Assembly: GCA_030692355.1 (NCBI GenBank)
Contig: JAUYCF010000040.1
Span: 1-64,000, forward strand
Source: Thiobacillus sp.
Lineage (GTDB): Bacteria; Pseudomonadota; Gammaproteobacteria; Burkholderiales; Thiobacillaceae
Length of the DNA stretch: 64,000 nucleotides
Direction: 5' to 3'
Below, one piece after another: positions 1 through 64,000 of this stretch. A program made the translations under genes and the position numbers. How positions within the stretch are numbered: position 1 is the stretch's first letter; each line of letters begins with the position of its first letter. The notes under the pieces are model-generated. The model saw only the letters and a program-made list of their open reading frames with translations, ran no database searches and was not told where the DNA came from.

Positions 1-32
1 TCATGCGCGAGTTGGGCGATACCCAGGCGTAG
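1..32 (+). CDS. Possible 3' end of an upstream gene (partial)
   Basis: A frame open from the window edge ends with TAG at 30-32, seven bases before the ATG of the hybrid kinase. Its last readable residues are RELGDTQA. In Xanthomonas the order rpfG-rpfH-rpfC places the HD-GYP regulator just upstream of rpfC, so this could be the tail of an rpfG-like gene. Ten codons are too few to identify it. The tight spacing is the only support for a real gene here. Confidence 0.3.
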   Translation, partial: MRELGDTQA

Positions 33-39
33 CCGACGC

Positions 40-2571
40 ATGAAGGCCACGCTTCAGACGTCGATGCCGGAGTTTTTACAGCGTCTGCTCAAACGGATTC
101 ACAACCGGCCGGATACCGAGTTTCAGCAAGCGCTGATCCGCCTGTGCATCGTTGTGGGTTTCTACCTGTATTTCTCACTCGGATGGCTGGAGCATAGTCC
201 CGCCATGGCTGAACAGGTCCATTTCATCGGGCTGACTCTCACGGCTGTTTCCCTGACCCTGCTGATCGGCGCAATCGCCGATCCGGGTGTCTCCGTTCCC
301 CGTCGCAGCATCGGCATGCTGCATGATTTCACCGTCGCCACCTACCTGCTGGCCATCACGAATGAAACCGGTGCGCCCATTGTCGCGACATATCTGTGGG
401 TCACACTGGGCAATGGCTTCCGCTATGGAATGCCCTATCTGCGCATCTCGACGCTTGCATCTGCAATCGGGTTCATCGTTGTCTATCAGTTCAATCCCTT
501 CTGGCAGACCCACACCCCGCTCTGGTGGGGCATATGGCTTACGCTCATCGTGATTCCCCTTTACTCGTCCAGCCTGCTGAAACAACTTCATGCTGCGGTC
601 AAACGCGAACAGGAGGCCAACCAGGCAAAATCCAGCTTTCTCGCCAACATGAGCCACGAGTTGCGCACGCCGCTGAACGGCGTCATCGGCTCCGCCGATC
701 TGCTGGCGGAAACCCCGCTCAACAAGGAACAAAAGGAGTATTCCCAGATCATTCTCGCGTCGGCCCACGCCCTTCTGGAACTGATCGACAACGTGCTCGA
801 TATTTCGCGCATCGAAGCCGGACGAGTCGTCACCACAAACGAGGATTTCGACCTGCATCGCCTGGTCAACGGCACGGTCGCCATGATGCAAACCCTGGCC
901 CAGGGCAAGGGCATGGTGCTGGCGGCGCACATTGCGCCGCAGACACCGTTTCACCTGCATGGCGATGCGCGTCACCTGCGCCAGGTCCTCATCAACCTGA
1001 TCGGCAATGCCATCAAGTTCACCGAACAGGGCCGGATAGACGTGTACGTCCGCCCGACCGGGCAAAGCCACCCGCAACGGTTGCGCTTCGAGGTCGTCGA
1101 CACCGGCATCGGCATTCCGGAAGCCGCGCAGGCACGCATTTTCGACAGCTTCACCCAGGCCGATCCGTCCGTCACCCGCCGCTTTGGCGGCAGCGGGCTG
1201 GGCACCACCATCGCCAAGCAACTGGTGGAGACGCTGGGCGGGCAAATCGGCCTGCACAGCCGCGAGGGCGAAGGCACGACCTTCTGGTTCGAGCTGCCGT
1301 TTGCCCTGCAGGCTGCCCCAACCGCATCCGGCGAACACTTCGACGCACCGATGCGGGTGGCCATCCTGGCGGGGAGCGAACTTGCGACCCGCCTCCAGGC
1401 GGTCATACGCAACTGGGGGGCCGAAACCGTGACGGTGGACAACACCAGCCGGCTCGCCGCCGAGCTGTCCGCCAATGCGCCGGGCGGAACGCTTGTGGGC
1501 GCGGTGGTGGTGGAACGATGCGCGCTGCCGGGCGACCCGGTGGCCTTTCTGCATTTGCTGCGCGACGACGCCAGGCCGGCCGCGCTCCCGGTCATCCTGA
1601 TCGAATCCGACGCCGGCATCGCCCCGCCACAAGACGACTCCTTGCTGATGCGCGAAGGCTATGCCTCGGTGCTGCGCACACCGGTCAACACCACCCTGCT
1701 GTTCAACGCCATCCACGCGGTCGTCAGCCACGGCATGCCGCACAACGTGGTGTCGATGGCCAGTCGCTTCCTGGCGCAGTCCTGTCAAAGCGCCCGCCTG
1801 CGCATCCTGGTGGCGGAAGACAACCCGGTCAACCAGCGGGTGATCCGCGGCCTGCTGGAGCAGGCCGGCCACGAGGTCCACCTGGCGCACGACGGCGAGG
1901 AAGCCCTGGCGATGCTCGAATCCGCCGGGCAAATCTATCACCTGGCCATTATCGACATGCACATGCCGCGGCTGTCCGGACCCGAGGTGGTGCAACGCTG
2001 GCGATTCATGGAAAACGGCCACCTGCCCATCATCATGCTCACCGCCGACGCGCGCGCCGAGGCGCAGGCCGCCTGCGAGGAAGCCGGGGGCGACAGCTTC
2101 CTCACCAAGCCGGTCAACAGCCGCGATCTCATCGATGCCATCGCCCGACTGGTCGCCCGGCAGACGCCCGCCACCGCGAACAAGGCAACGTCACCGGAAC
2201 AAGGGGAAGGGGAGCTTGATGAGCGCGTGCTGAACGAGCTGGCGCAACTGGGGGGCGCGGCCTTCGTGGAAGACCTGCTCGCCAGCTTTGAGGAAGAGAG
2301 CGGACGCACGCTGCGCGACATCGAACGTGCGCTGGCCGCTCGGGATTACGGCCAATGGCACCATCAACTGCACATGCTGAAAGGCGGCGCCCGCGATCTC
2401 GGCGCCAATCCGCTGGCCGAGCGATGCGCCGAAGCCGAACGCATCAAGGCGTTCGAACTTGCAACCCGGCTGGCGCATGACAGGCTGGACGCTGTGCGCG
2501 CTGCGCTGGCCACGACGCGGACCGCACTGGCCGCCTATCAGGCCAGCAAGCTACGCGCCGACCACAGCTGA
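40..2571 (+). CDS. rpfC: RpfC-like hybrid sensor histidine kinase (DSF sensor), 843 aa
   Basis: Membrane hybrid kinase. About five hydrophobic segments lie in residues 30-180. The HisKA H-box SHELRTPLNG carries His206, and the ATPase domain has NLIGNAIKF and GSGLGTTIAKQL. A true receiver starts near residue 587 (VAEDNPVNQR, phosphoacceptor Asp639 in IIDMHMP, TKP Lys). The C-terminal Hpt has HMLKGG with His778. Between kinase and receiver (about 440-570) lies an extra receiver-sized segment without the acidic pocket, probably a degenerate receiver; this makes the protein longer than the roughly 730 aa of Xanthomonas RpfC. The convergent neighbour is the DSF synthase RpfF, as in xanthomonads, which supports DSF sensing. 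No good Shine-Dalgarno precedes the ATG; the next Met is residue 9. Confidence 0.85.
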   Translation: MKATLQTSMPEFLQRLLKRIHNRPDTEFQQALIRLCIVVGFYLYFSLGWLEHSPAMAEQVHFIGLTLTAVSLTLLIGAIADPGVSVPRRSIGMLHDFTVATYLLAITNETGAPIVATYLWVTLGNGFRYGMPYLRISTLASAIGFIVVYQFNPFWQTHTPLWWGIWLTLIVIPLYSSSLLKQLHAAVKREQEANQAKSSFLANMSHELRTPLNGVIGSADLLAETPLNKEQKEYSQIILASAHALLELIDNVLDISRIEAGRVVTTNEDFDLHRLVNGTVAMMQTLAQGKGMVLAAHIAPQTPFHLHGDARHLRQVLINLIGNAIKFTEQGRIDVYVRPTGQSHPQRLRFEVVDTGIGIPEAAQARIFDSFTQADPSVTRRFGGSGLGTTIAKQLVETLGGQIGLHSREGEGTTFWFELPFALQAAPTASGEHFDAPMRVAILAGSELATRLQAVIRNWGAETVTVDNTSRLAAELSANAPGGTLVGAVVVERCALPGDPVAFLHLLRDDARPAALPVILIESDAGIAPPQDDSLLMREGYASVLRTPVNTTLLFNAIHAVVSHGMPHNVVSMASRFLAQSCQSARLRILVAEDNPVNQRVIRGLLEQAGHEVHLAHDGEEALAMLESAGQIYHLAIIDMHMPRLSGPEVVQRWRFMENGHLPIIMLTADARAEAQAACEEAGGDSFLTKPVNSRDLIDAIARLVARQTPATANKATSPEQGEGELDERVLNELAQLGGAAFVEDLLASFEEESGRTLRDIERALAARDYGQWHHQLHMLKGGARDLGANPLAERCAEAERIKAFELATRLAHDRLDAVRAALATTRTALAAYQASKLRADHS

Positions 2572-3453
2572 CCCGCCGCTGTTCACGCCGTCGGCTTTTC
2601 CGGTCTGACGCGTAACCAGACGCTCCATCATGCGCAAATCCCTGGCCTCGAGCCGCAAGGCCGCATCGACCCAGACTTCGGTGATGCGTATCAATTCATC
2701 GTAAGACACAGGCTGGCTGATCTCTCGCGCGGCGCGCAGTGCCAGGATCCCATTGCGGGATTTTTCCTCGCGGCGGATATAGCCATAGACCGCGCTTTCG
2801 CCCTCGCCCGGCTCGGCCAGCACATCCACCACCCTCATCTCGTACAATTCTTCCGCCAGATAAAGCTTTCCGCTGAGGATGATTTTTTCGGCCTGGTGAT
2901 GGCCGACACGACGCCCCAGAAAGCTCATCGCGCCCATCCCCGGAAACAGGTTGAACAGGATCTCCGGCAGACCCATCCTGGCACCGCGCTCGGCGATCAA
3001 GACATTGGCTGCCAATGCACTTTCAAACCCGCCACCGAGCGCCTGCCCCTGAACCAGGGCAATGCTCGTTACATTGGGTCGATTCAGATGGCTGTGCACG
3101 GCATACGAGCAGTCGATGCAGGAAACCGCGTAGCGATACAGCGCATCGCGGTCACGCGCCGCAATATGCCGCAGGAAAAGATCGAGGTCGCCCCCCAGGC
3201 TGAAGGTATCGGGTACTTTTGATGCCAGAACAAAATATTTCACGCCCTCCTGCGCGGGGTCATCGACCATGCCGGCCATCTCGCTTCCCCAGCCCAGCAA
3301 CTCCTGCAGCAAAGTCGGGGTAAAGCAGGGACGCGGTTCCGAATGCATGTAGCCCCAGGCAACCTGGCTATGCGGATCGAAATACGTGGTGAGTTGCGTA
3401 TACGCGCTTTGCTGCGGTTGCAGCATGGTGTGAACTGCTTGCAAATGTGCCAT
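2551..3453 (-). CDS. rpfF: DSF synthase, enoyl-CoA hydratase/crotonase family
   Basis: Crotonase-fold enzyme of the RpfF subgroup, which makes cis-2-unsaturated fatty acid signals (DSF) from acyl-ACP by combined thioesterase and dehydratase activity. The 300-residue length fits. GQALGGGFESALAAN carries Glu144 and GLPEILFNLFPGMGA carries Glu164. The 20-residue spacing matches the catalytic Glu141/Glu161 pair of Xanthomonas RpfF. The ATG at 3453 is preceded by GGAG six bases upstream; a GTG four codons earlier would overlap that site and is less likely. The 3' end overlaps the 3' end of the convergent rpfC-like gene by 21 bp. Confidence 0.88.
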   Translation of the reverse strand: MAHLQAVHTMLQPQQSAYTQLTTYFDPHSQVAWGYMHSEPRPCFTPTLLQELLGWGSEMAGMVDDPAQEGVKYFVLASKVPDTFSLGGDLDLFLRHIAARDRDALYRYAVSCIDCSYAVHSHLNRPNVTSIALVQGQALGGGFESALAANVLIAERGARMGLPEILFNLFPGMGAMSFLGRRVGHHQAEKIILSGKLYLAEELYEMRVVDVLAEPGEGESAVYGYIRREEKSRNGILALRAAREISQPVSYDELIRITEVWVDAALRLEARDLRMMERLVTRQTGKADGVNSGGSAVVGA

Positions 3454-3618
3454 GTATATCTCCACGGGTTAGTGAATCGACCATGCGACGAAAATCGGCA
3501 TGTGTCGGAAGACTAACGTGGGCAACACGGCCACTCAAGCGCCAAATCGTTACGCGCAGCGCAGCTCAATTCATTGATGAAATCAGGCGTTCAGGGACAG
3601 GACTCCGCAACATGTCGC

Positions 3619-4425
3619 CTAAAACGTCCAGACCATGCGCAGCGCCAGCACCCCCAGCAGCAGCGCAAAAACCCGCTTCAGCGGGCGCACCGGCAGGCGG
3701 TGCGCGGTGCGCGCGCCGAGCGGCGCGGTCAATACGCTGCCCAGCACGATGCCGGCGAGCGCCGGCAGATAGATGTAGCCGAGGCTGCCGGCGGGCAGGC
3801 CGCTCGCATTCCAGCCGCCCAGCAGATAGCCGGCCGCGCCGGCGACGGCAATCGGGAAGCCGATCGCGGCCGAGGTGGCGATCGCCCGGTGCAGCGGCAC
3901 GTTGTGCCACAGCATGAACGGCACCGACAGGGTGCCGCCGCCGATGCCGACCCAGCTCGACACCGCACCGATTATGCCGCCCGCCAGCGTCGTCCCGGCG
4001 CCCCCCGGCAATTCGCGATGCGGCGCCGGCTTGAAGTCCAGCCACATCTGGATGGCGGCGTAAAACAGGAAGGCGATAAAAAACAGCTTCAGCACCAGGG
4101 CCGACATCTGCGCCGCCAGCATGGCGCCAACCAGCGTGCCGAACAGGATGCCGGGCGTAATGCGCCGCAGCAGCGGCCACTCGACCGCGCCGTGGCGATG
4201 GTGCGCGCGCACGCTGGAGAGCGAGGTGAACAGGATCGAGGCCAGCGAGGTGCCGAGCGCCAGCTGCGGTTCCATGCCGGCGGCAAGGCCCTGCGCGTGC
4301 AGCAACATGATCAGCACCGGCACGACGATGAGCCCGCCGCCGACGCCGAGCAGGCCGGCGACGAAGCCGACCACCAGCCCCAGCGCGACGTAGGCCACGA
4401 GCAGGGCGGGGACCAGTTCCGGCAT
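3619..4425 (-). CDS. TauE/SafE family sulfite/anion exporter, 268 aa
   Basis: Polytopic inner-membrane permease of the TauE/SafE (DUF81) family, linked to export of sulfite, sulfoacetate or other organosulfur anions. The two internally repeated halves each begin with a glycine-rich signature: GFVAGLLGVGGGLIVVP near residue 18 and GAVSSWVGIGGGTLSVPF near residue 150. About eight hydrophobic spans are visible. Its ATG shares one base with the TAA of the upstream EVE gene (TAATG), so the two are translationally coupled, downstream of argB. The substrate cannot be read from the sequence. Confidence 0.85.
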   Translation of the reverse strand: MPELVPALLVAYVALGLVVGFVAGLLGVGGGLIVVPVLIMLLHAQGLAAGMEPQLALGTSLASILFTSLSSVRAHHRHGAVEWPLLRRITPGILFGTLVGAMLAAQMSALVLKLFFIAFLFYAAIQMWLDFKPAPHRELPGGAGTTLAGGIIGAVSSWVGIGGGTLSVPFMLWHNVPLHRAIATSAAIGFPIAVAGAAGYLLGGWNASGLPAGSLGYIYLPALAGIVLGSVLTAPLGARTAHRLPVRPLKRVFALLLGVLALRMVWTF

Positions 4426-4880
4426 TAAAGATGCTTGACGATGAAGGTGTATTCGGCCGGATCGACCGGGGTGATCGACAGCCGGTTGCCCTTTTGCAGG
4501 ATGCGCATGTGGGCGAGCTCGGGATAGCCACGAATTTCGGACAGCGGCATCGGCCGCGTCTTTTTCACCAGCTTCACGTCCACATTGAACCAGCGCGGCG
4601 TTTCCGGCGTGGCCTTGGGGTCGAAGTACTTGTTCGCGGGATCGAACTGGGTAGCGTCGGGGTAGGCCGCCACGCCGACCTCGGCCAGACCGGCGATGCC
4701 CGGCTCGGCGCACGACGAATGGTAGAACAGCACCTTGTCGCCGGGCCGCATCTGGTCGCGCATGAAATTGCGCGCCTGATAGTTGCGCACGCCGTACCAG
4801 GCGACGCTTTGATTTGGCATGGCGGCGAGGTCGTCGATGCTGACGTCGGAGGGCTCGGATTTCATCAGCCAGTAGCGCAT
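4425..4880 (-). CDS. EVE domain protein (YTH-like fold)
   Basis: A 151-residue single-domain EVE protein, starting MRYWLMKSEPSDVSIDDL and containing WYGVRNYQARNFMR and GDKVLFYHSS, typical of this family. EVE domains resemble YTH/PUA folds and are thought to bind modified bases in RNA or DNA; the role of the stand-alone bacterial form is not settled. The gene lies 41 bp downstream of argB and is coupled to the TauE-type permease by a one-base stop/start overlap, so all three are probably one transcript. Confidence 0.85.
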   Translation of the reverse strand: MRYWLMKSEPSDVSIDDLAAMPNQSVAWYGVRNYQARNFMRDQMRPGDKVLFYHSSCAEPGIAGLAEVGVAAYPDATQFDPANKYFDPKATPETPRWFNVDVKLVKKTRPMPLSEIRGYPELAHMRILQKGNRLSITPVDPAEYTFIVKHL

Positions 4881-4921
4881 GGGATCGTGAGGCGTGAGGC
4901 GTTAGGGGAGAGACGCCGGGG

Positions 4922-5866
<945 letters not shown>

Positions 5867-5962
5867 TCACCCCGTAACCGCAAGACCTGATCGCCGCCGC
5901 CGTCAGCGCCACATTCACTGCATGGCGCCATTCGGGGACCGGGTCAGCCGGGCGGGTGCGAA

Positions 5963-6026
5963 ATTCGGCCCGGTGGCGGGCCTCCTGCAGCAGCACTCAC
6001 TTGCAAGAAGCCCGCCCCGGGCCGAA
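5963..6026. repeat. GC-rich inverted repeat, copy 1 (TTCGGCCCGGGGCGGGC family)
   Basis: Arms TTCGGCCCGGtGGCGGGC (5963 onward) and GCCCGCCCCGGGCCGAA (ending 6026) face each other across about 30 bases in the argB/PCu(A)C intergenic gap. The same arm recurs alone at 21854-21871 (after acnA) and 30427-30444 (after the second DUF1566 gene). This is a REP-like intergenic family that could act as a transcript end or mRNA stabiliser. Confidence 0.6.
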
Positions 6027-6059
6027 GGGTGCGCCATGCGCACCGTATTGCCGGAATGC

Positions 6060-6524
6060 TTAATGGCGATGATTGTGCTGCATGGGCATGGCGCCGCCCA
6101 TGGGTGCGCGGGCTTCCGCCTTCACTTCGATGGTCTGCTGCTTGCCGCCCGACTCCACCGTCAGGACCAGCGGGATGATCTCGCCAGCGGCAATCGGTTT
6201 CGCCAGGTTCATCAGCATGATGTGATAGCCGCCGGGTTCGAGCGAAACCGTCTTGCCCTTCGGCAACTCGATCGCCTTCACTTCGCGCATCCGCATCACG
6301 TCGCCGTCCATCTTCATTTCATGCACTTCCACCCGCGGCACCGCCGGGCTGGATGCGCCGACGAGCCGCGCATCGGCGTCCGAGCGGATCTGCATGTAGG
6401 CGCCGCTGACTTTTTGCCCCGGCATGGTGGCGCGCGCCCACGCGTCGGTGACGCTGACATTGGCGGCCCAGGCGGGCAGGGTGGCGGCACTGGCCAGCAA
6501 CACGGCAGCAACAAGAGCTTTCAT
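6060..6524 (-). CDS. Periplasmic copper chaperone PCu(A)C
   Basis: DUF461/PCu(A)C family, which carries Cu(I) in the periplasm and helps metallate the CuA or CuB sites of cytochrome oxidases. The 154-residue precursor has a clear signal peptide ending at PAWA/AN. The H(M)X10MX21HXM copper motif is exact: His in EVHEMK, Met ten residues later in VMRM, then HIM after 21 residues. The C-terminus is Met/His-rich (MGGAMPMQHNHRH), a possible extra copper site. GAGGAG precedes the ATG by about seven bases. It lies 28 bp downstream of the copper receptor gene and is probably cotranscribed with it. Confidence 0.92.
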   Translation of the reverse strand: MKALVAAVLLASAATLPAWAANVSVTDAWARATMPGQKVSGAYMQIRSDADARLVGASSPAVPRVEVHEMKMDGDVMRMREVKAIELPKGKTVSLEPGGYHIMLMNLAKPIAAGEIIPLVLTVESGGKQQTIEVKAEARAPMGGAMPMQHNHRH

Positions 6525-6552
6525 CGGTTTCTCCTCAAAGAAAGTAAAACTA

Positions 6553-8829
6553 TTAGAACTGGACATTGACCGCAGTGTAGATCGAACGGCCCATGCCGGG
6601 AACGGGAACGCCCCACGGAACGCCGGTTCCGGACATGGTCTTGCCCTCGCCGAAGTAGGCGCCGCCCAGCGGGTGTTCATAGAACCGGTCGAGGACGTTC
6701 TCGACGCCGAGATCGAGGCGCACCTGCTTCCACGCATAGCTGCCGCGCAGGTTCAAGAGGCCGTAGCCGGCGGTTTCCATTTCGTTGCGTTCCGCGGAAA
6801 CCTCGGTCTTCGCAGCGACCAGGTGCACTTCGGCTGTGCCGGTCCATTTGCCCAGTTGCTGCACCACCGCCAGCTTGGCGTTCAGCGGCATCATGTTGTA
6901 CAAGTTGTCGCCGGTGGTTTCATTTTCACCGCGAACGTAGCTCAACATGCCGGTTGCGGTAAAGCTGCCGTAGGGGGTTTTCTCGGCCAGCGGGAAATGG
7001 CCGGAAATATCCAGGCCATACAGGCTGGCGGACTGATTGACGAACCGGAGATAGACGAACCCATCTGTCCTGTCCAGGTTTGCTTGAGTGCATTCGCCAG
7101 TCGCGGCACCGGAGCAACGTTCAGCATCGATGTAATCATCGACGTACGTGTAGTAGGGCGTGACTTTCATCCCCCATTTTTCCTGGGCGGCGTCATGCAA
7201 ATCGAACGTCGCGCTCAGGGTGTGGGCAATTTCCGGTTCCAGTTCGAGGTTGCCGACATAGCCATTGCCGTCGCCGAACCAGTTGATCATGCGCATCGCC
7301 ATGCCGCCGGTCGACCAGGTGTAGCGCTCGTAGAGGTTGGGGGAGCGGGTCTTCTGCGCATAGCCGAATTCGAGGGTCCGTGTTTTGGCTGGCATAAATC
7401 GGGCCAGCGCAGTCAGGTCGATGTTGTGGTCGGTTTTCTCGCGGTCGGCATTATTGAAGGCGGTCGCGTCGGCCGTGTACGTGGCGTTGTACCCCTGCAC
7501 CACGCCGGCATCCATGTCGACCTTTTCGTAGCGCAAGCCGAGCTGCGTCAACCACTGCGGGTTCCATTGCGCTTCCCATTCGCCGAATGCCGCCAGGCGG
7601 TCACGCTCGCCGTTGTTGATGTTCCAGAACACGTTGGGCGCCATCCCCTTTCCGGCCGGATCCCACCAATCGTCCAGACGGTAACGCTGGGCTTCGCCGC
7701 CCACCCTGAGCAGATCACGAGCCGACAGCGGGATGTCCGCCTTGACGAGCGCGCCGGTGTTTTTACCTTCGGTGTCCATCGGCATGCCTGCCGCACAACC
7801 GGCGGGACCAGCGACCCAAGGATCGCAAGGCGCCCCATCGGCATATGTGGTAGCAGGGGGATTGGAGCCATACCAATAAAGCTTGTCATCAAAAAACTGC
7901 ATCTTGTGGCGCGTGTGCTCGTTGTAGGCCCGCGCTTCCAGCTTGCCCCAGTCGTATTGTCCCTCGTAGCGCAGGTTGACCTGCTCGCTGTCGTTGCCGG
8001 TCATGTCCATGCGCTGGTTCGGCCAGCCCTGGTAGGGAATGTCCTGCAGGCCCAGTTTCAGTTCGACCAGATGGTTTTCATGGCGCGCGGCCAGGGCGAT
8101 CGACTGGTTGGTCGACTTGTACATGCTGGAGCCGACTTCGTCGGCACCGACGATGTGCCCGTCATCGGCGTCGATGTAGGCCGACTTGAAACTGTCGCCG
8201 GCATGGTAATTGTCGGCCTTCACCGTCGAGCCGCTGTAGGTCACGCTCACCTTTTCGCCGGCGATCGTCGCCGACAGGTTGCCGCCGCGGGCGTCGCCGT
8301 TGCTGCGGTAGAACACGCCGGCCTCGCCCTTCTTCAATATGCCTTCGCCGGACTTCGCGAACGCCGGCGCGGCCGAATCCACCAGGATCGCGCCGCCGAT
8401 GCTGTCGCCGCCGACGCTCACAGGAACAATGCCGGCGAACACCTTGATGCCGCCGACGCTGGTCGGGTCGATGTACGAGAGCGCAGGGTTCATGTGGTTG
8501 CCGCACGCCGAGATCAGGTCCATGCCGTCGACCTTGATGCGCAGGCGGTCGTCCGCCAGGCCGTGGATCGCGGGCAGGCTGGAAACGCCGCCGGCGCCGT
8601 ACAGGCTCACGCCGGGGACGTCCCTGAGAAGACTCGCCGAATCGCTGGTCGCGGGCCGCAAGGACTGCACGTTTTTCACCTCAATGCCGAACGGCGTGAC
8701 GGCTTCCGGTGTGCCGGTCACCACAATCGTCATCAGGGGAGCGGCGTCTTCCGCGCCGGCCGTGGCGGGCAAAAGGCTGGCGGCAATCAGCAAAGGCAGC
8801 AGGCGGGGAACGAAAGCAGGCGTTTTCAT
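6553..8829 (-). CDS. TonB-dependent copper receptor, OprC/NosA type
   Basis: Outer-membrane 22-strand TonB-dependent receptor, 758 residues. It has a signal peptide (about 1-26), a TonB-box-like TIVVTG, a plug domain and a C-terminal beta-barrel signature ending in Phe (VNVQF). The plug segment ISACGNHMNPALSYIDP gives the CxxxM motif (Cys109, Met113). A distant HxM (His308, Met310 in RHKMQFF) completes the CxxxM-HxM copper site described for OprC. With the PCu(A)C chaperone directly downstream, this is a copper uptake operon. NosA-like receptors are tied to supplying nitrous oxide reductase and oxidases. Confidence 0.9.
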   Translation of the reverse strand: MKTPAFVPRLLPLLIAASLLPATAGAEDAAPLMTIVVTGTPEAVTPFGIEVKNVQSLRPATSDSASLLRDVPGVSLYGAGGVSSLPAIHGLADDRLRIKVDGMDLISACGNHMNPALSYIDPTSVGGIKVFAGIVPVSVGGDSIGGAILVDSAAPAFAKSGEGILKKGEAGVFYRSNGDARGGNLSATIAGEKVSVTYSGSTVKADNYHAGDSFKSAYIDADDGHIVGADEVGSSMYKSTNQSIALAARHENHLVELKLGLQDIPYQGWPNQRMDMTGNDSEQVNLRYEGQYDWGKLEARAYNEHTRHKMQFFDDKLYWYGSNPPATTYADGAPCDPWVAGPAGCAAGMPMDTEGKNTGALVKADIPLSARDLLRVGGEAQRYRLDDWWDPAGKGMAPNVFWNINNGERDRLAAFGEWEAQWNPQWLTQLGLRYEKVDMDAGVVQGYNATYTADATAFNNADREKTDHNIDLTALARFMPAKTRTLEFGYAQKTRSPNLYERYTWSTGGMAMRMINWFGDGNGYVGNLELEPEIAHTLSATFDLHDAAQEKWGMKVTPYYTYVDDYIDAERCSGAATGECTQANLDRTDGFVYLRFVNQSASLYGLDISGHFPLAEKTPYGSFTATGMLSYVRGENETTGDNLYNMMPLNAKLAVVQQLGKWTGTAEVHLVAAKTEVSAERNEMETAGYGLLNLRGSYAWKQVRLDLGVENVLDRFYEHPLGGAYFGEGKTMSGTGVPWGVPVPGMGRSIYTAVNVQF

Positions 8830-9148
8830 GGCGCGTGGCGGGATAAAAGGGGACCCGATTGTCTCTTATTGGCTATTTCAGCGGAATGTGACAAATCGTC
8901 GCAGGGCAGGCCGGGAGCGTTTGGCCGTGCGGCTTTCAGGCCAGGTCCAGGCAAAAAATACGCAAGCGGGCGACAACCCGCGACTTGCCCGCTTGCGGGC
9001 CTGGCCGATTGCCTGGCCGTTCCCTCAGGGCAGGGCCGATTCGCGGTGAAGCGCCGTCGACGCTTTGAAAAAAAGGCACGCTCCATCCACGGCCGGACAA
9101 ATTGCCGCAGCCCGCAACGCATCGTGAGGCGCGCATTACAATGCCGTC
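8830..9148. other. Divergent intergenic region (copper operon / regBA) with stem-loop
   Basis: 319 bp without a convincing gene. A stem-loop with 10-bp arms GCAAGCGGGC (8962-8971) and GCCCGCTTGC (8987-8996) sits mid-gap. It should contain the promoters for the minus-strand receptor and the plus-strand regB, but I see no strong sigma-70 boxes for either. Confidence 0.5.
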
Positions 9149-10405
9149 ATGCCGCCTTCGACCGATTCCACGCTACGCTCCACCCTGCCCGCGCGGGCAC
9201 TGCTGGGACGCCTGCTCGCCGTGCGGGTGTCGCTGATCGCCGGCTGGGCGGTGGGCATCGTCTGGCTGCACTGGGGCCTCGACATCCGCATGCCGCTGCT
9301 GCCGATGGCCGCGGTGCTGGCACTGATGGGGCTGTTCTCGCTTTCCACCGCGTGGCGGCTGCGGCAGGACGTTCCCGCGACGCAGATGGAATTTTTGGTG
9401 CACCTGCTGGTCGACCTCACCGCATTTGCGGTGCTGGCGTTCTTCAGCGGTGGCGCAACCAACCCCTTTGTGTCGCTGATGCTGGTGCCGGTCGTCATCG
9501 CCGCGATCAGCCTGCGCCCGCGCTGGGTGTGGCTGCTGGCGGCGGTGGCGGGCGGCTATTACGCGCTGCTGCTGTTTGTCTACCAGCCGCTGGCGGTGGC
9601 CGATCCGATCGCGGCCTACGGCATGCACCTGGGCGGCATGTGGTTCAATTTCCTCATCAGCGCGGGACTGATCGCGTTTTTCGTCACCCGCATGCACGCC
9701 GCGCTGCGCCTGCGCGACCAGGAGCTGTCCGCCCTGCGCGAAAAGCAGCTGCGCGACGAGCGCATCGTCGCGCTCGGCACGCAGGCGGCACTGGCGGCGC
9801 ACGAACTCGCCACGCCGCTCGCCACCATCCAGACCACCGCGCACGAACTCGCCGCCGAATTCGCCAACGACCCCGACATCGGCGCCGATTGCCGCCTGCT
9901 CGAAAAGCAGGCACAGGCATGCAAGCGCATCCTCACCCAGCTCGCCGCGCGCGCGCAGGACACCCCGCCCGCCGCGCAGCCGCTCGACACCTGGCTGGCC
10001 GCACTGGCCGAGCGCTGGCAGATGCTGCGCCCCGATGCGCAGATCGCGACCGAACTGCCGCCCGATCATCGCGACTTCGCCGCGCCCGACGGGCTGGAGC
10101 AGGCGATCCTGAATGTGCTGAACAACGCCGCCGATGCTTCGCCCGATGTCGTCGAATTGAGTGCCGCAACCGTAGGCGACGCCCTCTTCATCGACGTCGC
10201 CGATCGCGGCTCCGGCTTCACCCCCGAGCAGAAGGCGCAGGCCGGGCGCGTACTGTTCAGCGGCAAGCCGGGGCGCGGCTGGGGCATGGGCCTGGCACTC
10301 ACCCACGCCACGCTGGAACGGCTCGGCGGCAGCCTCACCCTCACCGAACGCGACGGCGGCGGCACCCGCGTGCGCATCACCCTGCCATGGAAGCAAACAG
10401 CATGA
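9149..10405 (+). CDS. regB: RegB/PrrB/ActS-type redox-sensing histidine kinase
   Basis: 418-residue inner-membrane kinase of the global redox RegB/RegA system. About six hydrophobic spans lie in residues 20-180. GGATNPF (101-107) matches the GGxxNPF quinone-interaction motif of RegB. The H-box AHELATPLATI carries His218. Cys258 in QAQACKRIL sits where RegB has its redox-active cysteine, about 40 residues after the H-box. The ATPase domain shows NVLNNAADAS and GWGMGLALTHATLE. The TGA overlaps the regA ATG (ATGA). RegB responds to aerobic quinone and redox state and controls oxidase, carbon- and nitrogen-fixation genes in other proteobacteria. Confidence 0.88.
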   Translation: MPPSTDSTLRSTLPARALLGRLLAVRVSLIAGWAVGIVWLHWGLDIRMPLLPMAAVLALMGLFSLSTAWRLRQDVPATQMEFLVHLLVDLTAFAVLAFFSGGATNPFVSLMLVPVVIAAISLRPRWVWLLAAVAGGYYALLLFVYQPLAVADPIAAYGMHLGGMWFNFLISAGLIAFFVTRMHAALRLRDQELSALREKQLRDERIVALGTQAALAAHELATPLATIQTTAHELAAEFANDPDIGADCRLLEKQAQACKRILTQLAARAQDTPPAAQPLDTWLAALAERWQMLRPDAQIATELPPDHRDFAAPDGLEQAILNVLNNAADASPDVVELSAATVGDALFIDVADRGSGFTPEQKAQAGRVLFSGKPGRGWGMGLALTHATLERLGGSLTLTERDGGGTRVRITLPWKQTA

Positions 10406-10935
10406 ACCGTACACTTTTGATCGTCGAGGACGACGTCGATTTCGCCAATGCCTTGTCGCGCGCCATGAAAAAGCGCGGCTTCGAGGTGGCGCTGGCGCAC
10501 GACGCCGCCGCCGCCCAGGCCGCAGCGGAAGCGTTTGCCCCCAGCCATGCCGTCGTCGACCTGAAACTGCCCGGCGAATCGGGGCTGAAAGTCGTCGCCA
10601 TGCTGGCCGCGCGTGTGCCCGTCCCCGCCATCGTCGTGCTCACCGGCTATGCCAGCATCGCCACCGCGGTCGAAGCGGTGCGGCTGGGCGCCCGGCATTA
10701 TCTGGCAAAGCCGGCCGACGCCGACGAAGTTCTCGCCGCACTGCTGCGCGACGAGCCGGACGCTGCGCTGGAAGTCAGCCCGGAACCGCTGACGGTCGCG
10801 CGAATGGAATGGGAGCACATCCAGAAAGTGCTGACCGAGCACGACGGCAACATCTCGGCCACCGCGCGCGCGCTGAAAATGCACCGCCGCACCCTGCAGC
10901 GCAAACTCGAAAAAAATCCGCCCAAGGCGGATTAG
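10402..10935 (+). CDS. regA: RegA/PrrA/ActR-type response regulator
   Basis: 177-residue partner of RegB. The receiver domain has an acidic pocket (VEDD), phosphoacceptor Asp53 in AVVDLKLPGESG and Lys in YLAKPAD. A linker leads to a Fis-type helix-turn-helix (NISATARALKMHRRTLQRKL). RegA proteins are this compact and have a highly conserved HTH of this kind. The start overlaps the regB stop by ATGA, so expression is coupled. The last codons form the stem of the convergent uppP terminator. Confidence 0.9.
   Translation: MNRTLLIVEDDVDFANALSRAMKKRGFEVALAHDAAAAQAAAEAFAPSHAVVDLKLPGESGLKVVAMLAARVPVPAIVVLTGYASIATAVEAVRLGARHYLAKPADADEVLAALLRDEPDAALEVSPEPLTVARMEWEHIQKVLTEHDGNISATARALKMHRRTLQRKLEKNPPKAD
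10908..10933 (-). terminator. Rho-independent terminator of uppP inside the regA 3' end
   Basis: Perfect 8-bp stem AATCCGCC (10915-10922) / GGCGGATT (10926-10933) with a CAA loop. Read on the minus strand it is followed by a run of T (complement of the A-run just before 10915). It lies 7 bp beyond the uppP stop and entirely within the last codons of regA. On the plus strand no T-run follows. Confidence 0.75.
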
Positions 10936-10939
10936 CGGC

Positions 10940-11779
10940 TCAGTACACCACGCCCCAGTCGACCAGCCCGCTGTAGGCGGTGGCCAGCACCACGCCGCCG
11001 AACACGATGCGGTACCAGGCGAACACCGTGTAGTCGTGGCGGCTGATGAACTTGATCAGCGTGCGCACGGCAATCAGGGCGCTGACAAACGACGCCACCC
11101 CGCCCACCATAAACAAGGGAATGTCGCCGGCATCGAACAGCTGCCAGTTCTTGTAGAGGTCGTAGGCGGTGGCGGCGAACATGGTGGGGATGGCGAGGAA
11201 GAAGGAGAACTCCGCCGCGGCTTTTCTGGAAAGTCCGAGGAACAGCCCGCCGATGATGGTCGCGCCCGAGCGCGAGGTACCGGGGATCATCGCCAGCGCC
11301 TGCGCAAAACCCACCGCCAGCGCGCGGCGCCAGTTGAGATCGTCCACCGTCGGCGTGCTGACGACATGCTTGCGGCGCTCCGCCCACAGGATCAATACGC
11401 CGCCGACAATCAAGGCGGTCGCCACCACGATGGGGTTGAACAGGTAGTGCTTGATTTCCTTGTAGAACAGGAAGCCGAGCACCGCCGCCGGCAGAAAGCC
11501 CGCCATCAGGTTGATCGCCAGCCGCTGCGACGCCGGTTCGGTACGCAGTGTCACCGCCACATGCGAAAGCCGCACCCGGTATTCCCACACCACCGCAAAA
11601 ATCGCCGCCAGCTGGATGGCGATCATGAACACCTTGGCCTTCTCGCCGTTGAAGCCCAGCAGCTGCCCCGCCAGAATCAGATGCCCGGTGCTGGAGATCG
11701 GCAGGAATTCAGTGACGCCTTCGACAAGGCCGAGAATGAGGGCATGCAGCAGCAGGGTGGGATCGATCATCGCGGGCAT
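10940..11779 (-). CDS. uppP: Undecaprenyl-diphosphatase (BacA/UppP)
   Basis: Integral membrane phosphatase that recycles undecaprenyl pyrophosphate for peptidoglycan and other envelope polymers and gives bacitracin tolerance. The 279-residue protein has the BacA signatures [19 protein letters not shown] near the N-terminus and [16 protein letters not shown] near residue 170, with about eight hydrophobic spans. A second Met at residue 4 is an equally possible start; neither has a strong Shine-Dalgarno site. It is monocistronic, ending at a strong hairpin shared with regA. Confidence 0.93.
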
Positions 11780-11847
11780 AAAAAGCGCGCCACAACGGCG
11801 CGCTCGTGATTATAGGGGCCGCTCGTGTAAGCCCAGTTAATACACCG

Positions 11848-12123
11848 CTAATACACCGCGTCGTGGTCGCCCACATTCACCGGGATAATCTGTTCGTCCT
11901 GAATCAGGATTTCCAGGGTAATGCGGTAAGACAGATTGATCGAAACCGAATGCAGGGTATGCAGCTTGCCGCTCAGGGCATGCAGGCGCAGCGACGGGTG
12001 ATGCGGGTTCAGCTCAAGCAGTTGCAGGGTTTTGAGATACTGCTTTTCCAGATCGGGATGCCGCTTGAGAAAACGTGCGGCGCGTTTGGTGTACTGATCG
12101 GTAAAAATCAACCGATAACTCAT
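11848..12123 (-). CDS. RelE/ParE-superfamily toxin
   Basis: 91-residue protein with the RelE/YafQ/ParE outline: IFTDQYTKRAARFLKRHPDL at the N-terminus, a central SLRLHALSGKL and a C-terminal YRITLEILIQDEQIIPVNVGDHDAVY. Members cleave mRNA on the ribosome or poison gyrase; the C-terminal GDHD-Y pattern favours the mRNA interferase branch. Its ATG overlaps the TGA of the upstream antitoxin (ATGA), the usual type II antitoxin-toxin order. Confidence 0.78.
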   Translation of the reverse strand: MSYRLIFTDQYTKRAARFLKRHPDLEKQYLKTLQLLELNPHHPSLRLHALSGKLHTLHSVSINLSYRITLEILIQDEQIIPVNVGDHDAVY

Positions 12124-12377
12124 GCCGACGATTTCACGCGCGCCAGATGTTCTTCCGGTGTGGCCTCAGTAAAACGTCCCGCCGCCACATCGGCACGCGT
12201 CTCGGCCAGCGCCGCCTCCAGCTCGCACTCGCGCAAATAGTGATACTGCGCAATATCCATCACCACGAAGCGCTCTTTGCCGCGCACCGAAACAATCGCT
12301 TCGGAATGCTCGGCAAGAACAGACTCAATCGCAGCTATCCCTTTGGTTTTAAGGTCGTTTGCAGTGAGATGTGACAT
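12120..12377 (-). CDS. Phd/YefM-type antitoxin
   Basis: 85-residue partner of the RelE-like toxin. The N-terminal segment LTANDLKTKGIAAIESVLAEHSEAIVSVRGKERFVVMD matches the Phd/YefM DNA-binding fold, and the acidic, flexible C-terminus would wrap the toxin. I chose the ATG at 12377 over a GTG four codons upstream because the family normally begins just before this segment. It probably represses its own operon from the AT-rich stretch upstream (12380-12450). Confidence 0.75.
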   Translation of the reverse strand: MSHLTANDLKTKGIAAIESVLAEHSEAIVSVRGKERFVVMDIAQYHYLRECELEAALAETRADVAAGRFTEATPEEHLARVKSSA

Positions 12378-12500
12378 GGCACGCACCAAAAAATACAGTT
12401 AATAATGCGTTTAATAGTGCTATACACAATCCGATTAATCAAGCGCTAATCTCCAGATAGTCCCCAGATAACAGCAGACAGCCGTTGGCGCCGAATCACT

Positions 12501-12899
12501 TCACTCCGCCGCATCCGCCTTTACAAACGCCAGAATCACCTCGCGCACGACCTTGCGCTGCGCCACGGGCAGCTTGAGGAAGGCTTCGAACACCTCGCGC
12601 TCCTGATGGCCGACGCCTTCGTCCCAGCGCTTTTGATTGACGCGCACCTGGTTTTCGATCTCTGCCCCATATCGCAACGTCTGCGGCGAAACCCCCAACC
12701 ATAACGCCAGCGCCTCCAGCTTGTCCTGTCGCGGCAGCGATTCGCCGAGCAGCCAGCGGCGCACCCCATGCAGGGTCATTGGCTTGCCCATGTAGTGCAA
12801 ATTGAATTCACGCTCCAGCACCGAAGGCTTGGCTTCATAACCGGCCGCCGCCATCGCGGCGCGTAACCGTTCCGCAAATTTTTTGCTTGCGCTATCCAT
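12501..12899 (-). CDS. Helix-turn-helix (XRE-like) transcriptional regulator
   Basis: 132-residue protein. The N-terminal half resembles Cro/CI-type HTH regulators: FAERLRAAMAAAGYEAKPSV, then GVRRWLLGESLPRQDKLEALALWLGVS as the recognition and following helices. The C-terminal half (HQEREVFEAFLKLPVAQRKVVREVILAF) is helical and possibly a dimerisation region. It stands alone between a toxin-antitoxin pair and a repeat cluster. Target unknown. Confidence 0.7.
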   Translation of the reverse strand: MDSASKKFAERLRAAMAAAGYEAKPSVLEREFNLHYMGKPMTLHGVRRWLLGESLPRQDKLEALALWLGVSPQTLRYGAEIENQVRVNQKRWDEGVGHQEREVFEAFLKLPVAQRKVVREVILAFVKADAAE

Positions 12900-12972
12900 G
12901 CCGGGAAGTTACCGGCGGTACGCAAGACAAGGGTAAGAACGGCGTAACGTTTAGTTACGTCATGAACGTAAC

Positions 12973-13086
12973 TATTGATCCGGCCAGATTTATCCGTGAG
13001 TTCGTTCGTGCTGAGCCTGTCGAAGCACAGCCCTTCGACAGGCTCAGGGCGAACAGTAGTCATGTTTAATTCGTGCCGGATCAATA
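12973..13086. repeat. Palindromic repeat element A, copy 1
   Basis: About 114 bp starting TATTGATCCGG and ending CCGGATCAATA. The core is a strong inverted repeat (GCTGAGCCTGTCGAAG / CTTCGACAGGCTCAG) at 13010-13050. A second nearly identical copy lies at 13231-13342. The two ends are complementary, so this is a small MITE or REP-pair type element. It has no coding capacity. Confidence 0.8.
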
Positions 13087-13178
13087 GTGTAGTGCTGCAT
13101 TCTTGACGGCACTTATGTGCAATCCCTTGTAGGTCGGGCTTCAGCCCGACATGTCGGGTTAAAACCCGACCTACGAGG
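13087..13178. repeat. MITE-like element B, truncated copy
   Basis: Begins immediately after element A with GTGTAGTGCTGCATTCT, the terminal repeat of the full element at 48253-48389. It then matches that element's body in reverse orientation, including two short palindromes around GTCGGGCTTCAGCCCGAC and GTCGGGTTAAAACCCGAC. After GAGGCCGT (about 13178) the match stops, so the other terminal repeat is missing. Confidence 0.8.
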
Positions 13179-13230
13179 CCGTACTGTCTTGCCGCTTTAC
13201 CTTGCTCGCGCAAGCGCCTCCTGCCAGCTA

Positions 13231-13342
13231 TTGTTCCGGCCAGATTTATCCGTGAGTTCGTTCGTGCTGAGCCTGTCGAAGCACAGCCCTTCGACAGGCT
13301 CAGCACGAACGGTAGTCATGTTTACTTCGTGCCGGATCAATA
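13231..13342. repeat. Palindromic repeat element A, copy 2
   Basis: Direct repeat of the element at 12973-13086 with the same central inverted repeat and the same right end (GTGCCGGATCAATA). The left end reads TTGTTCCGGCC instead of TATTGATCCGGCC. Truncated element B plus about 50 bp of other sequence separates the copies. The 505-bp gap 12900-13404 is therefore almost entirely repeat DNA. Confidence 0.8.
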
Positions 13343-13404
13343 AAGCAAACCACCTCTTGCACAGCGCCACCATGCTCAAATGCCGCCAAAGCAAACATTA
13401 TCAA

Positions 13405-13635
13405 TCAACGGTCGTTGATCCATCGCCTCAGCGCCGGCCCCGCAAGATATTCGCCAACATACGAAAGTATAGCGGCAATTTGTCCCGCCGTTTCCGGCGG
13501 CGGCAATGGCACGTTGATGCTTTCAGTCACGGCCGTCACGTTCGGCGGTGCCACAAGTCGCCATCCGGACGGATATAAATACTGATAACGCACAATATTT
13601 TGCTTGTCGTCGATAGATAAGGAATCGATTTTCAT
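13405..13635 (-). CDS. Small hypothetical protein, 76 aa
   Basis: Unrecognised small protein starting MKIDSLSIDDKQNIVRYQYL and ending GPALRRWINDR. The sequence is lower in GC than its neighbours and looks protein-like (charged N-terminus, PPPETAG linker). It starts directly after a 64-bp hairpin (13636-13699) and ends in the repeat cluster. It could be a remnant of a mobile or restriction-type locus. Confidence 0.4.
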   Translation of the reverse strand: MKIDSLSIDDKQNIVRYQYLYPSGWRLVAPPNVTAVTESINVPLPPPETAGQIAAILSYVGEYLAGPALRRWINDR

Positions 13636-13699
13636 AAACCTGAAAACCTCACAGGGATACCGCCCCTGCGGGACATATCCCTGTGAGATTTTCAGGTTT
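13636..13699. repeat. Long imperfect hairpin upstream of the 76-aa gene
   Basis: Arms of about 24 bp (13636-13659 and 13676-13699) around AACCTGAAAACCTCACAGGG and TATCCCTGTGAGATTTTCAGG, with a 16-base GC-rich loop and one mismatch. The hairpin abuts the ATG of the 76-aa frame. It may be an element end or a transcript-end structure; no other copy was seen in the window. Confidence 0.6.
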
Positions 13700-13944
13700 A
13701 AAACTTGTAGAGCTTTTTTACCGTCATTTTTACCATCTACGGGTGTCTATGCCTCGTCTTGCCATATCCTGACAGAACACTTGATGAGAAGCTGCGCACT
13801 GCCACGTTTGCGCGAAGAAGCGCTGATTAGCGCCACGCCTCTCCGCAAAATCGGCAGAATCGGGGGGCAGACCCAATGCTCCCGAGCTCGACAGTTAATC
13901 ACGTAACTCGTTGATATTATGAAACTCCGGTTTCAAACGTGCCC

Positions 13945-14421
13945 CTACAGCAGCGCGAGTTGCTGGTGGGCGGCGGGTTTTTTCACGTTTAGCGCACGAA
14001 GAATTTCCGTCTGTTCATTCTGGATGGTTGAGACACCGCTGACAGGATTGGCGGCGTCGATCTGGATGCGGTGATACTGGATTCGTCGCAGACGCTCGAG
14101 CGCGCGCTCGGGCGACAGCCCCGCATCGGCCGCCTTCAGGCGCATGCGCATGAGCACCTTGAAGCCGCGTTCGATGTCGGCCAGCGATTTGTAGCGGGCG
14201 ACGATGTCACCGGGCGCCTGATCCGGGGTGTTGGTTACCAGCAGACGCTTGCCGTCCATCATCTCGGCCAACGTTTGCGCGTGCTCGTCGACTTCGTAAC
14301 AGAACATCTCCGCCTTCAGGTCGACCTTGATGATGCGCGACAGGTGCGCCTCGCTCACCGCATGGAACAGGCGCGCCTTGGCGCCGCTTTCCGAGTTCCA
14401 CTCATCTGGCGGGCGGCGCAC
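13945..14421 (-). pseudogene. Remnant of an IS1634-family (IS4 superfamily) transposase
   Basis: 158 codons matching only the C-terminal part of IS1634-type transposases: SGAKARLFHAVSEAHLSRII, then MDGKRLLVTNTPD, VARYKSLADIERGFKVL and AADAGLSPERALERLRRIQY. The N-terminal two thirds, including most catalytic residues, are missing. The segment that normally joins GFKVL to RMRLKA (about 35 residues, including the catalytic-Glu helix) is deleted in frame, leaving GFKVLMRMRLKA. No terminal inverted repeats are obvious. Certainly inactive. Confidence 0.8.
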
Positions 14422-14447
14422 TGGCTGTTACCCGACAGAGGTTCACG

Positions 14448-16247
14448 TCAACCTTCCGCCACCACCTCCAGCACCGCCTCCCCATACGCTTCCAGTTTCT
14501 TCGTCCCCAGCCCCGAGATCTCGCCCAGTTCCGCCAGCGTGGCGGGGCGGCGGGCGGCGATTTCGCGCAGGGTGGCGTCGTGCAGAATGACGTAGGCGGG
14601 GACGCCTTTTTCGTTGGCGGTTTCGCGGCGCCAGGCGCGCAGGGAGAGGAACAGCGGATCTTCGTCGTTGTGGACGCCTTCGCCTGAGCTGGGCGCGAAA
14701 CGGGATTTTTTGCTGCGTGCCGGTCGCACTTCGATGGCGCGCAGCATGACGGTTTCCTCGCCCTTCAGCACCGGCTTGGCGGCCTGGGTGAGCTTCAACG
14801 CACCGTAGGCGGTGTGGTCCACTTCCAGCAACCCGCGCACGACGAGCTGGCGCAGCACGGCACGCCAGACCTTGTCGGTCTGGCTCGCGCCGATGCCGAA
14901 CACGCTCAACTGGCTGTGGCCGAAGCGGTCGATTTTTTCCGTGGTCTTGCCGAGCAGCACGTCGAGCACGTGACCGGCGCCGAAGCGCTGGCCGGTGCGG
15001 TAGACGGTGGAGAGCAGCTTTTGCGCGGCTTCGGTGCCGTCCCACAAGGTCGGCGGGTTGAGGCAGACGTCGCAGTTGCCGCAGGACTGGCTGGCTTCGC
15101 CGAAGTAGCTCAGCAGCGCGACGCGGCGGCAGCTGGCGGCTTCGCACAAGCCAACCAGCGCGTCGAGCTTGGCGTGGCCGACGCGCTTGTGCGCGTCTTC
15201 GGCTTCGCCCTCGTCGATGAAGCGGCGCTGGGTGACGACGTCCTGCAGGCCCCACGCCATCCACGCCTCGGCAGGCTCGCCGTCGCGGCCGGCGCGGCCG
15301 GTTTCCTGGTAATAGCCTTCGACCGATTTCGGCAGATCGAGGTGGGCGACGAAGCGCACGTCGGGCTTGTCGATGCCCATGCCGAACGCGAGGGTGGCGA
15401 CCATGACAATGCTGTCCTCGCGCAGGAATTTTTCCTGATGGCGGCGGCGCGTGTCGTTGTCCATGCCGCCGTGGTACGGCAAGGCAGTGAGGCCGGCCTG
15501 CTTGAGCGCATCGGCGGTTTCCTCGACCTTCTTGCGCGTGCTGCAGTAGACGATGCCCGCCTCGCCCTTGTGCTCGGCGAGAAAATCGAGCAACTGGCGG
15601 CGCGGCTCGGATTTTTCGGAAATTCGATAACGGATGTTGGGGCGGTCGAAGCTGGCGACGAACACCCGCGCGGCGCCGAGATCGAGCCGGGTGAGGATTT
15701 CCGCACGCGTCGCGGCATCGGCGGTGGCGGTGAGCGCAATGCGCGGCACCTCGGGAAAGCGCTCGTGCAGCGCCGACAGGCCGAGGTATTCCGGGCGAAA
15801 GTCGTGCCCCCATTGCGACACGCAGTGCGCCTCGTCGATGGCGAACAGCGCAACGCGGGCCTGTTCGAGCAGGGATTGGAAACGCGGCGTGAGCAGGCGT
15901 TCCGGGGCGACGTAGAGCAGCTTCAAGTTCCCCGCCACGAATTCGCGCTCGACCCGCATCGCCGTGGTGTTATCCAGGCTCGAATTGAGGAACTCGGCCG
16001 CGATGCCCAGTTCTTTCAGCGCCGCGACCTGGTCCTGCATCAGCGCGATCAGCGGCGACACCACCACCGCGCAGCCCTCGCGCAGCAGCGCGGGAATCTG
16101 GAAACACAGCGACTTGCCGCCGCCGGTGGGCATCAGCACCAGCGCGTCGCCGCCCGCCACCAGGGTGTCGACGATGGCCGCCTGCTCGCCGCGGAATGCG
16201 GGGTAGCCGAAGACGCGGTTGAGCAGGCTTAAGGGGGTATCGGACAT
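14448..16247 (-). CDS. recQ: ATP-dependent DNA helicase RecQ
   Basis: 599-residue superfamily 2, 3'-5' helicase used in recombination and repair of stalled forks. It has Walker A MPTGGGKSLCFQIP, motif II FAIDEAHCVSQWGHDFRPEY, motif VI GRAGRDGEP, then the RQC zinc site (CRRVALLSYF ... CGNCDVC) and a C-terminal HRDC domain (PATLAELGEISGLGTKKLE). I took the ATG at 16247; a TTG two codons upstream is possible. A dead transposase fragment abuts its 3' end. Confidence 0.95.
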   Translation of the reverse strand: MSDTPLSLLNRVFGYPAFRGEQAAIVDTLVAGGDALVLMPTGGGKSLCFQIPALLREGCAVVVSPLIALMQDQVAALKELGIAAEFLNSSLDNTTAMRVEREFVAGNLKLLYVAPERLLTPRFQSLLEQARVALFAIDEAHCVSQWGHDFRPEYLGLSALHERFPEVPRIALTATADAATRAEILTRLDLGAARVFVASFDRPNIRYRISEKSEPRRQLLDFLAEHKGEAGIVYCSTRKKVEETADALKQAGLTALPYHGGMDNDTRRRHQEKFLREDSIVMVATLAFGMGIDKPDVRFVAHLDLPKSVEGYYQETGRAGRDGEPAEAWMAWGLQDVVTQRRFIDEGEAEDAHKRVGHAKLDALVGLCEAASCRRVALLSYFGEASQSCGNCDVCLNPPTLWDGTEAAQKLLSTVYRTGQRFGAGHVLDVLLGKTTEKIDRFGHSQLSVFGIGASQTDKVWRAVLRQLVVRGLLEVDHTAYGALKLTQAAKPVLKGEETVMLRAIEVRPARSKKSRFAPSSGEGVHNDEDPLFLSLRAWRRETANEKGVPAYVILHDATLREIAARRPATLAELGEISGLGTKKLEAYGEAVLEVVAEG

Positions 16248-16339
16248 AAGCAAGAAATGGGTGGCAAGTGGCGTGTCACATTGACTATAATTGTGTCACG
16301 TTTTGCCGCCAAGCTTGATATTTACTCCGAGGCTGACCC

Positions 16340-16570
16340 ATGAAAACCCTGACCATCCGCGAGGCCCGCGAAGGCCTGTCGCATCCCGACCAGATGTTCG
16401 CCGATTCCGACGAAGTCCTTGTAGTGTGTCGAGGCGAACCGGTGGCGCGCATTCTGCCTGTCGAACCCCGGCGCAAGATTCGTTCGCTGCGCGCGTTTCT
16501 GGAATCGCAGCCCATGCAGGACGTGCCCAGCGAAGTGCTCATCTCCGAAGATCGCGAGGAGCGCTTTTGA
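16340..16570 (+). CDS. Phd-type antitoxin of a VapBC-like module
   Basis: 76-residue antitoxin starting MKTLTIREAREGLSHPDQ, with EVLVVCRGEPVARILPVEP, which fits the Phd/prevent-host-death fold. The C-terminal tail ([13 protein letters not shown]) is acidic, as expected for neutralising a PIN toxin. Its TGA overlaps the toxin's TTG start (TTGA). The AT-rich 50 bp upstream (about 16280-16320) probably hold the autoregulated promoter. Confidence 0.78.
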   Translation: MKTLTIREAREGLSHPDQMFADSDEVLVVCRGEPVARILPVEPRRKIRSLRAFLESQPMQDVPSEVLISEDREERF

Positions 16571-16998
16571 GCGCTTATATCGACACCAGCGCACTCGCCA
16601 AGTGCTACATCCGCGAACCGCGCTCGCTCGACGTGCTCGATTGGGCCGATGCCGAGGATGAGGTCTGTACCAGCCCCCTCGCCCTTGTGGAGTTTCGCTG
16701 CCTGCTCGCGCGCCGCCGCCGCGCGGCGCAGATCGAAGCCATGCTGGAACGCAGCGCCCTCGCAGAATTCGACCGCGACACGCTCGGCCGAATGTGGCGT
16801 GTCTATCCTGAATCCGCCGGGCTTTTCGACGAAGCACGGCACTTGATCGATCTGCTGCCCGAAGTCCCGCTGCGCGCACTTGATGCGCTGCACCTCGCCT
16901 ACGCCCGCCACTTCGGCGCACAGCGTTTCGCCAGCGCCGACAAATCTCAGGCCGACGCCGCCCGCGCGCTCGGTCTCGACGTGATCACCTTTTATTGA
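16567..16998 (+). CDS. PIN-domain ribonuclease toxin (VapC-like)
   Basis: 143-residue PIN-domain protein, predicted Mg-dependent RNase toxin. The acidic active-site residues are visible: Asp6 in [11 protein letters not shown], Glu42 in LALVEFRC, Asp in [11 protein letters not shown], and Asp in [13 protein letters not shown] start it at the TTG at 16567, which overlaps the antitoxin stop and places MSAYIDTSA at the N-terminus, as in VapC relatives. lysS follows after 10 bp. Confidence 0.8.
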
Positions 16999-17008
16999 AT
17001 CATTACTC

Positions 17009-18514
17009 ATGAACAACGAAACCACCGCCCCCGCCCTCGACGAGAACCAGATCATCATGGAGCGCCGCGCCAAGCTCGCCGCGATCCGCGAGCAGGGCGT
17101 CGCCTTCCCCAACGACTTTGAGCGCCACGACTACGCCGGCAAGCTGGCTGCCGCCCACGGCGACAAGTCCAAGGAAGCGCTGGAAGCCGAGGCCGTCCCG
17201 GCCCAGCTGGCCGGCCGCATGATGCTCAAACGCGTGATGGGCAAGGCCAGCTTCGCCACCCTGCAGGACATGAGCGGGCGCATCCAGGTCTACATTTCGA
17301 ACGACCTCACCGGAATCGAACCGCACGACGCATTCAAGCACTGGGACCTGGGTGATTTCATCGGCGTGACCGGCACCCTGTTCAAGACCAACAAGGGCGA
17401 ACTGACCATCCAGGCGAAATCGATCCGCCTGCTGTCGAAGGCGCTGCGCCCGCTGCCGGAAAAATTCCATGGTCTCGCCGACCAGGAGCAGAAATACCGC
17501 CAGCGCTACCTCGACCTCATCACCAACGATGATGCGCGCGAAACCTTCATGCGCCGCTCGAAGATCATCCAGGCGATCCGCGGCTTCATGGTCGAGCGCG
17601 ATTTTCTCGAAGTCGAGACGCCGATGATGCATCCGATCCCCGGCGGCGCCGCGGCGAAACCCTTCGCCACCCACCACAACGCGCTCGACATGGAGCTGTT
17701 CCTGCGCATCGCGCCCGAGCTGTATCTCAAGCGGCTGGTGGTCGGCGGCTTCGAGAAGGTGTTCGAGATCAACCGCAACTTCCGCAACGAAGGCTTGAGC
17801 ACCCGGCACAACCCCGAGTTCACCATGATGGAGTTCTACGAGGCCTACCGCGAATACCGCTACCTGATGGACTTCACCGAGGCGCTGATCCGCCACGCTG
17901 CGGTCGCCGCCACCGGCTCGACCACGGTCAGCTATCAGGGCCACGAAATCGACCTCGGCAAGCCGTTCGACCGCCTCACCATCGTCGACGCCATCCGCAA
18001 ATACAACCCGCACTACACCGTCGAACAGCTGAACGACCGCGAGTGGCTGGTCACGCAGTTCGTCGCGATGAAGGCGAAGTACCGCCCGCAGGACGGGTTA
18101 GGTGGCCTGCAGCTTTCCTTCTTCGAGGAAACCACCGAAGCGCTCCTGATCCAGCCCACTTTCATCATCGACTACCCGGCCGAAGTCTCGCCGCTGGCGC
18201 GCCGCTCGGATACCCAGCCCGACATCACCGAACGCTTCGAGCTGTTCATCACCGGCCGCGAAATGGCCAACGGCTTCTCCGAACTGAACGACGCTGAGGA
18301 CCAGGCCGAGCGCTTCATGGAACAGGTACGGCAGAAGGAGGCCGGCGACGAGGAAGCGATGCACTACGACGCCGACTTCATCCGTTCGCTGGAGCACGGC
18401 CTGCCGCCCACCGGCGGCTGCGGCATCGGCATCGACCGCCTGGTGATGCTGCTGACCGATTCACCGAGCATCCGCGACGTCATCCTGTTCCCGCAGATGA
18501 GGCGGGAAAGTTAA
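17009..18514 (+). CDS. lysS: Lysyl-tRNA synthetase, class II
   Basis: 501-residue cytoplasmic enzyme that charges tRNA-Lys. The N-terminal OB-fold anticodon-binding domain (about 60-150, including [19 protein letters not shown]) is followed by the class II catalytic core with motif 2 ([20 protein letters not shown]) and motif 3 ([20 protein letters not shown]). Full length. It starts 10 bp after the VapC-like toxin, so an essential gene may receive read-through from a toxin-antitoxin promoter. Confidence 0.96.
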
Positions 18515-18554
18515 ATGAGCCCGCAAATGCGGCGCGAGGGCTGATCCCATCGCC

Positions 18555-18905
18555 ATGGGGCAATACGCACTCAAGATCGCCCTGTCCGCGCTGATCCTCG
18601 TCGTCGTGGCCGAAGTGGCCAAGCGCAGCACGTTCTGGGCGGCGGCCGTGGCTTCGCTGCCGCTCATCTCGCTGCTCGCGTTTGTCTGGCTGTACCTCGA
18701 CACCGGCGACGTGCAGAAGGTCGCCGCGCTTTCCAGCGGAATTTTCTGGCTGGTGCTGCCCTCGCTGCTGCTGTTTGTGCTGCTGCCGATCCTGCTGCGC
18801 AGCGGCCTCGGGTTCTGGTTCAGCCTGGCAGCCTCCAGCGCCGCCACGGCACTGGCCTACCTGGGCATGGTCAAGCTGCTGGGCATGTTTGGCATTCGCC
18901 TGTAA
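18555..18905 (+). CDS. DUF3147 family membrane protein
   Basis: 116-residue protein, nearly all hydrophobic, with about four transmembrane segments. FWAAAVASLPLISLLAFVWL and GIFWLVLPSLLLFVLLP are typical of DUF3147. Function unknown. It lies 40 bp downstream of lysS and is followed by repeat element C. Confidence 0.75.
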   Translation: MGQYALKIALSALILVVVAEVAKRSTFWAAAVASLPLISLLAFVWLYLDTGDVQKVAALSSGIFWLVLPSLLLFVLLPILLRSGLGFWFSLAASSAATALAYLGMVKLLGMFGIRL

Positions 18906-18925
18906 GCGTATCCCTTGGCCCATTT

Positions 18926-19048
18926 ATCCCAGATTGTCCATTAGACGATTTATGGCGCGTAGGGTGCACTCCGTGCACCGATTGACGCCCGAAGGTGCAC
19001 GGAGTGCACCCTACCCAAAGCATCTCGCCCGAATGGACAATCTGGGTT
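18926..19048. repeat. MITE-like element C, copy 1
   Basis: About 123 bp with terminal inverted repeats ATCCCAGATTGTCCATT (left) and AATGGACAATCTGGGTT (right). It contains an inner palindrome of two TAGGGTGCACTCCGTGCAC-type arms. Related copies lie at 27401-27525, 50238-50332 and 59074-59195. No coding capacity. Confidence 0.85.
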
Positions 19049-19126
19049 TATAGGCGCTGCGCTTCCGGTAAAATCGGGCCTCCCGGCCATTTTTCACAGT
19101 CAATCATTCAACGAATCAAAACCATC

Positions 19127-21793
<2,667 letters not shown>

Positions 21794-21853
21794 CTTGAAG
21801 GAAATCGGCTGCGGGTCCGCCTGGCTTTTGCCGGGGCCGCGCAACCGCCGGCA

Positions 21854-21871
21854 TTCGGCCCGGGGCGGGCC
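21854..21871. repeat. GC-rich repeat arm, copy 2
   Basis: TTCGGCCCGGGGCGGGCC, the same arm as in the inverted repeat at 5963-6026, lies between the acnA stop and the convergent GGDEF-EAL gene. A weaker complementary stretch upstream (GCCGGGGCCGCG) could form a hairpin at the convergent gene ends. Confidence 0.5.
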
Positions 21872-21907
21872 TCCCACATTCCATCCCGGACGCGCCAGTT
21901 CAGTCGG

Positions 21908-24115
21908 TCAGAATGTGAAATTCAGCGCAAACAGCTCGCTGACCTTGCTCGGCGTCAGCGGTTTGCTGACGACATAGCCCTGAATTTCGTCGCAGCCATT
22001 CTGTTTCAGAAACGCCACCTGCTCGAACGTCTCGACGCCTTCGGCCACCACGCGCAGCTTCAGGGCGTGCGCCAGGCGGATGGTGGCGTTGACGATTTCC
22101 GCATCGTCGCTATCGGTCAGCACATCGTTCACAAAGCTCTTGTCGATTTTCAGCGCGTCGATCGGCATGCGCTTCAGCTGGCTCAAATTGGAATATCCGG
22201 TGCCAAAATCGTCGATGTAGACGTGCAATCCGCGCTGACGCAGCGCGTCGAGAATGCCGAAGGTATGCTCGGGATTCTCCATCGCGGCGCTTTCGGTCAC
22301 TTCCAGTTGCAAATGCGCGGAATCCATTCCGGTTTCCTTCAGAATGGCATCGATATCGTCGGTCAGGCGCGCATCGGAAAGCTGTCGCGGCGACAGATTG
22401 ATGGCCACCGGCGGCGGCTTGAGCCCGGCATCGCGCCAGGCGATCCACTGGACGCACGCCGCCCGCGCCACCCAGCGTCCAATCGGCACGATCAGGCCGG
22501 TTTCCTCCGCCACAGGAATGAACCGATCGGGCCCGATGATGTTGCCCGAGCGGGGAAGCCAGCGAATCAGGGCCTCCAGCCCCACCACCCGGCCGTCGGC
22601 AAGATCGACCTTGGGCTGATACACCAGCACGAATTCATCGCGCTCGAGTGCCTGGCGCAGGCCGCTTTCCAGGGTTAGTTGCTGCTGCGCCACGGTGTTC
22701 AGATCGTCGCTGAAATATTCGAATCCGCTGCGGCGATGCTTGGCCTGGTACATCGCCAGGTCGGCCTGGCGCAGCAGGGTGTTGGCGTCGGTGCCATCGT
22801 CCGGATACACGCTGATGCCGATGCTGGCGCCGAGGGCATAACGCCGCGACCCCAGCCTGAACGATTCGGCCAACACCTGGTTCAGCTTGCGCGCCACCCG
22901 GCTGGCGCCGCGCGAGGCCGGGGGGTGGGTCAGGATGACGGCGAACTCGTCGCCGCCCAGACGGGCGACAAAATCATCGGCGCGCAACTGGTCGGACAGC
23001 CGGCTGGCGACGATGCGCAGCACCTGGTCTCCCACTTCGTGCCCCTGCGAGTCGTTGATGTGCTTGAAGCGGTCGAGGTCGATGAACAGCAGCGAAACCT
23101 GGGATTTTTCGCGCTGCGCCTGCGCCAGCGCATGATTGAGAAAATCCTGGAAATACGAACGATTGGGCAAGCCGGTCAGCGGGTCGTGGTTGGCCAGCAT
23201 GTTCAGCCGCATTTCGGAATAGCGGCGCTCGGCCAGGGCCGCCGATACGAACAGTCCGCCCAGCGCCATGGTCACCATGCTGATCTGCAGGGCAAACACG
23301 TCGCCCGGCATCGTGGTGCCGGTGATCCCGTCGTAAGAAACAACCGTCACGCCCAGCACGATGATCGCCGCCAGAAAGATGGCGAGGCTCGCCCCGGTCA
23401 CCGAAAACCGCAATGCTGCCCACAGCACGGCCGGCATCATCACGAACAGGACGATTTCGGCAGGCCGCAAGGGGTCGGCGTACGCCATCATCACCAGCGT
23501 CAACGCCAGCATGCCGAGCACCAGCGCCAGACCTTCCAGCCGCGCCCCCCGGTTGGTCGGCAGCAGATCCCAGCGCGACGCCGTCAACAGGAGCGGTGCA
23601 ACCAGGAACACCCCCAGCAAGTCGCCCAGCCACCACACCCACAATCCCCGCACCACCATGTCGGCCGGCAGGTCGCCAAAGAAGTACAGGCTGAGCACGC
23701 CCGTCAGCGCGCTCACCGCACACCCCAACGGCGCGGCGACCAGCGCAAATTTGGCGACGCTGGACACATAATCGAGGGTGGAGCTGAAGGGCTGAAGATA
23801 GCGCGGCAGCGTGCCGATGATCCCTGCTCCGGCAGTGGCGCCAAGCGCAAAGCGAAACGCGACTTCCAGCGGCAGGATCTGGCTGTTGATCGCGAACGCC
23901 CCCAGAAACACCCCCGCCATCCCCGCCGCGCCGAAGCGCAGGCTCGCCATGGCGCCAATGCCGGCCGCCAGCCAGAGGGCAGCGACCACATCGGCCACAT
24001 ACGTTGCAAGCTTGAGGCTGAGCCAGCCCGCCAGCGCATACGCCAGCGCCGTCAGCCCGACGATCAGCGCAAAGCGCCCGAATTCAGCGGAACTTGGCAG
24101 CGACAAACGGGCCAA
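21908..24115 (-). CDS. MASE1-GGDEF-EAL cyclic-di-GMP signalling protein
   Basis: 735-residue membrane protein. The N-terminal third has about eight to ten hydrophobic segments in the MASE1 arrangement (WLSLKLATYVADVVAALWLA, then GCAVSALTG). The GGDEF domain has an intact RLGGDEFAVI, so it could act as a diguanylate cyclase. The EAL domain has GLEALIRW, DDFGTGYSNL and KIDKSFV, so phosphodiesterase activity is plausible. The start is a TTG 15 bp after the stop of the 87-aa gene. It is the last gene of an operon with that gene and the FIST sensor, suggesting that the FIST ligand signal feeds c-di-GMP turnover. Confidence 0.88.
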   Translation of the reverse strand: MARLSLPSSAEFGRFALIVGLTALAYALAGWLSLKLATYVADVVAALWLAAGIGAMASLRFGAAGMAGVFLGAFAINSQILPLEVAFRFALGATAGAGIIGTLPRYLQPFSSTLDYVSSVAKFALVAAPLGCAVSALTGVLSLYFFGDLPADMVVRGLWVWWLGDLLGVFLVAPLLLTASRWDLLPTNRGARLEGLALVLGMLALTLVMMAYADPLRPAEIVLFVMMPAVLWAALRFSVTGASLAIFLAAIIVLGVTVVSYDGITGTTMPGDVFALQISMVTMALGGLFVSAALAERRYSEMRLNMLANHDPLTGLPNRSYFQDFLNHALAQAQREKSQVSLLFIDLDRFKHINDSQGHEVGDQVLRIVASRLSDQLRADDFVARLGGDEFAVILTHPPASRGASRVARKLNQVLAESFRLGSRRYALGASIGISVYPDDGTDANTLLRQADLAMYQAKHRRSGFEYFSDDLNTVAQQQLTLESGLRQALERDEFVLVYQPKVDLADGRVVGLEALIRWLPRSGNIIGPDRFIPVAEETGLIVPIGRWVARAACVQWIAWRDAGLKPPPVAINLSPRQLSDARLTDDIDAILKETGMDSAHLQLEVTESAAMENPEHTFGILDALRQRGLHVYIDDFGTGYSNLSQLKRMPIDALKIDKSFVNDVLTDSDDAEIVNATIRLAHALKLRVVAEGVETFEQVAFLKQNGCDEIQGYVVSKPLTPSKVSELFALNFTF

Positions 24116-24129
24116 GAGGTGAGGCCCGT

Positions 24130-24393
24130 CTATTGCACGGGATCGACTTCGGCGCGCACCGACTCCAGCGCGTCCTTGAGGGTTTCCTCGGACAGCCCGT
24201 TGAGTTGTTCGGCCAGCATTTCAGCCGCATCGATGGTGTCGGTATCGTCGGGCAAGGTATCGGTATCCAGATTGGCGACGAATACTGCTGCCGCGCCCGT
24301 CACCTGCAACAGCTGGCGGCGTTCGCTCATCAACATTTCGATCTCGCCGCGCAGCAGGCGGACCTCGTCTTCTTTCATGGCGTGCAGGGTCAT
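24130..24393 (-). CDS. Small coiled-coil protein, 87 aa, in the FIST/c-di-GMP operon
   Basis: Unrecognised cytoplasmic protein, mostly helical and acidic: MKEDEVRLLRGEIEMLMSER suggests a coiled coil, and DTIDAAEMLAEQLNGLSEE a second amphipathic helix. It sits between the FIST gene (19 bp upstream) and the GGDEF-EAL gene (14 bp downstream), so a linker or adaptor role is possible but not shown. A second Met at residue 6 is an alternative start. Confidence 0.6.
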   Translation of the reverse strand: MTLHAMKEDEVRLLRGEIEMLMSERRQLLQVTGAAAVFVANLDTDTLPDDTDTIDAAEMLAEQLNGLSEETLKDALESVRAEVDPVQ

Positions 24394-24412
24394 GCTTGTA
24401 TCCTCATACTGG

Positions 24413-25516
24413 TCATCCGAACAGGGTCAACACCCCGGTGTAGCCATATAAACGGTTGTGGGAAATTTCGCCGTTGGCAAAAAAACCCACCAACGGAAAA
24501 TCCCCCAGGGCATCGCGAATCAGTTCCATTTCGCGATTCGGCGCGCCGAACATGTGCTGGCCGCGCCCCAGGCAGGAATAATACACGCCGCCCCGGATCG
24601 GCGCGTTCAATTGCGCCCCGATGGCCGCGAGCATCCGCTGCAGGTCGGCCTCGGCCGACTGCCGATCGCGCCGGCAAAACAGCAGCTCGTCTCCCGGCTC
24701 GACGGTTTCGCCGACTGCCACCAGGTGATTCTGCGGGTCGACACCGAGGATGTTGCGCACCAGATAGTCGCCGGTGTCCGAACCGCGTACCGGCAGGCCG
24801 ACAAAAATATAGCCGGCCGCGCGCCGCAGGTCGTGCGCCAGCACTTCACCGATTTCTTCCTTCATCACGTCCAGCGCCGGGCGATGATCAAGGCTGCCGA
24901 TGACGTTTTTGTTGGCTGCGGTGACGCGGTGGCGCGGCCCCAGCGGCGAAACCCCCTGCGTCAGCCGCGTCGCCAGCTTCACCCGCTCGCTGAACAGCAC
25001 GCCCGACAAACCGCCGCTCACCACGCCGTCGCAGACCTGCGCGGTCACGCCTTCCGAACTGGACAGCCCGCCGACGACAAAGCCGCTCGACACACGTTCG
25101 CTGAGGCCTTCGATCAGTTCCTGGATGCGGGTGCTGGCCGGGTCGCCATGCACCATGGCGAAGTAGGCATCTGGCAACGGCTGTGCGGCGATATCCTGCG
25201 GCGTCCGCAGCAGCGGCAGCATGCTGAAATCGGTCGGCTCGAACTCGCCCAGCATCACCGCCATCGCCGGTTGCCCCAGGTATTCCACCCCGCTGGCGCA
25301 GACCCCCACGCCCACGCTGCCGGTCCAGTGCGGCACCGCCGTCGCGCTTTTGAAAAAAGCCAGGATTGCGTCAAGCTCGCCCGTGAAGGCGTCCGACACA
25401 TACAGAAACCCCAGCGTCGCCGCGGAGGGAATCGCGCCCAGCTGCTTCATGCAGGCCTGCGCGGCGCGGGTCCAGTCGGGGTCTACAGCGTGGGCAAACT
25501 TGAACGGTGTGGTCAT
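24413..25516 (-). CDS. FIST domain sensory protein
   Basis: 367-residue protein with FIST_N (about 1-220: FKFAHAVDPDWTRAAQACM, LGFLYVSDAF, GVGVCASGVEY) and FIST_C (about 230-360: GGVYYSCLGRGQHMFG, LGDFPLVGFFANGEI, YTGVLTLF). FIST domains are predicted small-ligand (probably amino-acid-related) sensors found with signal-transduction outputs. I prefer the ATG at 25516, which gives MTTPFKFAHAV, over a GTG nine codons upstream. It is the first gene of the operon with the 87-aa protein and the MASE1-GGDEF-EAL protein, and is divergent from prolyl aminopeptidase. Confidence 0.85.
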   Translation of the reverse strand: MTTPFKFAHAVDPDWTRAAQACMKQLGAIPSAATLGFLYVSDAFTGELDAILAFFKSATAVPHWTGSVGVGVCASGVEYLGQPAMAVMLGEFEPTDFSMLPLLRTPQDIAAQPLPDAYFAMVHGDPASTRIQELIEGLSERVSSGFVVGGLSSSEGVTAQVCDGVVSGGLSGVLFSERVKLATRLTQGVSPLGPRHRVTAANKNVIGSLDHRPALDVMKEEIGEVLAHDLRRAAGYIFVGLPVRGSDTGDYLVRNILGVDPQNHLVAVGETVEPGDELLFCRRDRQSAEADLQRMLAAIGAQLNAPIRGGVYYSCLGRGQHMFGAPNREMELIRDALGDFPLVGFFANGEISHNRLYGYTGVLTLFG

Positions 25517-25578
25517 GGCGGTGGGGTGAGCATGGACGTCCACGATATTATGCGAAACTCATTTTCAGGTCTCATCCC

Positions 25579-26541
25579 ATGCCAGAAATTTCAGCGCTCT
25601 ATCCGCCGACCACGCCCTACGCCAGCGGCATGCTGGAAACGGCAGGCGTCCACCGCATCTACTGGGAGACCTCCGGCAACCCCGACGGCATCCCGGTGCT
25701 GTTTGTGCACGGCGGGCCCGGTTCCGGCACCTCGCCGATCCAGCGGCAATTTTTCGATCCGGCGCGCTACCGGATCGTTTTGTTCGATCAGCGCGGCAGC
25801 GGCCGCTCGACGCCGCACGGCGAACTCACCGACAACACCACGCCGCACCTGATCGCCGACATGGAAGCGCTGCGGCGCGAACTCGGCATCGATGCCTGGC
25901 TGGTGTTCGGCGGCTCGTGGGGTTCGACGCTGGCGCTCGCCTATGCCGAAACCCACCCCGAACGCTGCCGCGGACTGGTGTTGCGCGGGATATTCCTGTG
26001 CCGGAAAAGCGAAATCGACTGGTTCCTCTACGGCATCCGCGCCTTGTTCCCCGAGGCGCAGCGGCAACTGGCGGAATTCATCCCGGAAAGCGAACGCCAC
26101 GATCTGCTCGCCGCCTATCACCGCCGCCTGCTCGACCCCGACCCGGCGGTGCACCAGCCCGCCGCGTTTCAGTGGGCCACCTTCGAGGCGTCCTGCTCGA
26201 CCCTGCTGCCCAACCCCGGCCTGGTCTCCGCGTTCTGCAACGAAAAAACCGCGCTGTCGCTGTCGCGCATCGAGGCGCATTATTTCGTCAACCGCATCTT
26301 CCTGCCCGACAACAGCCTGCTCGCCCATGTCGACCGCATCCGTTCCATCCCGACGGTGATCGTGCAGGGACGCTACGACGTCGTCTGCCCCATCGTCTCG
26401 GCCGACGAACTGGCGCGCGCCTGGCCCGAGGCGCGCTATGTCATCGTGGCGGATGCCGGCCATTCGGCGTTTGAACCGGGCATCGCACGCGAACTCGTCG
26501 CCGCCTGCAACCGCTTTGCCGAGACCGGAGGATTCGTATGA
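25579..26541 (+). CDS. pip: Prolyl aminopeptidase
   Basis: 320-residue alpha/beta-hydrolase (peptidase family S33) that removes N-terminal proline. It has the oxyanion-hole region HGGPGSG, DQRGSGRS, the nucleophile elbow GGSWGSTLALAY, the acid in QGRYDVVCP and the histidine in DAGHSAFEP. The start is the ATG giving MPEISALYPP. It overlaps the thioredoxin-like gene by ATGA. Confidence 0.93.
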   Translation: MPEISALYPPTTPYASGMLETAGVHRIYWETSGNPDGIPVLFVHGGPGSGTSPIQRQFFDPARYRIVLFDQRGSGRSTPHGELTDNTTPHLIADMEALRRELGIDAWLVFGGSWGSTLALAYAETHPERCRGLVLRGIFLCRKSEIDWFLYGIRALFPEAQRQLAEFIPESERHDLLAAYHRRLLDPDPAVHQPAAFQWATFEASCSTLLPNPGLVSAFCNEKTALSLSRIEAHYFVNRIFLPDNSLLAHVDRIRSIPTVIVQGRYDVVCPIVSADELARAWPEARYVIVADAGHSAFEPGIARELVAACNRFAETGGFV

Positions 26542-27401
26542 GCCTGTCGCCTTATGTCTTTGACGCCAGCGCCGAGAACTTCAACCGGCTGGTGCTGGAA
26601 AACTCGCACAAGGGCCCGGTGCTGGTGCACTTCTGGACCCCCAAGGCCGGCCCCTGCTTCATCCTGATGCCGCGCCTGGTCAAGCTCGCCGCCGAATACG
26701 GCGGCAAATTCCTGCTGGTGATGCTGAACACCGACGAACTGCCCGAGCTTGCCCGCCGCTTCGGCGTGACTTCGGTGCCCACGGTGAAGTTTTTCTGGCG
26801 CGGCGAGGTCGCCCACACCATCCACGGCGCCGATCCCGACAGCAGCTTTCGCGAAGTGCTCGACCGCTTCATCGCCGGCGACGCCAACCGCGCCCACGCG
26901 CTGGGCGTGGCCGCCTGGCAGGCCGGCAATATCCAGCAGGCGCGCATGCTGCTCGCCAATGCGGCGATGGCCGAGCCCGACAACCTCGCGATCCCGCGCG
27001 ACCTTGCCAAACTGCTGTGGGCCGAAGGCGAAGGCGAGCAGGCGCTGAAGCTGCTCGACAGCCTGCCGCCGGACGCGCGGGCGGAGCCCGAAATCGCCCG
27101 CCTGCACGCGCACCTGAGCCTGGCGGAAACCGCGCGGCGGGCGCCGCCGCTGGCCGAACTCGATGCCCGCCTCGCCCACGATTCAAACGACCTCGATGCA
27201 CGCTATCAGCGCGCTGCGGTATTGCTGGCGGCGGACGAGTTTGCCGGTGCCCTGGAAGAACTACTGTTTATTGCCCGCACCGACCGCGGCTTTCGCCACG
27301 ACATCGGCCGCACCAGCCTGCTGGCGCTGTTCGACCTGCTGGGCAGCGCCCATCCGCTGACGCGGCAATACCGCCAGGCCTTGTCCGAAGCGCTGCATTG
27401 A
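26538..27401 (+). CDS. Thioredoxin-like TPR protein (CnoX/YbbN family)
   Basis: 287-residue protein with an N-terminal thioredoxin fold (1-110) and a C-terminal TPR region (about 115-285). It has the length and architecture of CnoX, a holdase that hands substrates to GroEL and DnaK under oxidative stress. The usual CGPC motif reads KAGPC: Ala37 replaces the first cysteine and Cys40 remains, so no dithiol oxidoreductase activity is expected, in line with non-canonical motifs in E. coli CnoX. It is coupled to pip by ATGA. Its stop codon falls next to repeat element C. Confidence 0.82.
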   Translation: MSLSPYVFDASAENFNRLVLENSHKGPVLVHFWTPKAGPCFILMPRLVKLAAEYGGKFLLVMLNTDELPELARRFGVTSVPTVKFFWRGEVAHTIHGADPDSSFREVLDRFIAGDANRAHALGVAAWQAGNIQQARMLLANAAMAEPDNLAIPRDLAKLLWAEGEGEQALKLLDSLPPDARAEPEIARLHAHLSLAETARRAPPLAELDARLAHDSNDLDARYQRAAVLLAADEFAGALEELLFIARTDRGFRHDIGRTSLLALFDLLGSAHPLTRQYRQALSEALH

Positions 27402-27525
27402 ACCCGGTTTGTTCATTCGGGGGACGAAGTGGTTCCGTAGGGTGCGCCGTGCGCACCATGGAGCATGGATCGGTGCGCATGGCGCACCCTACGGGCCATC
27501 TATCGTCTAATGGATAATTCGAGTT
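27401..27525. repeat. MITE-like element C, divergent copy 2
   Basis: Ends AACCCGGTTTGTTCATT and AATGGATAATTCGAGTT are imperfect inverted repeats of the element C type. The core has two complementary TAGGGTGCGCCGTGCGCAC-type arms. It fills the whole gap between the cnoX-like gene and the DUF3025 gene, and its last bases include the TTG start of the latter. Confidence 0.7.
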
Positions 27526-28267
27526 GAACTTCGCCCACCCCGCCTTCACGCCCTACCGGGACCTGATCGGCGCACTGGGGCTGGCGCACGCGCTGCCCTC
27601 GCTGGACGCCCTCAACGCACTGGCCGCTGCTCGCGGCACAACGCAGTCACGCGGGTTGCCGCTGCGCTTTTTTGCCGCGGACGGCCGCCTGCCGGCACGC
27701 GATTACGAAACCCATATCCTGCACACCGGCCTGGTACCGACCCGCCCCGATACCTGGCACGACGTGCTGAATGCGCTGGTGTGGTTGCGCTTTCCGCGCT
27801 TCAAGTCCGCGCTGAATGCGGCCCACGGCGAGGCCATCACGCTTGAAACAGACAGCCGACGCGGCCGCCGGCGCGACGCGCTGACGGTGCTGGATGAATC
27901 GGGTGTATGGGTCATCAGCCGCGACCCGAGCTTGCCCCAATGGCTGGCGGACCGCGCCTGGCACGCGCTGTTCTGGGAAGCGCGCGCGCGGGTCGAAACC
28001 GGGATGTGTTTTGTGGTGGTGGGCCATGCGCTGCTGGAAAAGACACTCGCGCCCTACCCGTCGATAACCGGAAAATGCCTGCTGCTGCGTTCGGATTCGC
28101 TCGACCCCGACGCCGCCGATGCCCTGGCCGTCACGGCGCTCGGCGCGATCGGCACCCCGCGCCAGCTTGCCCCGCTTCCGGTGCAGGGAATTCCGGGCTG
28201 GGATGCGGCCAACGCCCACGCCGCGTATTACGCCAACAAGGAAATTTTCAGGCCGGCGCGCATTTAA
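27524..28267 (+). CDS. DUF3025 domain protein
   Basis: 247-residue cytoplasmic protein of unknown function. It has the DUF3025 outline: HPAFTPYRDLIGALG near the N-terminus, ARDYETHILHTGLVPTRPDTWHDVLNALVWLRFPR, and late LLLRSDSLDPDAADALA. The only start giving the full family N-terminus is TTG at 27524, which lies within the right end of element C. An insertion may have replaced the native upstream region. Confidence 0.75.
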   Translation: MNFAHPAFTPYRDLIGALGLAHALPSLDALNALAAARGTTQSRGLPLRFFAADGRLPARDYETHILHTGLVPTRPDTWHDVLNALVWLRFPRFKSALNAAHGEAITLETDSRRGRRRDALTVLDESGVWVISRDPSLPQWLADRAWHALFWEARARVETGMCFVVVGHALLEKTLAPYPSITGKCLLLRSDSLDPDAADALAVTALGAIGTPRQLAPLPVQGIPGWDAANAHAAYYANKEIFRPARI

Positions 28268-28451
28268 CCGATCAAGCCGCCGATCATCACCTGTTCCAGA
28301 AACGATGAGCAGCGACCTGCACACTTTCCGGATGACCGTTGCGAGCATCCAGAGGGCGTAAACGAGCGAAGCAATCCAGCGTCTTGATCAAGCAGGCACC
28401 CTGGATTGCCCCCGAGCGGGTTCATCGCGGCCAAGGCCGCTCCTACCATCC
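28268..28451. repeat. Intergenic repeat debris (element D core and REP-like arm)
   Basis: GCAATCCAG (28371-28379) and CTGGATTGC (28401-28409) around TTGATCAAGCAGG reproduce the central hairpin of element D in inverted orientation without its ends. Next comes CATCGCGGCCAAGGCCGCTCC (28423-28443), a REP-like arm also present at 31346-31362 and 31572-31596. No gene is seen. Confidence 0.6.
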
Positions 28452-29501
28452 TTACGCCCCGCGCCGCCGCATCGCGCTCACCCCGAACAGCCCCATCAGC
28501 CCGGCCAGCATCAGCATCGCCCATTCGGACAGCGTCGGGATGGATGCCGCGCCGCCCGGCACGCCGGGGCCGCCCTGGTCGACGATGGTGCCGTTGGCCG
28601 TCAGGTCGTCGTCGCCCAGCCCACCGTCGGTGATGCTGAAGGTGGCGGTGTTGCCGGCAATCACGGCGGGCAACTGGTACCAGTGGTAGCTTCCGTCGGT
28701 CGGGGTGGGGCCGTATTTCCAGTACACCGTGCCCGCCGGCAGGGCTTGCGGGTAGGTGACGACCAGGGTGATGGTCGATCCCGGTGTACAGCCGCCGGTG
28801 GTGAAGTCGAACAGGCCGTGCGGGAAGCTGACGCCCGCCGGGGCGCTGCCGGCGGGCGGCGAGGCGCCGTGGCCGGTGAGAGGGATGAACTGGCTGACGG
28901 TATAGCCGCAGCCTGGCCCGCCGCCGCTGAAGCTGGCGGTGATGTTGCCCGTGCCGGTGGCGGAGGGAGCGGTGTAGCTGGTGACGACCAGGGAATCAAA
29001 AGAGTCGAATAACTGTCCGCCACGCACAAGCCGAACATAGTAGGTACTGGACTTAACGTAGGCGTCGGTGCTGCCATCGTAGAAAAAGACGAACCAGGCA
29101 TCGGCCGGATTAGACGCAAAATTCGTGGAACTCCAATACAAGTCACTCATTGTTCCGGGGAAAGCGGTGGTGTCGATGGCCGGCGCGTAGGCGTCGATCT
29201 TCACCAGGGACTCCAGTTCATTCTTGCTGGGCAGGCGCCAGTCGTTGCGGCCCTTGTGGCTCGCGCCATTGGCGGCAACCGCCACGCCCAGCGCCTGGGT
29301 CCAGGTATGAAGGCTGGCGGCTCCCGCGGCGCAGCCTGCGCCGCTCAGGCCCCATGAGCACTGGTCCCACGTCAGGCCGGTCACCGTGTCGGTGATGGTG
29401 CCATCATTGTTGTCGGTGAAGGCGGCATAAGTCGGCCAGGCGACAAGCAGGGCAAGGATAGCCGGGAAGAAACGATAAAAGAAACGCGATAGGGTGGTCA
29501 T
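28452..29501 (-). CDS. DUF1566 protein with internal variable-repeat-like segment and IPTL-CTERM sorting signal
   Basis: 349-residue secreted protein. A signal peptide (about 1-26, ends PTYAA) precedes a DUF1566 (C-type lectin-like) domain with DTVTGLTWDQCSWGL, DWRLPSKNELESLV and a C-terminal part LYWSSTNFASNPADAWFVFF ... YYVRLVRGGQ. A beta-rich spacer follows (about 180-315), then the tripartite IPTL-CTERM tail: IPTLSEWAM, a hydrophobic span and basic MRRRGA. That tail marks envelope sorting by an exosortase-like system. The 55-codon block 29013-29177 aligns gaplessly with the end of the other DUF1566 gene. The usual DGR layout has that block at the very C-terminus; here it is internal. Confidence 0.85.
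   Translation of the reverse strand: MTTLSRFFYRFFPAILALLVAWPTYAAFTDNNDGTITDTVTGLTWDQCSWGLSGAGCAAGAASLHTWTQALGVAVAANGASHKGRNDWRLPSKNELESLVKIDAYAPAIDTTAFPGTMSDLYWSSTNFASNPADAWFVFFYDGSTDAYVKSSTYYVRLVRGGQLFDSFDSLVVTSYTAPSATGTGNITASFSGGGPGCGYTVSQFIPLTGHGASPPAGSAPAGVSFPHGLFDFTTGGCTPGSTITLVVTYPQALPAGTVYWKYGPTPTDGSYHWYQLPAVIAGNTATFSITDGGLGDDDLTANGTIVDQGGPGVPGGAASIPTLSEWAMLMLAGLMGLFGVSAMRRRGA
29013..29177 (-). repeat. Variable-repeat-like segment 1 (VR1)
   Basis: 55 codons (IDTTAFPGTM ... YVRLVRGGQ) equal in length to VR2 at 30524-30688, without gaps; 28 of 55 residues are identical. From the conserved Tyr-Trp-Ser onward, 18 of 22 shared codons are identical to the base (including the rare tct for Ser and the run gttcggcttgtgcgt), while the codons between them differ mainly at positions 1 and 2. 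Four shared codons differ only as T/C at position 3. This is the pattern expected of DGR-diversified C-lectin scaffolds. Confidence 0.65.
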
Positions 29502-29590
29502 GAAACACCTCGAAAATCGGATGGCAGAAAAGAAGGAAACAGGGAGCGGCTCGGCTTGGCATGGGGAAGTAATTTCCCTATCTTGAGCGC

Positions 29591-29839
29591 ATGGGCAGGA
29601 TACACAGCGGGAACGGCTGGATCATCAAGGTGCAGGCCAACAAGCACCCGCCGATTCACGCCCATGTGCTGCACCCAAACGGCAAGGCGACGGTCACCCT
29701 GGCCGGCGAAGTGGCGAATGCCGGTGTGCCGCGCACGGTGGTCGCGCGGTGGTCGTCGCCGCCCGCGCCTGGATCCGTCGCCCATGCCGAGATCGTCGAG
29801 GCCGAATGGCAACGCATGAATAACCCGCGCAGGAGATGA
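29591..29839 (+). CDS. DUF4160 protein (toxin-antitoxin-like partner)
   Basis: 82-residue basic protein: GRIHSGNGWIIKVQANKHPP followed by IHAHVLHPNGKATVTL and LAGEVANAGVPRT. The HPPIHAHV segment is the DUF4160 hallmark. DUF4160 genes are routinely followed by DUF2442 genes, as here (3 bp spacing), and the pair is thought to be a toxin-antitoxin-like module, though this is unproven. It lies on the strand opposite to both DUF1566 genes and to the avd fragment. Confidence 0.7.
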   Translation: MGRIHSGNGWIIKVQANKHPPIHAHVLHPNGKATVTLAGEVANAGVPRTVVARWSSPPAPGSVAHAEIVEAEWQRMNNPRRR

Positions 29840-29842
29840 ATC

Positions 29843-30298
29843 ATGAAAAAACAAGCCGCCCGCATCGTATCCGTCAGCACCGAACCCGGTATGGCCGTGG
29901 CTGTGGGGCTTTCCGATGGTCGTGCCTTGCGTGTCGCGCTGAACGGCCTTGCCGAGAGCCTGAGCGTTTTCTCGCCGCTGGAAAATCCCGGTGAATTTGC
30001 CACCGCCAGAGTGGCGGATTTCGGCTGGACGCTGGAATGGGCGTGCGGCGCTTCGCTGGATGTCGATCGCGTCGAGTTGGCGCTGGAACAGGTCGGCATG
30101 GCGGCCAATGTGGCTTTCCGCCACTGGCAGGACGCGCACCGCCTGAGCCTGTCGCAGGCGGCGGCCATCGGCCTGTCGCGCCGCACGGTGAGCCAATACC
30201 GCACCGGCGTAAGGCCGGTGCCGCGCACGGTAGCCCTGGCCTGTAAGGGTTGGGAGGCGGAGCAGGCCGCTCTCGGAAATTCCGCCGGGCATCGTTGA
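29843..30298 (+). CDS. DUF2442 protein with C-terminal helix-turn-helix
   Basis: 151 residues. The N-terminal DUF2442 domain (RIVSVSTEPGMAVAVGLSDG ... GLAESLSVFSPL) is followed by an HTH (FRHWQDAHRLSLSQAAAIGLSRRTVSQYRTG, then VPRTVALACKGWEA), as in the regulator half of DUF4160/DUF2442 pairs. GGAG precedes the ATG. The gene ends about 8 bp from the point where the opposite-strand avd-like homology stops, so its arrival or a deletion probably broke that gene. Confidence 0.72.
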   Translation: MKKQAARIVSVSTEPGMAVAVGLSDGRALRVALNGLAESLSVFSPLENPGEFATARVADFGWTLEWACGASLDVDRVELALEQVGMAANVAFRHWQDAHRLSLSQAAAIGLSRRTVSQYRTGVRPVPRTVALACKGWEAEQAALGNSAGHR

Positions 30299-30307
30299 AA
30301 CGGGGCT

Positions 30308-30394
30308 GCGCGAAAAGCGCCGCACCGCGTGCTCCAGATGCACCGCCAGATCGAGCGCGGCTTTCCAGACGGGTAAATGTCGGTAATGAGCCAT
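30308..30394 (-). pseudogene. Truncated avd-like (four-helix bundle, bAvd) gene
   Basis: The 29 codons MAHYRHLPVWKAALDLAVHL then EHAVRRFSR match the N-terminal helix of the bAvd/23S-intervening-sequence four-helix-bundle family, whose DGR members (Avd) bind the reverse transcriptase. Family members continue with a YHKYTLG-type segment; here the frame runs into unrelated sequence directly after FSR. It lies 127 bp downstream of the second DUF1566 gene on the same strand, the position avd takes in many DUF1566-type DGRs. A stand-alone four-helix protein not tied to a DGR is the alternative. Confidence 0.65.
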
Positions 30395-30426
30395 GATAAA
30401 AACAATCATTTCGCGGGCTTGTGGAA

Positions 30427-30444
30427 GGCCCGCCCCGGGCCGAA
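30427..30444. repeat. GC-rich repeat arm, copy 3
   Basis: GGCCCGCCCCGGGCCGAA, the reverse complement of the arm at 21854-21871 and one arm of the repeat at 5963-6026. It lies between the avd fragment and the stop of the second DUF1566 gene. Further on, GGCGAGGGCGCCGCTCCCAC (30476-30495) is another small palindrome. Confidence 0.5.
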
Positions 30445-30520
30445 TGCGTGGCGCTTGCATGGGAGCGACATTCGCGGCGAGGGCGCCGCTCCCACAGGGG
30501 GGCGGATCAGAAGAGCCAAA

Positions 30521-31249
30521 TCACTGTCCGCTACGCACAAGCCGAACGTAGTGGCTATCGGCCTTAGTGTCAGCATAGGGGTAGCCATAGCCGAAATCGA
30601 CGACCCAGGCGTAGGCCGGATCAGACGCATAAATATCGGCGCTCCAGTACCAACCGCTCTGCGTGGCGGGAAAGTAGGCGCTGTCGATGGCTGGCGACCA
30701 TGCGCCGTTATGCGCGATGGAGAGCAGTTCGCGCCGGGTGGGCAGGCGCCAGCCGGTGTTGTAGCCGCAGCGGGTGGCGGCGTTGGTTGCGGTGGGAAGC
30801 GTGGTGCTGGCGTAGATCGTCCAGTCGCCTTGACCGCTTTGCAGCGACCAGATCAGGTTGGTGACGTTGTCCCGGGTGCAGGCCCAGTCGGTGGATGGCG
30901 TAGCGGTCGCCGTGGCGGTGGTGTTGGCGACGAGGGTGCCGGTGCAGGTACCGCTGCCTTCCGCGTTGCCATTGAAGCAGATTTTGGTGTAGTCGAAGCC
31001 CTTCGCGCCCGCGCCGGTTTTGGTGAGCTGCCCCGCAGCCGCAGCCGCATCGCGCCCGAAGCGGCCGTCCTGACGGGGGTTGGCTGCGGCATCGCCGCTG
31101 TTGGCTGCGGTGCAGGCGACCAGGGCGGCGCCGTCGTAGCAGGTATCCTGGCCGGTGTCGTTGAGCAGGCCGGTGGGGCCGGCGGCATGCACGGAGAGAC
31201 TGGCGGCGAATAGCAGGGCGAACGAAGGAATACGCGGAAGACGGATCAT
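30521..31249 (-). CDS. DUF1566 protein, candidate DGR variable protein
   Basis: 242-residue exported protein: signal peptide (about 1-22, SVHAAG), an LNDTGQDTC ... GRFGRDAAAAAGQ N-terminal region, the DUF1566 core VTNLIWSLQSGQGDWTIY and GWRLPTRRELLSIAHNG. A terminal C-lectin segment, WYWSADIYASDPAYAWVV ... HYVRLVRSGQ, ends two residues after VRLVR. Ending exactly at VRLVRxGQ is the standard form of DUF1566 targets of DGRs. The segment between YWS and YVRLVR is rich in Tyr, Asp, Gly and Ser, as expected from mutagenised AAC/AAT codons. Its downstream neighbour is the avd-like fragment. Confidence 0.8.
   Translation of the reverse strand: MIRLPRIPSFALLFAASLSVHAAGPTGLLNDTGQDTCYDGAALVACTAANSGDAAANPRQDGRFGRDAAAAAGQLTKTGAGAKGFDYTKICFNGNAEGSGTCTGTLVANTTATATATPSTDWACTRDNVTNLIWSLQSGQGDWTIYASTTLPTATNAATRCGYNTGWRLPTRRELLSIAHNGAWSPAIDSAYFPATQSGWYWSADIYASDPAYAWVVDFGYGYPYADTKADSHYVRLVRSGQ
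30524..30688 (-). repeat. Variable-repeat-like segment 2 (VR2)
   Basis: The last 55 codons of the DUF1566 gene, gapless match to VR1 at 29013-29177. Variable codons sit in blocks (for example gat-att-tat, ggc-tat, tac-ccc-tat, gcc-gat-agc-cac) between invariant framework codons gcg-tct, ccg-gcc, gcc-tgg, gtc, aag and gtt-cgg-ctt-gtg-cgt. No template repeat with AAC-rich codons was found in the window. Confidence 0.65.
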
Positions 31250-31939
31250 GGTTTACGGTTCCGTGGAAGGATGTGAATAGAGAGGTGTTGATGGGCTGGA
31301 GGGGCTTGCTCCCGATAGCCGTATGCGGCGCGATGCCGTTGCGCCGATCGCGGCCAAGGCCGCGCCCACAAGCCTGGTGCGAACCCATAGAAGGGAGCTT
31401 GCCCCCGATAGGATTCACCGCGACCGCACCCGCAAGGGGTTGTAGGTTGTGTTGAGCGAAGCGAAGCACAACGCGGTATTGCCACGTATTCGTCAGCACC
31501 TGGTTTTTGGGCTGAGAGTAAGCATATGGGAGGTGTTGGGCTTCCTGCGTCAGCCCAACCTGCAAAATGCCGATCGCGGCCAAGGCCGCTCCTACCGGGG
31601 TGCGATTCGGTATGGCGCGGGGTGCTGCCTGAAAGCGGAACGAATATGGCGCGCGCCGCGGACTTCATCGCACGGGCGCGGAATGGGAAGGAATTATTGG
31701 CTTGACCTGGCAGCATGATGCGCCCCCCCCCTGAATCGATTTTTTAAATTTGATATCAGGGAGGTAAAGAATCTTCCCGTGAATGGCTTTTTAACATTGA
31801 AATAATTCCCACACAAGCCACATGGCCTAAGCCTTTCGGCCTGGTCCGACCAGGCAAGCCGAGTACGCCGGGAAAAGCGGGGCAAGACTCGCAGTCCGGC
31901 GGAGCGCCGCCGCACGGCGCCCTTGCCGAACCGGGCTCT
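31250..31939. other. Repeat-rich noncoding stretch
   Basis: 690 bp with no convincing gene. It holds two REP-like arms GATCGCGGCCAAGGCCGC (31346-31362, 31572-31589) and a stem-loop GTTGGGCT/AGCCCAAC (31535-31559). A nine-C tract (31723-31731) and an AT-rich stretch (31732-31830) follow, with CCTGA/TCAGG ends around TTTTTTAAATTTG that may form a weak terminator for the upstream minus-strand gene. No template repeat or reverse transcriptase was seen. Confidence 0.6.
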
Positions 31940-33169
31940 TCAGATCAGGCCGTTGACGATGTCGAGCGCCATCGACGGCGCTGTCGAATACTTGCCCGTA
32001 TCGACGGACAGGTAGCGGCCCAATCTGAAAACCCCGAAATCGGAGCGGCGGTGCAGGGTCGAGTCGGGATTGGACAATTCCCCCTGGCCGGCGGCGAATA
32101 CCCAGCCGCCCCGTAGCGCCACCGATTTGCTCTGCTGCCTGATTTTGGCAACGCCTGGAAGCAGGGCTTCGAGATGCCGCAGCACGTCATCCTGGATTGC
32201 GGATTGTTGCGCATCGTCAAGCGACGGCGGAGAAGGAGGAGTCACATCCGAACTTTCCATCCGCAAGCCCGACGGATACCAGGACAGGTAAAAATCGCGC
32301 TGGTTGTAATTCTTGATGTCGCCAAAGGGTCCGGTGGCGATGATCGCGCTCGGCAAATCGACCGGCTCGGCGGTGCGCACGAACAAGGACAGCCGGTACC
32401 GGTTTGACCAGGGCCCGGCAGGCCTGAGGCCCGCCGTCTGGTCTATGGCCAGGCGCCCCTCCCACAGGGCATTGATGACGTGATCGTAGGGACCATATTC
32501 CCCCTGGCTGGACTCCAGCCGCCAGGGGCCATCCACTTCACCCGCAACGACGGGGCGGGCCGCCGTTATACGGACGCCCATGCATTTCTCGATCCTTGAT
32601 TCGGCGTCCAGGGCATCGAGCAAACGATCCGCGACCCAGTTGGTTGAAACCGAACGCTCGGGAACGCGGAATCCTGCAAGGATCTCCGGCGAGTCGGTGA
32701 TCGCGCCCAGTTCACGGGAAGTCAGCCTTCCTACCCGGCAGTCCGATACATCGACGAAGTAGCGTCCGGCATCCGGATGTTGATGAATCAGGTGCGCGAC
32801 CCGATGGAAATAGTCCTCCATCGCATCCGGCTGCACCACGGTCCGCCGATGGCATAGATAGATGTCGTCGGTCATGGTCGCGACCGGGTCAAGCGAACAG
32901 CCGGTCAGGGTTTCCAGAACGGGCTTGAACGATAGTCCGCCGCCCAGAACCTGGCGGGCCGTTTTCAGCGAGGGGTCCCCGCTGTAAATGAAGCCGAGAT
33001 GAATCTTGCCCTCGTTCCATCGGCTGGCGCACGACATTGGCTGCGGCGCGGCATCGAACAGGGTGACCGGAATCCCCCGGCGCGCGAGGAAAAGCGCGAG
33101 GGAGCTCCCCATGATGCCGGCGCCGAGGACGGCGATTCGATGGCTTTTTTTTATCATTCCGCCCTGCAT
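31940..33169 (-). CDS. FAD-dependent oxidoreductase (DAO-like) of a glycan cluster
   Basis: About 409 residues. The N-terminal Rossmann motif RIAVLGAGIMGSSLALFLAR binds FAD; RWNEGKIHLGFIYSGDPSL and a C-terminal RGGWVFAAGQGEL complete a DAO/GMC-like fold. The substrate is unknown. It lies 31 bp downstream of the FdtA-like cupin, which follows a family 2 glycosyltransferase, suggesting a role in making or modifying a surface sugar. The start could be the ATG at 33169 or, four codons later, at 33157 (MIKKSHRIAVLG); neither has an ideal ribosome site. Confidence 0.75.
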   Translation of the reverse strand: MQGGMIKKSHRIAVLGAGIMGSSLALFLARRGIPVTLFDAAPQPMSCASRWNEGKIHLGFIYSGDPSLKTARQVLGGGLSFKPVLETLTGCSLDPVATMTDDIYLCHRRTVVQPDAMEDYFHRVAHLIHQHPDAGRYFVDVSDCRVGRLTSRELGAITDSPEILAGFRVPERSVSTNWVADRLLDALDAESRIEKCMGVRITAARPVVAGEVDGPWRLESSQGEYGPYDHVINALWEGRLAIDQTAGLRPAGPWSNRYRLSLFVRTAEPVDLPSAIIATGPFGDIKNYNQRDFYLSWYPSGLRMESSDVTPPSPPSLDDAQQSAIQDDVLRHLEALLPGVAKIRQQSKSVALRGGWVFAAGQGELSNPDSTLHRRSDFGVFRLGRYLSVDTGKYSTAPSMALDIVNGLI

Positions 33170-33200
33170 CCTGACTGCCTGGAGGCTGACTCGGCCGGCC

Positions 33201-33713
33201 TCAGGTCCATTGTTCGATGTAGGAAGCCGGATCGTAGGGCTCGCTGGCAAAAACCAGAAGGACCGATCCTTCGTCCAGATATTTTTGCTGGCACCAGACG
33301 CCAGGACCGAGCAATAGGCCAACGCGCCCGGAATCCAGCAACAAGATGACTTCCTCGTCATGGCAGCGCATCAACACCTCGATGCTCCCATTCAAACACA
33401 CCAGCCATTGCTGACCGCGCCGGTGCGCATGCCCGCCGCGAACCATCCCGGCTGGAACATGGGTCACCACAAACGCCCTGGCAGGCAGGAACGGCATGGA
33501 TTCGAATGGAAACGGAAGCAGGGAGCCCCGTGTGTCGGAAAGAACCTGGCAAGGCGTCAGTCTGGCTGCTCCGCCGAAAAATTCAGTCGCAGCTGTCGCG
33601 CTCGCGGGCTCCGTAAAGGTTGGCAAACCGACTTCTCCAAAGTTGTGATCAGAATAAACGCCAGGGATGGGAGGCTGAACCAATCTGGCCGGGAACGGTG
33701 ATTTTTTGCCCAT
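33201..33713 (-). CDS. FdtA/WxcM-type sugar 3,4-ketoisomerase-like cupin
   Basis: 170-residue protein. Its cupin part matches FdtA/QdtA enzymes, which isomerise dTDP-4-keto-6-deoxyglucose: SDTRGSLLPF, VPAGMVRGGHAHRRGQQWLV with the metal/active-site histidines, then GVWCQQKYLDEGSVLLVFAS. The ATG at 33713 (GGAAG upstream) gives a 65-bp overlap with the end of the glycosyltransferase gene. The 45-residue N-terminal extension before the cupin is unusual, and a later start cannot be excluded. No dTDP-sugar synthesis genes are nearby. Confidence 0.78.
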   Translation of the reverse strand: MGKKSPFPARLVQPPIPGVYSDHNFGEVGLPTFTEPASATAATEFFGGAARLTPCQVLSDTRGSLLPFPFESMPFLPARAFVVTHVPAGMVRGGHAHRRGQQWLVCLNGSIEVLMRCHDEEVILLLDSGRVGLLLGPGVWCQQKYLDEGSVLLVFASEPYDPASYIEQWT

Positions 33714-34584
33714 TGGCTTCCATTCGCACCGTTGCGGCCTGATAAGGCTGGGAGTAGCCGGTCGGCTCACGCTTGAGTTGAGAATGAACCTGTGTCAGCC
33801 AGTTGATCAAAGGCACGCCGAGTTCGAGCTTTTCATCGCAGCCCAATTCCGAGTCCCACAATTCACGCATGCAGGCGGCGCTGACTTCATAATTTTGCCT
33901 GGCCGAAAAAGCCCAACTCCTGGACAGGCTGCCTGGCTTGTAAAATTTCAGGCACAAGGTTTCGGGTACACGGGCGAACTCACCGAGCAGGCTCATGTGA
34001 AACAACCATGGCCAATCGGCGGAAAACTCCCCAGCCCCATTGGTCTTCAGCCCCTGAATCTTGCCGGCCTCGCGCAGACGAAAAACGCCCCGGTTCGGCG
34101 CCCACCAATGCCCTGCGCGCAACAATATTTTCTTGCCGCGCTCGACCCTGTCGCGCAGGCCATCCAATTCGGTATACGCACAATGCGTCTGGCTGCCATC
34201 GACCGCGGTCAGGAGCAAATCCGAATAGCTCATCACCACCTCCGGCCGGCCATCCAGGACGGCGCACAGTTTTTCCACGTAAGTGGGTTCCAGGGTGTCG
34301 TCGTGGAAGGCAAAGTGCACGTAATCCGAGTCAGCCTGGCCGAGCAGAAAATTGCAATTCCCGACATAACCCAGGCGCCGCTCCTGCCTCACCACCCTGA
34401 ACCGGGTATCGCGCTCGCAATGCTTCCGGCAGACGCTATAGGTGTCGTCGTCGCAAAGGTCCACGGAAATGAGAACGTCGAAGTGATCGCGCGTTTGCGC
34501 GGACAACGAATCCAGGGTGGGCTGAATGAACTCCGCCGCCTGGTAAGCGGGCACAAGGGCCGTTACTTTTGTAGGTTTCTTCAT
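33649..34584 (-). CDS. Family 2 glycosyltransferase
   Basis: 311-residue GT-A fold transferase. VTALVPAYQAAEFIQPTLDS is the nucleotide-binding start, LISVDLCDDDTYSVC follows, and AFHDDTLEP is the DXD-like metal site. No membrane segments are visible. It heads the minus-strand group GT2, FdtA-like cupin and FAD oxidoreductase. Acceptor and donor are unknown; a decorated surface polysaccharide or glycoprotein is the likely product. Confidence 0.85.
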   Translation of the reverse strand: MKKPTKVTALVPAYQAAEFIQPTLDSLSAQTRDHFDVLISVDLCDDDTYSVCRKHCERDTRFRVVRQERRLGYVGNCNFLLGQADSDYVHFAFHDDTLEPTYVEKLCAVLDGRPEVVMSYSDLLLTAVDGSQTHCAYTELDGLRDRVERGKKILLRAGHWWAPNRGVFRLREAGKIQGLKTNGAGEFSADWPWLFHMSLLGEFARVPETLCLKFYKPGSLSRSWAFSARQNYEVSAACMRELWDSELGCDEKLELGVPLINWLTQVHSQLKREPTGYSQPYQAATVRMEANGQKITVPGQIGSASHPWRLF

Positions 34585-34663
34585 TCCGGATATTGATGCC
34601 GCGGTTACCCCAACAAAGCGTTACGCCGACCCCGATAAGCTTAACCGATCATCCATCCACGGG

Positions 34664-34915
34664 CTACGCCCCACTTGCCTGGGGACCCGCTTCCCGCTTG
34701 CAGCTGACCAATGAATCGGCGATTCCCCGGCGCAGCTCCATCAGGGCTGGTGAGAGGGAAGGAAGGTTCAATCCGCACACCAGCCTGAATACGGGTTCGT
34801 CCTTTTCAATCGGCTGCCATTCGGCATGGCGCGGATGCGCCGCCAGGTGATCGATCAGCGCTTCGTCGTCGGAAAATACCGCACGCGACAGGTGGCGATG
34901 CGTCGGGTTTGACAA
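34664..34915 (-). CDS. Hypothetical protein, 83 aa
   Basis: Starts with TTG four bases after the upstream stop at 34920. The sequence (HLSRAVFSDDEALIDHLAAH ... EPVFRLVCGLNLPSLSPALM) looks protein-like but matches no family I recognise. It may be a truncated remnant cotranscribed with the STAS gene upstream. Confidence 0.4.
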   Translation of the reverse strand: MSNPTHRHLSRAVFSDDEALIDHLAAHPRHAEWQPIEKDEPVFRLVCGLNLPSLSPALMELRRGIADSLVSCKREAGPQASGA

Positions 34916-34919
34916 TCGA

Positions 34920-35089
34920 TCATCCGCTTCGCCAGAACTTCACGCGTGCGGCGCAGGCTGTGGGGGGCGGTCTGAGTGAGGGGTCGATCGCAACCACTTC
35001 AGCCGGGGGTTTCAGCACCACCCGCCACGGCCCGTCTGCCAGGCCGGCATGACCAGCAGGCTGGCAAGCATGCCGGACAGAAAACGCAT
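34920..35089 (-). pseudogene. Possible frameshifted small exported protein
   Basis: The ATG at 35089 shares a base with the upstream TGA (TGATG) and encodes a good signal peptide, MRFLSGMLASLLVMPA, but hits a stop after 25 codons. Another frame over the same DNA continues as GLADGPWRVVLKPPAEVVAI and on to 34920. This suggests a small secreted protein broken by one frameshift near 35040. Confidence 0.3.
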
Positions 35090-35457
35090 CAGTCTTCCGA
35101 CTCGGGCAACTCGCCGCCCGCCACCCAGGCTTGCGCCAGTTCCAGTTCATCGAACAGACGGATATCCGCCGACATGAACATACGGTTCACCCACATGCTC
35201 CACGCTACCCACTGGTCGCCGGTGAGGATGGCGATGCGGCCGAAATCGTTCTTGTGTTCGCGTGAAAACTTAAGTTCTTCCCACGCCACGTCGACGCTGT
35301 AGGACAGCATGTCGCGCAAGTCGAACAGCAGGTTGACGGTACCCTGAAACTGGATGCCGTAGCACACCGCCTTCTCGAGCTCACGGTAATCGTCCAGCGT
35401 GAACTGCCCCATCACGGTGACGGCAATCAGGTTGTCCTTGGTGTTCAGGCTGATCAT
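35089..35457 (-). CDS. STAS/SpoIIAA-like protein
   Basis: 122-residue SpoIIAA-like (STAS/SEC14 fold) protein: MISLNTKDNLIAVTVMGQFT, VNLLFDLRDMLSYSVDVAWE, then GRIAILTGDQWVAWSMWVNR and FDELELAQAWV. Such proteins are small and stand alone in many proteobacteria; the role is uncertain. AAGGAG precedes the ATG by six bases. It starts 27 bp downstream of the DMT transporter gene. Confidence 0.8.
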   Translation of the reverse strand: MISLNTKDNLIAVTVMGQFTLDDYRELEKAVCYGIQFQGTVNLLFDLRDMLSYSVDVAWEELKFSREHKNDFGRIAILTGDQWVAWSMWVNRMFMSADIRLFDELELAQAWVAGGELPESED

Positions 35458-35484
35458 GGTGCTCTCCTTTGAAATGTGACCGAA

Positions 35485-36351
35485 CTATAGCGAATCGGAC
35501 TGCGCAGGTGTCGACGCGCGCACGGCCCACACACCGGCTGCCGCCACCACCGCCATGCCGATCCAGGCCGGCAGCGGCAGCCGTTCGCCAAACAGCAGCA
35601 CGCCGTACAGGGCGGAAAACCCGACCGTGGTGTAGGCGAGCGCGCCGACCATGAGCGTGCGGCCGCGATGATACGCACGCGTCAGCGCCAGCTGCGCCAG
35701 CGTAGCGGTGACGCCGATGCCGGCAAGCCACAGCCAGTCGGCTGACTGCGGCGCGTGAAATCCGGCCACCAGCATCCATGCGCCGCCGCCCACGGTCGCC
35801 AGCAGGGTGAAATAAAACACCACCCGCCACTCGGGTTCGCCCAGCCGGCCCAGCTGCTTGACGTTGACATAGGCCACCGCTGCGAGCATGCCCGACGCCA
35901 GCCCGGCCAGCGCCGGCAGCCAGGCCTGGTCCTGCAGCTGCGGACGCAGCAGCAGGATGATCCCGGCAAAGCCCAGCAGCACCGCACCGACCAGTCCCCG
36001 GCCGTGGTGCTCGCGCAGCCACCAGACGGACAGCGCCGCCAGGAACAGCGGCGCGGTGTAATTCAGGGTGACCGCGGTGGCCAGCGGCAGCCGCGCGATG
36101 GCGTAAAAAAACAGCACCAGCGCGATAAAGCCCGACAGTCCGCGCCAAAAGTGCGCCCGCCAATGGCGCGTGGCGAGCGGCGCCAGCAGCCGGCGACGGC
36201 TGAGGGCGATCCCCCCCCAGATGGCGACCAGTCCAAACACTGAGCGGTAAAACACCAGTTCCGCGGGCGAGAAGGTGGTGGACGCATGCTTCACCAGCAC
36301 GCCCATCAGCGCGAACAGGGCCGCCGCCACCAGCATCCAGCTTGATTTCAT
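35485..36351 (-). CDS. DMT-superfamily (EamA) transporter
   Basis: 288-residue inner-membrane protein with ten hydrophobic segments in two EamA repeats (WMLVAAALFALMGVLVKHA ... TLNYTAPLFLAAL; GLASGMLAAVAYVNVKQL ... VGFSALYGVLLFGE). Likely a drug or metabolite exporter; substrate unknown. The STAS-like gene follows on the same strand. Confidence 0.88.
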   Translation of the reverse strand: MKSSWMLVAAALFALMGVLVKHASTTFSPAELVFYRSVFGLVAIWGGIALSRRRLLAPLATRHWRAHFWRGLSGFIALVLFFYAIARLPLATAVTLNYTAPLFLAALSVWWLREHHGRGLVGAVLLGFAGIILLLRPQLQDQAWLPALAGLASGMLAAVAYVNVKQLGRLGEPEWRVVFYFTLLATVGGGAWMLVAGFHAPQSADWLWLAGIGVTATLAQLALTRAYHRGRTLMVGALAYTTVGFSALYGVLLFGERLPLPAWIGMAVVAAAGVWAVRASTPAQSDSL

Positions 36352-36488
36352 CGATGTCCCCGCTCCACTTCCATCGCCGCGATGTGCCGCCTGTCCGGCC
36401 TCGACGTGGGCGCGCCATGCCGATTACTGTTAAGGCAGCGGGCTAAATTTGTTAAAGTATCGCCCTTTCCCCGCTGGATTCGATATTC

Positions 36489-36731
36489 ATGGCCAAATCC
36501 CGCGCCACCCTCCCGCCCAAGGACTACGAGTCCGCACTGGCCGAGCTGGAGGCCATTGTGGCTGAAATGGAATCCGGCCAGTTGCCGCTGGAAGCCTCGC
36601 TGACCGTGTACAAGCGCGGCGCCGAACTGTTGCAGTATTGCCGCCGGCAGCTGGCCGATGCGGAACAGCAGGTGAAGATTCTCGAAAACGGGGCCCTGCA
36701 GCCTTTCAAGACCGAAGACACCGATGACTGA
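36489..36731 (+). CDS. xseB: Exodeoxyribonuclease VII small subunit
   Basis: 80-residue coiled-coil subunit that partners XseA in degrading single-stranded DNA. The family block YESALAELEAIVAEMESGQL PLEASL is present, interrupted here only by my spacing. As in many proteobacteria it is the first gene of xseB-ispA-dxs and overlaps ispA by 8 bp. Confidence 0.92.
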   Translation: MAKSRATLPPKDYESALAELEAIVAEMESGQLPLEASLTVYKRGAELLQYCRRQLADAEQQVKILENGALQPFKTEDTDD

Positions 36732-37611
36732 TTTTGCCGCCTGGATGCAAGGCTGCCAGGCACGCATGGAAAGCGTGCTGGCCGAGTGGCTCCCCCCTGC
36801 CAACATTGCCCCACAACGCCTGCACGATGCAATGCGTTATGCGGTGCTGGGCGGCGGCAAGCGGGTGCGCCCGCTGCTGGCGTTTGCCGCCGGCGAAGTC
36901 ACCGGCGCGTCCCCCGAACGCGTGCAGCACGCCGCCGCCGCGGTGGAACTGATCCACGCCTATTCGCTGGTGCACGACGACATGCCGGCAATGGACGACG
37001 ACGCGCTGCGGCGCGGCAAGCCCACGGTGCACGTCGAGTTCGACGAGGCGACCGCCCTGCTGGTGGGCGACGCCCTGCAGAGCCTGGCGTTCGACATCCT
37101 CGCTTCGCAGCCGCTGGCCGACGATGCGGCCAGCCAGCTGAAGATGGTGCAGTTGCTGGCGCAGGCGGCCGGCTCGCGCGGCATGGCCGGCGGCCAGGCG
37201 ATCGATCTGGCCAGCGTGGGCAAGCCGCTCGACCTGACCGAACTCGAATTCATGCATATCCACAAGACCGGTGCGCTGATTCGCGCCTCGGTGCTGCTGG
37301 GCGCGCAATGCGGCAGCGTCCCCGACGCCACCCGCACCGCACTCGATCATTACGCCAAATGCATCGGCCTTGCCTTCCAGGTGGTCGACGACGTGCTCGA
37401 CGCCGAAACGCCCACCGCCACGCTGGGCAAGACCGCCGGCAAGGACGCCGCCAACAACAAGCCCACCTATGTCAGCCTGCTCGGTACGGCGCGCGCGCGC
37501 AAACTGGCGCAGGAACTGCGCGCCGACGCCCACGCCGCGCTGGCCGACCTCGGCGCACCCGCCGCGCGGCTGCGCCAGCTGGCCGACTTCGTGGTCGAGC
37601 GGACGTTCTGA
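36724..37611 (+). CDS. ispA: Farnesyl diphosphate synthase
   Basis: 295-residue trans-prenyltransferase that condenses IPP with DMAPP and GPP. First aspartate-rich motif: [10 protein letters not shown] near residue 80. Second: QVVDDVLD near residue 220. [14 protein letters not shown] and GGQAIDLAS are further signatures. It lies between xseB (8-bp overlap) and dxs (one base apart). Confidence 0.94.
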
Positions 37612-37612
37612 G

Positions 37613-39469
37613 ATGACCATGCCTTTGCTCGACACCCTCGATACGCCGGCCGACCTGCGTGCCCTGGCGCCCGCCGACCTGCCGCAACTCGCCGCCGAAC
37701 TGCGCGAATTCCTGATGGAATCGGTTGCCCGCACCGGCGGCCACCTCGCCTCCAACCTCGGCACGGTGGAACTGACCCTCGCGCTGCATTACGTGTTCGA
37801 CACCCCGGCGGACCGCATCGTGTGGGACGTCGGCCACCAGACCTATGTGCACAAAATCCTCACCGGGCGCCGTGCGGCGATGGCCGGCCTGCGCCAGCCG
37901 GGCGGCATCGCCGGCTTTCCGCGCCGCGCCGAAAGCGAGTACGACGCCTTCGGTGTCGGCCATTCCAGCACCTCGATCTCGGCCGCGCTCGGCATGGCCG
38001 AGGCCTTCCATCAGCTGGGCTCCAGCCAGCGCGCCGTAGCGATCATCGGCGACGGCGCGATGACCGCCGGCATGGCGTTCGAGGCGCTGAACAACGCGGG
38101 GGCGACCGATCTGCCCTTGCTGGTGGTGCTGAACGACAACGACATGTCGATTTCGCCCAACGTCGGTGCGCTCAACAATTATCTGGCGCGCCTGATGTCG
38201 GGCAAGTTCTATGCAGCCGCGCGCCGTGCCGGCGAGAAAGTGCTGTCGGTCGCGCCGCCGATCCGCGAACTGGCCAAGCGCGCCGAGGAACATATGAAGG
38301 GCATGGTGACGCCGGGCACGCTGTTCGAGGAATTCGGCTTCAACTACATCGGCCCGATCGACGGTCACGATCTCGACGTGCTGCTCGAGACCCTTTCCAA
38401 CATCAAGCAGCTGAGCGGCCCGCAGTTCCTCCACGTGGTCACCAAAAAAGGCAAGGGCTACAAGCCCGCCGAAGCCAATCCCTGCCTTTATCACGGCGTT
38501 TCGTGTTTCGACCCGGAAAATGGCGTCGCCGAGAAAGCCGGCGCCAAACCCGCCTATACCCAGGTGTTCGGCGACTGGCTGTGCGACATGGCCGCCGCCG
38601 ATACGCGGCTGGTCGGCATCACCCCGGCGATGCGCGAAGGCTCCGGCCTGGTGCGCTTCTCGCAGGAATTCCCGCAGCGCTATTTCGACGTCGGCATCGC
38701 CGAACAGCATGCGCTGACCTTTGCCGCCGGTCTCGCCTGCGAAGGCGTGAAACCGGTGGTGGCGATCTATTCGACCTTCCTGCAGCGCGCCTACGACCAG
38801 CTGATCCACGACATTGCGCTGCAGGACCTGCCGGTGATGCTGGCGATCGACCGCGCCGGGCTGGTCGGCGCCGACGGCCCCACCCACGCCGGCAGTTTTG
38901 ATCTGAGTTTCCTGCGCTGCATTCCCAACATGCTGATTGCTGCGCCCTCCGACGAGAACGAGTGCCGCCGGCTGCTGACCACGGCGTTCCTGCACGATGG
39001 TCCGTCGGCGGTACGCTACCCGCGCGGGAGCGGCGCCGGCGCTGCAATCGACCCCAGCCTCGATCCGGTCGAAATCGGCAAGGGCGTGCTGCGCCGCAGC
39101 GGCCGCGAGGTGGCGCTGATCGCCTTCGGCAGCCTGGTCACGCCGGCGCTTCAAGCCGCCGAGGCGCTCGACGCCAGCGTGGCCGACATGCGTTTCGTCA
39201 AACCGCTGGATCTCGGCCTGCTGCGCGAACTGGCGCAAACCCACCGCCTGCTGGTCACGCTGGAGGAAAATGCGGTGGCAGGCGGCGCCGGCGCCGGGGT
39301 GGCCGAGGCGCTGGCCGGACTCGGCATCCCGGTTCCCGTGCTGCACCTGGGACTGCCCGACACCTTCATCGAACATGGCGACCCGGTCAGGATGCTGGCC
39401 GCCTGCGGGCTCGACGCTGCAGGCATCGAACAAGCCGTGCGCGGAAGGACAACCCAATTACCTGAGTAG
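37613..39469 (+). CDS. dxs: 1-deoxy-D-xylulose-5-phosphate synthase
   Basis: 618-residue thiamine-diphosphate enzyme, first step of the MEP isoprenoid pathway. It has the thiamine-binding [33 protein letters not shown] at the N-terminus, the transketolase pyrimidine domain with [17 protein letters not shown], and [17 protein letters not shown]. The ATG at 37613 follows the ispA TGA by one base. The 3' end runs into a small palindrome at 39464-39484. Confidence 0.95.
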
Positions 39470-39484
39470 TTTACTCAACTACTC
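39464..39484. promoter_or_regulatory. Perfect palindrome between dxs and folE2
   Basis: GAGTAGTT-TACTC-AACTACTC: 8-bp perfect arms around a 5-bp centre, overlapping the dxs stop and lying 63 bp upstream of the folE2 ATG. It lacks a T-run, so an operator for folE2 is more likely than a terminator. It does not resemble the Zur boxes I know, although FolE2 genes are often zinc-regulated. Confidence 0.4.
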
Positions 39485-39546
39485 TGGCGGTTTATACTTG
39501 GTCTAAACTGCACTCAGCCATGTCTGATCACATCAAGGAGCCCGCC

Positions 39547-40359
39547 ATGAACCAGATTTGCGATACCGCCGTTTGCATGCCAGACGTGCAAAGCTCAGCC
39601 GACACGCGTCAAATCGCCATCGACAAGGTCGGCATCAAGAGCATCCGCCATCCGGTTCGGGTGGCGGACAAAAGCGACGGTGTCCAGCACACCATCGCCA
39701 ATTTCAGCATGTACGTATACCTGCCGCACAATTTCAAGGGCACGCACATGTCGCGCTTCATCGAAATTCTCAACACGCGCGAGCGCGAGATTTCGGTCGA
39801 GAACTTCGAAGGCATGCTGCGCCAGATGGTCGAACGCCTGGAAGCCGAATCGGGCTACATCGAAATGACCTTCCCCTACTTCATCAACAAGACCGCGCCC
39901 ATCTCCGGCGTGCAAAGCCTGATGGATTACGAGGTCACCTTCATCGGCTCCATCGAAAACGGCGAATTCGCCCATACCACCAAGGTGGTGGTGCCGGTGA
40001 CCTCGCTGTGCCCGTGCTCGAAGAAAATCTCCGACTACGGTGCGCACAACCAGCGCTCGCACGTCACCGTCTCGGCCAGAACCAACGGCTTCCTGTGGAT
40101 CGAGGACCTGGTACGCAAGGTCGAGGACCAGGCCTCGTGCGAACTGTTCGGCCTGCTGAAGCGGCCCGACGAGAAATACGTCACCGAGCGCGCCTACGAC
40201 AACCCGAAATTCGTCGAGGACATCGTGCGCGACGTCGCCGCCGCAATGAACGACGAGCCACTGATCGATTCGTATGTGGTGGAAGCGGAGAACTTCGAGT
40301 CCATCCACAACCACTCGGCGTATGCGCTGATCGAACGTGACAAACGGACCAAGGCGTAA
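39547..40359 (+). CDS. folE2: GTP cyclohydrolase FolE2 (type IB)
   Basis: 270-residue metal-flexible GTP cyclohydrolase that makes 7,8-dihydroneopterin triphosphate for folate and queuosine. The family's catalytic region is [20 protein letters not shown], with conserved Cys and a later HNHSAYA. GGAG sits seven bases before the ATG; an in-frame ATG nine codons upstream is less well placed. A hairpin terminator overlaps its stop codon. Confidence 0.93.
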
Positions 40360-40374
40360 CACGCCCTGGTCCGT
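40344..40374 (+). terminator. Hairpin terminator at the end of folE2
   Basis: Arms ACGGACCAAGGCGT (40344-40357) and ACGCCCTGGTCCGT (40361-40374) pair with one mismatch around the TAA stop, followed by TTTG. The stem is strong and the T-run weak. Confidence 0.65.
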
Positions 40375-40496
40375 TTGCGGCGCAGGCTAACGTGAGCGAA
40401 GCGAATGTAAGCGCAGCGGCCGTAGCCACAAGCGGAAAATCGCCTGAGCTTCGTCTGTTCTAAAAAATAAGGCCTGCAATTGCACTAGCCGTTACG

Positions 40497-40699
40497 TTAA
40501 GGAAGCGCTGATTAATTCGTCATTGCGAGGAGCGTAGCGTCGTGGCATACGATTCCACATGGGCTTCAGCCCATAGTGGATCGGAGTCCTTCAGGGCAAT
40601 CCAGAAATGCCTGCTTGATCAATACGCTGGATTGCTTCCCGCCGCGCTGCGCTCGCGGTCGCAATGACGGCCATATTGAATTGTTCAGCGTTTCCTTAA
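40497..40699. repeat. MITE-like element D, full copy 1
   Basis: 203 bp bounded by TTAA. The ends TTAAGGAAGCGCTGATTAAT and the complement of ACAATTCAGCGTTTCCTTAA-type sequence match at about 18 of 22 positions. Inside are GGGCTTCAGCCC and GCAATCCAG/CTGGATTGC hairpins and a GCGCTCGCGGTCGCAATGAC block. A second copy lies inverted at 53001-53208. It occupies the folE2-hipA gap, which otherwise holds no gene. Confidence 0.8.
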
Positions 40700-40858
40700 G
40701 CTGTTGATGGCTGGCCCTTAACCTGCGCGGCGGCGCCGGCGCGTGGCTAAAAGCTCTCGATCAAGGAGCTTCCGGTTACGCGCTATCAACAGGTCTTCAG
40801 GCGGCACGCTCACGGCATAGGATTCCGCATCGTCGTTACTTCCCCGACGTTTCTCGCA

Positions 40859-40920
40859 TTTACACATAAAACTATCATGTATAATTTGCTTTATGTCTGT
40901 ATTAATGACATATTTATGTG
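40859..40920 (+). promoter_or_regulatory. AT-rich promoter/operator of the hipA-hipB operon
   Basis: TATAAT at 40880-40885 is a perfect -10 box. TTTACA (40859-40864) is a possible -35 with a short 15-bp spacer. CACATAAA (40863-40870), TTTATGT (40890-40896) and TTTATGTG (40913-40920) are one inverted and two direct copies of the same octamer-like word around the promoter, a plausible binding array for the HipB-like regulator. Confidence 0.55.
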
Positions 40921-40923
40921 CAA

Positions 40924-42213
40924 ATGAAACACGAGGCCACCATTCAACTCTTTGCTGCCGGGCAGTGGCAGGACGTCGCCAGCGTCACCTTGCTGGGGGA
41001 TCCGGCATTGGGTTGGCGCGCGCCCGCTTACACGGCTTACGCAGCTGAATGGGCCTTGTTGCACACCGAGGCTCGAGATGCCTGGGCGCTAGGTAGCCAG
41101 CTTCCAGTTGGGCTACGGCCCTGGAAACCTGGGCACTGGCCCGTCTTCCTCCTGGACATGCTGCCTCAAGGTTATGGTCGCGGGGAGCTTCTGCGCCAAC
41201 TCGGTTTGCCGGAGACCGCCGAAGCGGATGCCGACTGGCCCCTGCTCCTGACTGGGGCCGGCAATCCCATCGGCCACCTTCGGGTGAAGGAGGCCGCCGA
41301 CTGGCTGGCCACCCGCACGGGTATTGTCAGGGGCTTCACCGACGAGGAGATCGCGGCCCGGTCTGAGGATTTCATGCACTATCTCAGCCTGCACGGCCTT
41401 TTCATTGCCGGCTCCTCGGGGGTGCAAGGGGAATGGCCAAAGATTCTCATGACGCGAGCCCGGGACGGTCTGCTTTACCTGGACCACACGCTCCCCGACA
41501 CGGAGGCGGTGACGCACTACATCATCAAGTTTGGCCGCGGCCCCAACGAGCAGCTGGCCGCCATCCTGCGGCATGAGGCACCCTACATGAGCATTGCCGC
41601 TCATCTTGGCCTGCGCGTGCACGCATCCCTGACCCTGCGTGAGCGGGCCCTCTTCATCCCGCGCTTTGACCGGGTGGCGGAGTCCGGGGAAGTCACGCGC
41701 CTGGGGCAGGAAAGCCTGGCGGCGCTTATGGGCATGGCGGGCTTCGGGGTTGCGCCCACCCACGACGACGTCTGCGTCCGCCTCGCCACGGCCTGCACCC
41801 AGCCAGACGACGAATTGCTTGAGTACCTGAAACGGGATGTCGCTAATCTCGCCTTCGGCAACAAGGACAACCATGCCCGCAATACGGCGATACAGCGCGA
41901 CTTCGCGGGCAACGTCCGGTTGACGCCGGTCTTTGACTTCGCCCCCATGTACCTGCACCCGGACGGGTTGGCACGGCGCATACGCTGGCAGGGAAGGGAG
42001 CAGCAGGGGGTGGACTGGAAGGCGGTCCTGGACACCGTGTGTGCGCGCACGGAACTGGCTCGGGAACCGCTGGTATCCGGACTACGGGCCATGGCCGGTC
42101 CCTTGCGTGACGTGGCCGAGAGGGGCGATGAGTTTGGACTGGAGCCAGAGATACACCAGTACCTGGTGCGCGGCATCCTGGCCCAGGCCCAGGCCCTGGA
42201 GCTGCTTCAGTAA
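40924..42213 (+). CDS. HipA-like serine/threonine kinase toxin
   Basis: About 429 residues. Family features: an N-terminal HipA subdomain (LLGDPALGWRAPAYTAYAAEWA, broken here only for length), then GVQGEWPKILMT near the glycine-rich loop, the catalytic-loop equivalent AFGNKDNHARN and the metal-binding LTPVFDFAPMY. HipA kinases phosphorylate translation targets such as GltX and cause persistence. ATG at 40924 is used; a GTG two codons earlier is possible. The antitoxin gene follows, the reverse of the canonical hipB-hipA order. Confidence 0.82.
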   Translation: MKHEATIQLFAAGQWQDVASVTLLGDPALGWRAPAYTAYAAEWALLHTEARDAWALGSQLPVGLRPWKPGHWPVFLLDMLPQGYGRGELLRQLGLPETAEADADWPLLLTGAGNPIGHLRVKEAADWLATRTGIVRGFTDEEIAARSEDFMHYLSLHGLFIAGSSGVQGEWPKILMTRARDGLLYLDHTLPDTEAVTHYIIKFGRGPNEQLAAILRHEAPYMSIAAHLGLRVHASLTLRERALFIPRFDRVAESGEVTRLGQESLAALMGMAGFGVAPTHDDVCVRLATACTQPDDELLEYLKRDVANLAFGNKDNHARNTAIQRDFAGNVRLTPVFDFAPMYLHPDGLARRIRWQGREQQGVDWKAVLDTVCARTELAREPLVSGLRAMAGPLRDVAERGDEFGLEPEIHQYLVRGILAQAQALELLQ

Positions 42214-42223
42214 GGAAATCCGC

Positions 42224-42526
42224 ATGGACAAACGCTACAAACCCTTGACCTTGTCGCAGCAGATGGAGCTGCGTCAGCAAGTGATGAATGACCTGCTGAC
42301 CCACCCAGAGTGGTCCTTGCGGGAAGCGGTGTGCCACCTCAAAAAGGGCCTGCGTCTGACCACGGCTGATTTGGCCAAGCTGTCCGGCGTATCGTTTCGT
42401 ACTGTTCAGAACATAGAACGAGGCGCTAGCCTTGGCTCCGTTCAAACAATGGATCGTATCCTTGGAGTGCTCGGACTTCGACTCACCGTGGCCACAGTTC
42501 AAGGGCCTGAACAACCCGGAACTTGA
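42224..42526 (+). CDS. HipB-like XRE antitoxin
   Basis: 100-residue helix-turn-helix protein: LRQQVMNDLLTHPEWSLREA, then LRLTTADLAKLSGVSFRTVQ and NIERGASLGSVQTMDRILGV form an XRE fold. It lies 10 bp after the HipA-like gene with AAGGA seven bases before the ATG. It is expected to bind the kinase and repress the promoter at 40859-40920. Confidence 0.8.
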   Translation: MDKRYKPLTLSQQMELRQQVMNDLLTHPEWSLREAVCHLKKGLRLTTADLAKLSGVSFRTVQNIERGASLGSVQTMDRILGVLGLRLTVATVQGPEQPGT

Positions 42527-42567
42527 CGGGGTAGTCGTGGTGCCGAAGGAAATTTCTCCTTCAACGA

Positions 42568-42604
42568 AAAAGGCCGCTACCCCAACAGGAGCGCGGCCTT
42601 CAAT
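42568..42604 (+). terminator. Terminator after the hipA-hipB operon
   Basis: AAGGCCGC (42570-42577) and GCGGCCTT (42593-42600) form an 8-bp stem with a 15-base loop, preceded by an A-run and followed by CAATT. Confidence 0.65.
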
Positions 42605-42614
42605 TAAAGCATCC

Positions 42615-42788
42615 GTGCTTATCCGGTTGTCACACACAGCCCACGAATAAGCTGTCGTTGCGAGGAGCGTAGCGACGCGGCAACCCGAAAGGCCCGCTGA
42701 ATCAAAGCGCTGGATTGCTTCCCGCCGCGCTACGCTCGCGGTCGCAACGACAGGCTGCCATGGCTGTCTGTGACAACCGGATAAGCAC
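42615..42788. repeat. MITE-like element E with long terminal inverted repeats
   Basis: 174 bp. Terminal arms 42615-42641 and 42762-42788 are inverted repeats identical at 26 of 27 positions, beginning GTGCTTATCCGGTTGTCACA. The core carries a second palindrome (GTCGTTGCGAGGAGCGTAGC and its complement) related to element D. The gap between hipB and the kinase gene (42527-42888) contains only this and the terminator. Confidence 0.8.
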
Positions 42789-42888
42789 GCAATGCTGAAT
42801 CAGCATCACCCTGATAAAGAAACGTCCGGAACCGGGCGCCGGCCACGAACAATCCGGCCTCCCGGCTCGCCAGCGAAACAAGCCTTGC

Positions 42889-44259
42889 CTATTGCGCGGC
42901 GGGCAGTGTCAGGACCGCCCGCAACCCCCCCAGCGGCGAATCCGCCAGCACGACCTGACCGCCATACATGCGGGCCAGGTCGTCGACGATGGCCAGCCCG
43001 AGCCCGCTGCCGGGAACCTGCTGATCGGCCCTGACGCCGCGGCGGAGCATGGCCTCCCGCTGCGCCGCGGCGATGCCCTTGCCGTCGTCGTCGACGCGGA
43101 TCACCAGCCGGTCCTGTTCGATTCCGGCATCGATCTCGACGCGGCGCGACGCCCATTTGCAGGCGTTATCGAACAGGTTGCCGAGCATTTCCTGCAAATC
43201 CTGCTCTTCGCCACGAAACGCCAGGCTTGCCGTCATCGGCTGGGCCACCAGCTCGAGATCGCGCCCGGCATGAATACGCCGCATGGTCCGCGCCAGCCCG
43301 TCGACGACGGGCTCGAGCGGCGTCCGCGCGCCCGGCAGGCGAACCGCGGCCGCGGCCTGCGCCCGCGCCAGGTGGTAATCCACCTGCCTGCGCGCCATCT
43401 CGACCTGGGCAGCCACCAGACGCGCCAGCGCATCGTCCTTACCGTCGGCGGCATTGGCAAGGACGCTCAAGGGCGTTTTCAGCGCATGGGCGAGATTGCC
43501 CGCCTGGGTGCGGGCACGCTCGACGACTTCGGCGTTTCGCGCCAGCACGGTGTTGAATTCCTCGACCAGCGGCATGATTTCCACCGGGAACGCCTCCTCC
43601 ATCCGCTGCGCTTCACCGCGGTGCACGCGCCCGAGCGCAGCGCGCAGCTTCCGCAGCGGCGCCAGTCCGATGAAAACCTGCACCAGCGCCGCCAGCGCCA
43701 GCCCGAGGCCCAGCACACCCAGCGCCAGCCAGAGCTCCTTGTTGAAGCGGGCCACCGGCTCGATCATCAGGCCTTCGTCGGCGGCGACGATCAGCCGCAG
43801 CGGCAACTCGTCGATCCGGACGCTGCGTTCGACCATTCCCAGCATCTCCCCTTGCGGGCCGGCGATGCGGTGCTGATGAACCTCCCCGCTGGCGGGCGAA
43901 TCCGCGGGCACGCGCAGCACCTGATCCCACAGGGAGCGCGAGCGCATCACGGCCAGGTTTGCCGGAAGACCGGCACCGGCGAGGCGGTCGATCTGCCAGT
44001 AGAGGCCCGCAAAAGGCTTGTTGAGGCGGGGGTCGCTCAGCGGCATCGCCAGCGTCGGCCGGCCCTGGTCGTCGAGCGCCAGCTGGGCGGTCAACTGGTC
44101 GAGATGGGTTTTCAGTTCGGCATGAAACTGCAGTTCCACATGCTGGCGAAACATGTTGCCCAGCCCCCAGCCGGCAACGAGGATGGTGGCGGCAATCCAG
44201 AACAGCGTGCCCAGCAGCAGACGAAAGCGCAGCGAGCCGCGCAGGGTGGCCAGCGTCAT
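42889..44259 (-). CDS. PhoQ-like sensor histidine kinase
   Basis: 456-residue two-pass membrane kinase: TM1 about 12-32, periplasmic sensor about 35-185, TM2 about 187-207, then HAMP, H-box NLAHALKTPLSVLANAAD with His258 and ATPase motifs GNLFDNACKWAS and GSGLGLAIVDDLA. The layout and H-box resemble PhoQ. It overlaps the response regulator gene by ATGA. Together with the PepSY gene the operon is divergent from the SHP/DHC cytochrome operon, which is its probable target. Confidence 0.85.
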   Translation of the reverse strand: MTLATLRGSLRFRLLLGTLFWIAATILVAGWGLGNMFRQHVELQFHAELKTHLDQLTAQLALDDQGRPTLAMPLSDPRLNKPFAGLYWQIDRLAGAGLPANLAVMRSRSLWDQVLRVPADSPASGEVHQHRIAGPQGEMLGMVERSVRIDELPLRLIVAADEGLMIEPVARFNKELWLALGVLGLGLALAALVQVFIGLAPLRKLRAALGRVHRGEAQRMEEAFPVEIMPLVEEFNTVLARNAEVVERARTQAGNLAHALKTPLSVLANAADGKDDALARLVAAQVEMARRQVDYHLARAQAAAAVRLPGARTPLEPVVDGLARTMRRIHAGRDLELVAQPMTASLAFRGEEQDLQEMLGNLFDNACKWASRRVEIDAGIEQDRLVIRVDDDGKGIAAAQREAMLRRGVRADQQVPGSGLGLAIVDDLARMYGGQVVLADSPLGGLRAVLTLPAAQ

Positions 44260-44918
44260 TGCGGGTTGACGAGGCGATAGCCCATGCCGCGTACGGTTTC
44301 GATCAATCCGGGCGGCAGCTTCTTGCGCAGGCGGCCGATGAAAACCTCGACCGTGTTCGAGTCGCGATCGAAATCCTGCGCGTAGATGTGCTCGACCAGG
44401 TCGCTGCGGGAAACCACCTCACCCGCGTGGTGCATGAGATACGCCAGCACGCGGTATTCGTGGCTGGTCAGCGTCAGGGCCCGGCCCTCGACGGTGACGC
44501 GGTTGTTGCGGGTGTCCAGCGTCACCGGGCCGCAGGCCAGCTCGGCGCTGGCATGGCCGCCGGCGCGACGGATCAGCGCGCGCAGGCGGGCCAGCAGCTC
44601 TTCCATGTGGAAGGGTTTGGTCAGGTAATCGTCGGCGCCGGCATCGATGCCGGCCACTTTTTCGTGCCAGTTGTCGCGCGCGGTGAGAATCAGCACCGGC
44701 ATGGTGCGCCCGGCAGCGCGCCATTTCTTCAGCACCGTGATGCCATCCATTTGCGGCAGGCCAAGGTCCAGAACGACCGCGTCGAAGGGTTCGGTGTCGC
44801 CCATGAAGTGGGCATCGAGACCGTTGTGCGCCACATCGACCGCATAACCGGCCTCGCGCACGCCCTCGGCCAGTTGCTCGGCCAGGGTCGGTTCATCTTC
44901 CACCACCAGGATGCGCAT
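44256..44918 (-). CDS. OmpR/PhoP-family response regulator
   Basis: 220-residue regulator. The receiver has acidic pocket VVEDE, phosphoacceptor Asp51 in VVLDLGLPQMDG and DDYLTKPFHMEE. The C-terminal winged helix has LTSHEYRVLAYLMHHAGEVV and NTVEVFIGRLRKKL. It is coupled on both sides: its ATG shares a base with the PepSY TGA, and its TGA overlaps the kinase ATG. It should bind tandem half-sites spaced 11 bp, which are present at 45332-45368. Confidence 0.9.
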   Translation of the reverse strand: MRILVVEDEPTLAEQLAEGVREAGYAVDVAHNGLDAHFMGDTEPFDAVVLDLGLPQMDGITVLKKWRAAGRTMPVLILTARDNWHEKVAGIDAGADDYLTKPFHMEELLARLRALIRRAGGHASAELACGPVTLDTRNNRVTVEGRALTLTSHEYRVLAYLMHHAGEVVSRSDLVEHIYAQDFDRDSNTVEVFIGRLRKKLPPGLIETVRGMGYRLVNPQ

Positions 44919-45280
44919 CAGCGTGCCGCTCCACGGCGGCCATCCTTGCCCTTCGGCCCCTTGATGCCGAGCAGCGCGCCGTCGCGGGCATCGATCTTGA
45001 GCTTGACCAGCGCCCCGCCCGTGCGCAGCAGCTTGATCTCGTACATCCAGCGTGCGTCCTCGTGCTCCAGTTCGACTTCCATGATCTGCCCCGGATAGTC
45101 GCGCTCAACCCGTTCCAGGATCGTCCGCAAAGGCAGAATCTCGCCGGATTCCAGCGCGCGGCGGGCGCGATCATGGTCGTGCCCGTCGCCGGCCTGGCCC
45201 GCCCCGGCGCCCAGCAAGGCCAGCAGCAGCGCGGCGGAAAGCGCCGCGCGCAATCTCTTCGACGATTTTCTGCCTGACAT
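44918..45280 (-). CDS. PepSY-domain periplasmic protein
   Basis: About 120 residues: signal peptide (MSGRKSSKRLRAALSAALLL ... GAGQAG) then one PepSY domain (ARRALESGEILPLRTILERV, MYEIKLLRTGGALVKLKID, GALLGIKG). I prefer the ATG at 45280, preceded by GGAG at six bases, over the ATG at 45307, which lacks a ribosome site. PepSY proteins commonly accompany PhoPQ-like systems and may modulate the sensor. First gene of the two-component operon. Confidence 0.8.
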   Translation of the reverse strand: MSGRKSSKRLRAALSAALLLALLGAGAGQAGDGHDHDRARRALESGEILPLRTILERVERDYPGQIMEVELEHEDARWMYEIKLLRTGGALVKLKIDARDGALLGIKGPKGKDGRRGAAR

Positions 45281-45331
45281 CGCGGACTCCAGAAAGGGGT
45301 TTTTCATAAGTTTGTTTTACCCCCGCAAGCC

Positions 45332-45368
45332 TGAACGCAGGATGAACGGCGGATTCACCTTCGGTTCA
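45332..45368. promoter_or_regulatory. Paired direct-repeat operator in the divergent PepSY/SHP promoter
   Basis: TGAAC at 45332 and 45343, then ATTCA at 45353 and GTTCA at 45364. Each pair is a direct repeat with an 11-bp period, and the two pairs are inverted to each other. OmpR/PhoP-family dimers bind half-sites one helical turn apart, so this looks like the autoregulatory site of the adjacent response regulator and the switch for the cytochrome operon. Confidence 0.6.
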
Positions 45369-45419
45369 GTCCACTGCGGGCAAAGTGCAGCTTCACACCC
45401 ATCGTAAAGGAGAAAAACC

Positions 45420-45836
45420 ATGCGCCGAAAGCTTGCCGTCCCCCTGGGCATTGTCGCCACGATCCTGTCCACCTCGCTCTTCGCCGGCCCGCGCGAAGAC
45501 CTGCTGGCTCAATACGCTACCGCAGCCAGGACAGAGACGCCAACTTTTTCCGGGTTCTCCGCCGCGCGCGGGAAGACCCTGCACACCCACAAATTTGCCG
45601 GCGGCAAACCCGACACGCCAGCCTGTACCGCCTGCCACGGCAAGGACCCACGTGGCGCCGGCCGCACACTGACCGGCAAGAACATCGAAGCCGTGGCGGC
45701 ATCGGTCACGCCGAAGCGCTATACCGACCCGGCCAAGGTCGAAAAGTGGTTCAAGCGCAATTGCAAGGAAGTGCTCGGGCGCGAATGCACGGTGCAGGAG
45801 AAAGGCGACTGGCTCAGCTACATGCTCAGCCAGTAA
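45420..45836 (+). CDS. shp: SHP-type cytochrome c (DUF1924)
   Basis: 138-residue periplasmic monoheme cytochrome. It has a signal peptide (about 1-22), GGKPDTPACTACHGKD with heme site CTACH (69-73), and FKRNCKEVLGREC. In the SHP (sphaeroides heme protein) family the Asn of RNC, here Asn114, is the displaceable axial ligand, and the two cysteines (Cys115, Cys123) form a disulfide. SHP binds O2 and NO and has been linked to NO detoxification. AAGGAG precedes the ATG. The DHC partner follows after 36 bp. Confidence 0.87.
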   Translation: MRRKLAVPLGIVATILSTSLFAGPREDLLAQYATAARTETPTFSGFSAARGKTLHTHKFAGGKPDTPACTACHGKDPRGAGRTLTGKNIEAVAASVTPKRYTDPAKVEKWFKRNCKEVLGRECTVQEKGDWLSYMLSQ

Positions 45837-45872
45837 GCGATCCGAACAAACGTATTTTACAAGGAGCACCCC

Positions 45873-46364
45873 ATGAACATCCCCTACCGCCCGCTCGCCC
45901 TTGGCCTGGTTGCGCTCGCCTTTTCCGCCGTCGTGCTGCAAAGAGCCCAGGCCGGCGGCGACGACTACTTCCCCCCGGTCGTCGACCCTCTGGTCAAGGA
46001 AGAATGCGGCAGCTGCCACATTGCCTTCGCCCCCTCGATGCTCCCCGCCCGATCGTGGAAACGCATGATGGCCAATCTGAACGACCACTTCGGCGACGAC
46101 GCCAGCGTCGATGCGGATACCGCCGCCAGAATCTCCAGCTACCTCGTCACCAATGCAGCCGATACGGGCGGCAAGCGCTACAGCAGCAAACTGCTGCGCG
46201 GCCTGGCGCCGAACAGCGCTCCCCTGCGCATTACCGAGTTGCCGAAATGGGTCAGTGAACACCGCGAGGTTCCCACCTGGGAATGGAAGCACAAGGATGT
46301 GCGCACCAAGGCGAATTGCGTCGCCTGCCATGCCGATGCCGAGCGGGGCTTCTACGAGGACTGA
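45873..46364 (+). CDS. dhc: Diheme cytochrome c (DHC), SHP electron donor
   Basis: 163-residue periplasmic cytochrome: signal peptide (about 1-27, RAQAG) and two heme sites, CGSCH (45-49) and CVACH (149-153). FAPSMLPARSWKRMMANLND and KWVSEHREVPTWEWKHKDV are typical of the DHC family (DUF1924-associated), which reduces SHP. GGAG precedes the ATG. Part of shp-dhc-PepSY-flavocytochrome. Confidence 0.9.
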   Translation: MNIPYRPLALGLVALAFSAVVLQRAQAGGDDYFPPVVDPLVKEECGSCHIAFAPSMLPARSWKRMMANLNDHFGDDASVDADTAARISSYLVTNAADTGGKRYSSKLLRGLAPNSAPLRITELPKWVSEHREVPTWEWKHKDVRTKANCVACHADAERGFYED

Positions 46365-46485
46365 TGCTACTCCGGCATGGTTCATGAATGCCGGATGAAC
46401 GGACGCTTCAGAACAGGTTCAGGCGCCGCCTCGCACAATCCATGCACGGTCATCGATCCGACCACAACACAAGGAGATTTTCATC

Positions 46486-46911
46486 ATGCGCACCACGACT
46501 ATTCTTTCTGCTTTCGCCCTTGGCGCCGGACTGGTGGCCGGCGGCGCAGCGCTTTCCCCCGCGTTCGCCGATGACGACCGGCCCGCCCGCACCAGCGAGC
46601 GCCAGTGGCTGTCGATTCCGCAGATCCACGACAAGCTCGTTGCCGCCGGATATCGCAACATCGAGAAGATCGAACGCGAGGACGGCGCCTATGAAGCCCG
46701 CGCCACCCACCGCAACGGCGAGCGGGTCAAGCTGTATCTCAATCCGCAGACGGGAGAGATCCTCGATCGGCGACAGCGCAAGTCCGGCCGCGACGGGAAC
46801 GACAGCCGGGGGTACACGCAGGGCCAGCGCGATTCGGCCGACTGCAACGAGCGGCGCTGCCGCGACGACCTGCCGCAGAAGGCCGCCACCACGCCGCCGG
46901 CAGGCAAATAA
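46486..46911 (+). CDS. PepSY-like periplasmic protein
   Basis: 141-residue exported protein: signal peptide (about 1-28), then a PepSY-like core (LSIPQIHDKLVAAGYRNIEK, YEARATHRNGERVKLYLNPQ, TGEILDRRQRK) and a low-complexity charged tail with two cysteines (CNERRC). Second PepSY protein of this locus, in the SHP/DHC operon. A modulator of the sensor kinase or of the reductase is possible. Confidence 0.75.
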   Translation: MRTTTILSAFALGAGLVAGGAALSPAFADDDRPARTSERQWLSIPQIHDKLVAAGYRNIEKIEREDGAYEARATHRNGERVKLYLNPQTGEILDRRQRKSGRDGNDSRGYTQGQRDSADCNERRCRDDLPQKAATTPPAGK

Positions 46912-46929
46912 TCCGTGCGGAATCCAGCC

Positions 46930-48252
46930 ATGAAAACCCTGCTTGCCGGTCTCATCTCCCTGGTCACCCTGGCCTGGGGGTGGGACGTCCTGGTCGCGGG
47001 CGGCGCCTCCGGTGGCAGCGCCCCCTGGGTCATGCGCCAAGAGGGCCTGTACCTGAGCGGCCTCCTGTCGATCGCCCTGATGTCCCTGGCCATGCTGCTG
47101 GCTGCGCGGCCGGCCTGGCTCGAAGGGCCGCTGGGCGGCCTCGACCGCATGTATCGAACGCACAAATGGGCGGGCATTCTTGCCGTCAGCTTCGCCGCCC
47201 TGCACTGGCTGATCGAGATGTCGGACGACATCCTGAAGGCCCTGTTCGGCCGTTCGGGACGCCTGCCGAAGGACAACGACACCGGCCTTCTGGAAATCCT
47301 GCGCGACCTCGCCGAGGACATGGGCGAGTGGGCGATTTACGCCGTGCTCGCGATGCTGGCGCTGACCCTGTGGAAACGCTTTCCGTACCGGCCATGGCGC
47401 TTCCTGCACCAGGCGATGCCGGTGCTCTATCTGATGCTCGCCTTCCATGCGCTGCTGCTGGCGCCCGTCGACTACTGGGCGCAGCCGGTGGGCGGGCTGC
47501 TCGCCCTGCTGCTGGGCGGCGGCGTGTATGGCAGCGTGCATTCACTGGCTGGGCACATCGGTCGCTCGCGCCGGGTGCAAGGCAAGATCGTTGCCGTCGA
47601 GCATCCGGCTGCGGACATCGTTGCCGTGCGCTGCCAGCTCGACCAGGGCTGGCGCGGCCATCGTCCCGGCCAGTTCGCCTTCGTCACCTTCGACCGCGGC
47701 GAGGGGCAGCATCCCTTCACCATCGCCAGCGCAGACCGCGGCGACCGCACCATTTCCTTCCAGATCAAGGCGCTGGGCGACTACACCCGCGGCCTCACCG
47801 ACCGGCTGCAGCCGGGGCAGGCGGTGACGGTCGAAGGGCCCTACGGCCGCTTCGACCTCGCGCGCCGCAATCCGCGGGCGCAACAAATCTGGGTGGCCGC
47901 CGGCATTGGCGTCACGCCCTTCCTCGCCTGGCTCGAATCGCTGCAGGACAAGCCCGACCAAGCCCCTGTCGCCGACCTGCATTACTGCACGCGAGATCGC
48001 GACGCCGACCCTTTCATCGCCCGTCTGGAATCGCTTTGCGCGTCCCTGCCCGGCATCAAGCTGCAGGTGCACGGTTCCCGGCAGGGAGAAGTCCTGACCG
48101 CCGCCGGCATGGTCGCCGCCAAGGATCGGTCCCGCCGCACCGAGGTCTGGTTCTGCGGGCCGCAGGGCCTCTCGGAAAAGCTCAGGAAAGGTTTGGACGC
48201 CGCCTGGCCGGGGAATCTCCGGTTCCATCAGGAAGCGTTCGAAATGCGCTAG
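46930..48252 (+). CDS. Ferric-reductase-like transmembrane flavocytochrome
   Basis: 440-residue protein. About six hydrophobic spans lie in residues 1-225, with conserved histidines in THKWAGILAVSFAALHWL and HQAMPVLYLMLAFHALLL for two b hemes. An FAD domain (RPGQFAFVTFDRGEGQHPF) and an NAD-binding end (WVAAGIGVTPFLAWLES ... WFCGPQGL) follow. It belongs to the ferric reductase/NADPH-oxidase-like family. In other SHP/DHC clusters the last component is a cytochrome b; here this flavocytochrome probably passes cytoplasmic NAD(P)H electrons to DHC and SHP. ATG at 46930 is preferred over a GTG five codons upstream. Confidence 0.82.
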   Translation: MKTLLAGLISLVTLAWGWDVLVAGGASGGSAPWVMRQEGLYLSGLLSIALMSLAMLLAARPAWLEGPLGGLDRMYRTHKWAGILAVSFAALHWLIEMSDDILKALFGRSGRLPKDNDTGLLEILRDLAEDMGEWAIYAVLAMLALTLWKRFPYRPWRFLHQAMPVLYLMLAFHALLLAPVDYWAQPVGGLLALLLGGGVYGSVHSLAGHIGRSRRVQGKIVAVEHPAADIVAVRCQLDQGWRGHRPGQFAFVTFDRGEGQHPFTIASADRGDRTISFQIKALGDYTRGLTDRLQPGQAVTVEGPYGRFDLARRNPRAQQIWVAAGIGVTPFLAWLESLQDKPDQAPVADLHYCTRDRDADPFIARLESLCASLPGIKLQVHGSRQGEVLTAAGMVAAKDRSRRTEVWFCGPQGLSEKLRKGLDAAWPGNLRFHQEAFEMR

Positions 48253-48389
48253 TGTAGTGCTGCATTCTGTTTGGAATTTATAGCCATGTAATAACGGCCT
48301 CGTAGGTCGGGTTTTAACCCGACATGTCGGGCTGAAGCCCGACCTACAAGGGATTGCACATAAGTGCCGTCAAGAATGCAGCACTACAC
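48253..48389. repeat. MITE-like element B, complete copy
   Basis: 137 bp flanked by perfect 17-bp terminal inverted repeats GTGTAGTGCTGCATTCT (48253-48269) and AGAATGCAGCACTACAC (48373-48389). The body has two GTCGGG...CCCGAC palindromes. It begins on the base after the flavocytochrome stop. A truncated copy in inverted orientation lies at 13087-13178. Confidence 0.88.
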
Positions 48390-48564
48390 TGGATGGATGA
48401 TGATCGGTCCAGCGGCTTCGTCAGCACGCTGGCCGATATTAATGGCGGTTGATTTGCATACCGCGAACGGTGTGCAAATCCGTCAAGCATGACAGGCAGA
48501 CTAAGCGTCTCGAAGCGACGTTCGCTCGTCTGGTTACGTTTTATATTCTATAGGGAGTGAAAAA
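48390..48564. other. Leader region of the small membrane stress genes
   Basis: 175 bp with no gene. GCGTCTCGAAGCGACGTTCGC is an imperfect palindrome near 48505-48525. TTATATTCTATAGGGAGTGA just before the 48-aa gene holds a possible -10 box (TATATT) and an AGGGAG ribosome site. Confidence 0.4.
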
Positions 48565-48711
48565 ATGCTCGGAACAATTGCAATTATCCTGATTGTCCTC
48601 TGGCTGCTTGGAATGGTTTCCGCCTACACCATGGGCGGTTTCATCCACATTCTTCTGGTCATCGCGATCGTGGTGATCTTGGTGCGTGTCATTCAGGGTC
48701 GAGGCGTGTAA
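48565..48711 (+). CDS. Lmo0937-family small membrane protein, 48 aa
   Basis: Two hydrophobic helices: MLGTIAIILIVLWLLGMVSA, then GGFIHILLVIAIVVILVRVI, ending QGRGV. This is the form of the lmo0937 family (about 48 residues) found among stress-induced small membrane proteins. AGGGAG lies eight bases before the ATG. First of a series of small envelope-stress genes. Confidence 0.8.
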   Translation: MLGTIAIILIVLWLLGMVSAYTMGGFIHILLVIAIVVILVRVIQGRGV

Positions 48712-48774
48712 CGACCTGCGATGTTTCCAGGCGTCGCCAATATAAATAAATTCATTTTTCAGGGAGAAGACAGG

Positions 48775-48987
48775 ATGAACTCAATCAAGATGCTGGCAAT
48801 CGTGCTGATCGTGGCCGGTGGCCTGGCGTTGGCGTATGGCGGCTTCACGTATACCAAGGACACGCATCAGGCCAAAATCGGTCCGATCGAGATGTCGGTC
48901 AAGGAGACGCAGACGGTAAACATCCCGATCTGGGCCGGGCTGGGATTGATCGTGGCTGGCGTGGGCCTGCTTTTTGTGCGCAAGTAG
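48775..48987 (+). CDS. DUF3185-like small membrane protein
   Basis: 70 residues, two transmembrane helices: MLAIVLIVAGGLALAYGGFT and IWAGLGLIVAGVGLLFV, separated by a polar loop (TKDTHQAKIGPIEMSVKETQ). This layout fits DUF3185/YgaP-like small proteins of unknown role. The start is the ATG at 48775 with AGGGAG upstream. Confidence 0.72.
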   Translation: MNSIKMLAIVLIVAGGLALAYGGFTYTKDTHQAKIGPIEMSVKETQTVNIPIWAGLGLIVAGVGLLFVRK

Positions 48988-49108
48988 CATGAGCTGGCGC
49001 AACAAAATTGCTGCCAGGTATTTAGAATGGGCCATTGTATCGGGCAGCCGCATCGCGGATTTTCCCGGTTCAACGGTGTAACCGTACGAAAAAAATAGGA
49101 ATATTCCT

Positions 49109-49456
49109 ATGCGCACGATAGAAACGGCAATGGAGAAAAGCATGGAAAAATTATTGGGTGACGTCACCAAGGAACAGTTGATCGACGATTTCAAGGTGGT
49201 GGTGGCCGATGCGGAAGCACTGCTGAAAGCGACAGCCAGCCAGGGCGGCGAAAAGGTGGCCGAGGTCCGCGCCAAAGCGGAAGAGTCGCTCCGGATTGCG
49301 AAAGCCAAGATGGCGGACGCGCAGGCGGCATTGCTGGTCAAAACCAAAGAGGCAGCCAGGGCAACCGACGTGTATGTCCATGAAAATCCCTGGAGAGCCA
49401 TCGGCGCTGCCGCCGGTGTCGGCCTGGTGATCGGCCTGCTCATCGGCCGCCGCTAG
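49109..49456 (+). CDS. DUF883 (ElaB/YqjD-type) membrane-anchored protein
   Basis: 115 residues: a long amphipathic helix (TKEQLIDDFKVVVADAEALL ... VRAKAEESLRIAKAKMADAQ) followed by ENPWRAIGAAAGVGLVIGLL and a terminal RR. This is the ElaB/YqjD family, ribosome-binding, inner-membrane, stationary-phase proteins in E. coli. Alternative starts at Met8 and Met12. It lies 10 bp upstream of the YqjE-like gene. Confidence 0.85.
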   Translation: MRTIETAMEKSMEKLLGDVTKEQLIDDFKVVVADAEALLKATASQGGEKVAEVRAKAEESLRIAKAKMADAQAALLVKTKEAARATDVYVHENPWRAIGAAAGVGLVIGLLIGRR

Positions 49457-49466
49457 TCGCTTCGCC

Positions 49467-49859
49467 ATGAGCGATCAAACGCCCGGCGAAAGCCGGGGCC
49501 TGCTCGAGTCGCTGAGCACGCTGGCCGCCACGCTGGTTGCCATCGTGCACACGCGACTCGATCTTCTGTCCGCAGACGTGGAGGAAGGCGGGGCGCATGT
49601 GCTGTCGCTATTGGTGTTGGCATTGGCCGCGCTGTTCTTCATCGGGGTGGGGGTGGTGCTGGCGGCGATCCTGCTCGTGGTCGCTTTCTGGGACAGCCAC
49701 CGCCTCCTGGCGTTGGGGGCGCTTGCCGGATTCTTTTTGGCGGCGGGCGTGGGGGCATGGGCGTACGCCTTGCACAAAGCGAGAACAAAGCCGCGGCTGT
49801 TTGCGGCGAGTCTGTCGGAATTGTTAAAGGACCGGCAGCAGCTCGTTTCCAGGCCGTAA
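49467..49859 (+). CDS. YqjE/DUF1469 phage-holin-III-like membrane protein
   Basis: 130 residues with LLESLSTLAATLVAIVHTRL, a hydrophobic pair (HVLSLLVLALAALFFIGVGV and LLALGALAGFFLAAGVGAWA) and a basic tail. It matches the Actinobacterial holin-X/YqjE group. Gene order DUF883-YqjE-YqjK equals the yqjD-yqjE-yqjK operon of E. coli, so this is chromosomal rather than phage. Confidence 0.83.
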   Translation: MSDQTPGESRGLLESLSTLAATLVAIVHTRLDLLSADVEEGGAHVLSLLVLALAALFFIGVGVVLAAILLVVAFWDSHRLLALGALAGFFLAAGVGAWAYALHKARTKPRLFAASLSELLKDRQQLVSRP

Positions 49860-49868
49860 AGGACGATC

Positions 49869-50162
49869 ATGAACGAAAAACTGATCCGGCTGGCTGAACG
49901 CCGCGAACACCTGATTGCGCAGGCTGCAGCCCAACGCTCGGCGCTGGCGCAGAATATCGAGCCTTGGCGTCGCCCGCTGGCGCGGGTCGACCAGGGGTTG
50001 GCTGTGCTGCGTAAGATCAAGCGCCATCCCGCCTGGATCGCCGGTGGCGTCGCCTTGCTGGCGGCGTTGCGGCCTGGTCGCGCCAGAGCCGCTGGCGTCG
50101 GTAAATGGCTGACGCGCGGCTGGGCCACCTGGCAGCTGGTACGGAAACTCCGCGGCAGGTAG
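49869..50162 (+). CDS. YqjK-like protein
   Basis: 97 residues, basic, mainly helical: LAERREHLIAQAAAQRSALA, RRPLARVDQGLAVLRKIKRH, PAWIAGGVALLAALRP (one hydrophobic span), ending KLRGR. It has the size and position of YqjK in the yqjDEK operon. Function unknown. Confidence 0.75.
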   Translation: MNEKLIRLAERREHLIAQAAAQRSALAQNIEPWRRPLARVDQGLAVLRKIKRHPAWIAGGVALLAALRPGRARAAGVGKWLTRGWATWQLVRKLRGR

Positions 50163-50237
50163 CCGCAAAGCCGGAAAATCCTGACGAGCAGCCGGGCTGC
50201 CTGTCGCATCCCGGAATCAAACCCGAAACTCACGATT

Positions 50238-50332
50238 AAACCCAGATTGTTCAATAGGGCGATTTGTAGGTGCGTAGGGTGCACTTTGTGCACCTTCGGG
50301 CGTCAATTGGTGCACAGAGTGCACCCTACTCC
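50238..50332. repeat. MITE-like element C, copy 3 (right end missing)
   Basis: Left end AAACCCAGATTGTTCAATAG and the inner TAGGGTGCAC...GTGCACCCTA palindrome are present. The right terminal repeat (expected CAATCTGGGTT) is absent, and the EAL-protein stop codon follows at 50342. The gap 50163-50341 holds nothing else. Confidence 0.8.
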
Positions 50333-50341
50333 AAAAGGCTG

Positions 50342-52891
50342 TTAGCCCGGGTGTTGTTGTAGCAATTCGTCATTGTCGGTAACGAGCAACTGCGCGAAGG
50401 CCTCGGCGGATACAGGATGGCTGAAGTGGAAGCCCTGCCCCTCGCCGCAATGCCGGGCCTGCAGGAATTCGAGCTGCTCGTGCGTTTCGACGCCTTCCGC
50501 GATGACGCGCAGCTTGAGGTTTTTCCCCATTCCGATCACTGCGGCCACGATGGTTGCATCGTCCGCATCGGTGCAGATGTCGCGCACGAATGATTGGTCG
50601 ATCTTGAGGGTGTCGATCGGGAAGCGCTTCAGATAGCTCAGGCTCGAATAGCCGGTGCCGAAATCGTCGATGGCAAGCTGCACGCCCATGGCCTTTAGGG
50701 CAGTCAGCACCGATGTCGAGGACACCGCGCCGTGCATGAGGATGCTTTCGGTCAGTTCCAGTTCGAGATAGCGCGGCGCCAGGCCGGTTTCCTTCAGGAT
50801 CCGTGCAACGCCATCGAGAAACCCCGGGTGCCTGAACTCCACCGCGGAAATGTTGACTGCCACCGGCACGGCGCGAAGGCCCGAATCCAGCCAGGCCTGA
50901 ACCTGCCTGCAGGCCTCGCGCAATACCCATTGGCCGATCGGCACGATGAGGCCGTTCTCTTCCGCGATCGTCACGAACTGCGCCGGGTAGACGAGTCCGA
51001 GATCCGGATCCTGCCAGCGGATGAGGGCTTCTGCACCGGTCATCGCGCCTGAGGCGAGGTTGATCTTCGGCTGGTAATGCAGCAGGAACTCCCCCAGCTT
51101 CAGGGCGCGGCGCAGGCTGCTTTCGACGAACTGTCGGCGGACCGCGCGGGCGTTCATGTCGGCCCTGAAGAACTGGTAGTTGTTGCGGTCGCTGGCCTTG
51201 GCGTGATACATCGCGGTGTCCGCGTTCTGCATCAGGGTATCCACGTCGATGCCGTCATCCGGAAAGATACTGATGCCGATGCTCAGGGTGACGTGGAGTT
51301 CGTGCCCGTCGATCTGGTGCGGCATGTCGAGCGTGGTGCGCAAGGTTTCCACAACGTGGGCTGCATCCTGCGGGTGTCCGATTTCGGCCAGCAGGATCAC
51401 AAACTCGTCACCGCCCTGGCGGCAGACCGTGTCGGTGGTGCGCACACACTCCACCAGGCGGTTCGCAACCGACTGCAGCAGCAGGTCGCCGACCGCATGC
51501 CCCAGCGAGTCGTTGATGTGCTTGAAATTGTCCAGGTCGAGAAACAGCAGCCCGACCTGCTTCGTGTGCCGCCGGGCCAGTCCGATCGCGTGGGAGAACT
51601 GTTCTGTCAGCAGGAGCCGGTTGGGCAGGCCGGTGAGAAAGTCGTGCTGGGCCAGATGGGCCATCTCCAGCGCCATGGCCCGCGATTCACTGACGTCATG
51701 AAAGACGATCACCGCGCCGGTGACCTGACCGTCGCGGTTGTGAATGGGCGCGGCGGAATCCTCTATCGCGGATTCCGATCCGTCGCGGCGGATCAGCACA
51801 GTGTTGGCGGCCAGTCCTACCGCCATGTTCTCCCCGATGGCGCGCAGCATCGGGTTCGCAGCGGCCAGGCGTGTCGTGCCGTCGACGATATTGAATACCT
51901 CGGCAATTGGCCGGCCCAATGCCTCGTCGTGTGCCCAGCCGGTCATCGCCTCCGCCACCAGATTAAGATAGCTCACGTTGCCCAGGGTGTCGGTGGTCAG
52001 CACGGCGTCGCCGATGGAGTTGAGCGTGACCTGGGCGCGCTCTTTTTCCATGAACAGGTTCTCTTCCGCGACCCGCAACGTGAACTCCGCCGCTTTGCGC
52101 CCGGTGATGTCCTCGACCGTTTGCACCAGGCCGAACCATCTCTTCCCGTCGAGCATGGCAGCACTATTGACGCGGGTCCAGACGATGCGCTCGTCTTTCT
52201 GAAGGAAACGGAACTCCGTCTGAAAGGGCGCCTGGTCACGCGCGGCGACGCGCCACTCGGCCAGGACGCGCTCGCGATCCTCCGGGTGAATTGCCATGCT
52301 CCAGTTCGTGCCCAGCGTTTCTTCCAGACTCAGCCCCGATATCGTGTGATACGCCGCGTTGGTGTAGATGCAGCTGCCCTCGGCATCGGAGACGAAAATC
52401 CCCAGTGGGGAGGCATCGCTCATCGCGCGAAAGCGTTCCTCGCTGCTCTGCAGCGCGCCACGGGCGGCTTTGCGCTCCATGACGTAGCGCAGGGCACGCG
52501 GCAACCAGTGGGCGTCGACGTGGCCTTTGGAAAAATAGTCGTGGGCGCCGCGCGCCATGGCCTCGCGCGCGGTTTCCTCATCGGTCAATCCGCTCAGGAC
52601 CAGGACCAGGGCGTCGGGTGCAGCCTGGAATACCTGGTCGAACACTTCGAGGCCATTACCGTCGGGCAGCGACAGGTCGAGCAGGACCACCTCGAATTTT
52701 TCATTGCCCAGTCGCTTCAGCGCATCGGAAAGGCGCGTCACCCATTCGACCCGGAATGCGCTGCTTACCGTGCCCGCCAGCGCATCCTGGATCAGCCTGG
52801 CATCGGCAGGATCGTCTTCGATGAGAAGAACGGTGGTCGGGCAATCGGCGGGATCATCGACGCGAAGGGCGGTGGTCCGGATATCATTCAT
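50342..52891 (-). CDS. Receiver-PAS-PAS-GGDEF-EAL protein
   Basis: 849-residue soluble response regulator. Receiver (about 10-140: LIEDDPADARLIQDAL, LLDLSLPDGNGLEV), two PAS domains (about 160-290 and 295-420; FVSDAEGSCIYTNAAYHTIS, VLTTDTLGNVSYLNLVAEAM), GGDEF with CRQGGDEFVIL and EAL with GAEALIRW and DDFGTGYSSLSYLKRF. Both catalytic motifs are intact. No adjacent kinase, so its phosphodonor is elsewhere. The ATG at 52891 has GGAAGG six bases upstream. Confidence 0.9.
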   Translation of the reverse strand: MNDIRTTALRVDDPADCPTTVLLIEDDPADARLIQDALAGTVSSAFRVEWVTRLSDALKRLGNEKFEVVLLDLSLPDGNGLEVFDQVFQAAPDALVLVLSGLTDEETAREAMARGAHDYFSKGHVDAHWLPRALRYVMERKAARGALQSSEERFRAMSDASPLGIFVSDAEGSCIYTNAAYHTISGLSLEETLGTNWSMAIHPEDRERVLAEWRVAARDQAPFQTEFRFLQKDERIVWTRVNSAAMLDGKRWFGLVQTVEDITGRKAAEFTLRVAEENLFMEKERAQVTLNSIGDAVLTTDTLGNVSYLNLVAEAMTGWAHDEALGRPIAEVFNIVDGTTRLAAANPMLRAIGENMAVGLAANTVLIRRDGSESAIEDSAAPIHNRDGQVTGAVIVFHDVSESRAMALEMAHLAQHDFLTGLPNRLLLTEQFSHAIGLARRHTKQVGLLFLDLDNFKHINDSLGHAVGDLLLQSVANRLVECVRTTDTVCRQGGDEFVILLAEIGHPQDAAHVVETLRTTLDMPHQIDGHELHVTLSIGISIFPDDGIDVDTLMQNADTAMYHAKASDRNNYQFFRADMNARAVRRQFVESSLRRALKLGEFLLHYQPKINLASGAMTGAEALIRWQDPDLGLVYPAQFVTIAEENGLIVPIGQWVLREACRQVQAWLDSGLRAVPVAVNISAVEFRHPGFLDGVARILKETGLAPRYLELELTESILMHGAVSSTSVLTALKAMGVQLAIDDFGTGYSSLSYLKRFPIDTLKIDQSFVRDICTDADDATIVAAVIGMGKNLKLRVIAEGVETHEQLEFLQARHCGEGQGFHFSHPVSAEAFAQLLVTDNDELLQQHPG

Positions 52892-53000
52892 GCGTGGCCT
52901 TCCGTTGGAATGGGCCGGGGCCATCCCCCACTGACGGGGGATGGGTGCAGGCCCCTCGCGTCATCGCGGCGGGTCGAACTGGGCGGTTACAGTAAAGTCA

Positions 53001-53208
53001 TAAGGAACCGCTGAACAATTCAATATAGCCGTCATTGCGACCGCGAGCGCAGCGCGGCGGGAAGCAATCCAGTGTATTGATTAATCAGGCATTTCTGGAT
53101 TGCCCTCAAGGACTCCGATCCACTATGGGCTGAAGCCCATGTGGAGTCGTATGCCACGTCGCTACACTCCTCAATGGCGAATTAATCGGCGCTTCCCTGG
53201 TGGTTGCG
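53001..53208. repeat. MITE-like element D, copy 2 (inverted)
   Basis: About 208 bp, reverse complement of the element at 40497-40699. Left end TAAGGAACCGCTGAACAATT, central GCAATCCAG...CTGGATTGC and GGGCTGAAGCCC hairpins, right end GAATTAATCGGCGCTTCC. It overlaps the 3' end of the minus-strand frame 53106-53618, supplying its last codons. Confidence 0.8.
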
Positions 53209-53618
53209 ACCCTGGCCGCGATCATTGTCGTGGCGGTCATTTTTTTCCCGCGACGATCGTCACGACGGTCATCGCGGCCGCCACGATGCAGTTTCTGGTA
53301 ATGCGGAACGTATTCGCGGTCATACCAGCTGTTTTGCACGAAATAGACCCGCTCGCCGCAGGCGTTGTACTTGCCGCAATGCTTGCGCCAGTCTTTGGCA
53401 TGGCCCGGGGGCACGTTCAGGTAGATCGGCGGGCGGTTCACCGAAACCCGCTGGATGACGCGCGGCTCCCGATAGATGATTCGGGGCGGCGGATAGCCGC
53501 CGATGTCGATCTGGCCGTAGAAGCCGGGCTGGCCGATGCTGATGGACACGCCGACGTCGGCCGCGAGTGCCGGGACGGTGGCGACGGCCAGCGCTGCCGC
53601 GAAGAATAAACGTTTCAT
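53106..53618 (-). CDS. Exported basic protein with frameshift-extended C-terminus
   Basis: 170 codons. Signal peptide (about 1-20), VSISIGQPGFYGQIDIGGYP, REPRVIQRVSVNRPPIYLNV, then HCGKYNACGERVYFVQNSWY: a small periplasmic protein type common near stress genes. After RRDDRRGKK the frame passes an A7 run and continues into element D until 53106. One base less or a slip at the A-run gives KNDRHDNDRGQGRNHQGSAD and a stop at 53192-53194, probably the original end. Function unknown. Confidence 0.65.
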   Translation of the reverse strand: MKRLFFAAALAVATVPALAADVGVSISIGQPGFYGQIDIGGYPPPRIIYREPRVIQRVSVNRPPIYLNVPPGHAKDWRKHCGKYNACGERVYFVQNSWYDREYVPHYQKLHRGGRDDRRDDRRGKKMTATTMIAARVATTREAPINSPLRSVATWHTTPHGLQPIVDRSP

Positions 53619-53779
53619 GCTGGATCTCCTGTGACGAGAGTTCTTGCCGATGGATCACGGCTTACGATAAGGCTATCCGAACGCCGCCCTAAACTCTGTT
53701 CGCCAGCGCGCATAGCCGGTTTTTTTGCCGGATTTTGAACACAGCAGGGCCGTCGTGCATGGCTTGTCGCGTCGAGGCT

Positions 53780-54592
53780 TTATGCCCGGGGCTCCCCCAG
53801 CTCGTTGACGGTCACGGTCGGCCCTGGCGGCGCGGTCATCTGCATGCGATGCGTCTGGCCGTGGAAATTGTAGGTGACGTCCCAGTAATCGGGATTGGCC
53901 TGGCTGGGCACATTGTCGCAGCGCTCGACGTCCCGGGTTTGCACCGCTTGCTCGCTGCCGCCGCGACCGATTTGGGCGCCCACTGCGGCCCCCGCGACAG
54001 CCCCGCCGGCCGTGGCGATGTCCTGGCCCCGTCCGCCGCCGACCTGGTGGCCCAGGATGCCGCCGATGATGGCGCCGGCAATCGCACCGGGGACGTTGAC
54101 GCTGCGCCGTTCCTGCGCGACTTCTTCGCGTTCGACCCAGCAGCGCTGCTCGGGCGTGCCGAGCACCGCGCGCACCGAGGTGACATTTGCCTCGTACAGC
54201 CGCTCGTTGTTGCGACGATGGAAGTTATAGCCCGCAATCGGCGCCGGCGCATAGCGATGGTCGTCGACGCGCGCGTTGATGTTCACGGCCCGTACCGATG
54301 AAACGCTGTTGTTCAAACCCATCGCGGCCAGCGACGGATACCTGCCCGGACGCAGGATGGCGCACTGGCCGTTGTAGCGGACGTCCGTGCATACCTCCCA
54401 GCGGTTGTTGCGCACGACAACCGATGAGGCGTGGTTGCTGAAGCCATGGCGCAAGAGATTTTTGACCGGATCATCCGTGGTGAAAGACCGGCCTTCAAAG
54501 CCTTGACGTTCGTAAAAGGTGACCTGTGCGGCCGCTTGCGCGGCAATCATCATGCCGGTCATCGCCAGCGCGATTCTGAATTGTGCATTCAT
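53780..54592 (-). CDS. Beta/gamma-crystallin and glycine-zipper envelope protein
   Basis: 270-residue exported protein: signal peptide (about 1-22), a beta/gamma-crystallin-like domain (VTFYERQGFEGRSFTTD, NNRWEVCTDVRYNGQCAILR, PGRYPSLAAMGLNNSVSSVR), then a glycine-zipper segment (GAIAGAIIGGILGHQVGGGR, AGGAVAGAAVGAQIGRGG) and a beta-strand tail. Similar proteins are outer-membrane or periplasmic and stress-related. GGAG precedes the ATG at 54592. Confidence 0.82.
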   Translation of the reverse strand: MNAQFRIALAMTGMMIAAQAAAQVTFYERQGFEGRSFTTDDPVKNLLRHGFSNHASSVVVRNNRWEVCTDVRYNGQCAILRPGRYPSLAAMGLNNSVSSVRAVNINARVDDHRYAPAPIAGYNFHRRNNERLYEANVTSVRAVLGTPEQRCWVEREEVAQERRSVNVPGAIAGAIIGGILGHQVGGGRGQDIATAGGAVAGAAVGAQIGRGGSEQAVQTRDVERCDNVPSQANPDYWDVTYNFHGQTHRMQMTAPPGPTVTVNELGEPRA

Positions 54593-54892
54593 TGCGGACT
54601 CCTGTAGGGGAAGCCGGAACCCGTGTCGAACCTGGAGATCGATCCCGGCGCTCGGCACATCCGAATCCGCAATATGGCGCGCCGTCGAATCCGGGTCTGT
54701 TCGCGAACGTACATAGCGGGCTTGTTGGCCTTCATGCGATTAATCGTCCCTATGTTCGCCAGCGCACTGAACGGCGCGCGGCATTCGCTTACGCTATTGA
54801 TATACCGGGTGCGACATCCCACGTCGAGCCGGTTTCTCGCGGACGGCTTGATGCCCTTCGTGCCACGATTGACCACTTTAAAAGGATTGACC

Positions 54893-55168
54893 ATGAACCA
54901 TACGCTACTGATTTCCGCCTTGCTCGCAACGCTCAGCCTGGCCGCCTGTGACAATCCGACCGTCGTCAATGTGCCCGCCACGCCTGTCGCGGTGCCCGGT
55001 CCCGCGGGTCCGCAGGGTGAAACCGGCAGCCAGGGCGCAACCGGCTATCAGGGCGAGACCGGCAGCCAGGGTGCAACCGGCTATCAGGGCAATGAGGGTG
55101 TCCAGGGCGAAACCGGTGCGACCGGCGATCAAACCACGGTAATCGTGGTGCCGGCCGAAACGAACTGA
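54893..55168 (+). CDS. Collagen-like lipoprotein
   Basis: 91 residues. Lipobox TLSLAAC at 13-19 gives a lipid-anchored N-terminus. After a short linker come 15 consecutive Gly-X-Y triplets (GPAGPQGETGSQGATGYQ and so on) with an internal ETGSQGATGYQG repeat, then a hydrophobic-polar tail (TTVIVVPAETN). A triple-helical stalk of this length would be short. Cell-surface collagen-like repeats are uncommon in betaproteobacterial housekeeping regions. Confidence 0.8.
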   Translation: MNHTLLISALLATLSLAACDNPTVVNVPATPVAVPGPAGPQGETGSQGATGYQGETGSQGATGYQGNEGVQGETGATGDQTTVIVVPAETN

Positions 55169-55196
55169 ATCCACTCATTCATTCGAGGCGCGCAAC

Positions 55197-55352
55197 ATGT
55201 TGGGAACTATACTGTTGGTCGTCCTGATCCTGATACTGCTTGGCGCGATTCCGCGCTGGTCGCATAGCAAGAATTGGGGCTACGGTCCCAGCGGCGGTCT
55301 GGGTCTACTGGTGATCATCCTCATCATCCTGCTGTTGATGGGAAAGTTGTAA
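55197..55352 (+). CDS. DUF3309 small membrane protein, 51 aa
   Basis: MLGTILLVVLILILLGAIPR, then WSHSKNWGYGPSGGLGLLVI and ILIILLLMGKL: two hydrophobic helices around a WGYGPSGG turn, the DUF3309 pattern. It lies 28 bp after the collagen-like lipoprotein and probably shares its transcript. Function unknown, often stress-associated. Confidence 0.85.
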   Translation: MLGTILLVVLILILLGAIPRWSHSKNWGYGPSGGLGLLVIILIILLLMGKL

Positions 55353-55418
55353 CGGCTTGTTGCGTGCTGGGGGCCGGCTGATGTGCCCCTGCAGTCGTGC
55401 CTGCTTGATGGAGGATTG

Positions 55419-56828
55419 ATGGTTTCAACGACACTGAAATCGACGCGCCGGCAGCCGCATCCGCAGTATTGGCCGGCCACTTTTCTGTTCGTTCTGGCCG
55501 GTTGCAGCAGCCTGCCGACCATCGTTCCCGACCTGGCGCGACGCCCCGGCCCGCCCGTGCAACTTGAAAGCGCGGGTGGGCCGTTATCCGTTGCGCACAG
55601 CAAGGCGATCCTCGACCGGCTTGAAGGCAGCGGTCAGAGCACTGGCCTCTTCGAGCGCCATCTGGCGCTCGAAGAGGCCATCGTGGGCAGCCCGCTGACC
55701 ATCGGCAACCAGGTGCGCTTGTTGCAGGACGGCCCAGCCACCTACCAGGCGATGTACGCCGCCATCCTGGCGGCGCAAGACCACATCAACCTGGAAACCT
55801 ATATCCTCGACGACGACGAGGTTGGCCAGCGTTTTGCGCAGGCGCTCATCGCCAGGCAGGCGCAGGGCGTGCAGGTCAACCTCATCCGTGACAGCGTGGG
55901 CACCCTCGGCACGCCCGCGGCCTTCTTCCAGCAACTGACCGACAGCGGTGTGCAGGTGCTCGAATTCAACCCCATCAACCCCCTGCTGTCGCGCAAGGAA
56001 TGGACCCTGAATCAGCGCGACCATCGCAAGCTGCTGATTGTCGACGGGCACACGGCGTTTCTCGGCGGCATCAACATCAGCAGCGTCTACTCCGGCGGCT
56101 CGTTCAGCCATCGCTCACGTCACCCGCCCGACGGCGGGGTGGCGTGGCGCGACACCGATCTGCAACTGCAGGGACCGGTGGTGGCCGAGTTGCAGAAGCT
56201 GTTCCTTGCGACCTGGGAAAAGCAGAAGGGCGAGCCGCTGCCCGGGAAGAACTACTTCCCGCCCCTCGAACACGTGGGCCCGCACGTGGTGCGGGCGATC
56301 GGCAGTTCGCCCGAGGAACCCTTCAGCCTGATCTATGCCACGCTGCTGTCGGCCATCGCCAGCGCCGAAGTCAGCGTGAATATTACCAACGCGTATTTCG
56401 TCCCCGACCCGCAGCTGCTCGACGCGCTCGAAGCGGCCGCCGGACGCGGCGTCGGCGTCACCCTGATCCTGCCCAGCCAGACCGACTCCTGGCTGGTGTT
56501 CCACGCCGGACGCAACTACTACGACCGGCTGCTGCGCGCGGGGGTGAAAATCCATGAGCGGCAGGGCGTGATCCTGCATTCCAAGACCGCGCTGATCGAC
56601 GGCGTCTGGGCCACGGTCGGCTCGACCAATCTCGACTGGCGCAGTTTCCTGCACAACTACGAGCTGAACGCGGTCGTGCTGGGGGCGGAGTTTGGCAAGC
56701 AGGTGCAGGCGATGTTCGACAAGGATCTGGCGGCGTCCGAGACCATCACGCTCGAGCAGTGGCGGCGCCGCCCGCTCGATCTGCGACTCAAGGAATGGTT
56801 CGCGCGGGTCTGGGAGTACTGGCTGTGA
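55419..56828 (+). CDS. Phospholipase D-like (cardiolipin synthase type) lipoprotein
   Basis: 469 residues. The N-terminal lipobox FVLAGCSS suggests outer- or inner-membrane anchoring. The two HKD catalytic motifs are intact: NQRDHRKLLIVDGHTAFLGG and VILHSKTALIDGVWATVGST. Cardiolipin synthases of the Cls family share this layout, but a lipoprotein N-terminus in place of two TM helices is a variant. GGAGG sits five bases before the ATG at 55419. Confidence 0.85.
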   Translation: MVSTTLKSTRRQPHPQYWPATFLFVLAGCSSLPTIVPDLARRPGPPVQLESAGGPLSVAHSKAILDRLEGSGQSTGLFERHLALEEAIVGSPLTIGNQVRLLQDGPATYQAMYAAILAAQDHINLETYILDDDEVGQRFAQALIARQAQGVQVNLIRDSVGTLGTPAAFFQQLTDSGVQVLEFNPINPLLSRKEWTLNQRDHRKLLIVDGHTAFLGGINISSVYSGGSFSHRSRHPPDGGVAWRDTDLQLQGPVVAELQKLFLATWEKQKGEPLPGKNYFPPLEHVGPHVVRAIGSSPEEPFSLIYATLLSAIASAEVSVNITNAYFVPDPQLLDALEAAAGRGVGVTLILPSQTDSWLVFHAGRNYYDRLLRAGVKIHERQGVILHSKTALIDGVWATVGSTNLDWRSFLHNYELNAVVLGAEFGKQVQAMFDKDLAASETITLEQWRRRPLDLRLKEWFARVWEYWL

Positions 56829-56930
56829 GCCGGGGCCACGGCTACAAGCATGTCGTGATGGTTGTCGTGGCCCGCTTCGCCCTCACCGCGGGCTGAATGC
56901 CGGCGCCCGTCCAGGGCGTACCTGGCAACC

Positions 56931-57398
56931 TCATCGCGCGAGCGCGCGGTCGATCTTGTCGTCCATCTCGCCGACCAGAGCGGCCAGGCCGTTGGTGGCC
57001 TCGTCGATGGATTGCTTCGTCGACTGCGTCACCGTGTCCATGCGCGTGTCGACAGCCAGGATCACCCCGCGCAATTGCGCAAACTCCTGCTCGATCTGCG
57101 TGCGCAGTTCATCGATGCGCGAGGTCTCGGCACTTTCCGCCAGTTTCCGCTGCGCCTGCAGTTCCTGATTGTGGCGGCGCGACTCCATCAGCATGTTGGT
57201 GCGCAGCGCCAGGGCATAGAGGACGAAAAGCGCCACCAGGACCAGCGTGACGCCAAGCAGGATCACGCCCAGCGGACCCTCGACATCGAATGCTACGAAT
57301 GACAGCGTGGTGGGCGCGATGAGTACCGGCCAGTTGACCAGGGTGAAGACGCCCAACAGAAGCAATGCCACCAGGATGATTGCGCCGAGAAAATTCAT
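56931..57398 (-). CDS. Two-TM, coiled-coil membrane protein (LapA-like)
   Basis: 155 residues: two hydrophobic helices (FLGAIILVALLLLGVFTLV and LGVILLGVTLVLVALFVLYA) then a long coiled coil (MESRRHNQELQAQRKLAESA ... SIDEATNGLAALVGEMDDKI). It resembles LapA/DUF1049 proteins in layout only. Likely inner-membrane, with a cytoplasmic coil. Function unknown. Confidence 0.6.
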   Translation of the reverse strand: MNFLGAIILVALLLLGVFTLVNWPVLIAPTTLSFVAFDVEGPLGVILLGVTLVLVALFVLYALALRTNMLMESRRHNQELQAQRKLAESAETSRIDELRTQIEQEFAQLRGVILAVDTRMDTVTQSTKQSIDEATNGLAALVGEMDDKIDRALAR

Positions 57399-57460
57399 AC
57401 GTTCCCTTTCATTGATCGAAAATAAACCATTGGCCCGGCTTTCGCCGGAATGACGCAGTT

Positions 57461-58444
57461 TTACTTGCGTAAGCTTTGCGCTGTCTGCTGACGCAGATAT
57501 TCACTCCGTTTCATGTCCATATAAGCGGTTCGGCTGACTTCGCGCAATTGGCGGGGATATTGCTCGGTGGCGTTGAACCATCTGTGCAGGCGTTTCTGGA
57601 GCTGAATAGACGGCGGCTCGGACAACGTACCCATAAAGGTGTCGATGGCGAGGTAATAGCGCATGGTGTTGCGTTCCGCCACGCCACGCATGCCTCCAAT
57701 ATATTCAGGCTGGCCGCTGGATTGCCTGCCGATAACGGTGAACCCCACCTTGCCGCTGCCAAGGGTGGCGAGGTAGGTCTTCATGGCAAGTCGGCCAGCC
57801 AATCCGTAGGCATAAGAATAGGTGAGATGCAGAAAGGTCTGGCCGTTTCCAACCGGCACAGCCTGCAGCTGGATGTGATAGTCGCGGGTACTCAGCGGCC
57901 CCTTTTCGGCATCAAGCTGGATATTCAGGTAATTCGCTGTCGCTGTGGTCACGCGATAGGTGAATTCGATCGGAAAGGCATCCTTGATGGGCTGGGGGGT
58001 TTTCTTGCCGATATAGACCGTCAGGACCGTGCGGGTCTCATCGGTCGTGGCACGGCAGTACTTGGTGTTGATATGCAGGATCAGCACATCGCACCAGCCC
58101 TCTGCGCCATTGAGTGCAGCACTGAAGGTGGAAAACGGGTAATCGACCAGGGCGTAGATGTCGCCCTTCAAGTTCTTGGACGATTCGGCGGAGTCGAGGG
58201 CCAGCGCGCGTTGAAACGGATTGTGCTGGAGTCGTTGAGCCAGAGACGCGTGTTGGGCGTGGAGCGATGCGGCGGATTGCGTGTGCGGCACGGAGGCAAA
58301 GGCCAGCCCCGCGCTGGAAAACGCGATCCCGACGAGCCACAGCCGCGTCAGCCAGGCCAACGGGTTTTTCCGGAATGCGTATCCATCGGTCTTTGCCTTC
58401 TGCCTGTCGAGATGTTCGTCACGGATTTCAGCGGCAGCTGCCAT
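57461..58444 (-). CDS. Hypothetical exported or anchored protein, 327 aa
   Basis: A charged N-terminus (about 1-30) leads to one hydrophobic span (LAWLTRLWLVGIAFSSAGLA), then a soluble domain with GDIYALVDYPFSTFSAALNG, WCDVLILHINTKYC, YLNIQLDAEKGPLSTRDYHI and YSYAYGLAGRLAMKTYLATL. The two-cysteine WCDV...KYC segment could form a disulfide. No family recognised. No clear ribosome site upstream. Confidence 0.6.
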   Translation of the reverse strand: MAAAAEIRDEHLDRQKAKTDGYAFRKNPLAWLTRLWLVGIAFSSAGLAFASVPHTQSAASLHAQHASLAQRLQHNPFQRALALDSAESSKNLKGDIYALVDYPFSTFSAALNGAEGWCDVLILHINTKYCRATTDETRTVLTVYIGKKTPQPIKDAFPIEFTYRVTTATANYLNIQLDAEKGPLSTRDYHIQLQAVPVGNGQTFLHLTYSYAYGLAGRLAMKTYLATLGSGKVGFTVIGRQSSGQPEYIGGMRGVAERNTMRYYLAIDTFMGTLSEPPSIQLQKRLHRWFNATEQYPRQLREVSRTAYMDMKRSEYLRQQTAQSLRK

Positions 58445-58471
58445 GAGGGGGCATGTCCGCTGTCATGCCGC

Positions 58472-58693
58472 TCACCCCGGTCCCTGCATCAACCAGGGAT
58501 GCCGCTTCATGCGCAGATTGCCTACCCAGCCGCAGTCCGTCGAACTGCAGCGGAAGCGGCTGACTGAGATGAACATGCTCATGAGCAAATCAACGAACCG
58601 GCGTGGCACGCGGATCGCAGGGCCGTTGCAGCGAGGGCATGCGCATCCTGGAGAGGAATAGCCCGTGCCGTCAGGCCGTCTGAAACGTGTCAT
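58472..58693 (-). CDS. Small zinc-ribbon-like protein, 73 aa
   Basis: MTRFRRPDGTGYSSPGCACP begins a basic protein with two cysteine pairs, CPRC near residue 19 and CSSTDC near residue 50, spaced like a zinc ribbon, then GWVGNLRMKRHP. It could bind nucleic acid. It lies 22 bp downstream of the CsbD gene. No family recognised. Confidence 0.5.
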   Translation of the reverse strand: MTRFRRPDGTGYSSPGCACPRCNGPAIRVPRRFVDLLMSMFISVSRFRCSSTDCGWVGNLRMKRHPWLMQGPG

Positions 58694-58715
58694 GAAGAGA
58701 TGACCAGACGGGACA

Positions 58716-58928
58716 TCAGGCGGGGTCGTTCTTGTTTTTTTCTTCAAAGTCCTTGATCTGCTTCTCGGCTTCGTCCTTCGTGACGCCATATGACTCCTGG
58801 ATCCTGCCCATCAGCTGATCGCGCTTGCCGGCGATCACGTCGAGGTGGTCGTCGGTAAGCTTGCCCCACTGCGTCTTCACCTTGCCCTTGAACTGCTTCC
58901 AGTTGCCTTCTACGATATTCCAGTCCAT
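58716..58928 (-). CDS. CsbD family stress protein
   Basis: 70 residues: MDWNIVEGNWKQFKGKVKTQ, WGKLTDDHLDVIAGKRDQL, IQESYGVTKDEAEKQIKDFE. The CsbD signature WKQFKGKVKxxWGKLTDD is clear. These proteins are strongly induced by general stress; the role is unknown. GGAG lies before the ATG at 58928. Its leader, promoter and first 15 codons are duplicated upstream of the HiPIP gene. Confidence 0.92.
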   Translation of the reverse strand: MDWNIVEGNWKQFKGKVKTQWGKLTDDHLDVIAGKRDQLMGRIQESYGVTKDEAEKQIKDFEEKNKNDPA

Positions 58929-59073
58929 TTCAATCTCCTTGGGTTTGGTTCCGACTGGCGGAATTGCCAGTCGGGGTCCACTGTTCCAGCCCACCGTCCG
59001 CTGCATGCTCACCTGCGAGCGCAGCAGAAGGCGACTGCCTGGACGCTTTTATAGAAGCGCCCGATTAAAATTC

Positions 59074-59195
59074 AACCCAGATTGTTTAGTAGTCGATTTA
59101 TGGCACGTAGGGTGCACTCCGTGCACCTTTGGGCGTCAATCGGTGCACAGAGTGCACCCTACCCAAAGCATCTCGTCCTAATGAACAATCTGGGC
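59074..59195. repeat. MITE-like element C, copy 4 (insertion in the csbD upstream region)
   Basis: 122 bp with ends AACCCAGATTGTT and GAACAATCTGGGCT and the inner TAGGGTGCACTCCGTGCAC palindrome. The flanking sequence (GATTAAAATTC left, CAAGACTAGTCGC right) aligns with uninterrupted GATGAAAGAGCAAGGCAAGT in copy B at about 59871-59890. This marks it as an insertion. Confidence 0.85.
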
Positions 59196-59221
59196 TCAAG
59201 ACTAGTCGCATACTCAAGCGC

Positions 59222-59234
59222 CGTCTGTACGGTG
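59222..59234 (-). promoter_or_regulatory. Shared stress-gene motif, copy 1
   Basis: CACCGTACAGACG on the minus strand, about 290 bp upstream of csbD (170 bp without element C). The identical 13-mer lies upstream of the flavodoxin-fold gene at 62748-62760, and a close relative (AACGCACAGACG) upstream of the Gly-zipper stress gene at 61510-61521. Confidence 0.45.
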
Positions 59235-59331
59235 GCGTACGTAGTGCGACGTTCGGTGATGGCTTTGGCGTTGATGTTTGATGTCAGGACGCTCGCACTG
59301 TTTGGGGGCGCGAGCCTGATGAAGAATCAAC

Positions 59332-59718
59332 TCAGGTCTTCTGGGTCCACAGGGTGCACCAGCCATCGGGGCTGATCTGGCCTTCGACCAGTTTGCAGCT
59401 ATTCGACCCGGCGATGAAATGCAGGCATCCGTCGCACTTCTGCCCGTCCTTCGGCTGAGCCTGGTACTGCACGCTTTCCTGGGACACTTTCGCCGCCGCC
59501 GGGGCGGCAGTGTCCGCGCTGGTATCTGGGGCGCCGGCCGGGGCAGCACCGGTTGCGGTTTCGCCCTTCTTTGAATCACAGCCAAAAAGTGCGGCCGGCA
59601 GCAGCAGGCCACAACCCACCGCCAGTGCGCCGCGCAACACCACCCTGCGGGGCGGGATTTCTTCTATTGCCGCACCCTTGAACGGCTTCCTGTTGCCTTC
59701 TTCGATATCCGTATTCAT
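59332..59718 (-). CDS. High-potential iron-sulfur protein (HiPIP) with csbD-derived N-terminus
   Basis: 128-residue precursor of a periplasmic [4Fe-4S] electron carrier. Cluster cysteines Cys95, Cys98, Cys108 and Cys121 lie in KCDGCLHFIAG, NSCKL and DGWCTLW. A twin-arginine signal PPRRVVLRGALAVG (22-35) fits Tat export of the folded protein; Cys47 after LFG could be lipidated. An Ala/Pro-rich linker follows. The first 15 residues (MNTDIEEGNRKPFKG) and the upstream DNA resemble csbD, so the gene seems to have acquired a csbD promoter and start. Confidence 0.9.
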   Translation of the reverse strand: MNTDIEEGNRKPFKGAAIEEIPPRRVVLRGALAVGCGLLLPAALFGCDSKKGETATGAAPAGAPDTSADTAAPAAAKVSQESVQYQAQPKDGQKCDGCLHFIAGSNSCKLVEGQISPDGWCTLWTQKT

Positions 59719-59980
59719 ATCAACCCCCTCTGTTTCTGGACCTGACTGGCGGAATTGCCAATCGAGCATCCTTTGTCGCAACCGGCTTCTCGCCACGTGT
59801 TCACCTCGCGCAGCACCAGGCTGCAGCGAGGCGAACTGGCGTCTGCCCAGACTGCTTTTATAGAATCTCCCGATGAAAGAGCAAGGCAAGTCGCTTGCTC
59901 GCATGGTCCGGCGGCATACCTGGGACGGCGTTCGGCGATGACCTTGGTGCGGGTATCAGGACGCTCGCGCTGCACGGGGC
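59674..59980. repeat. Duplicated stress-promoter segment, copy B (HiPIP)
   Basis: Spans HiPIP codon 15 to about 59980. It shares with copy A the GAAGGCAAC-GGAAG coding start, TGACTGGCGGAATTGCCAAT, CTTTTATAGAATC and TATCAGGACGCTCGCGCTG blocks. The remaining gap to the FMN reductase stop (59981-60072) contains no gene. Confidence 0.7.
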
Positions 59981-60072
59981 GCCCACCCCTGTTCGCAGAC
60001 GGCAGGCTGGCTGAGCAAACCGGATGGTTCGTGTCGTAGCCGAGCCATTGCCGGGACGCGGACTCGACAGGC

Positions 60073-60645
60073 TCAACCGGTCTGGCTTTTGCTCGCCGGG
60101 CTGCTTTTTGCAAGCTGCACCAGCGCCCCCAGGAGCTTCTGAATGAACTGTCGGGTCGGCTCATCGGTCAGCCTGCCGTCCGGGTTAAACCGCTGCGAGG
60201 CATTGCCGATCATCACTTCCGGTTGATTGACCACGGGCATGTCCAGCGCGACGAGGATTTGCCGCAGATGGTATTGCGCGCGGGCCGTTCCCAGGTTGCC
60301 GGTCGATGCGCCCATCATCGCCGCCGGTTTGCCTGTCCAGGCGCTTTCGCCATACGGTCTTGACGCCCAGTCGATTGCGTTTTTGAGCACGCCGGCAACT
60401 GAATAGTTGTATTCCGGCGTGGCAAACAGGATGGCATCGGCAGCCAGAATCTGTTGCTTGAATTCAAGAACGGCAGCTGGCAGCGCCATTTCGGTATCCT
60501 GATTGAAGACCGGAATGCCATGAAGTTCGACCAGACTCAGCACCACGCCGTCCGGCACCAGTTTTTGCGCCGCCTTGAGCGCAAAACGGTTGTAGGAATC
60601 TTTGCGCAGACTCCCGACGATGCCTAGAATAATTATTTCGTCCAT
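60073..60645 (-). CDS. NADPH-dependent FMN reductase (ChrR/SsuE-like)
   Basis: 190-residue flavodoxin-like quinone/chromate-type reductase: ILGIVGSLRKDSYNRFALKA (FMN phosphate loop), FATPEYNYSVAGVLKNAIDW and GASTGNLGTARAQYHLRQIL. Such enzymes reduce quinones, chromate or free FMN and protect against oxidative stress. AAGGAG precedes the ATG at 60645 by seven bases. Confidence 0.88.
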   Translation of the reverse strand: MDEIIILGIVGSLRKDSYNRFALKAAQKLVPDGVVLSLVELHGIPVFNQDTEMALPAAVLEFKQQILAADAILFATPEYNYSVAGVLKNAIDWASRPYGESAWTGKPAAMMGASTGNLGTARAQYHLRQILVALDMPVVNQPEVMIGNASQRFNPDGRLTDEPTRQFIQKLLGALVQLAKSSPASKSQTG

Positions 60646-60918
60646 TTCAAAACTCCTTGTCCTGATGCGGTAAAGCCCAGGCGGCACCGGGCACGTGCGT
60701 GGCCACCTTCGTCAGCGGCCCGGGCCCCCCGCGTTGGCCGTACGTGCTGTCGGCGGAGACCAGTACCTCGCTCAAGCAAAAGGCCTTCAAGGACATCAAG
60801 GATGGCTGATGGGCCTCGACAAGCGGGGGCGCTGCAGGTGGTCGACGATGTGGGAAATGTGCTTGGGCCTGTTAGCACTGGGCAGCGCCAACAGGCCCCT
60901 GCGGCAGGACGAACGCGT
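60646..60918. other. Intergenic stretch without a recognisable gene
   Basis: 273 bp. One plus-strand frame ends with SLKQKAFKDIKDG and a stop at about 60811, which looks like a decayed protein end, but no start or family could be assigned. No repeats of the families described here. Confidence 0.35.
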
Positions 60919-61443
60919 TCATGCCATGTTGGTGTCCTTGCTGTCGCCGACCGAAGCCTGGATAACTTCCCTTGCGATCGCCGTTTCCTGCTCCGACCGG
61001 GTCTCCGCCACCAGCACGACCTGACCGCTGGCGATCGCATCGCCAATCAGATCAGACAACCACCCGTCCTTGTTTCCGGCCCCCGGCGTGGCGCCGGCCG
61101 CAGCACCGATCAGGCCACCGAGGCTGGCACCCCAGCCCAGCATCATCAGGGACGCGACCAATGGGCTGGCGACGAACAGACTCACGCTCGCCGCTGCCAG
61201 CGCCACGGTTCCCAGCGCGCCGACGCCGGTGCCCACCGCGGTTCCGACGGTGGCGTCTACCAGTACGTCCTTCAACACCGCATCGCTGCCCTCTTGAGGC
61301 GCGGTGTCGGGCGCAGCCGGGTCGTTTGTAAAGAGTCGCAGCCGTTCGTGCGGAAGCCCCTGCTCGACGAGCCGGGAAAGCGCACTTTCGGCTTCTTCGC
61401 GGTGGGCAAAAAAGCCCGATACGTGGTGGCGGTATTCGTCCAT
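60919..61443 (-). CDS. General-stress (YflT-like) glycine-zipper protein
   Basis: 174 residues: the N-terminal domain HHVSGFFAHREEAESALSRL, VEQGLPHERLRLFTND resembles the general stress protein 17M/YflT domain. A glycine-alanine-rich membrane-active core follows (GTAVGTGVGALGTVALAAAS, GWGASLGGLIGAAAGATPG), then a C-terminal domain ending SGQVVLVAETRSEQETAIA. The start is the ATG at 61443 with AAGGAG upstream. Confidence 0.75.
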   Translation of the reverse strand: MDEYRHHVSGFFAHREEAESALSRLVEQGLPHERLRLFTNDPAAPDTAPQEGSDAVLKDVLVDATVGTAVGTGVGALGTVALAAASVSLFVASPLVASLMMLGWGASLGGLIGAAAGATPGAGNKDGWLSDLIGDAIASGQVVLVAETRSEQETAIAREVIQASVGDSKDTNMA

Positions 61444-61569
61444 GATTTTTCTCCTTGAAAATGATCCGTACGAAACAGATGGTGTAAGCCTACCCGGCGG
61501 TCTCTGAGGCGTCTGTGCGTTGTCGTACAGCGCGCCATGCTGACCTCTGGGAGCCATCACCCTGATGGC

Positions 61570-62640
61570 TTATTTGGGTCGCGGACGCGACAGCGCCGGC
61601 TGCACCGCCTGAAGCCGGCCGGCGCGCAGCTCAACCACGGCCTTTGCCACCGCGCGCGCCACATTGCGCGTTTCTTCCTGCACGGGTTCGTCCCGGTCCA
61701 GGCTGTCGTGACTGGTGGCATACGGTTCATAGTAGCCAATGTAGCGGTCGAGTCGCGCCTGTACACCGGCGTCGATGAACCCCATCCAGTCGAGCCAGTC
61801 CGACAGGGCGCGGCGCGAGCCTTCGATTCCGGCCACGTCACCGTGGACGATCAGCCCGTAGGCGCGCCCTGCCAGATGCTGCGGATAGTCCCAGCCGGCC
61901 ATCTCGAGTGTTTTTGCCTTGCCGGGATTCTTGCCCGAGGTCGCGGTGGGATCGGGGTTGCCGCCGTCGGCGCACACCAGGCGGTCGATCATCAGCTTCA
62001 ACGGGCTGGGACTCTGGTACCAATACACCGGCGAGACGATGATCACCGCGTGGGCGGCAGTCCAGCGCTCGTAGATCTCGGCCATCCAGTCGTTGGTCTG
62101 GTCGAGCGCGTGGTTCGGGTAGCAACTGCACGGCCAGTTGCACAGGGGCATCGCGGTGGATACGCAGCCCTTGCAGGGATGGATCTTGCGGCCGTATTCG
62201 GAGGCGAGCAGGCTGAGGTCGAGCACGTCGGCCTGGATGCCGGCCTGCTCCAGGGTTTCGCGCGCGATTCCCAGCAGCCGGAAGGTCTTGGACATCTCGC
62301 CCGGGCAACTGCCATCGTTGCGTGCCGAGCCGCAGATCAGCAACACCCGGGACGGGCTCGCCGGGTCGGCCCAGCGCAGTTGCGCCGCGTCGATGCGCTG
62401 TTTCGTGGCAATCCACTCGGATGACAAGTCGTAATCCGGATCGGCATAGCCCGGCCCCGCCTTCTGCGTGAAGGGGGATTTGCGGTACTCGGTGTGGGCC
62501 TGCCAGGCTATCTCTTCGAGACGGGCAAGGGAAGCGTCTTCGGCGCGGAACGCCGGATCGATGAAGGAGGCTTTAAATCGGGCACTGAATTCGGCACGTG
62601 TAAGGGGGGCCGGTGCCTGGCCCTTGCGGATTTCAATCAT
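61570..62640 (-). CDS. Flavodoxin-fold NAD(P)H-dependent oxidoreductase, 356 aa
   Basis: The N-terminal extension (about 1-100: LTRAEFSARFKASFIDPAFR, AYADPDYDLSSEW-like) precedes a flavodoxin-fold domain with VLLICGSARNDGSCPGEMSK, GIQADVLDLSLLA and IIVSPVYWYQSPSPLKLMID. A cysteine cluster (HPCKGCVSTAMPLCNWPCSC) resembles that of multimeric iron-sulfur flavoproteins. GGAG precedes the ATG at 62640. Probable stress-related reductase. Confidence 0.8.
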   Translation of the reverse strand: MIEIRKGQAPAPLTRAEFSARFKASFIDPAFRAEDASLARLEEIAWQAHTEYRKSPFTQKAGPGYADPDYDLSSEWIATKQRIDAAQLRWADPASPSRVLLICGSARNDGSCPGEMSKTFRLLGIARETLEQAGIQADVLDLSLLASEYGRKIHPCKGCVSTAMPLCNWPCSCYPNHALDQTNDWMAEIYERWTAAHAVIIVSPVYWYQSPSPLKLMIDRLVCADGGNPDPTATSGKNPGKAKTLEMAGWDYPQHLAGRAYGLIVHGDVAGIEGSRRALSDWLDWMGFIDAGVQARLDRYIGYYEPYATSHDSLDRDEPVQEETRNVARAVAKAVVELRAGRLQAVQPALSRPRPK

Positions 62641-62747
62641 GGTGGTCTCCTTTTTCCGCCAGCCTGACAAGGCAGCGGCGCGTCGACGTAACGGATTTCA
62701 TGGGGAGTTTCTCCTTGTGAAGCGACGTTGATGGCTTGGCGAGCGTT

Positions 62748-62760
62748 CGTCTGTACGGTG
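62748..62760 (-). promoter_or_regulatory. Shared stress-gene motif, copy 2
   Basis: CACCGTACAGACG on the minus strand, about 108 bp upstream of the flavodoxin-fold gene. Identical to the 13-mer at 59222-59234. Function unknown; a regulator site or part of an alternative-sigma promoter. Confidence 0.45.
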
Positions 62761-62783
62761 CCGAACAAGATACAAGAAGGAGC

Positions 62784-64000
62784 CTAGGCCCGTGGCAGAC
62801 CCCTGCGGTACCGCATGAAGCGGCTCATCAGCGGCTTGACGCTGGTGCCGTGGACGAGAATCGAAAGCGTGACCGCAATCAGCGTCAACTGGATCAGATC
62901 CAGGGCCAGATCTTCGGGGAGGCCATGCTGGATGGCGAACATCAGGTAGTACAGCGAACCGATGCCGCGCACCCCGAACCAGCCGACCATACCGCGTGTT
63001 GGCCACAACGTGCGCGTGCCCAACAGGCCGACGATGACGCTGAGCGGACGCGCCACCACAAACAGGAACAGCGCGAACCCCACCGCACGCCAGCTCCAGG
63101 AATCGAGAAACAGCGTGCCACCGATCAGCAGGACGAGCATCAATTCCGAGAGCCGCTCCAGATGTTCCTTGAATACCAGCGATCCTCCGCTGACGGTCGG
63201 CGCGATCTCGTTGTCCGGGCTCGCGTTCGCCGCATGCGCCTCGTTCGGATCGGTTTGCAATCGATCCGGGTTGTCCTGAGCGGCGCTGTTCATATCGTTG
63301 CTGGCGAGTTTAAGTTCGGTCTGGCGCAGCGCAACGGCCGCGAAGAAAACCGCCAGAAACCCCCACGCATCGACCCACACGCTCAGGCCGTACACCACAC
63401 CGATCAGACCGAGTCCGAGGAAGTCGTCCATCAGCTTGTGCCGGGGCGGATGGCCGCGCAGCTTCCGTCCCAGATGGGCCAGCGCAGCGCCGGACGCGAC
63501 CCCGATGGCGACGCCCGCTACCGTGGCCCACAGCACATCGACCAGCGCCCAGCGCAGGCCGAATTCACCGAGCTCGTGCAGCCCGAGCAATCCCATCCCC
63601 AGCATCACGAAAGGAAAGGCGCTGCCATCGTTCATGCCCGCCTCGCAGGTCAAGGTGAAGCGAAGCCGGTCGCGATCACCGGGATGGCGGGTCTGCACAT
63701 CGGTCGCCAGCACCGGATCGGTGGGCGCCAGAATCGCGCCGAGCAAGATGCCCGCGCCCAGTGGCAGGCCAAGCAAATAATAGGCAAAGGCGGCGACCAG
63801 CCCGACGCTGACCGCCATGGAGACAGAGGCCAGCAGAATCGGGGTGCGCCAGCGGGCGAAGCTGAACGGCACCGGCATTTTGACGCCGGCGGAAAACAGC
63901 GAAATCAGCACAACCACTTCGGTCAGCACTTCCAGCAGTGCCGACTGCTGGAGCGGATTGAAGTGAAACAGACCGAGTACCGTCGGCCCGACCAGCAGCC
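62784..64000 (-). CDS. NhaP-type cation:proton antiporter (partial, N-terminus beyond window)
   Basis: More than 400 codons. The frame is open to the window edge, where it reads LLVGPTVLGLFHFNPLQQSA, so the start lies outside. CPA1/CPA2 family features: GAILAPTDPVLATDVQ, CEAGMNDGSAFPFVMLG (ion-binding acidic residue) and many hydrophobic spans. An unusual hydrophilic insert (about 45 residues around NDMNSAAQDNPDRLQTDPNE) separates the two halves. Probably Na+/H+ or K+/H+ exchange in stress and pH control. Confidence 0.88.
   Translation of the reverse strand, partial: LLVGPTVLGLFHFNPLQQSALLEVLTEVVVLISLFSAGVKMPVPFSFARWRTPILLASVSMAVSVGLVAAFAYYLLGLPLGAGILLGAILAPTDPVLATDVQTRHPGDRDRLRFTLTCEAGMNDGSAFPFVMLGMGLLGLHELGEFGLRWALVDVLWATVAGVAIGVASGAALAHLGRKLRGHPPRHKLMDDFLGLGLIGVVYGLSVWVDAWGFLAVFFAAVALRQTELKLASNDMNSAAQDNPDRLQTDPNEAHAANASPDNEIAPTVSGGSLVFKEHLERLSELMLVLLIGGTLFLDSWSWRAVGFALFLFVVARPLSVIVGLLGTRTLWPTRGMVGWFGVRGIGSLYYLMFAIQHGLPEDLALDLIQLTLIAVTLSILVHGTSVKPLMSRFMRYRRGLPRA

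Follow-up and report, generated by a model that had tools for sequence, protein, structure and literature searches.

Diversity-generating retroelements (DGRs) act by error-prone copying of a template at its adenines, the copies being used to rewrite target genes. Degenerate DGR loci are already known in print. Those of Thiohalocapsa PB-PSB1 keep targets with key machinery missing or pseudogenised (PMC10907252), and the cyanobacterial paralogue all3226 is described as retaining remnant template-to-variable-repeat homology with no reverse transcriptase (RT) nearby (PMC7517822). DUF1566 domains are stated to have CLec folds (PMC6642488). The locus considered here lies at 28452-31249 of the window, a 64,000-nucleotide stretch of Thiobacillus sp. 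DNA, and is read, with a probability of roughly 0.93, as a dead (decayed) DGR with two former targets whose machinery is not present elsewhere in the assembly.

Layout of the locus and its intact relative

The closest intact DGR found is L063, carried by a Gallionella sp. metagenome-assembled genome (MAG; JAUYJO010000129.1) as target A followed by avd, template, RT and target B. Its RT is taken to be of DGR type from its context of avd, template and adenine-biased variable repeats (VRs); in NCBIfam it matched no DGR RT model, and its best match, far below the cut-off, was a group II intron RT model. The window is collinear with this cassette, gene 2 corresponding to target A and gene 1 to target B (Table 1), and lacks the template, the RT and all of avd beyond the first 29 codons. 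The locus thus has the make-up of a degenerate DGR, with targets kept, template, RT and accessory gene missing or broken, and the order of an intact cassette.

Table 1. Features of the locus and its surroundings (window coordinates)
Feature	Position	Strand	Description
Island	28263..35104		between conserved DUF3025 and SpoIIAA-like genes; dead DGR and other genes
Gene 1, former target B	28452..29501	(-)	Lcl_C/DUF1566, choice-of-anchor U domain, IPTL-CTERM sorting signal
VR1	29013..29117	(-)	stretch of gene 1 written by the DGR; template aligns ungapped at 29017-29117
DUF4160 gene	29591..29839	(+)	putative toxin partner; PF13711 E 7.1e-5, 23.4 bits (cut-off 23)
DUF2442 gene	29843..30298	(+)	putative antitoxin; PF10387 E 2e-5, 25.2 bits (cut-off 23.9)
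avd stump	30308..30394	(-)	remnant of the DGR accessory gene, its first 29 codons (MAHYRHLPVWKAALDLAVHLEHAVRRFSR); break at 30308
Gene 2, former target A	30521..31249	(-)	242-aa protein, C-terminal Lcl_C/DUF1566 domain, Pfam PF07603 E 1.1e-27
VR2	30524..30628	(-)	stretch of gene 2 written by the DGR; template aligns ungapped at 30528-30628

Both genes have the features of C-type-lectin-like targets, with an Lcl_C domain and the VR at its 3′ end. The gene 2 protein ends in YVRLVRSGQ and, judged by eye, likely carries a signal peptide; gene 1 matches PF07603 (E 7.3e-34) and PF18203 (E 5.5e-10), and also NF041766 and TIGR04174. Gene 2 shares 84.6% nucleotide identity over 726 nt with target A of L063 (dS 0.37 outside and 0.23 inside the VR), and gene 1 shares 78% over 442 nt with target B (dS 0.85 outside and 0.087 inside). 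Outside the VRs, dN/dS is 0.28 for either gene against its L063 counterpart, a value that averages over the whole time since the divergence from L063 and is no proof of selection after DGR loss.

Between the two genes lies the avd stump, which had been overlooked at first reading. It was recovered with L063 Avd by tblastn (E 1.7e-11), and the blastn matches to L063 cover 62 nt at 96.8% identity and 41 nt at 95.1%. In 6 other genomes, out of 399, an Avd-type protein matches it at the N-terminus (60-71%). The stump by itself is short and matches no Avd model, while L063 Avd matches PF22296 (bAvd) barely over the cut-off and NF033474 under it. No other avd copy was found in the same genome at E 1e-3, and a 33-aa stretch containing the stump had no protein match in phage and plasmid records.

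The DUF2442 gene ends 9 bp from the avd break, where L063 has the remainder of avd followed by template and RT. It is adjacent to the DUF4160 gene on one strand, as in dhiTA-type pairs, both Pfam matches being barely above cut-off. A long frame at 29498-30460(-) was not counted as a gene, being antisense to this pair and a read-through from the avd stump.

Adenine-directed changes in the variable repeats

An earlier note had aligned two 165-nt segments of the genes without gaps, and 117 of the 165 positions are indeed identical (E = 8.4e-17 on searching the whole genome at DNA level, where the remaining matches to the segments are 18-24 nt long with E 0.04 or worse). Its count of 18 base-identical framework codons out of 22, with four differing, gives way on recounting to 28 of 55 codons encoding the same residue, 21 of these 28 base-identical; the other seven differ at position 3 (six T/C, one A/G). 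The 48 differences fall 20/15/13 over codon positions 1/2/3. The segments had been taken as DGR-type repeats over their full length, a claim that holds for only the last ~105 nt, of which the L063 template aligns to just 101 (Table 1). The first 60 nt behave like ordinary paralogue sequence, and five of the seven silent codon differences fall there. The observation was real in substance, with its extent and codon counts in need of correction and the avd remnant missed.

Compared with the L063 template, VR1 is changed at 17 of 31 adenine sites and at 4 of 70 other sites (p = 9.9e-8), and VR2 at 16/31 and 5/70, respectively (p = 1.5e-6); this test relies on the template of a relative. The two VRs of L063 itself differ from their own template at 13/31 and 16/31 adenine sites and at 0/70 others in each case. 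Outside the VRs no adenine bias is seen in either gene (gene 1, A 22/74 and non-A 81/295, p 0.40; gene 2, 21/119 and 69/490, p 0.20). With these controls negative, the proposal that both segments were written from a common or related template is supported, in the form of a common or nearly identical one. In addition, VR1 and VR2 have in common two bases, one C>T and one T>C, unlike the L063 template, a pattern that a single lost template behind both would produce.

The five remaining non-A changes are each private to one VR or the other; all are transitions, four of them at codon position 3. They may postdate the last rewriting, in line with the earlier suggestion that the copies have aged since they were written, and they speak weakly against ongoing mutagenic retrohoming. 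Non-A mismatches are no clean separator of dead from live elements, because the intact loci L078 and L091 have 2-3 of them per VR as well, in part beside the 3′ end of the template, and L069, with a broken RT, has 0/59.

History of the locus and competing explanations

Under the reading as a decayed DGR, a cassette of target A, avd, template, RT and target B would have been acquired horizontally. In its live phase, the RT would have miscopied the template at adenines, and in both genes these copies would have been written over the 3′-terminal ~105 nt of the Lcl_C domain, with framework bases preserved and adenine-derived positions randomised. The cassette would then have lost its core, with avd from codon 30 onward, the template and the RT gene all gone and the DUF4160/DUF2442 pair now lying in the gap; entry of the pair and loss of the core may have been a single event. 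Afterwards the two last-written variants would have been carried as ordinary genes, and in their present form they may be useful.

Whether the cassette was alive or dead when it arrived is part of an order of events that is inferred. The island also carries FAD oxidoreductase, FdtA-like and glycosyltransferase genes. Six of the seven congener loci compared have an empty site, in which DUF3025 is followed after 15-162 bp by the gene found at 35.1 kb in the window; the seventh, L166 (G815), holds only the right part of the island (31896-34684). All seven are without the DGR part, including that of G035, whose flanking sequence is ~96% identical for most of its length, and 56 genomes of the genus gave no strong full-length RT match, the best being partial (E 3.2e-22, G808, with no class call). 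These absences favour a variant of the main reading in which targets, avd stump and toxin-antitoxin pair came together and the lineage never had a working DGR, as does the fact that the private VR changes (2/70 and 3/70) amount to at least roughly half of the flank divergence from G035. The sites are, however, too few for dating, and loss after arrival fits equally well, so that arrival of a dead cassette is credited with somewhat less than an even chance.

A second alternative is a live DGR, with both genes as remote targets rewritten in trans from an RT and template on a missed contig, plasmid or phage. The finding that neither RT nor template lies in the window extends to the whole assembly. 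No DGR-type RT was matched there by the L063 RT (E 1e-3) or by a five-RT profile (E 1e-5), which also recovered full RTs in genomes outside its building set, e.g., those of L078 and L090. The L063 template matches only VR1 and VR2, the next best match being 19 nt (E 0.17); a genome-wide search for an RT or a 120-165 bp template, as proposed earlier, thus yields neither. PF00078 (RVT_1) matched just once, on C61, where it picks up what is left of a group II intron and not a DGR RT. The two best tblastn candidates for RT remnants in the window, 31384-31440 and 28403-28507, both lie in dispersed repeats, and the similarity of the former to DNA within the L063 RT frame is that of a repeat, so that neither is counted as RT. 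Among 369 genomes of the class, VR2 DNA matched, besides its own, only G299; this 45-nt match is no template, as it is a coding part of a DUF1566-like gene and corresponds to the start of the 165-nt segment. Relatives of gene 2 were not found in viral contigs, so no phage link is seen.

Since the genome is a 117-contig assembly, an RT could lie on unassembled DNA, and two observations speak for rewriting at a distance: for PB-PSB1, where in-trans diversification has been explored, every incomplete locus except one is reported to show diversification (PMC10907252), and the L071 targets share the Gallionella MAG with the intact L063 cassette. Nevertheless, the assembly is 99.99% complete and holds neither a DGR-type RT nor a third template-like copy, and the private non-A changes of the window VRs, set against 0/70 in those of L063, weigh modestly in the same direction. 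A live element is therefore considered very unlikely. The earlier interpretation stands as regards DGR-written repeats from a common template; its search for the machinery elsewhere gives way to a decayed DGR. Absence of template and RT from the genome or close relatives had been named as part of the evidence against a DGR origin, and neither was found in this genome, but a relative has an intact collinear cassette and the avd stump was left in place. Ordinary DUF1566 paralogues shaped by duplication and diversifying selection or gene conversion, which the conserved Lcl_C domains and the paralogue-like first 60 nt would suit, are rejected as scarcely credible by the clustering of changes on template adenines inside the VRs alone, together with the avd stump and the collinearity.

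Possible recurrent loss and comparison with known systems

Other Proteobacteria, too, repeatedly carry target-avd-target loci that lack an RT, and pieces of avd are often left. Among loci related to gene 2, 14 have avd or RT nearby (3 with a full-length, 3 with a damaged and 8 with no RT, one of the last in a MAG holding an intact cassette elsewhere), while the 55 of 69 without either are indistinguishable from genes never in a DGR; the count of RT losses is biased because of how the loci were found. L069 keeps its template beside the broken RT, and L100 keeps a template with no RT found. A tentative generalisation, judged somewhat less likely than not, is that DUF1566 DGRs of Beta- and Gammaproteobacteria burn out recurrently, the two-target cassette losing its template-RT core while both targets stay, so that they would be transient engines, discarded with the last-written pair locked in; the window might be one end state and L069 and L100 earlier stages. 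Should this pattern of loss be borne out by a proper survey, DGRs would be short-lived sources of innovation and no permanent fixtures. As a caution, RT-less DUF1566 pairs can be former DGR targets. The window offers a clear DGR fossil, the intact form of which is known from a relative, so that the fate of hypermutated genes after loss of the mutator can be studied by sequence.

Searches of the literature on inactive or lost DGRs, including PMC8144416 and PMC8867640, turned up no case closer than PB-PSB1 and all3226. With intact DUF1566/Lcl_C DGRs such as L063, the window shares the target domain, the VR at the 3′ end of Lcl_C, adenine-specific changes, gene order and the avd N-terminus; it differs in the absence of template and RT and in an avd reduced to 29 codons. 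The DUF4160/DUF2442 pair is listed as dhiTA, a type II toxin-antitoxin module, in PMC8198452; the window has the same adjacent domain pair on one strand, which, unlike that module, occupies the place of a DGR core. The degenerate PB-PSB1 loci resemble the window in their targets and missing machinery, except that each DGR class there has a complete locus too (PMC10907252), and none was found in the window genome. In all3226 (PMC7517822), a former target likewise persists with the diversification parts gone; the window differs in having two targets, an avd stump and an intact arrangement known in a relative.

The variable segments and their template

The locus in the window is well supported as a dead diversity-generating retroelement (DGR), a reading drawn from the missing reverse transcriptase (RT), template and avd accessory gene and not from counts of changes at non-A sites. 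The two 55-codon segments in gene 1 and gene 2, the former targets B and A, align without gaps as described in the earlier note, with 117 of 165 nucleotides identical, and both lie inside Lcl_C (PF07603) domains. The pattern of conserved framework codons reported there is real, but the count of 18 base-identical codons in 22 was wrong: the same residue is encoded by 28 of the 55 codons in the segment alignment, 21 of them base-identical and 7 differing, all at position 3. DUF1566 is given in PMC6642488 as the most common Pfam domain among DGR targets. A DNA search of the window's own genome (3.27 Mb, 117 contigs, 99.99% complete) paired the segments at E 8.4e-17 and returned, beyond both copies, only matches of 18-24 nt with E 0.04 or worse. 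A protein with two further Lcl_C domains is encoded in the same genome (contig 36:68353-69201; loci L003 and L005), similar double matches being found in several congeners; it was not matched in the DNA searches with the variable repeats (VRs) and is probably a non-DGR use of the domain.

Features of the window and of L063, an intact cassette on a Gallionella sp. MAG contig
Locus	Feature	Coordinates	Strand	Match
Window	Gene 1 (former target B)	28452-29501	-	
Window	VR1	29013-29117		
Window	DUF4160/DUF2442 pair	29591-29839, 29843-30298	+	
Window	avd stump	30308-30394	-	
Window	Gene 2 (former target A)	30521-31249	-	
Window	VR2	30524-30628		
L063	Target A			84.6% nt identity to gene 2
L063	avd	6698-7129		PF22296 bAvd 4.6e-10, just above cut-off; NF033474 5.6e-9, below cut-off
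L063	Template	7371-7471		
L063	RT	7515-9404		RVT_1 5.5e-11
L063	Target B			78% nt identity to gene 1 over 442 nt

A single scan of gene 2 against 84,980 species genomes yielded 69 loci, L063 among them. Compared with 101 positions of the L063 template (31 A, 70 other), which is that of a relative, VR1 is changed at 17/31 A and 4/70 other sites (p 9.9e-8) and VR2 at 16/31 and 5/70 (p 1.5e-6). The VRs of L063 itself are changed at 13/31 and 16/31 A sites and at 0/70 others in each, and the two VRs of L071, on another contig of the same MAG, at 19/31 and 17/31 A and at 0/70 and 3/70 others. No A bias was detected outside the VRs of the window genes (21/119 vs 69/490, p 0.20; 22/74 vs 81/295, p 0.40). 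Between the two window VRs, 25 of the 101 positions differ. The template has A at 20 of these; the remaining five carry only transitions, four of which fall on codon position 3. VR1 and VR2 also share two non-A departures from the L063 template, which a lost template that had those bases would produce. Outside the VR, silent divergence reaches 0.85 between gene 1 and target B and 0.37 between gene 2 and target A; inside it, the values are 0.087 and 0.23. Taken together, the A-site bias, controls, common changes and silent divergence indicate that a single template, or several almost identical ones, served as the source of VR1 and VR2, in line with the common or related template proposed earlier. 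Of the T/C differences raised against that proposal, most fall beyond the written stretch (five of the seven silent differences) and the others are plausibly later drift. Strict dating by non-A changes is argued against by the intact cassettes L078 and L091, with 2-3 non-A mismatches per VR against their own template, and by L069, both VRs of which show 0/59 despite a broken RT.

The avd stump, the missing engine and the island

The frame 126 bp below gene 2, on the same strand as both genes, starts MAHYRHLPVWKAALDLAVHLEHAVRRFSR, after which similarity ends. By tblastn this stump is the N-terminus of Avd-type proteins, one that 6 genomes besides the window's own, out of 399 in the order, also encode. 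Full-length copies taken from three of them score E 3e-5 to 4e-7 against NF033474 (diversity-generating retroelement protein Avd), short of that model's cut-off. Four stretches fetched around Avd-type genes (L051, L054, L055, L056) hold an RT frame with Y-C-D-D, and L051 also has, by eye, an Asn-rich template-like stretch. In genome G592, four avd copies (L045, L048, L049, L050) each lie no more than about 0.8 kb from the end of a contig, and beyond about codon 34 two of them part from the rest; its assembly apparently fragments where DGR parts are multicopy.

The genome-wide search for a DGR RT and template advised in the earlier note was run on the window's own genome and found neither. The L063 RT matched nothing there at E 1e-3 and gave weak or partial matches in 3 of 56 genus genomes searched; the only congener with a sizeable match has two pieces of 47% and 43% identity (L172, G808:C91:7562-8386). 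A five-RT profile likewise found nothing in the window's own genome at 1e-5. Among the 49 genomes covered, 8 had matches below 1e-50; they include the genomes of L078 and L090, neither of which contributed an RT to the profile, and those of L063 and L091, which did. The L063 template as DNA query recovered only VR1 and VR2, the next match being 19 nt (E 0.17). The lone RVT_1 match in this genome (L001:453-1125, contig 61) was rejected as a DGR RT, being a truncated, frameshifted remnant of a group II intron maturase.

Seven congener loci were fetched out of the 49 of 56 genus genomes with a DUF3025 gene. In six, this gene (end near 28264 in the window) and the SpoIIAA-like gene (35089-35457) are adjacent, 15-162 bp apart, so about 6.8 kb is extra in the window. 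The seventh (L166, genome G815) has the island's right part (31896-34684). Where the window has the DGR part, this locus carries, at the same insertion site, a gene for an IS200-like transposase (Y1_Tnp; L166:4333-4809) accompanied by dispersed GGCCAAGGCCGC-type repeats, and repeats resembling these flank the dead DGR in the window (28403-28453, 31347-31600). We infer that repeats and a transposase of this type moved the pieces. In Dickeya, the DUF4160/DUF2442 combination goes under the name dhiTA (PMC8198452), and PMC12654330 also lists it as a TA pair.

Other decayed cassettes

Among the 69 gene-2 relatives, 14 have avd or RT inside the fetched flanks (tblastn 1e-6), a ratio that is not a rate, because loci were found via the target gene and the 55 with neither are uninformative. 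Three loci (L063, L078, L091), all with a template, have a full-length RT flanked on both sides by a target-like gene, the latter recognised from similarity and motif. The RT is damaged at three (L069, L103, L106), L103 and L106 holding RT pieces; in L069 (6801-7166; Thiobaca trueperi DSM 13587) avd continues directly into the template in one frame, giving ...AWNVNFNNGNTNANNHDNDNHVRLVRGG, and the middle of the RT (model positions 141-321) is absent. Eight loci have avd without RT (L071, L088, L096, L098, L099, L100, L108, L122), the avd piece being short in most and nearly full in L100 and L122. L100 keeps its template, and the gene after avd encodes an Lcl_C domain in the six checked (L088, L096, L098, L099, L108, L122). 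L071 may be served in trans from its MAG. The other seven loci represent six genomes of unstated completeness, L108 and L099 sharing assembly QUBV01, and the genome-wide profile gave no strong match in them: none in four, and weak ones for L096 and L098 (best E 5.1e-13 and 1.0e-8). Purifying selection was examined for the window genes alone, where dN/dS outside the VR is 0.28. In the literature collection searched, no paper was found on a DGR with a truncated or pseudogene avd, nor on a DGR with Gallionella. It is the recurrent losses that would merit a survey.

Comparison with the intact cassette

The L063 RT is assigned to the DGR type from its cassette context; no NCBIfam DGR RT model matched it, and of its seven matches, all below cut-off, the group II intron RT model ranked first. 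Compared with the window stump, the L063 avd carries 60 bp of palindrome-like sequence inserted in frame, and the RT frame (630 aa) contains repeat-like DNA; the L063 VRs nevertheless lack non-A changes, and either the cassette tolerates both features or its death is very recent. The window reads gene 2, avd stump, DUF2442/DUF4160 pair on the opposite strand, gene 1: its DGR parts agree with L063 in order and orientation, whereas everything from avd codon 30 through the RT end is absent.
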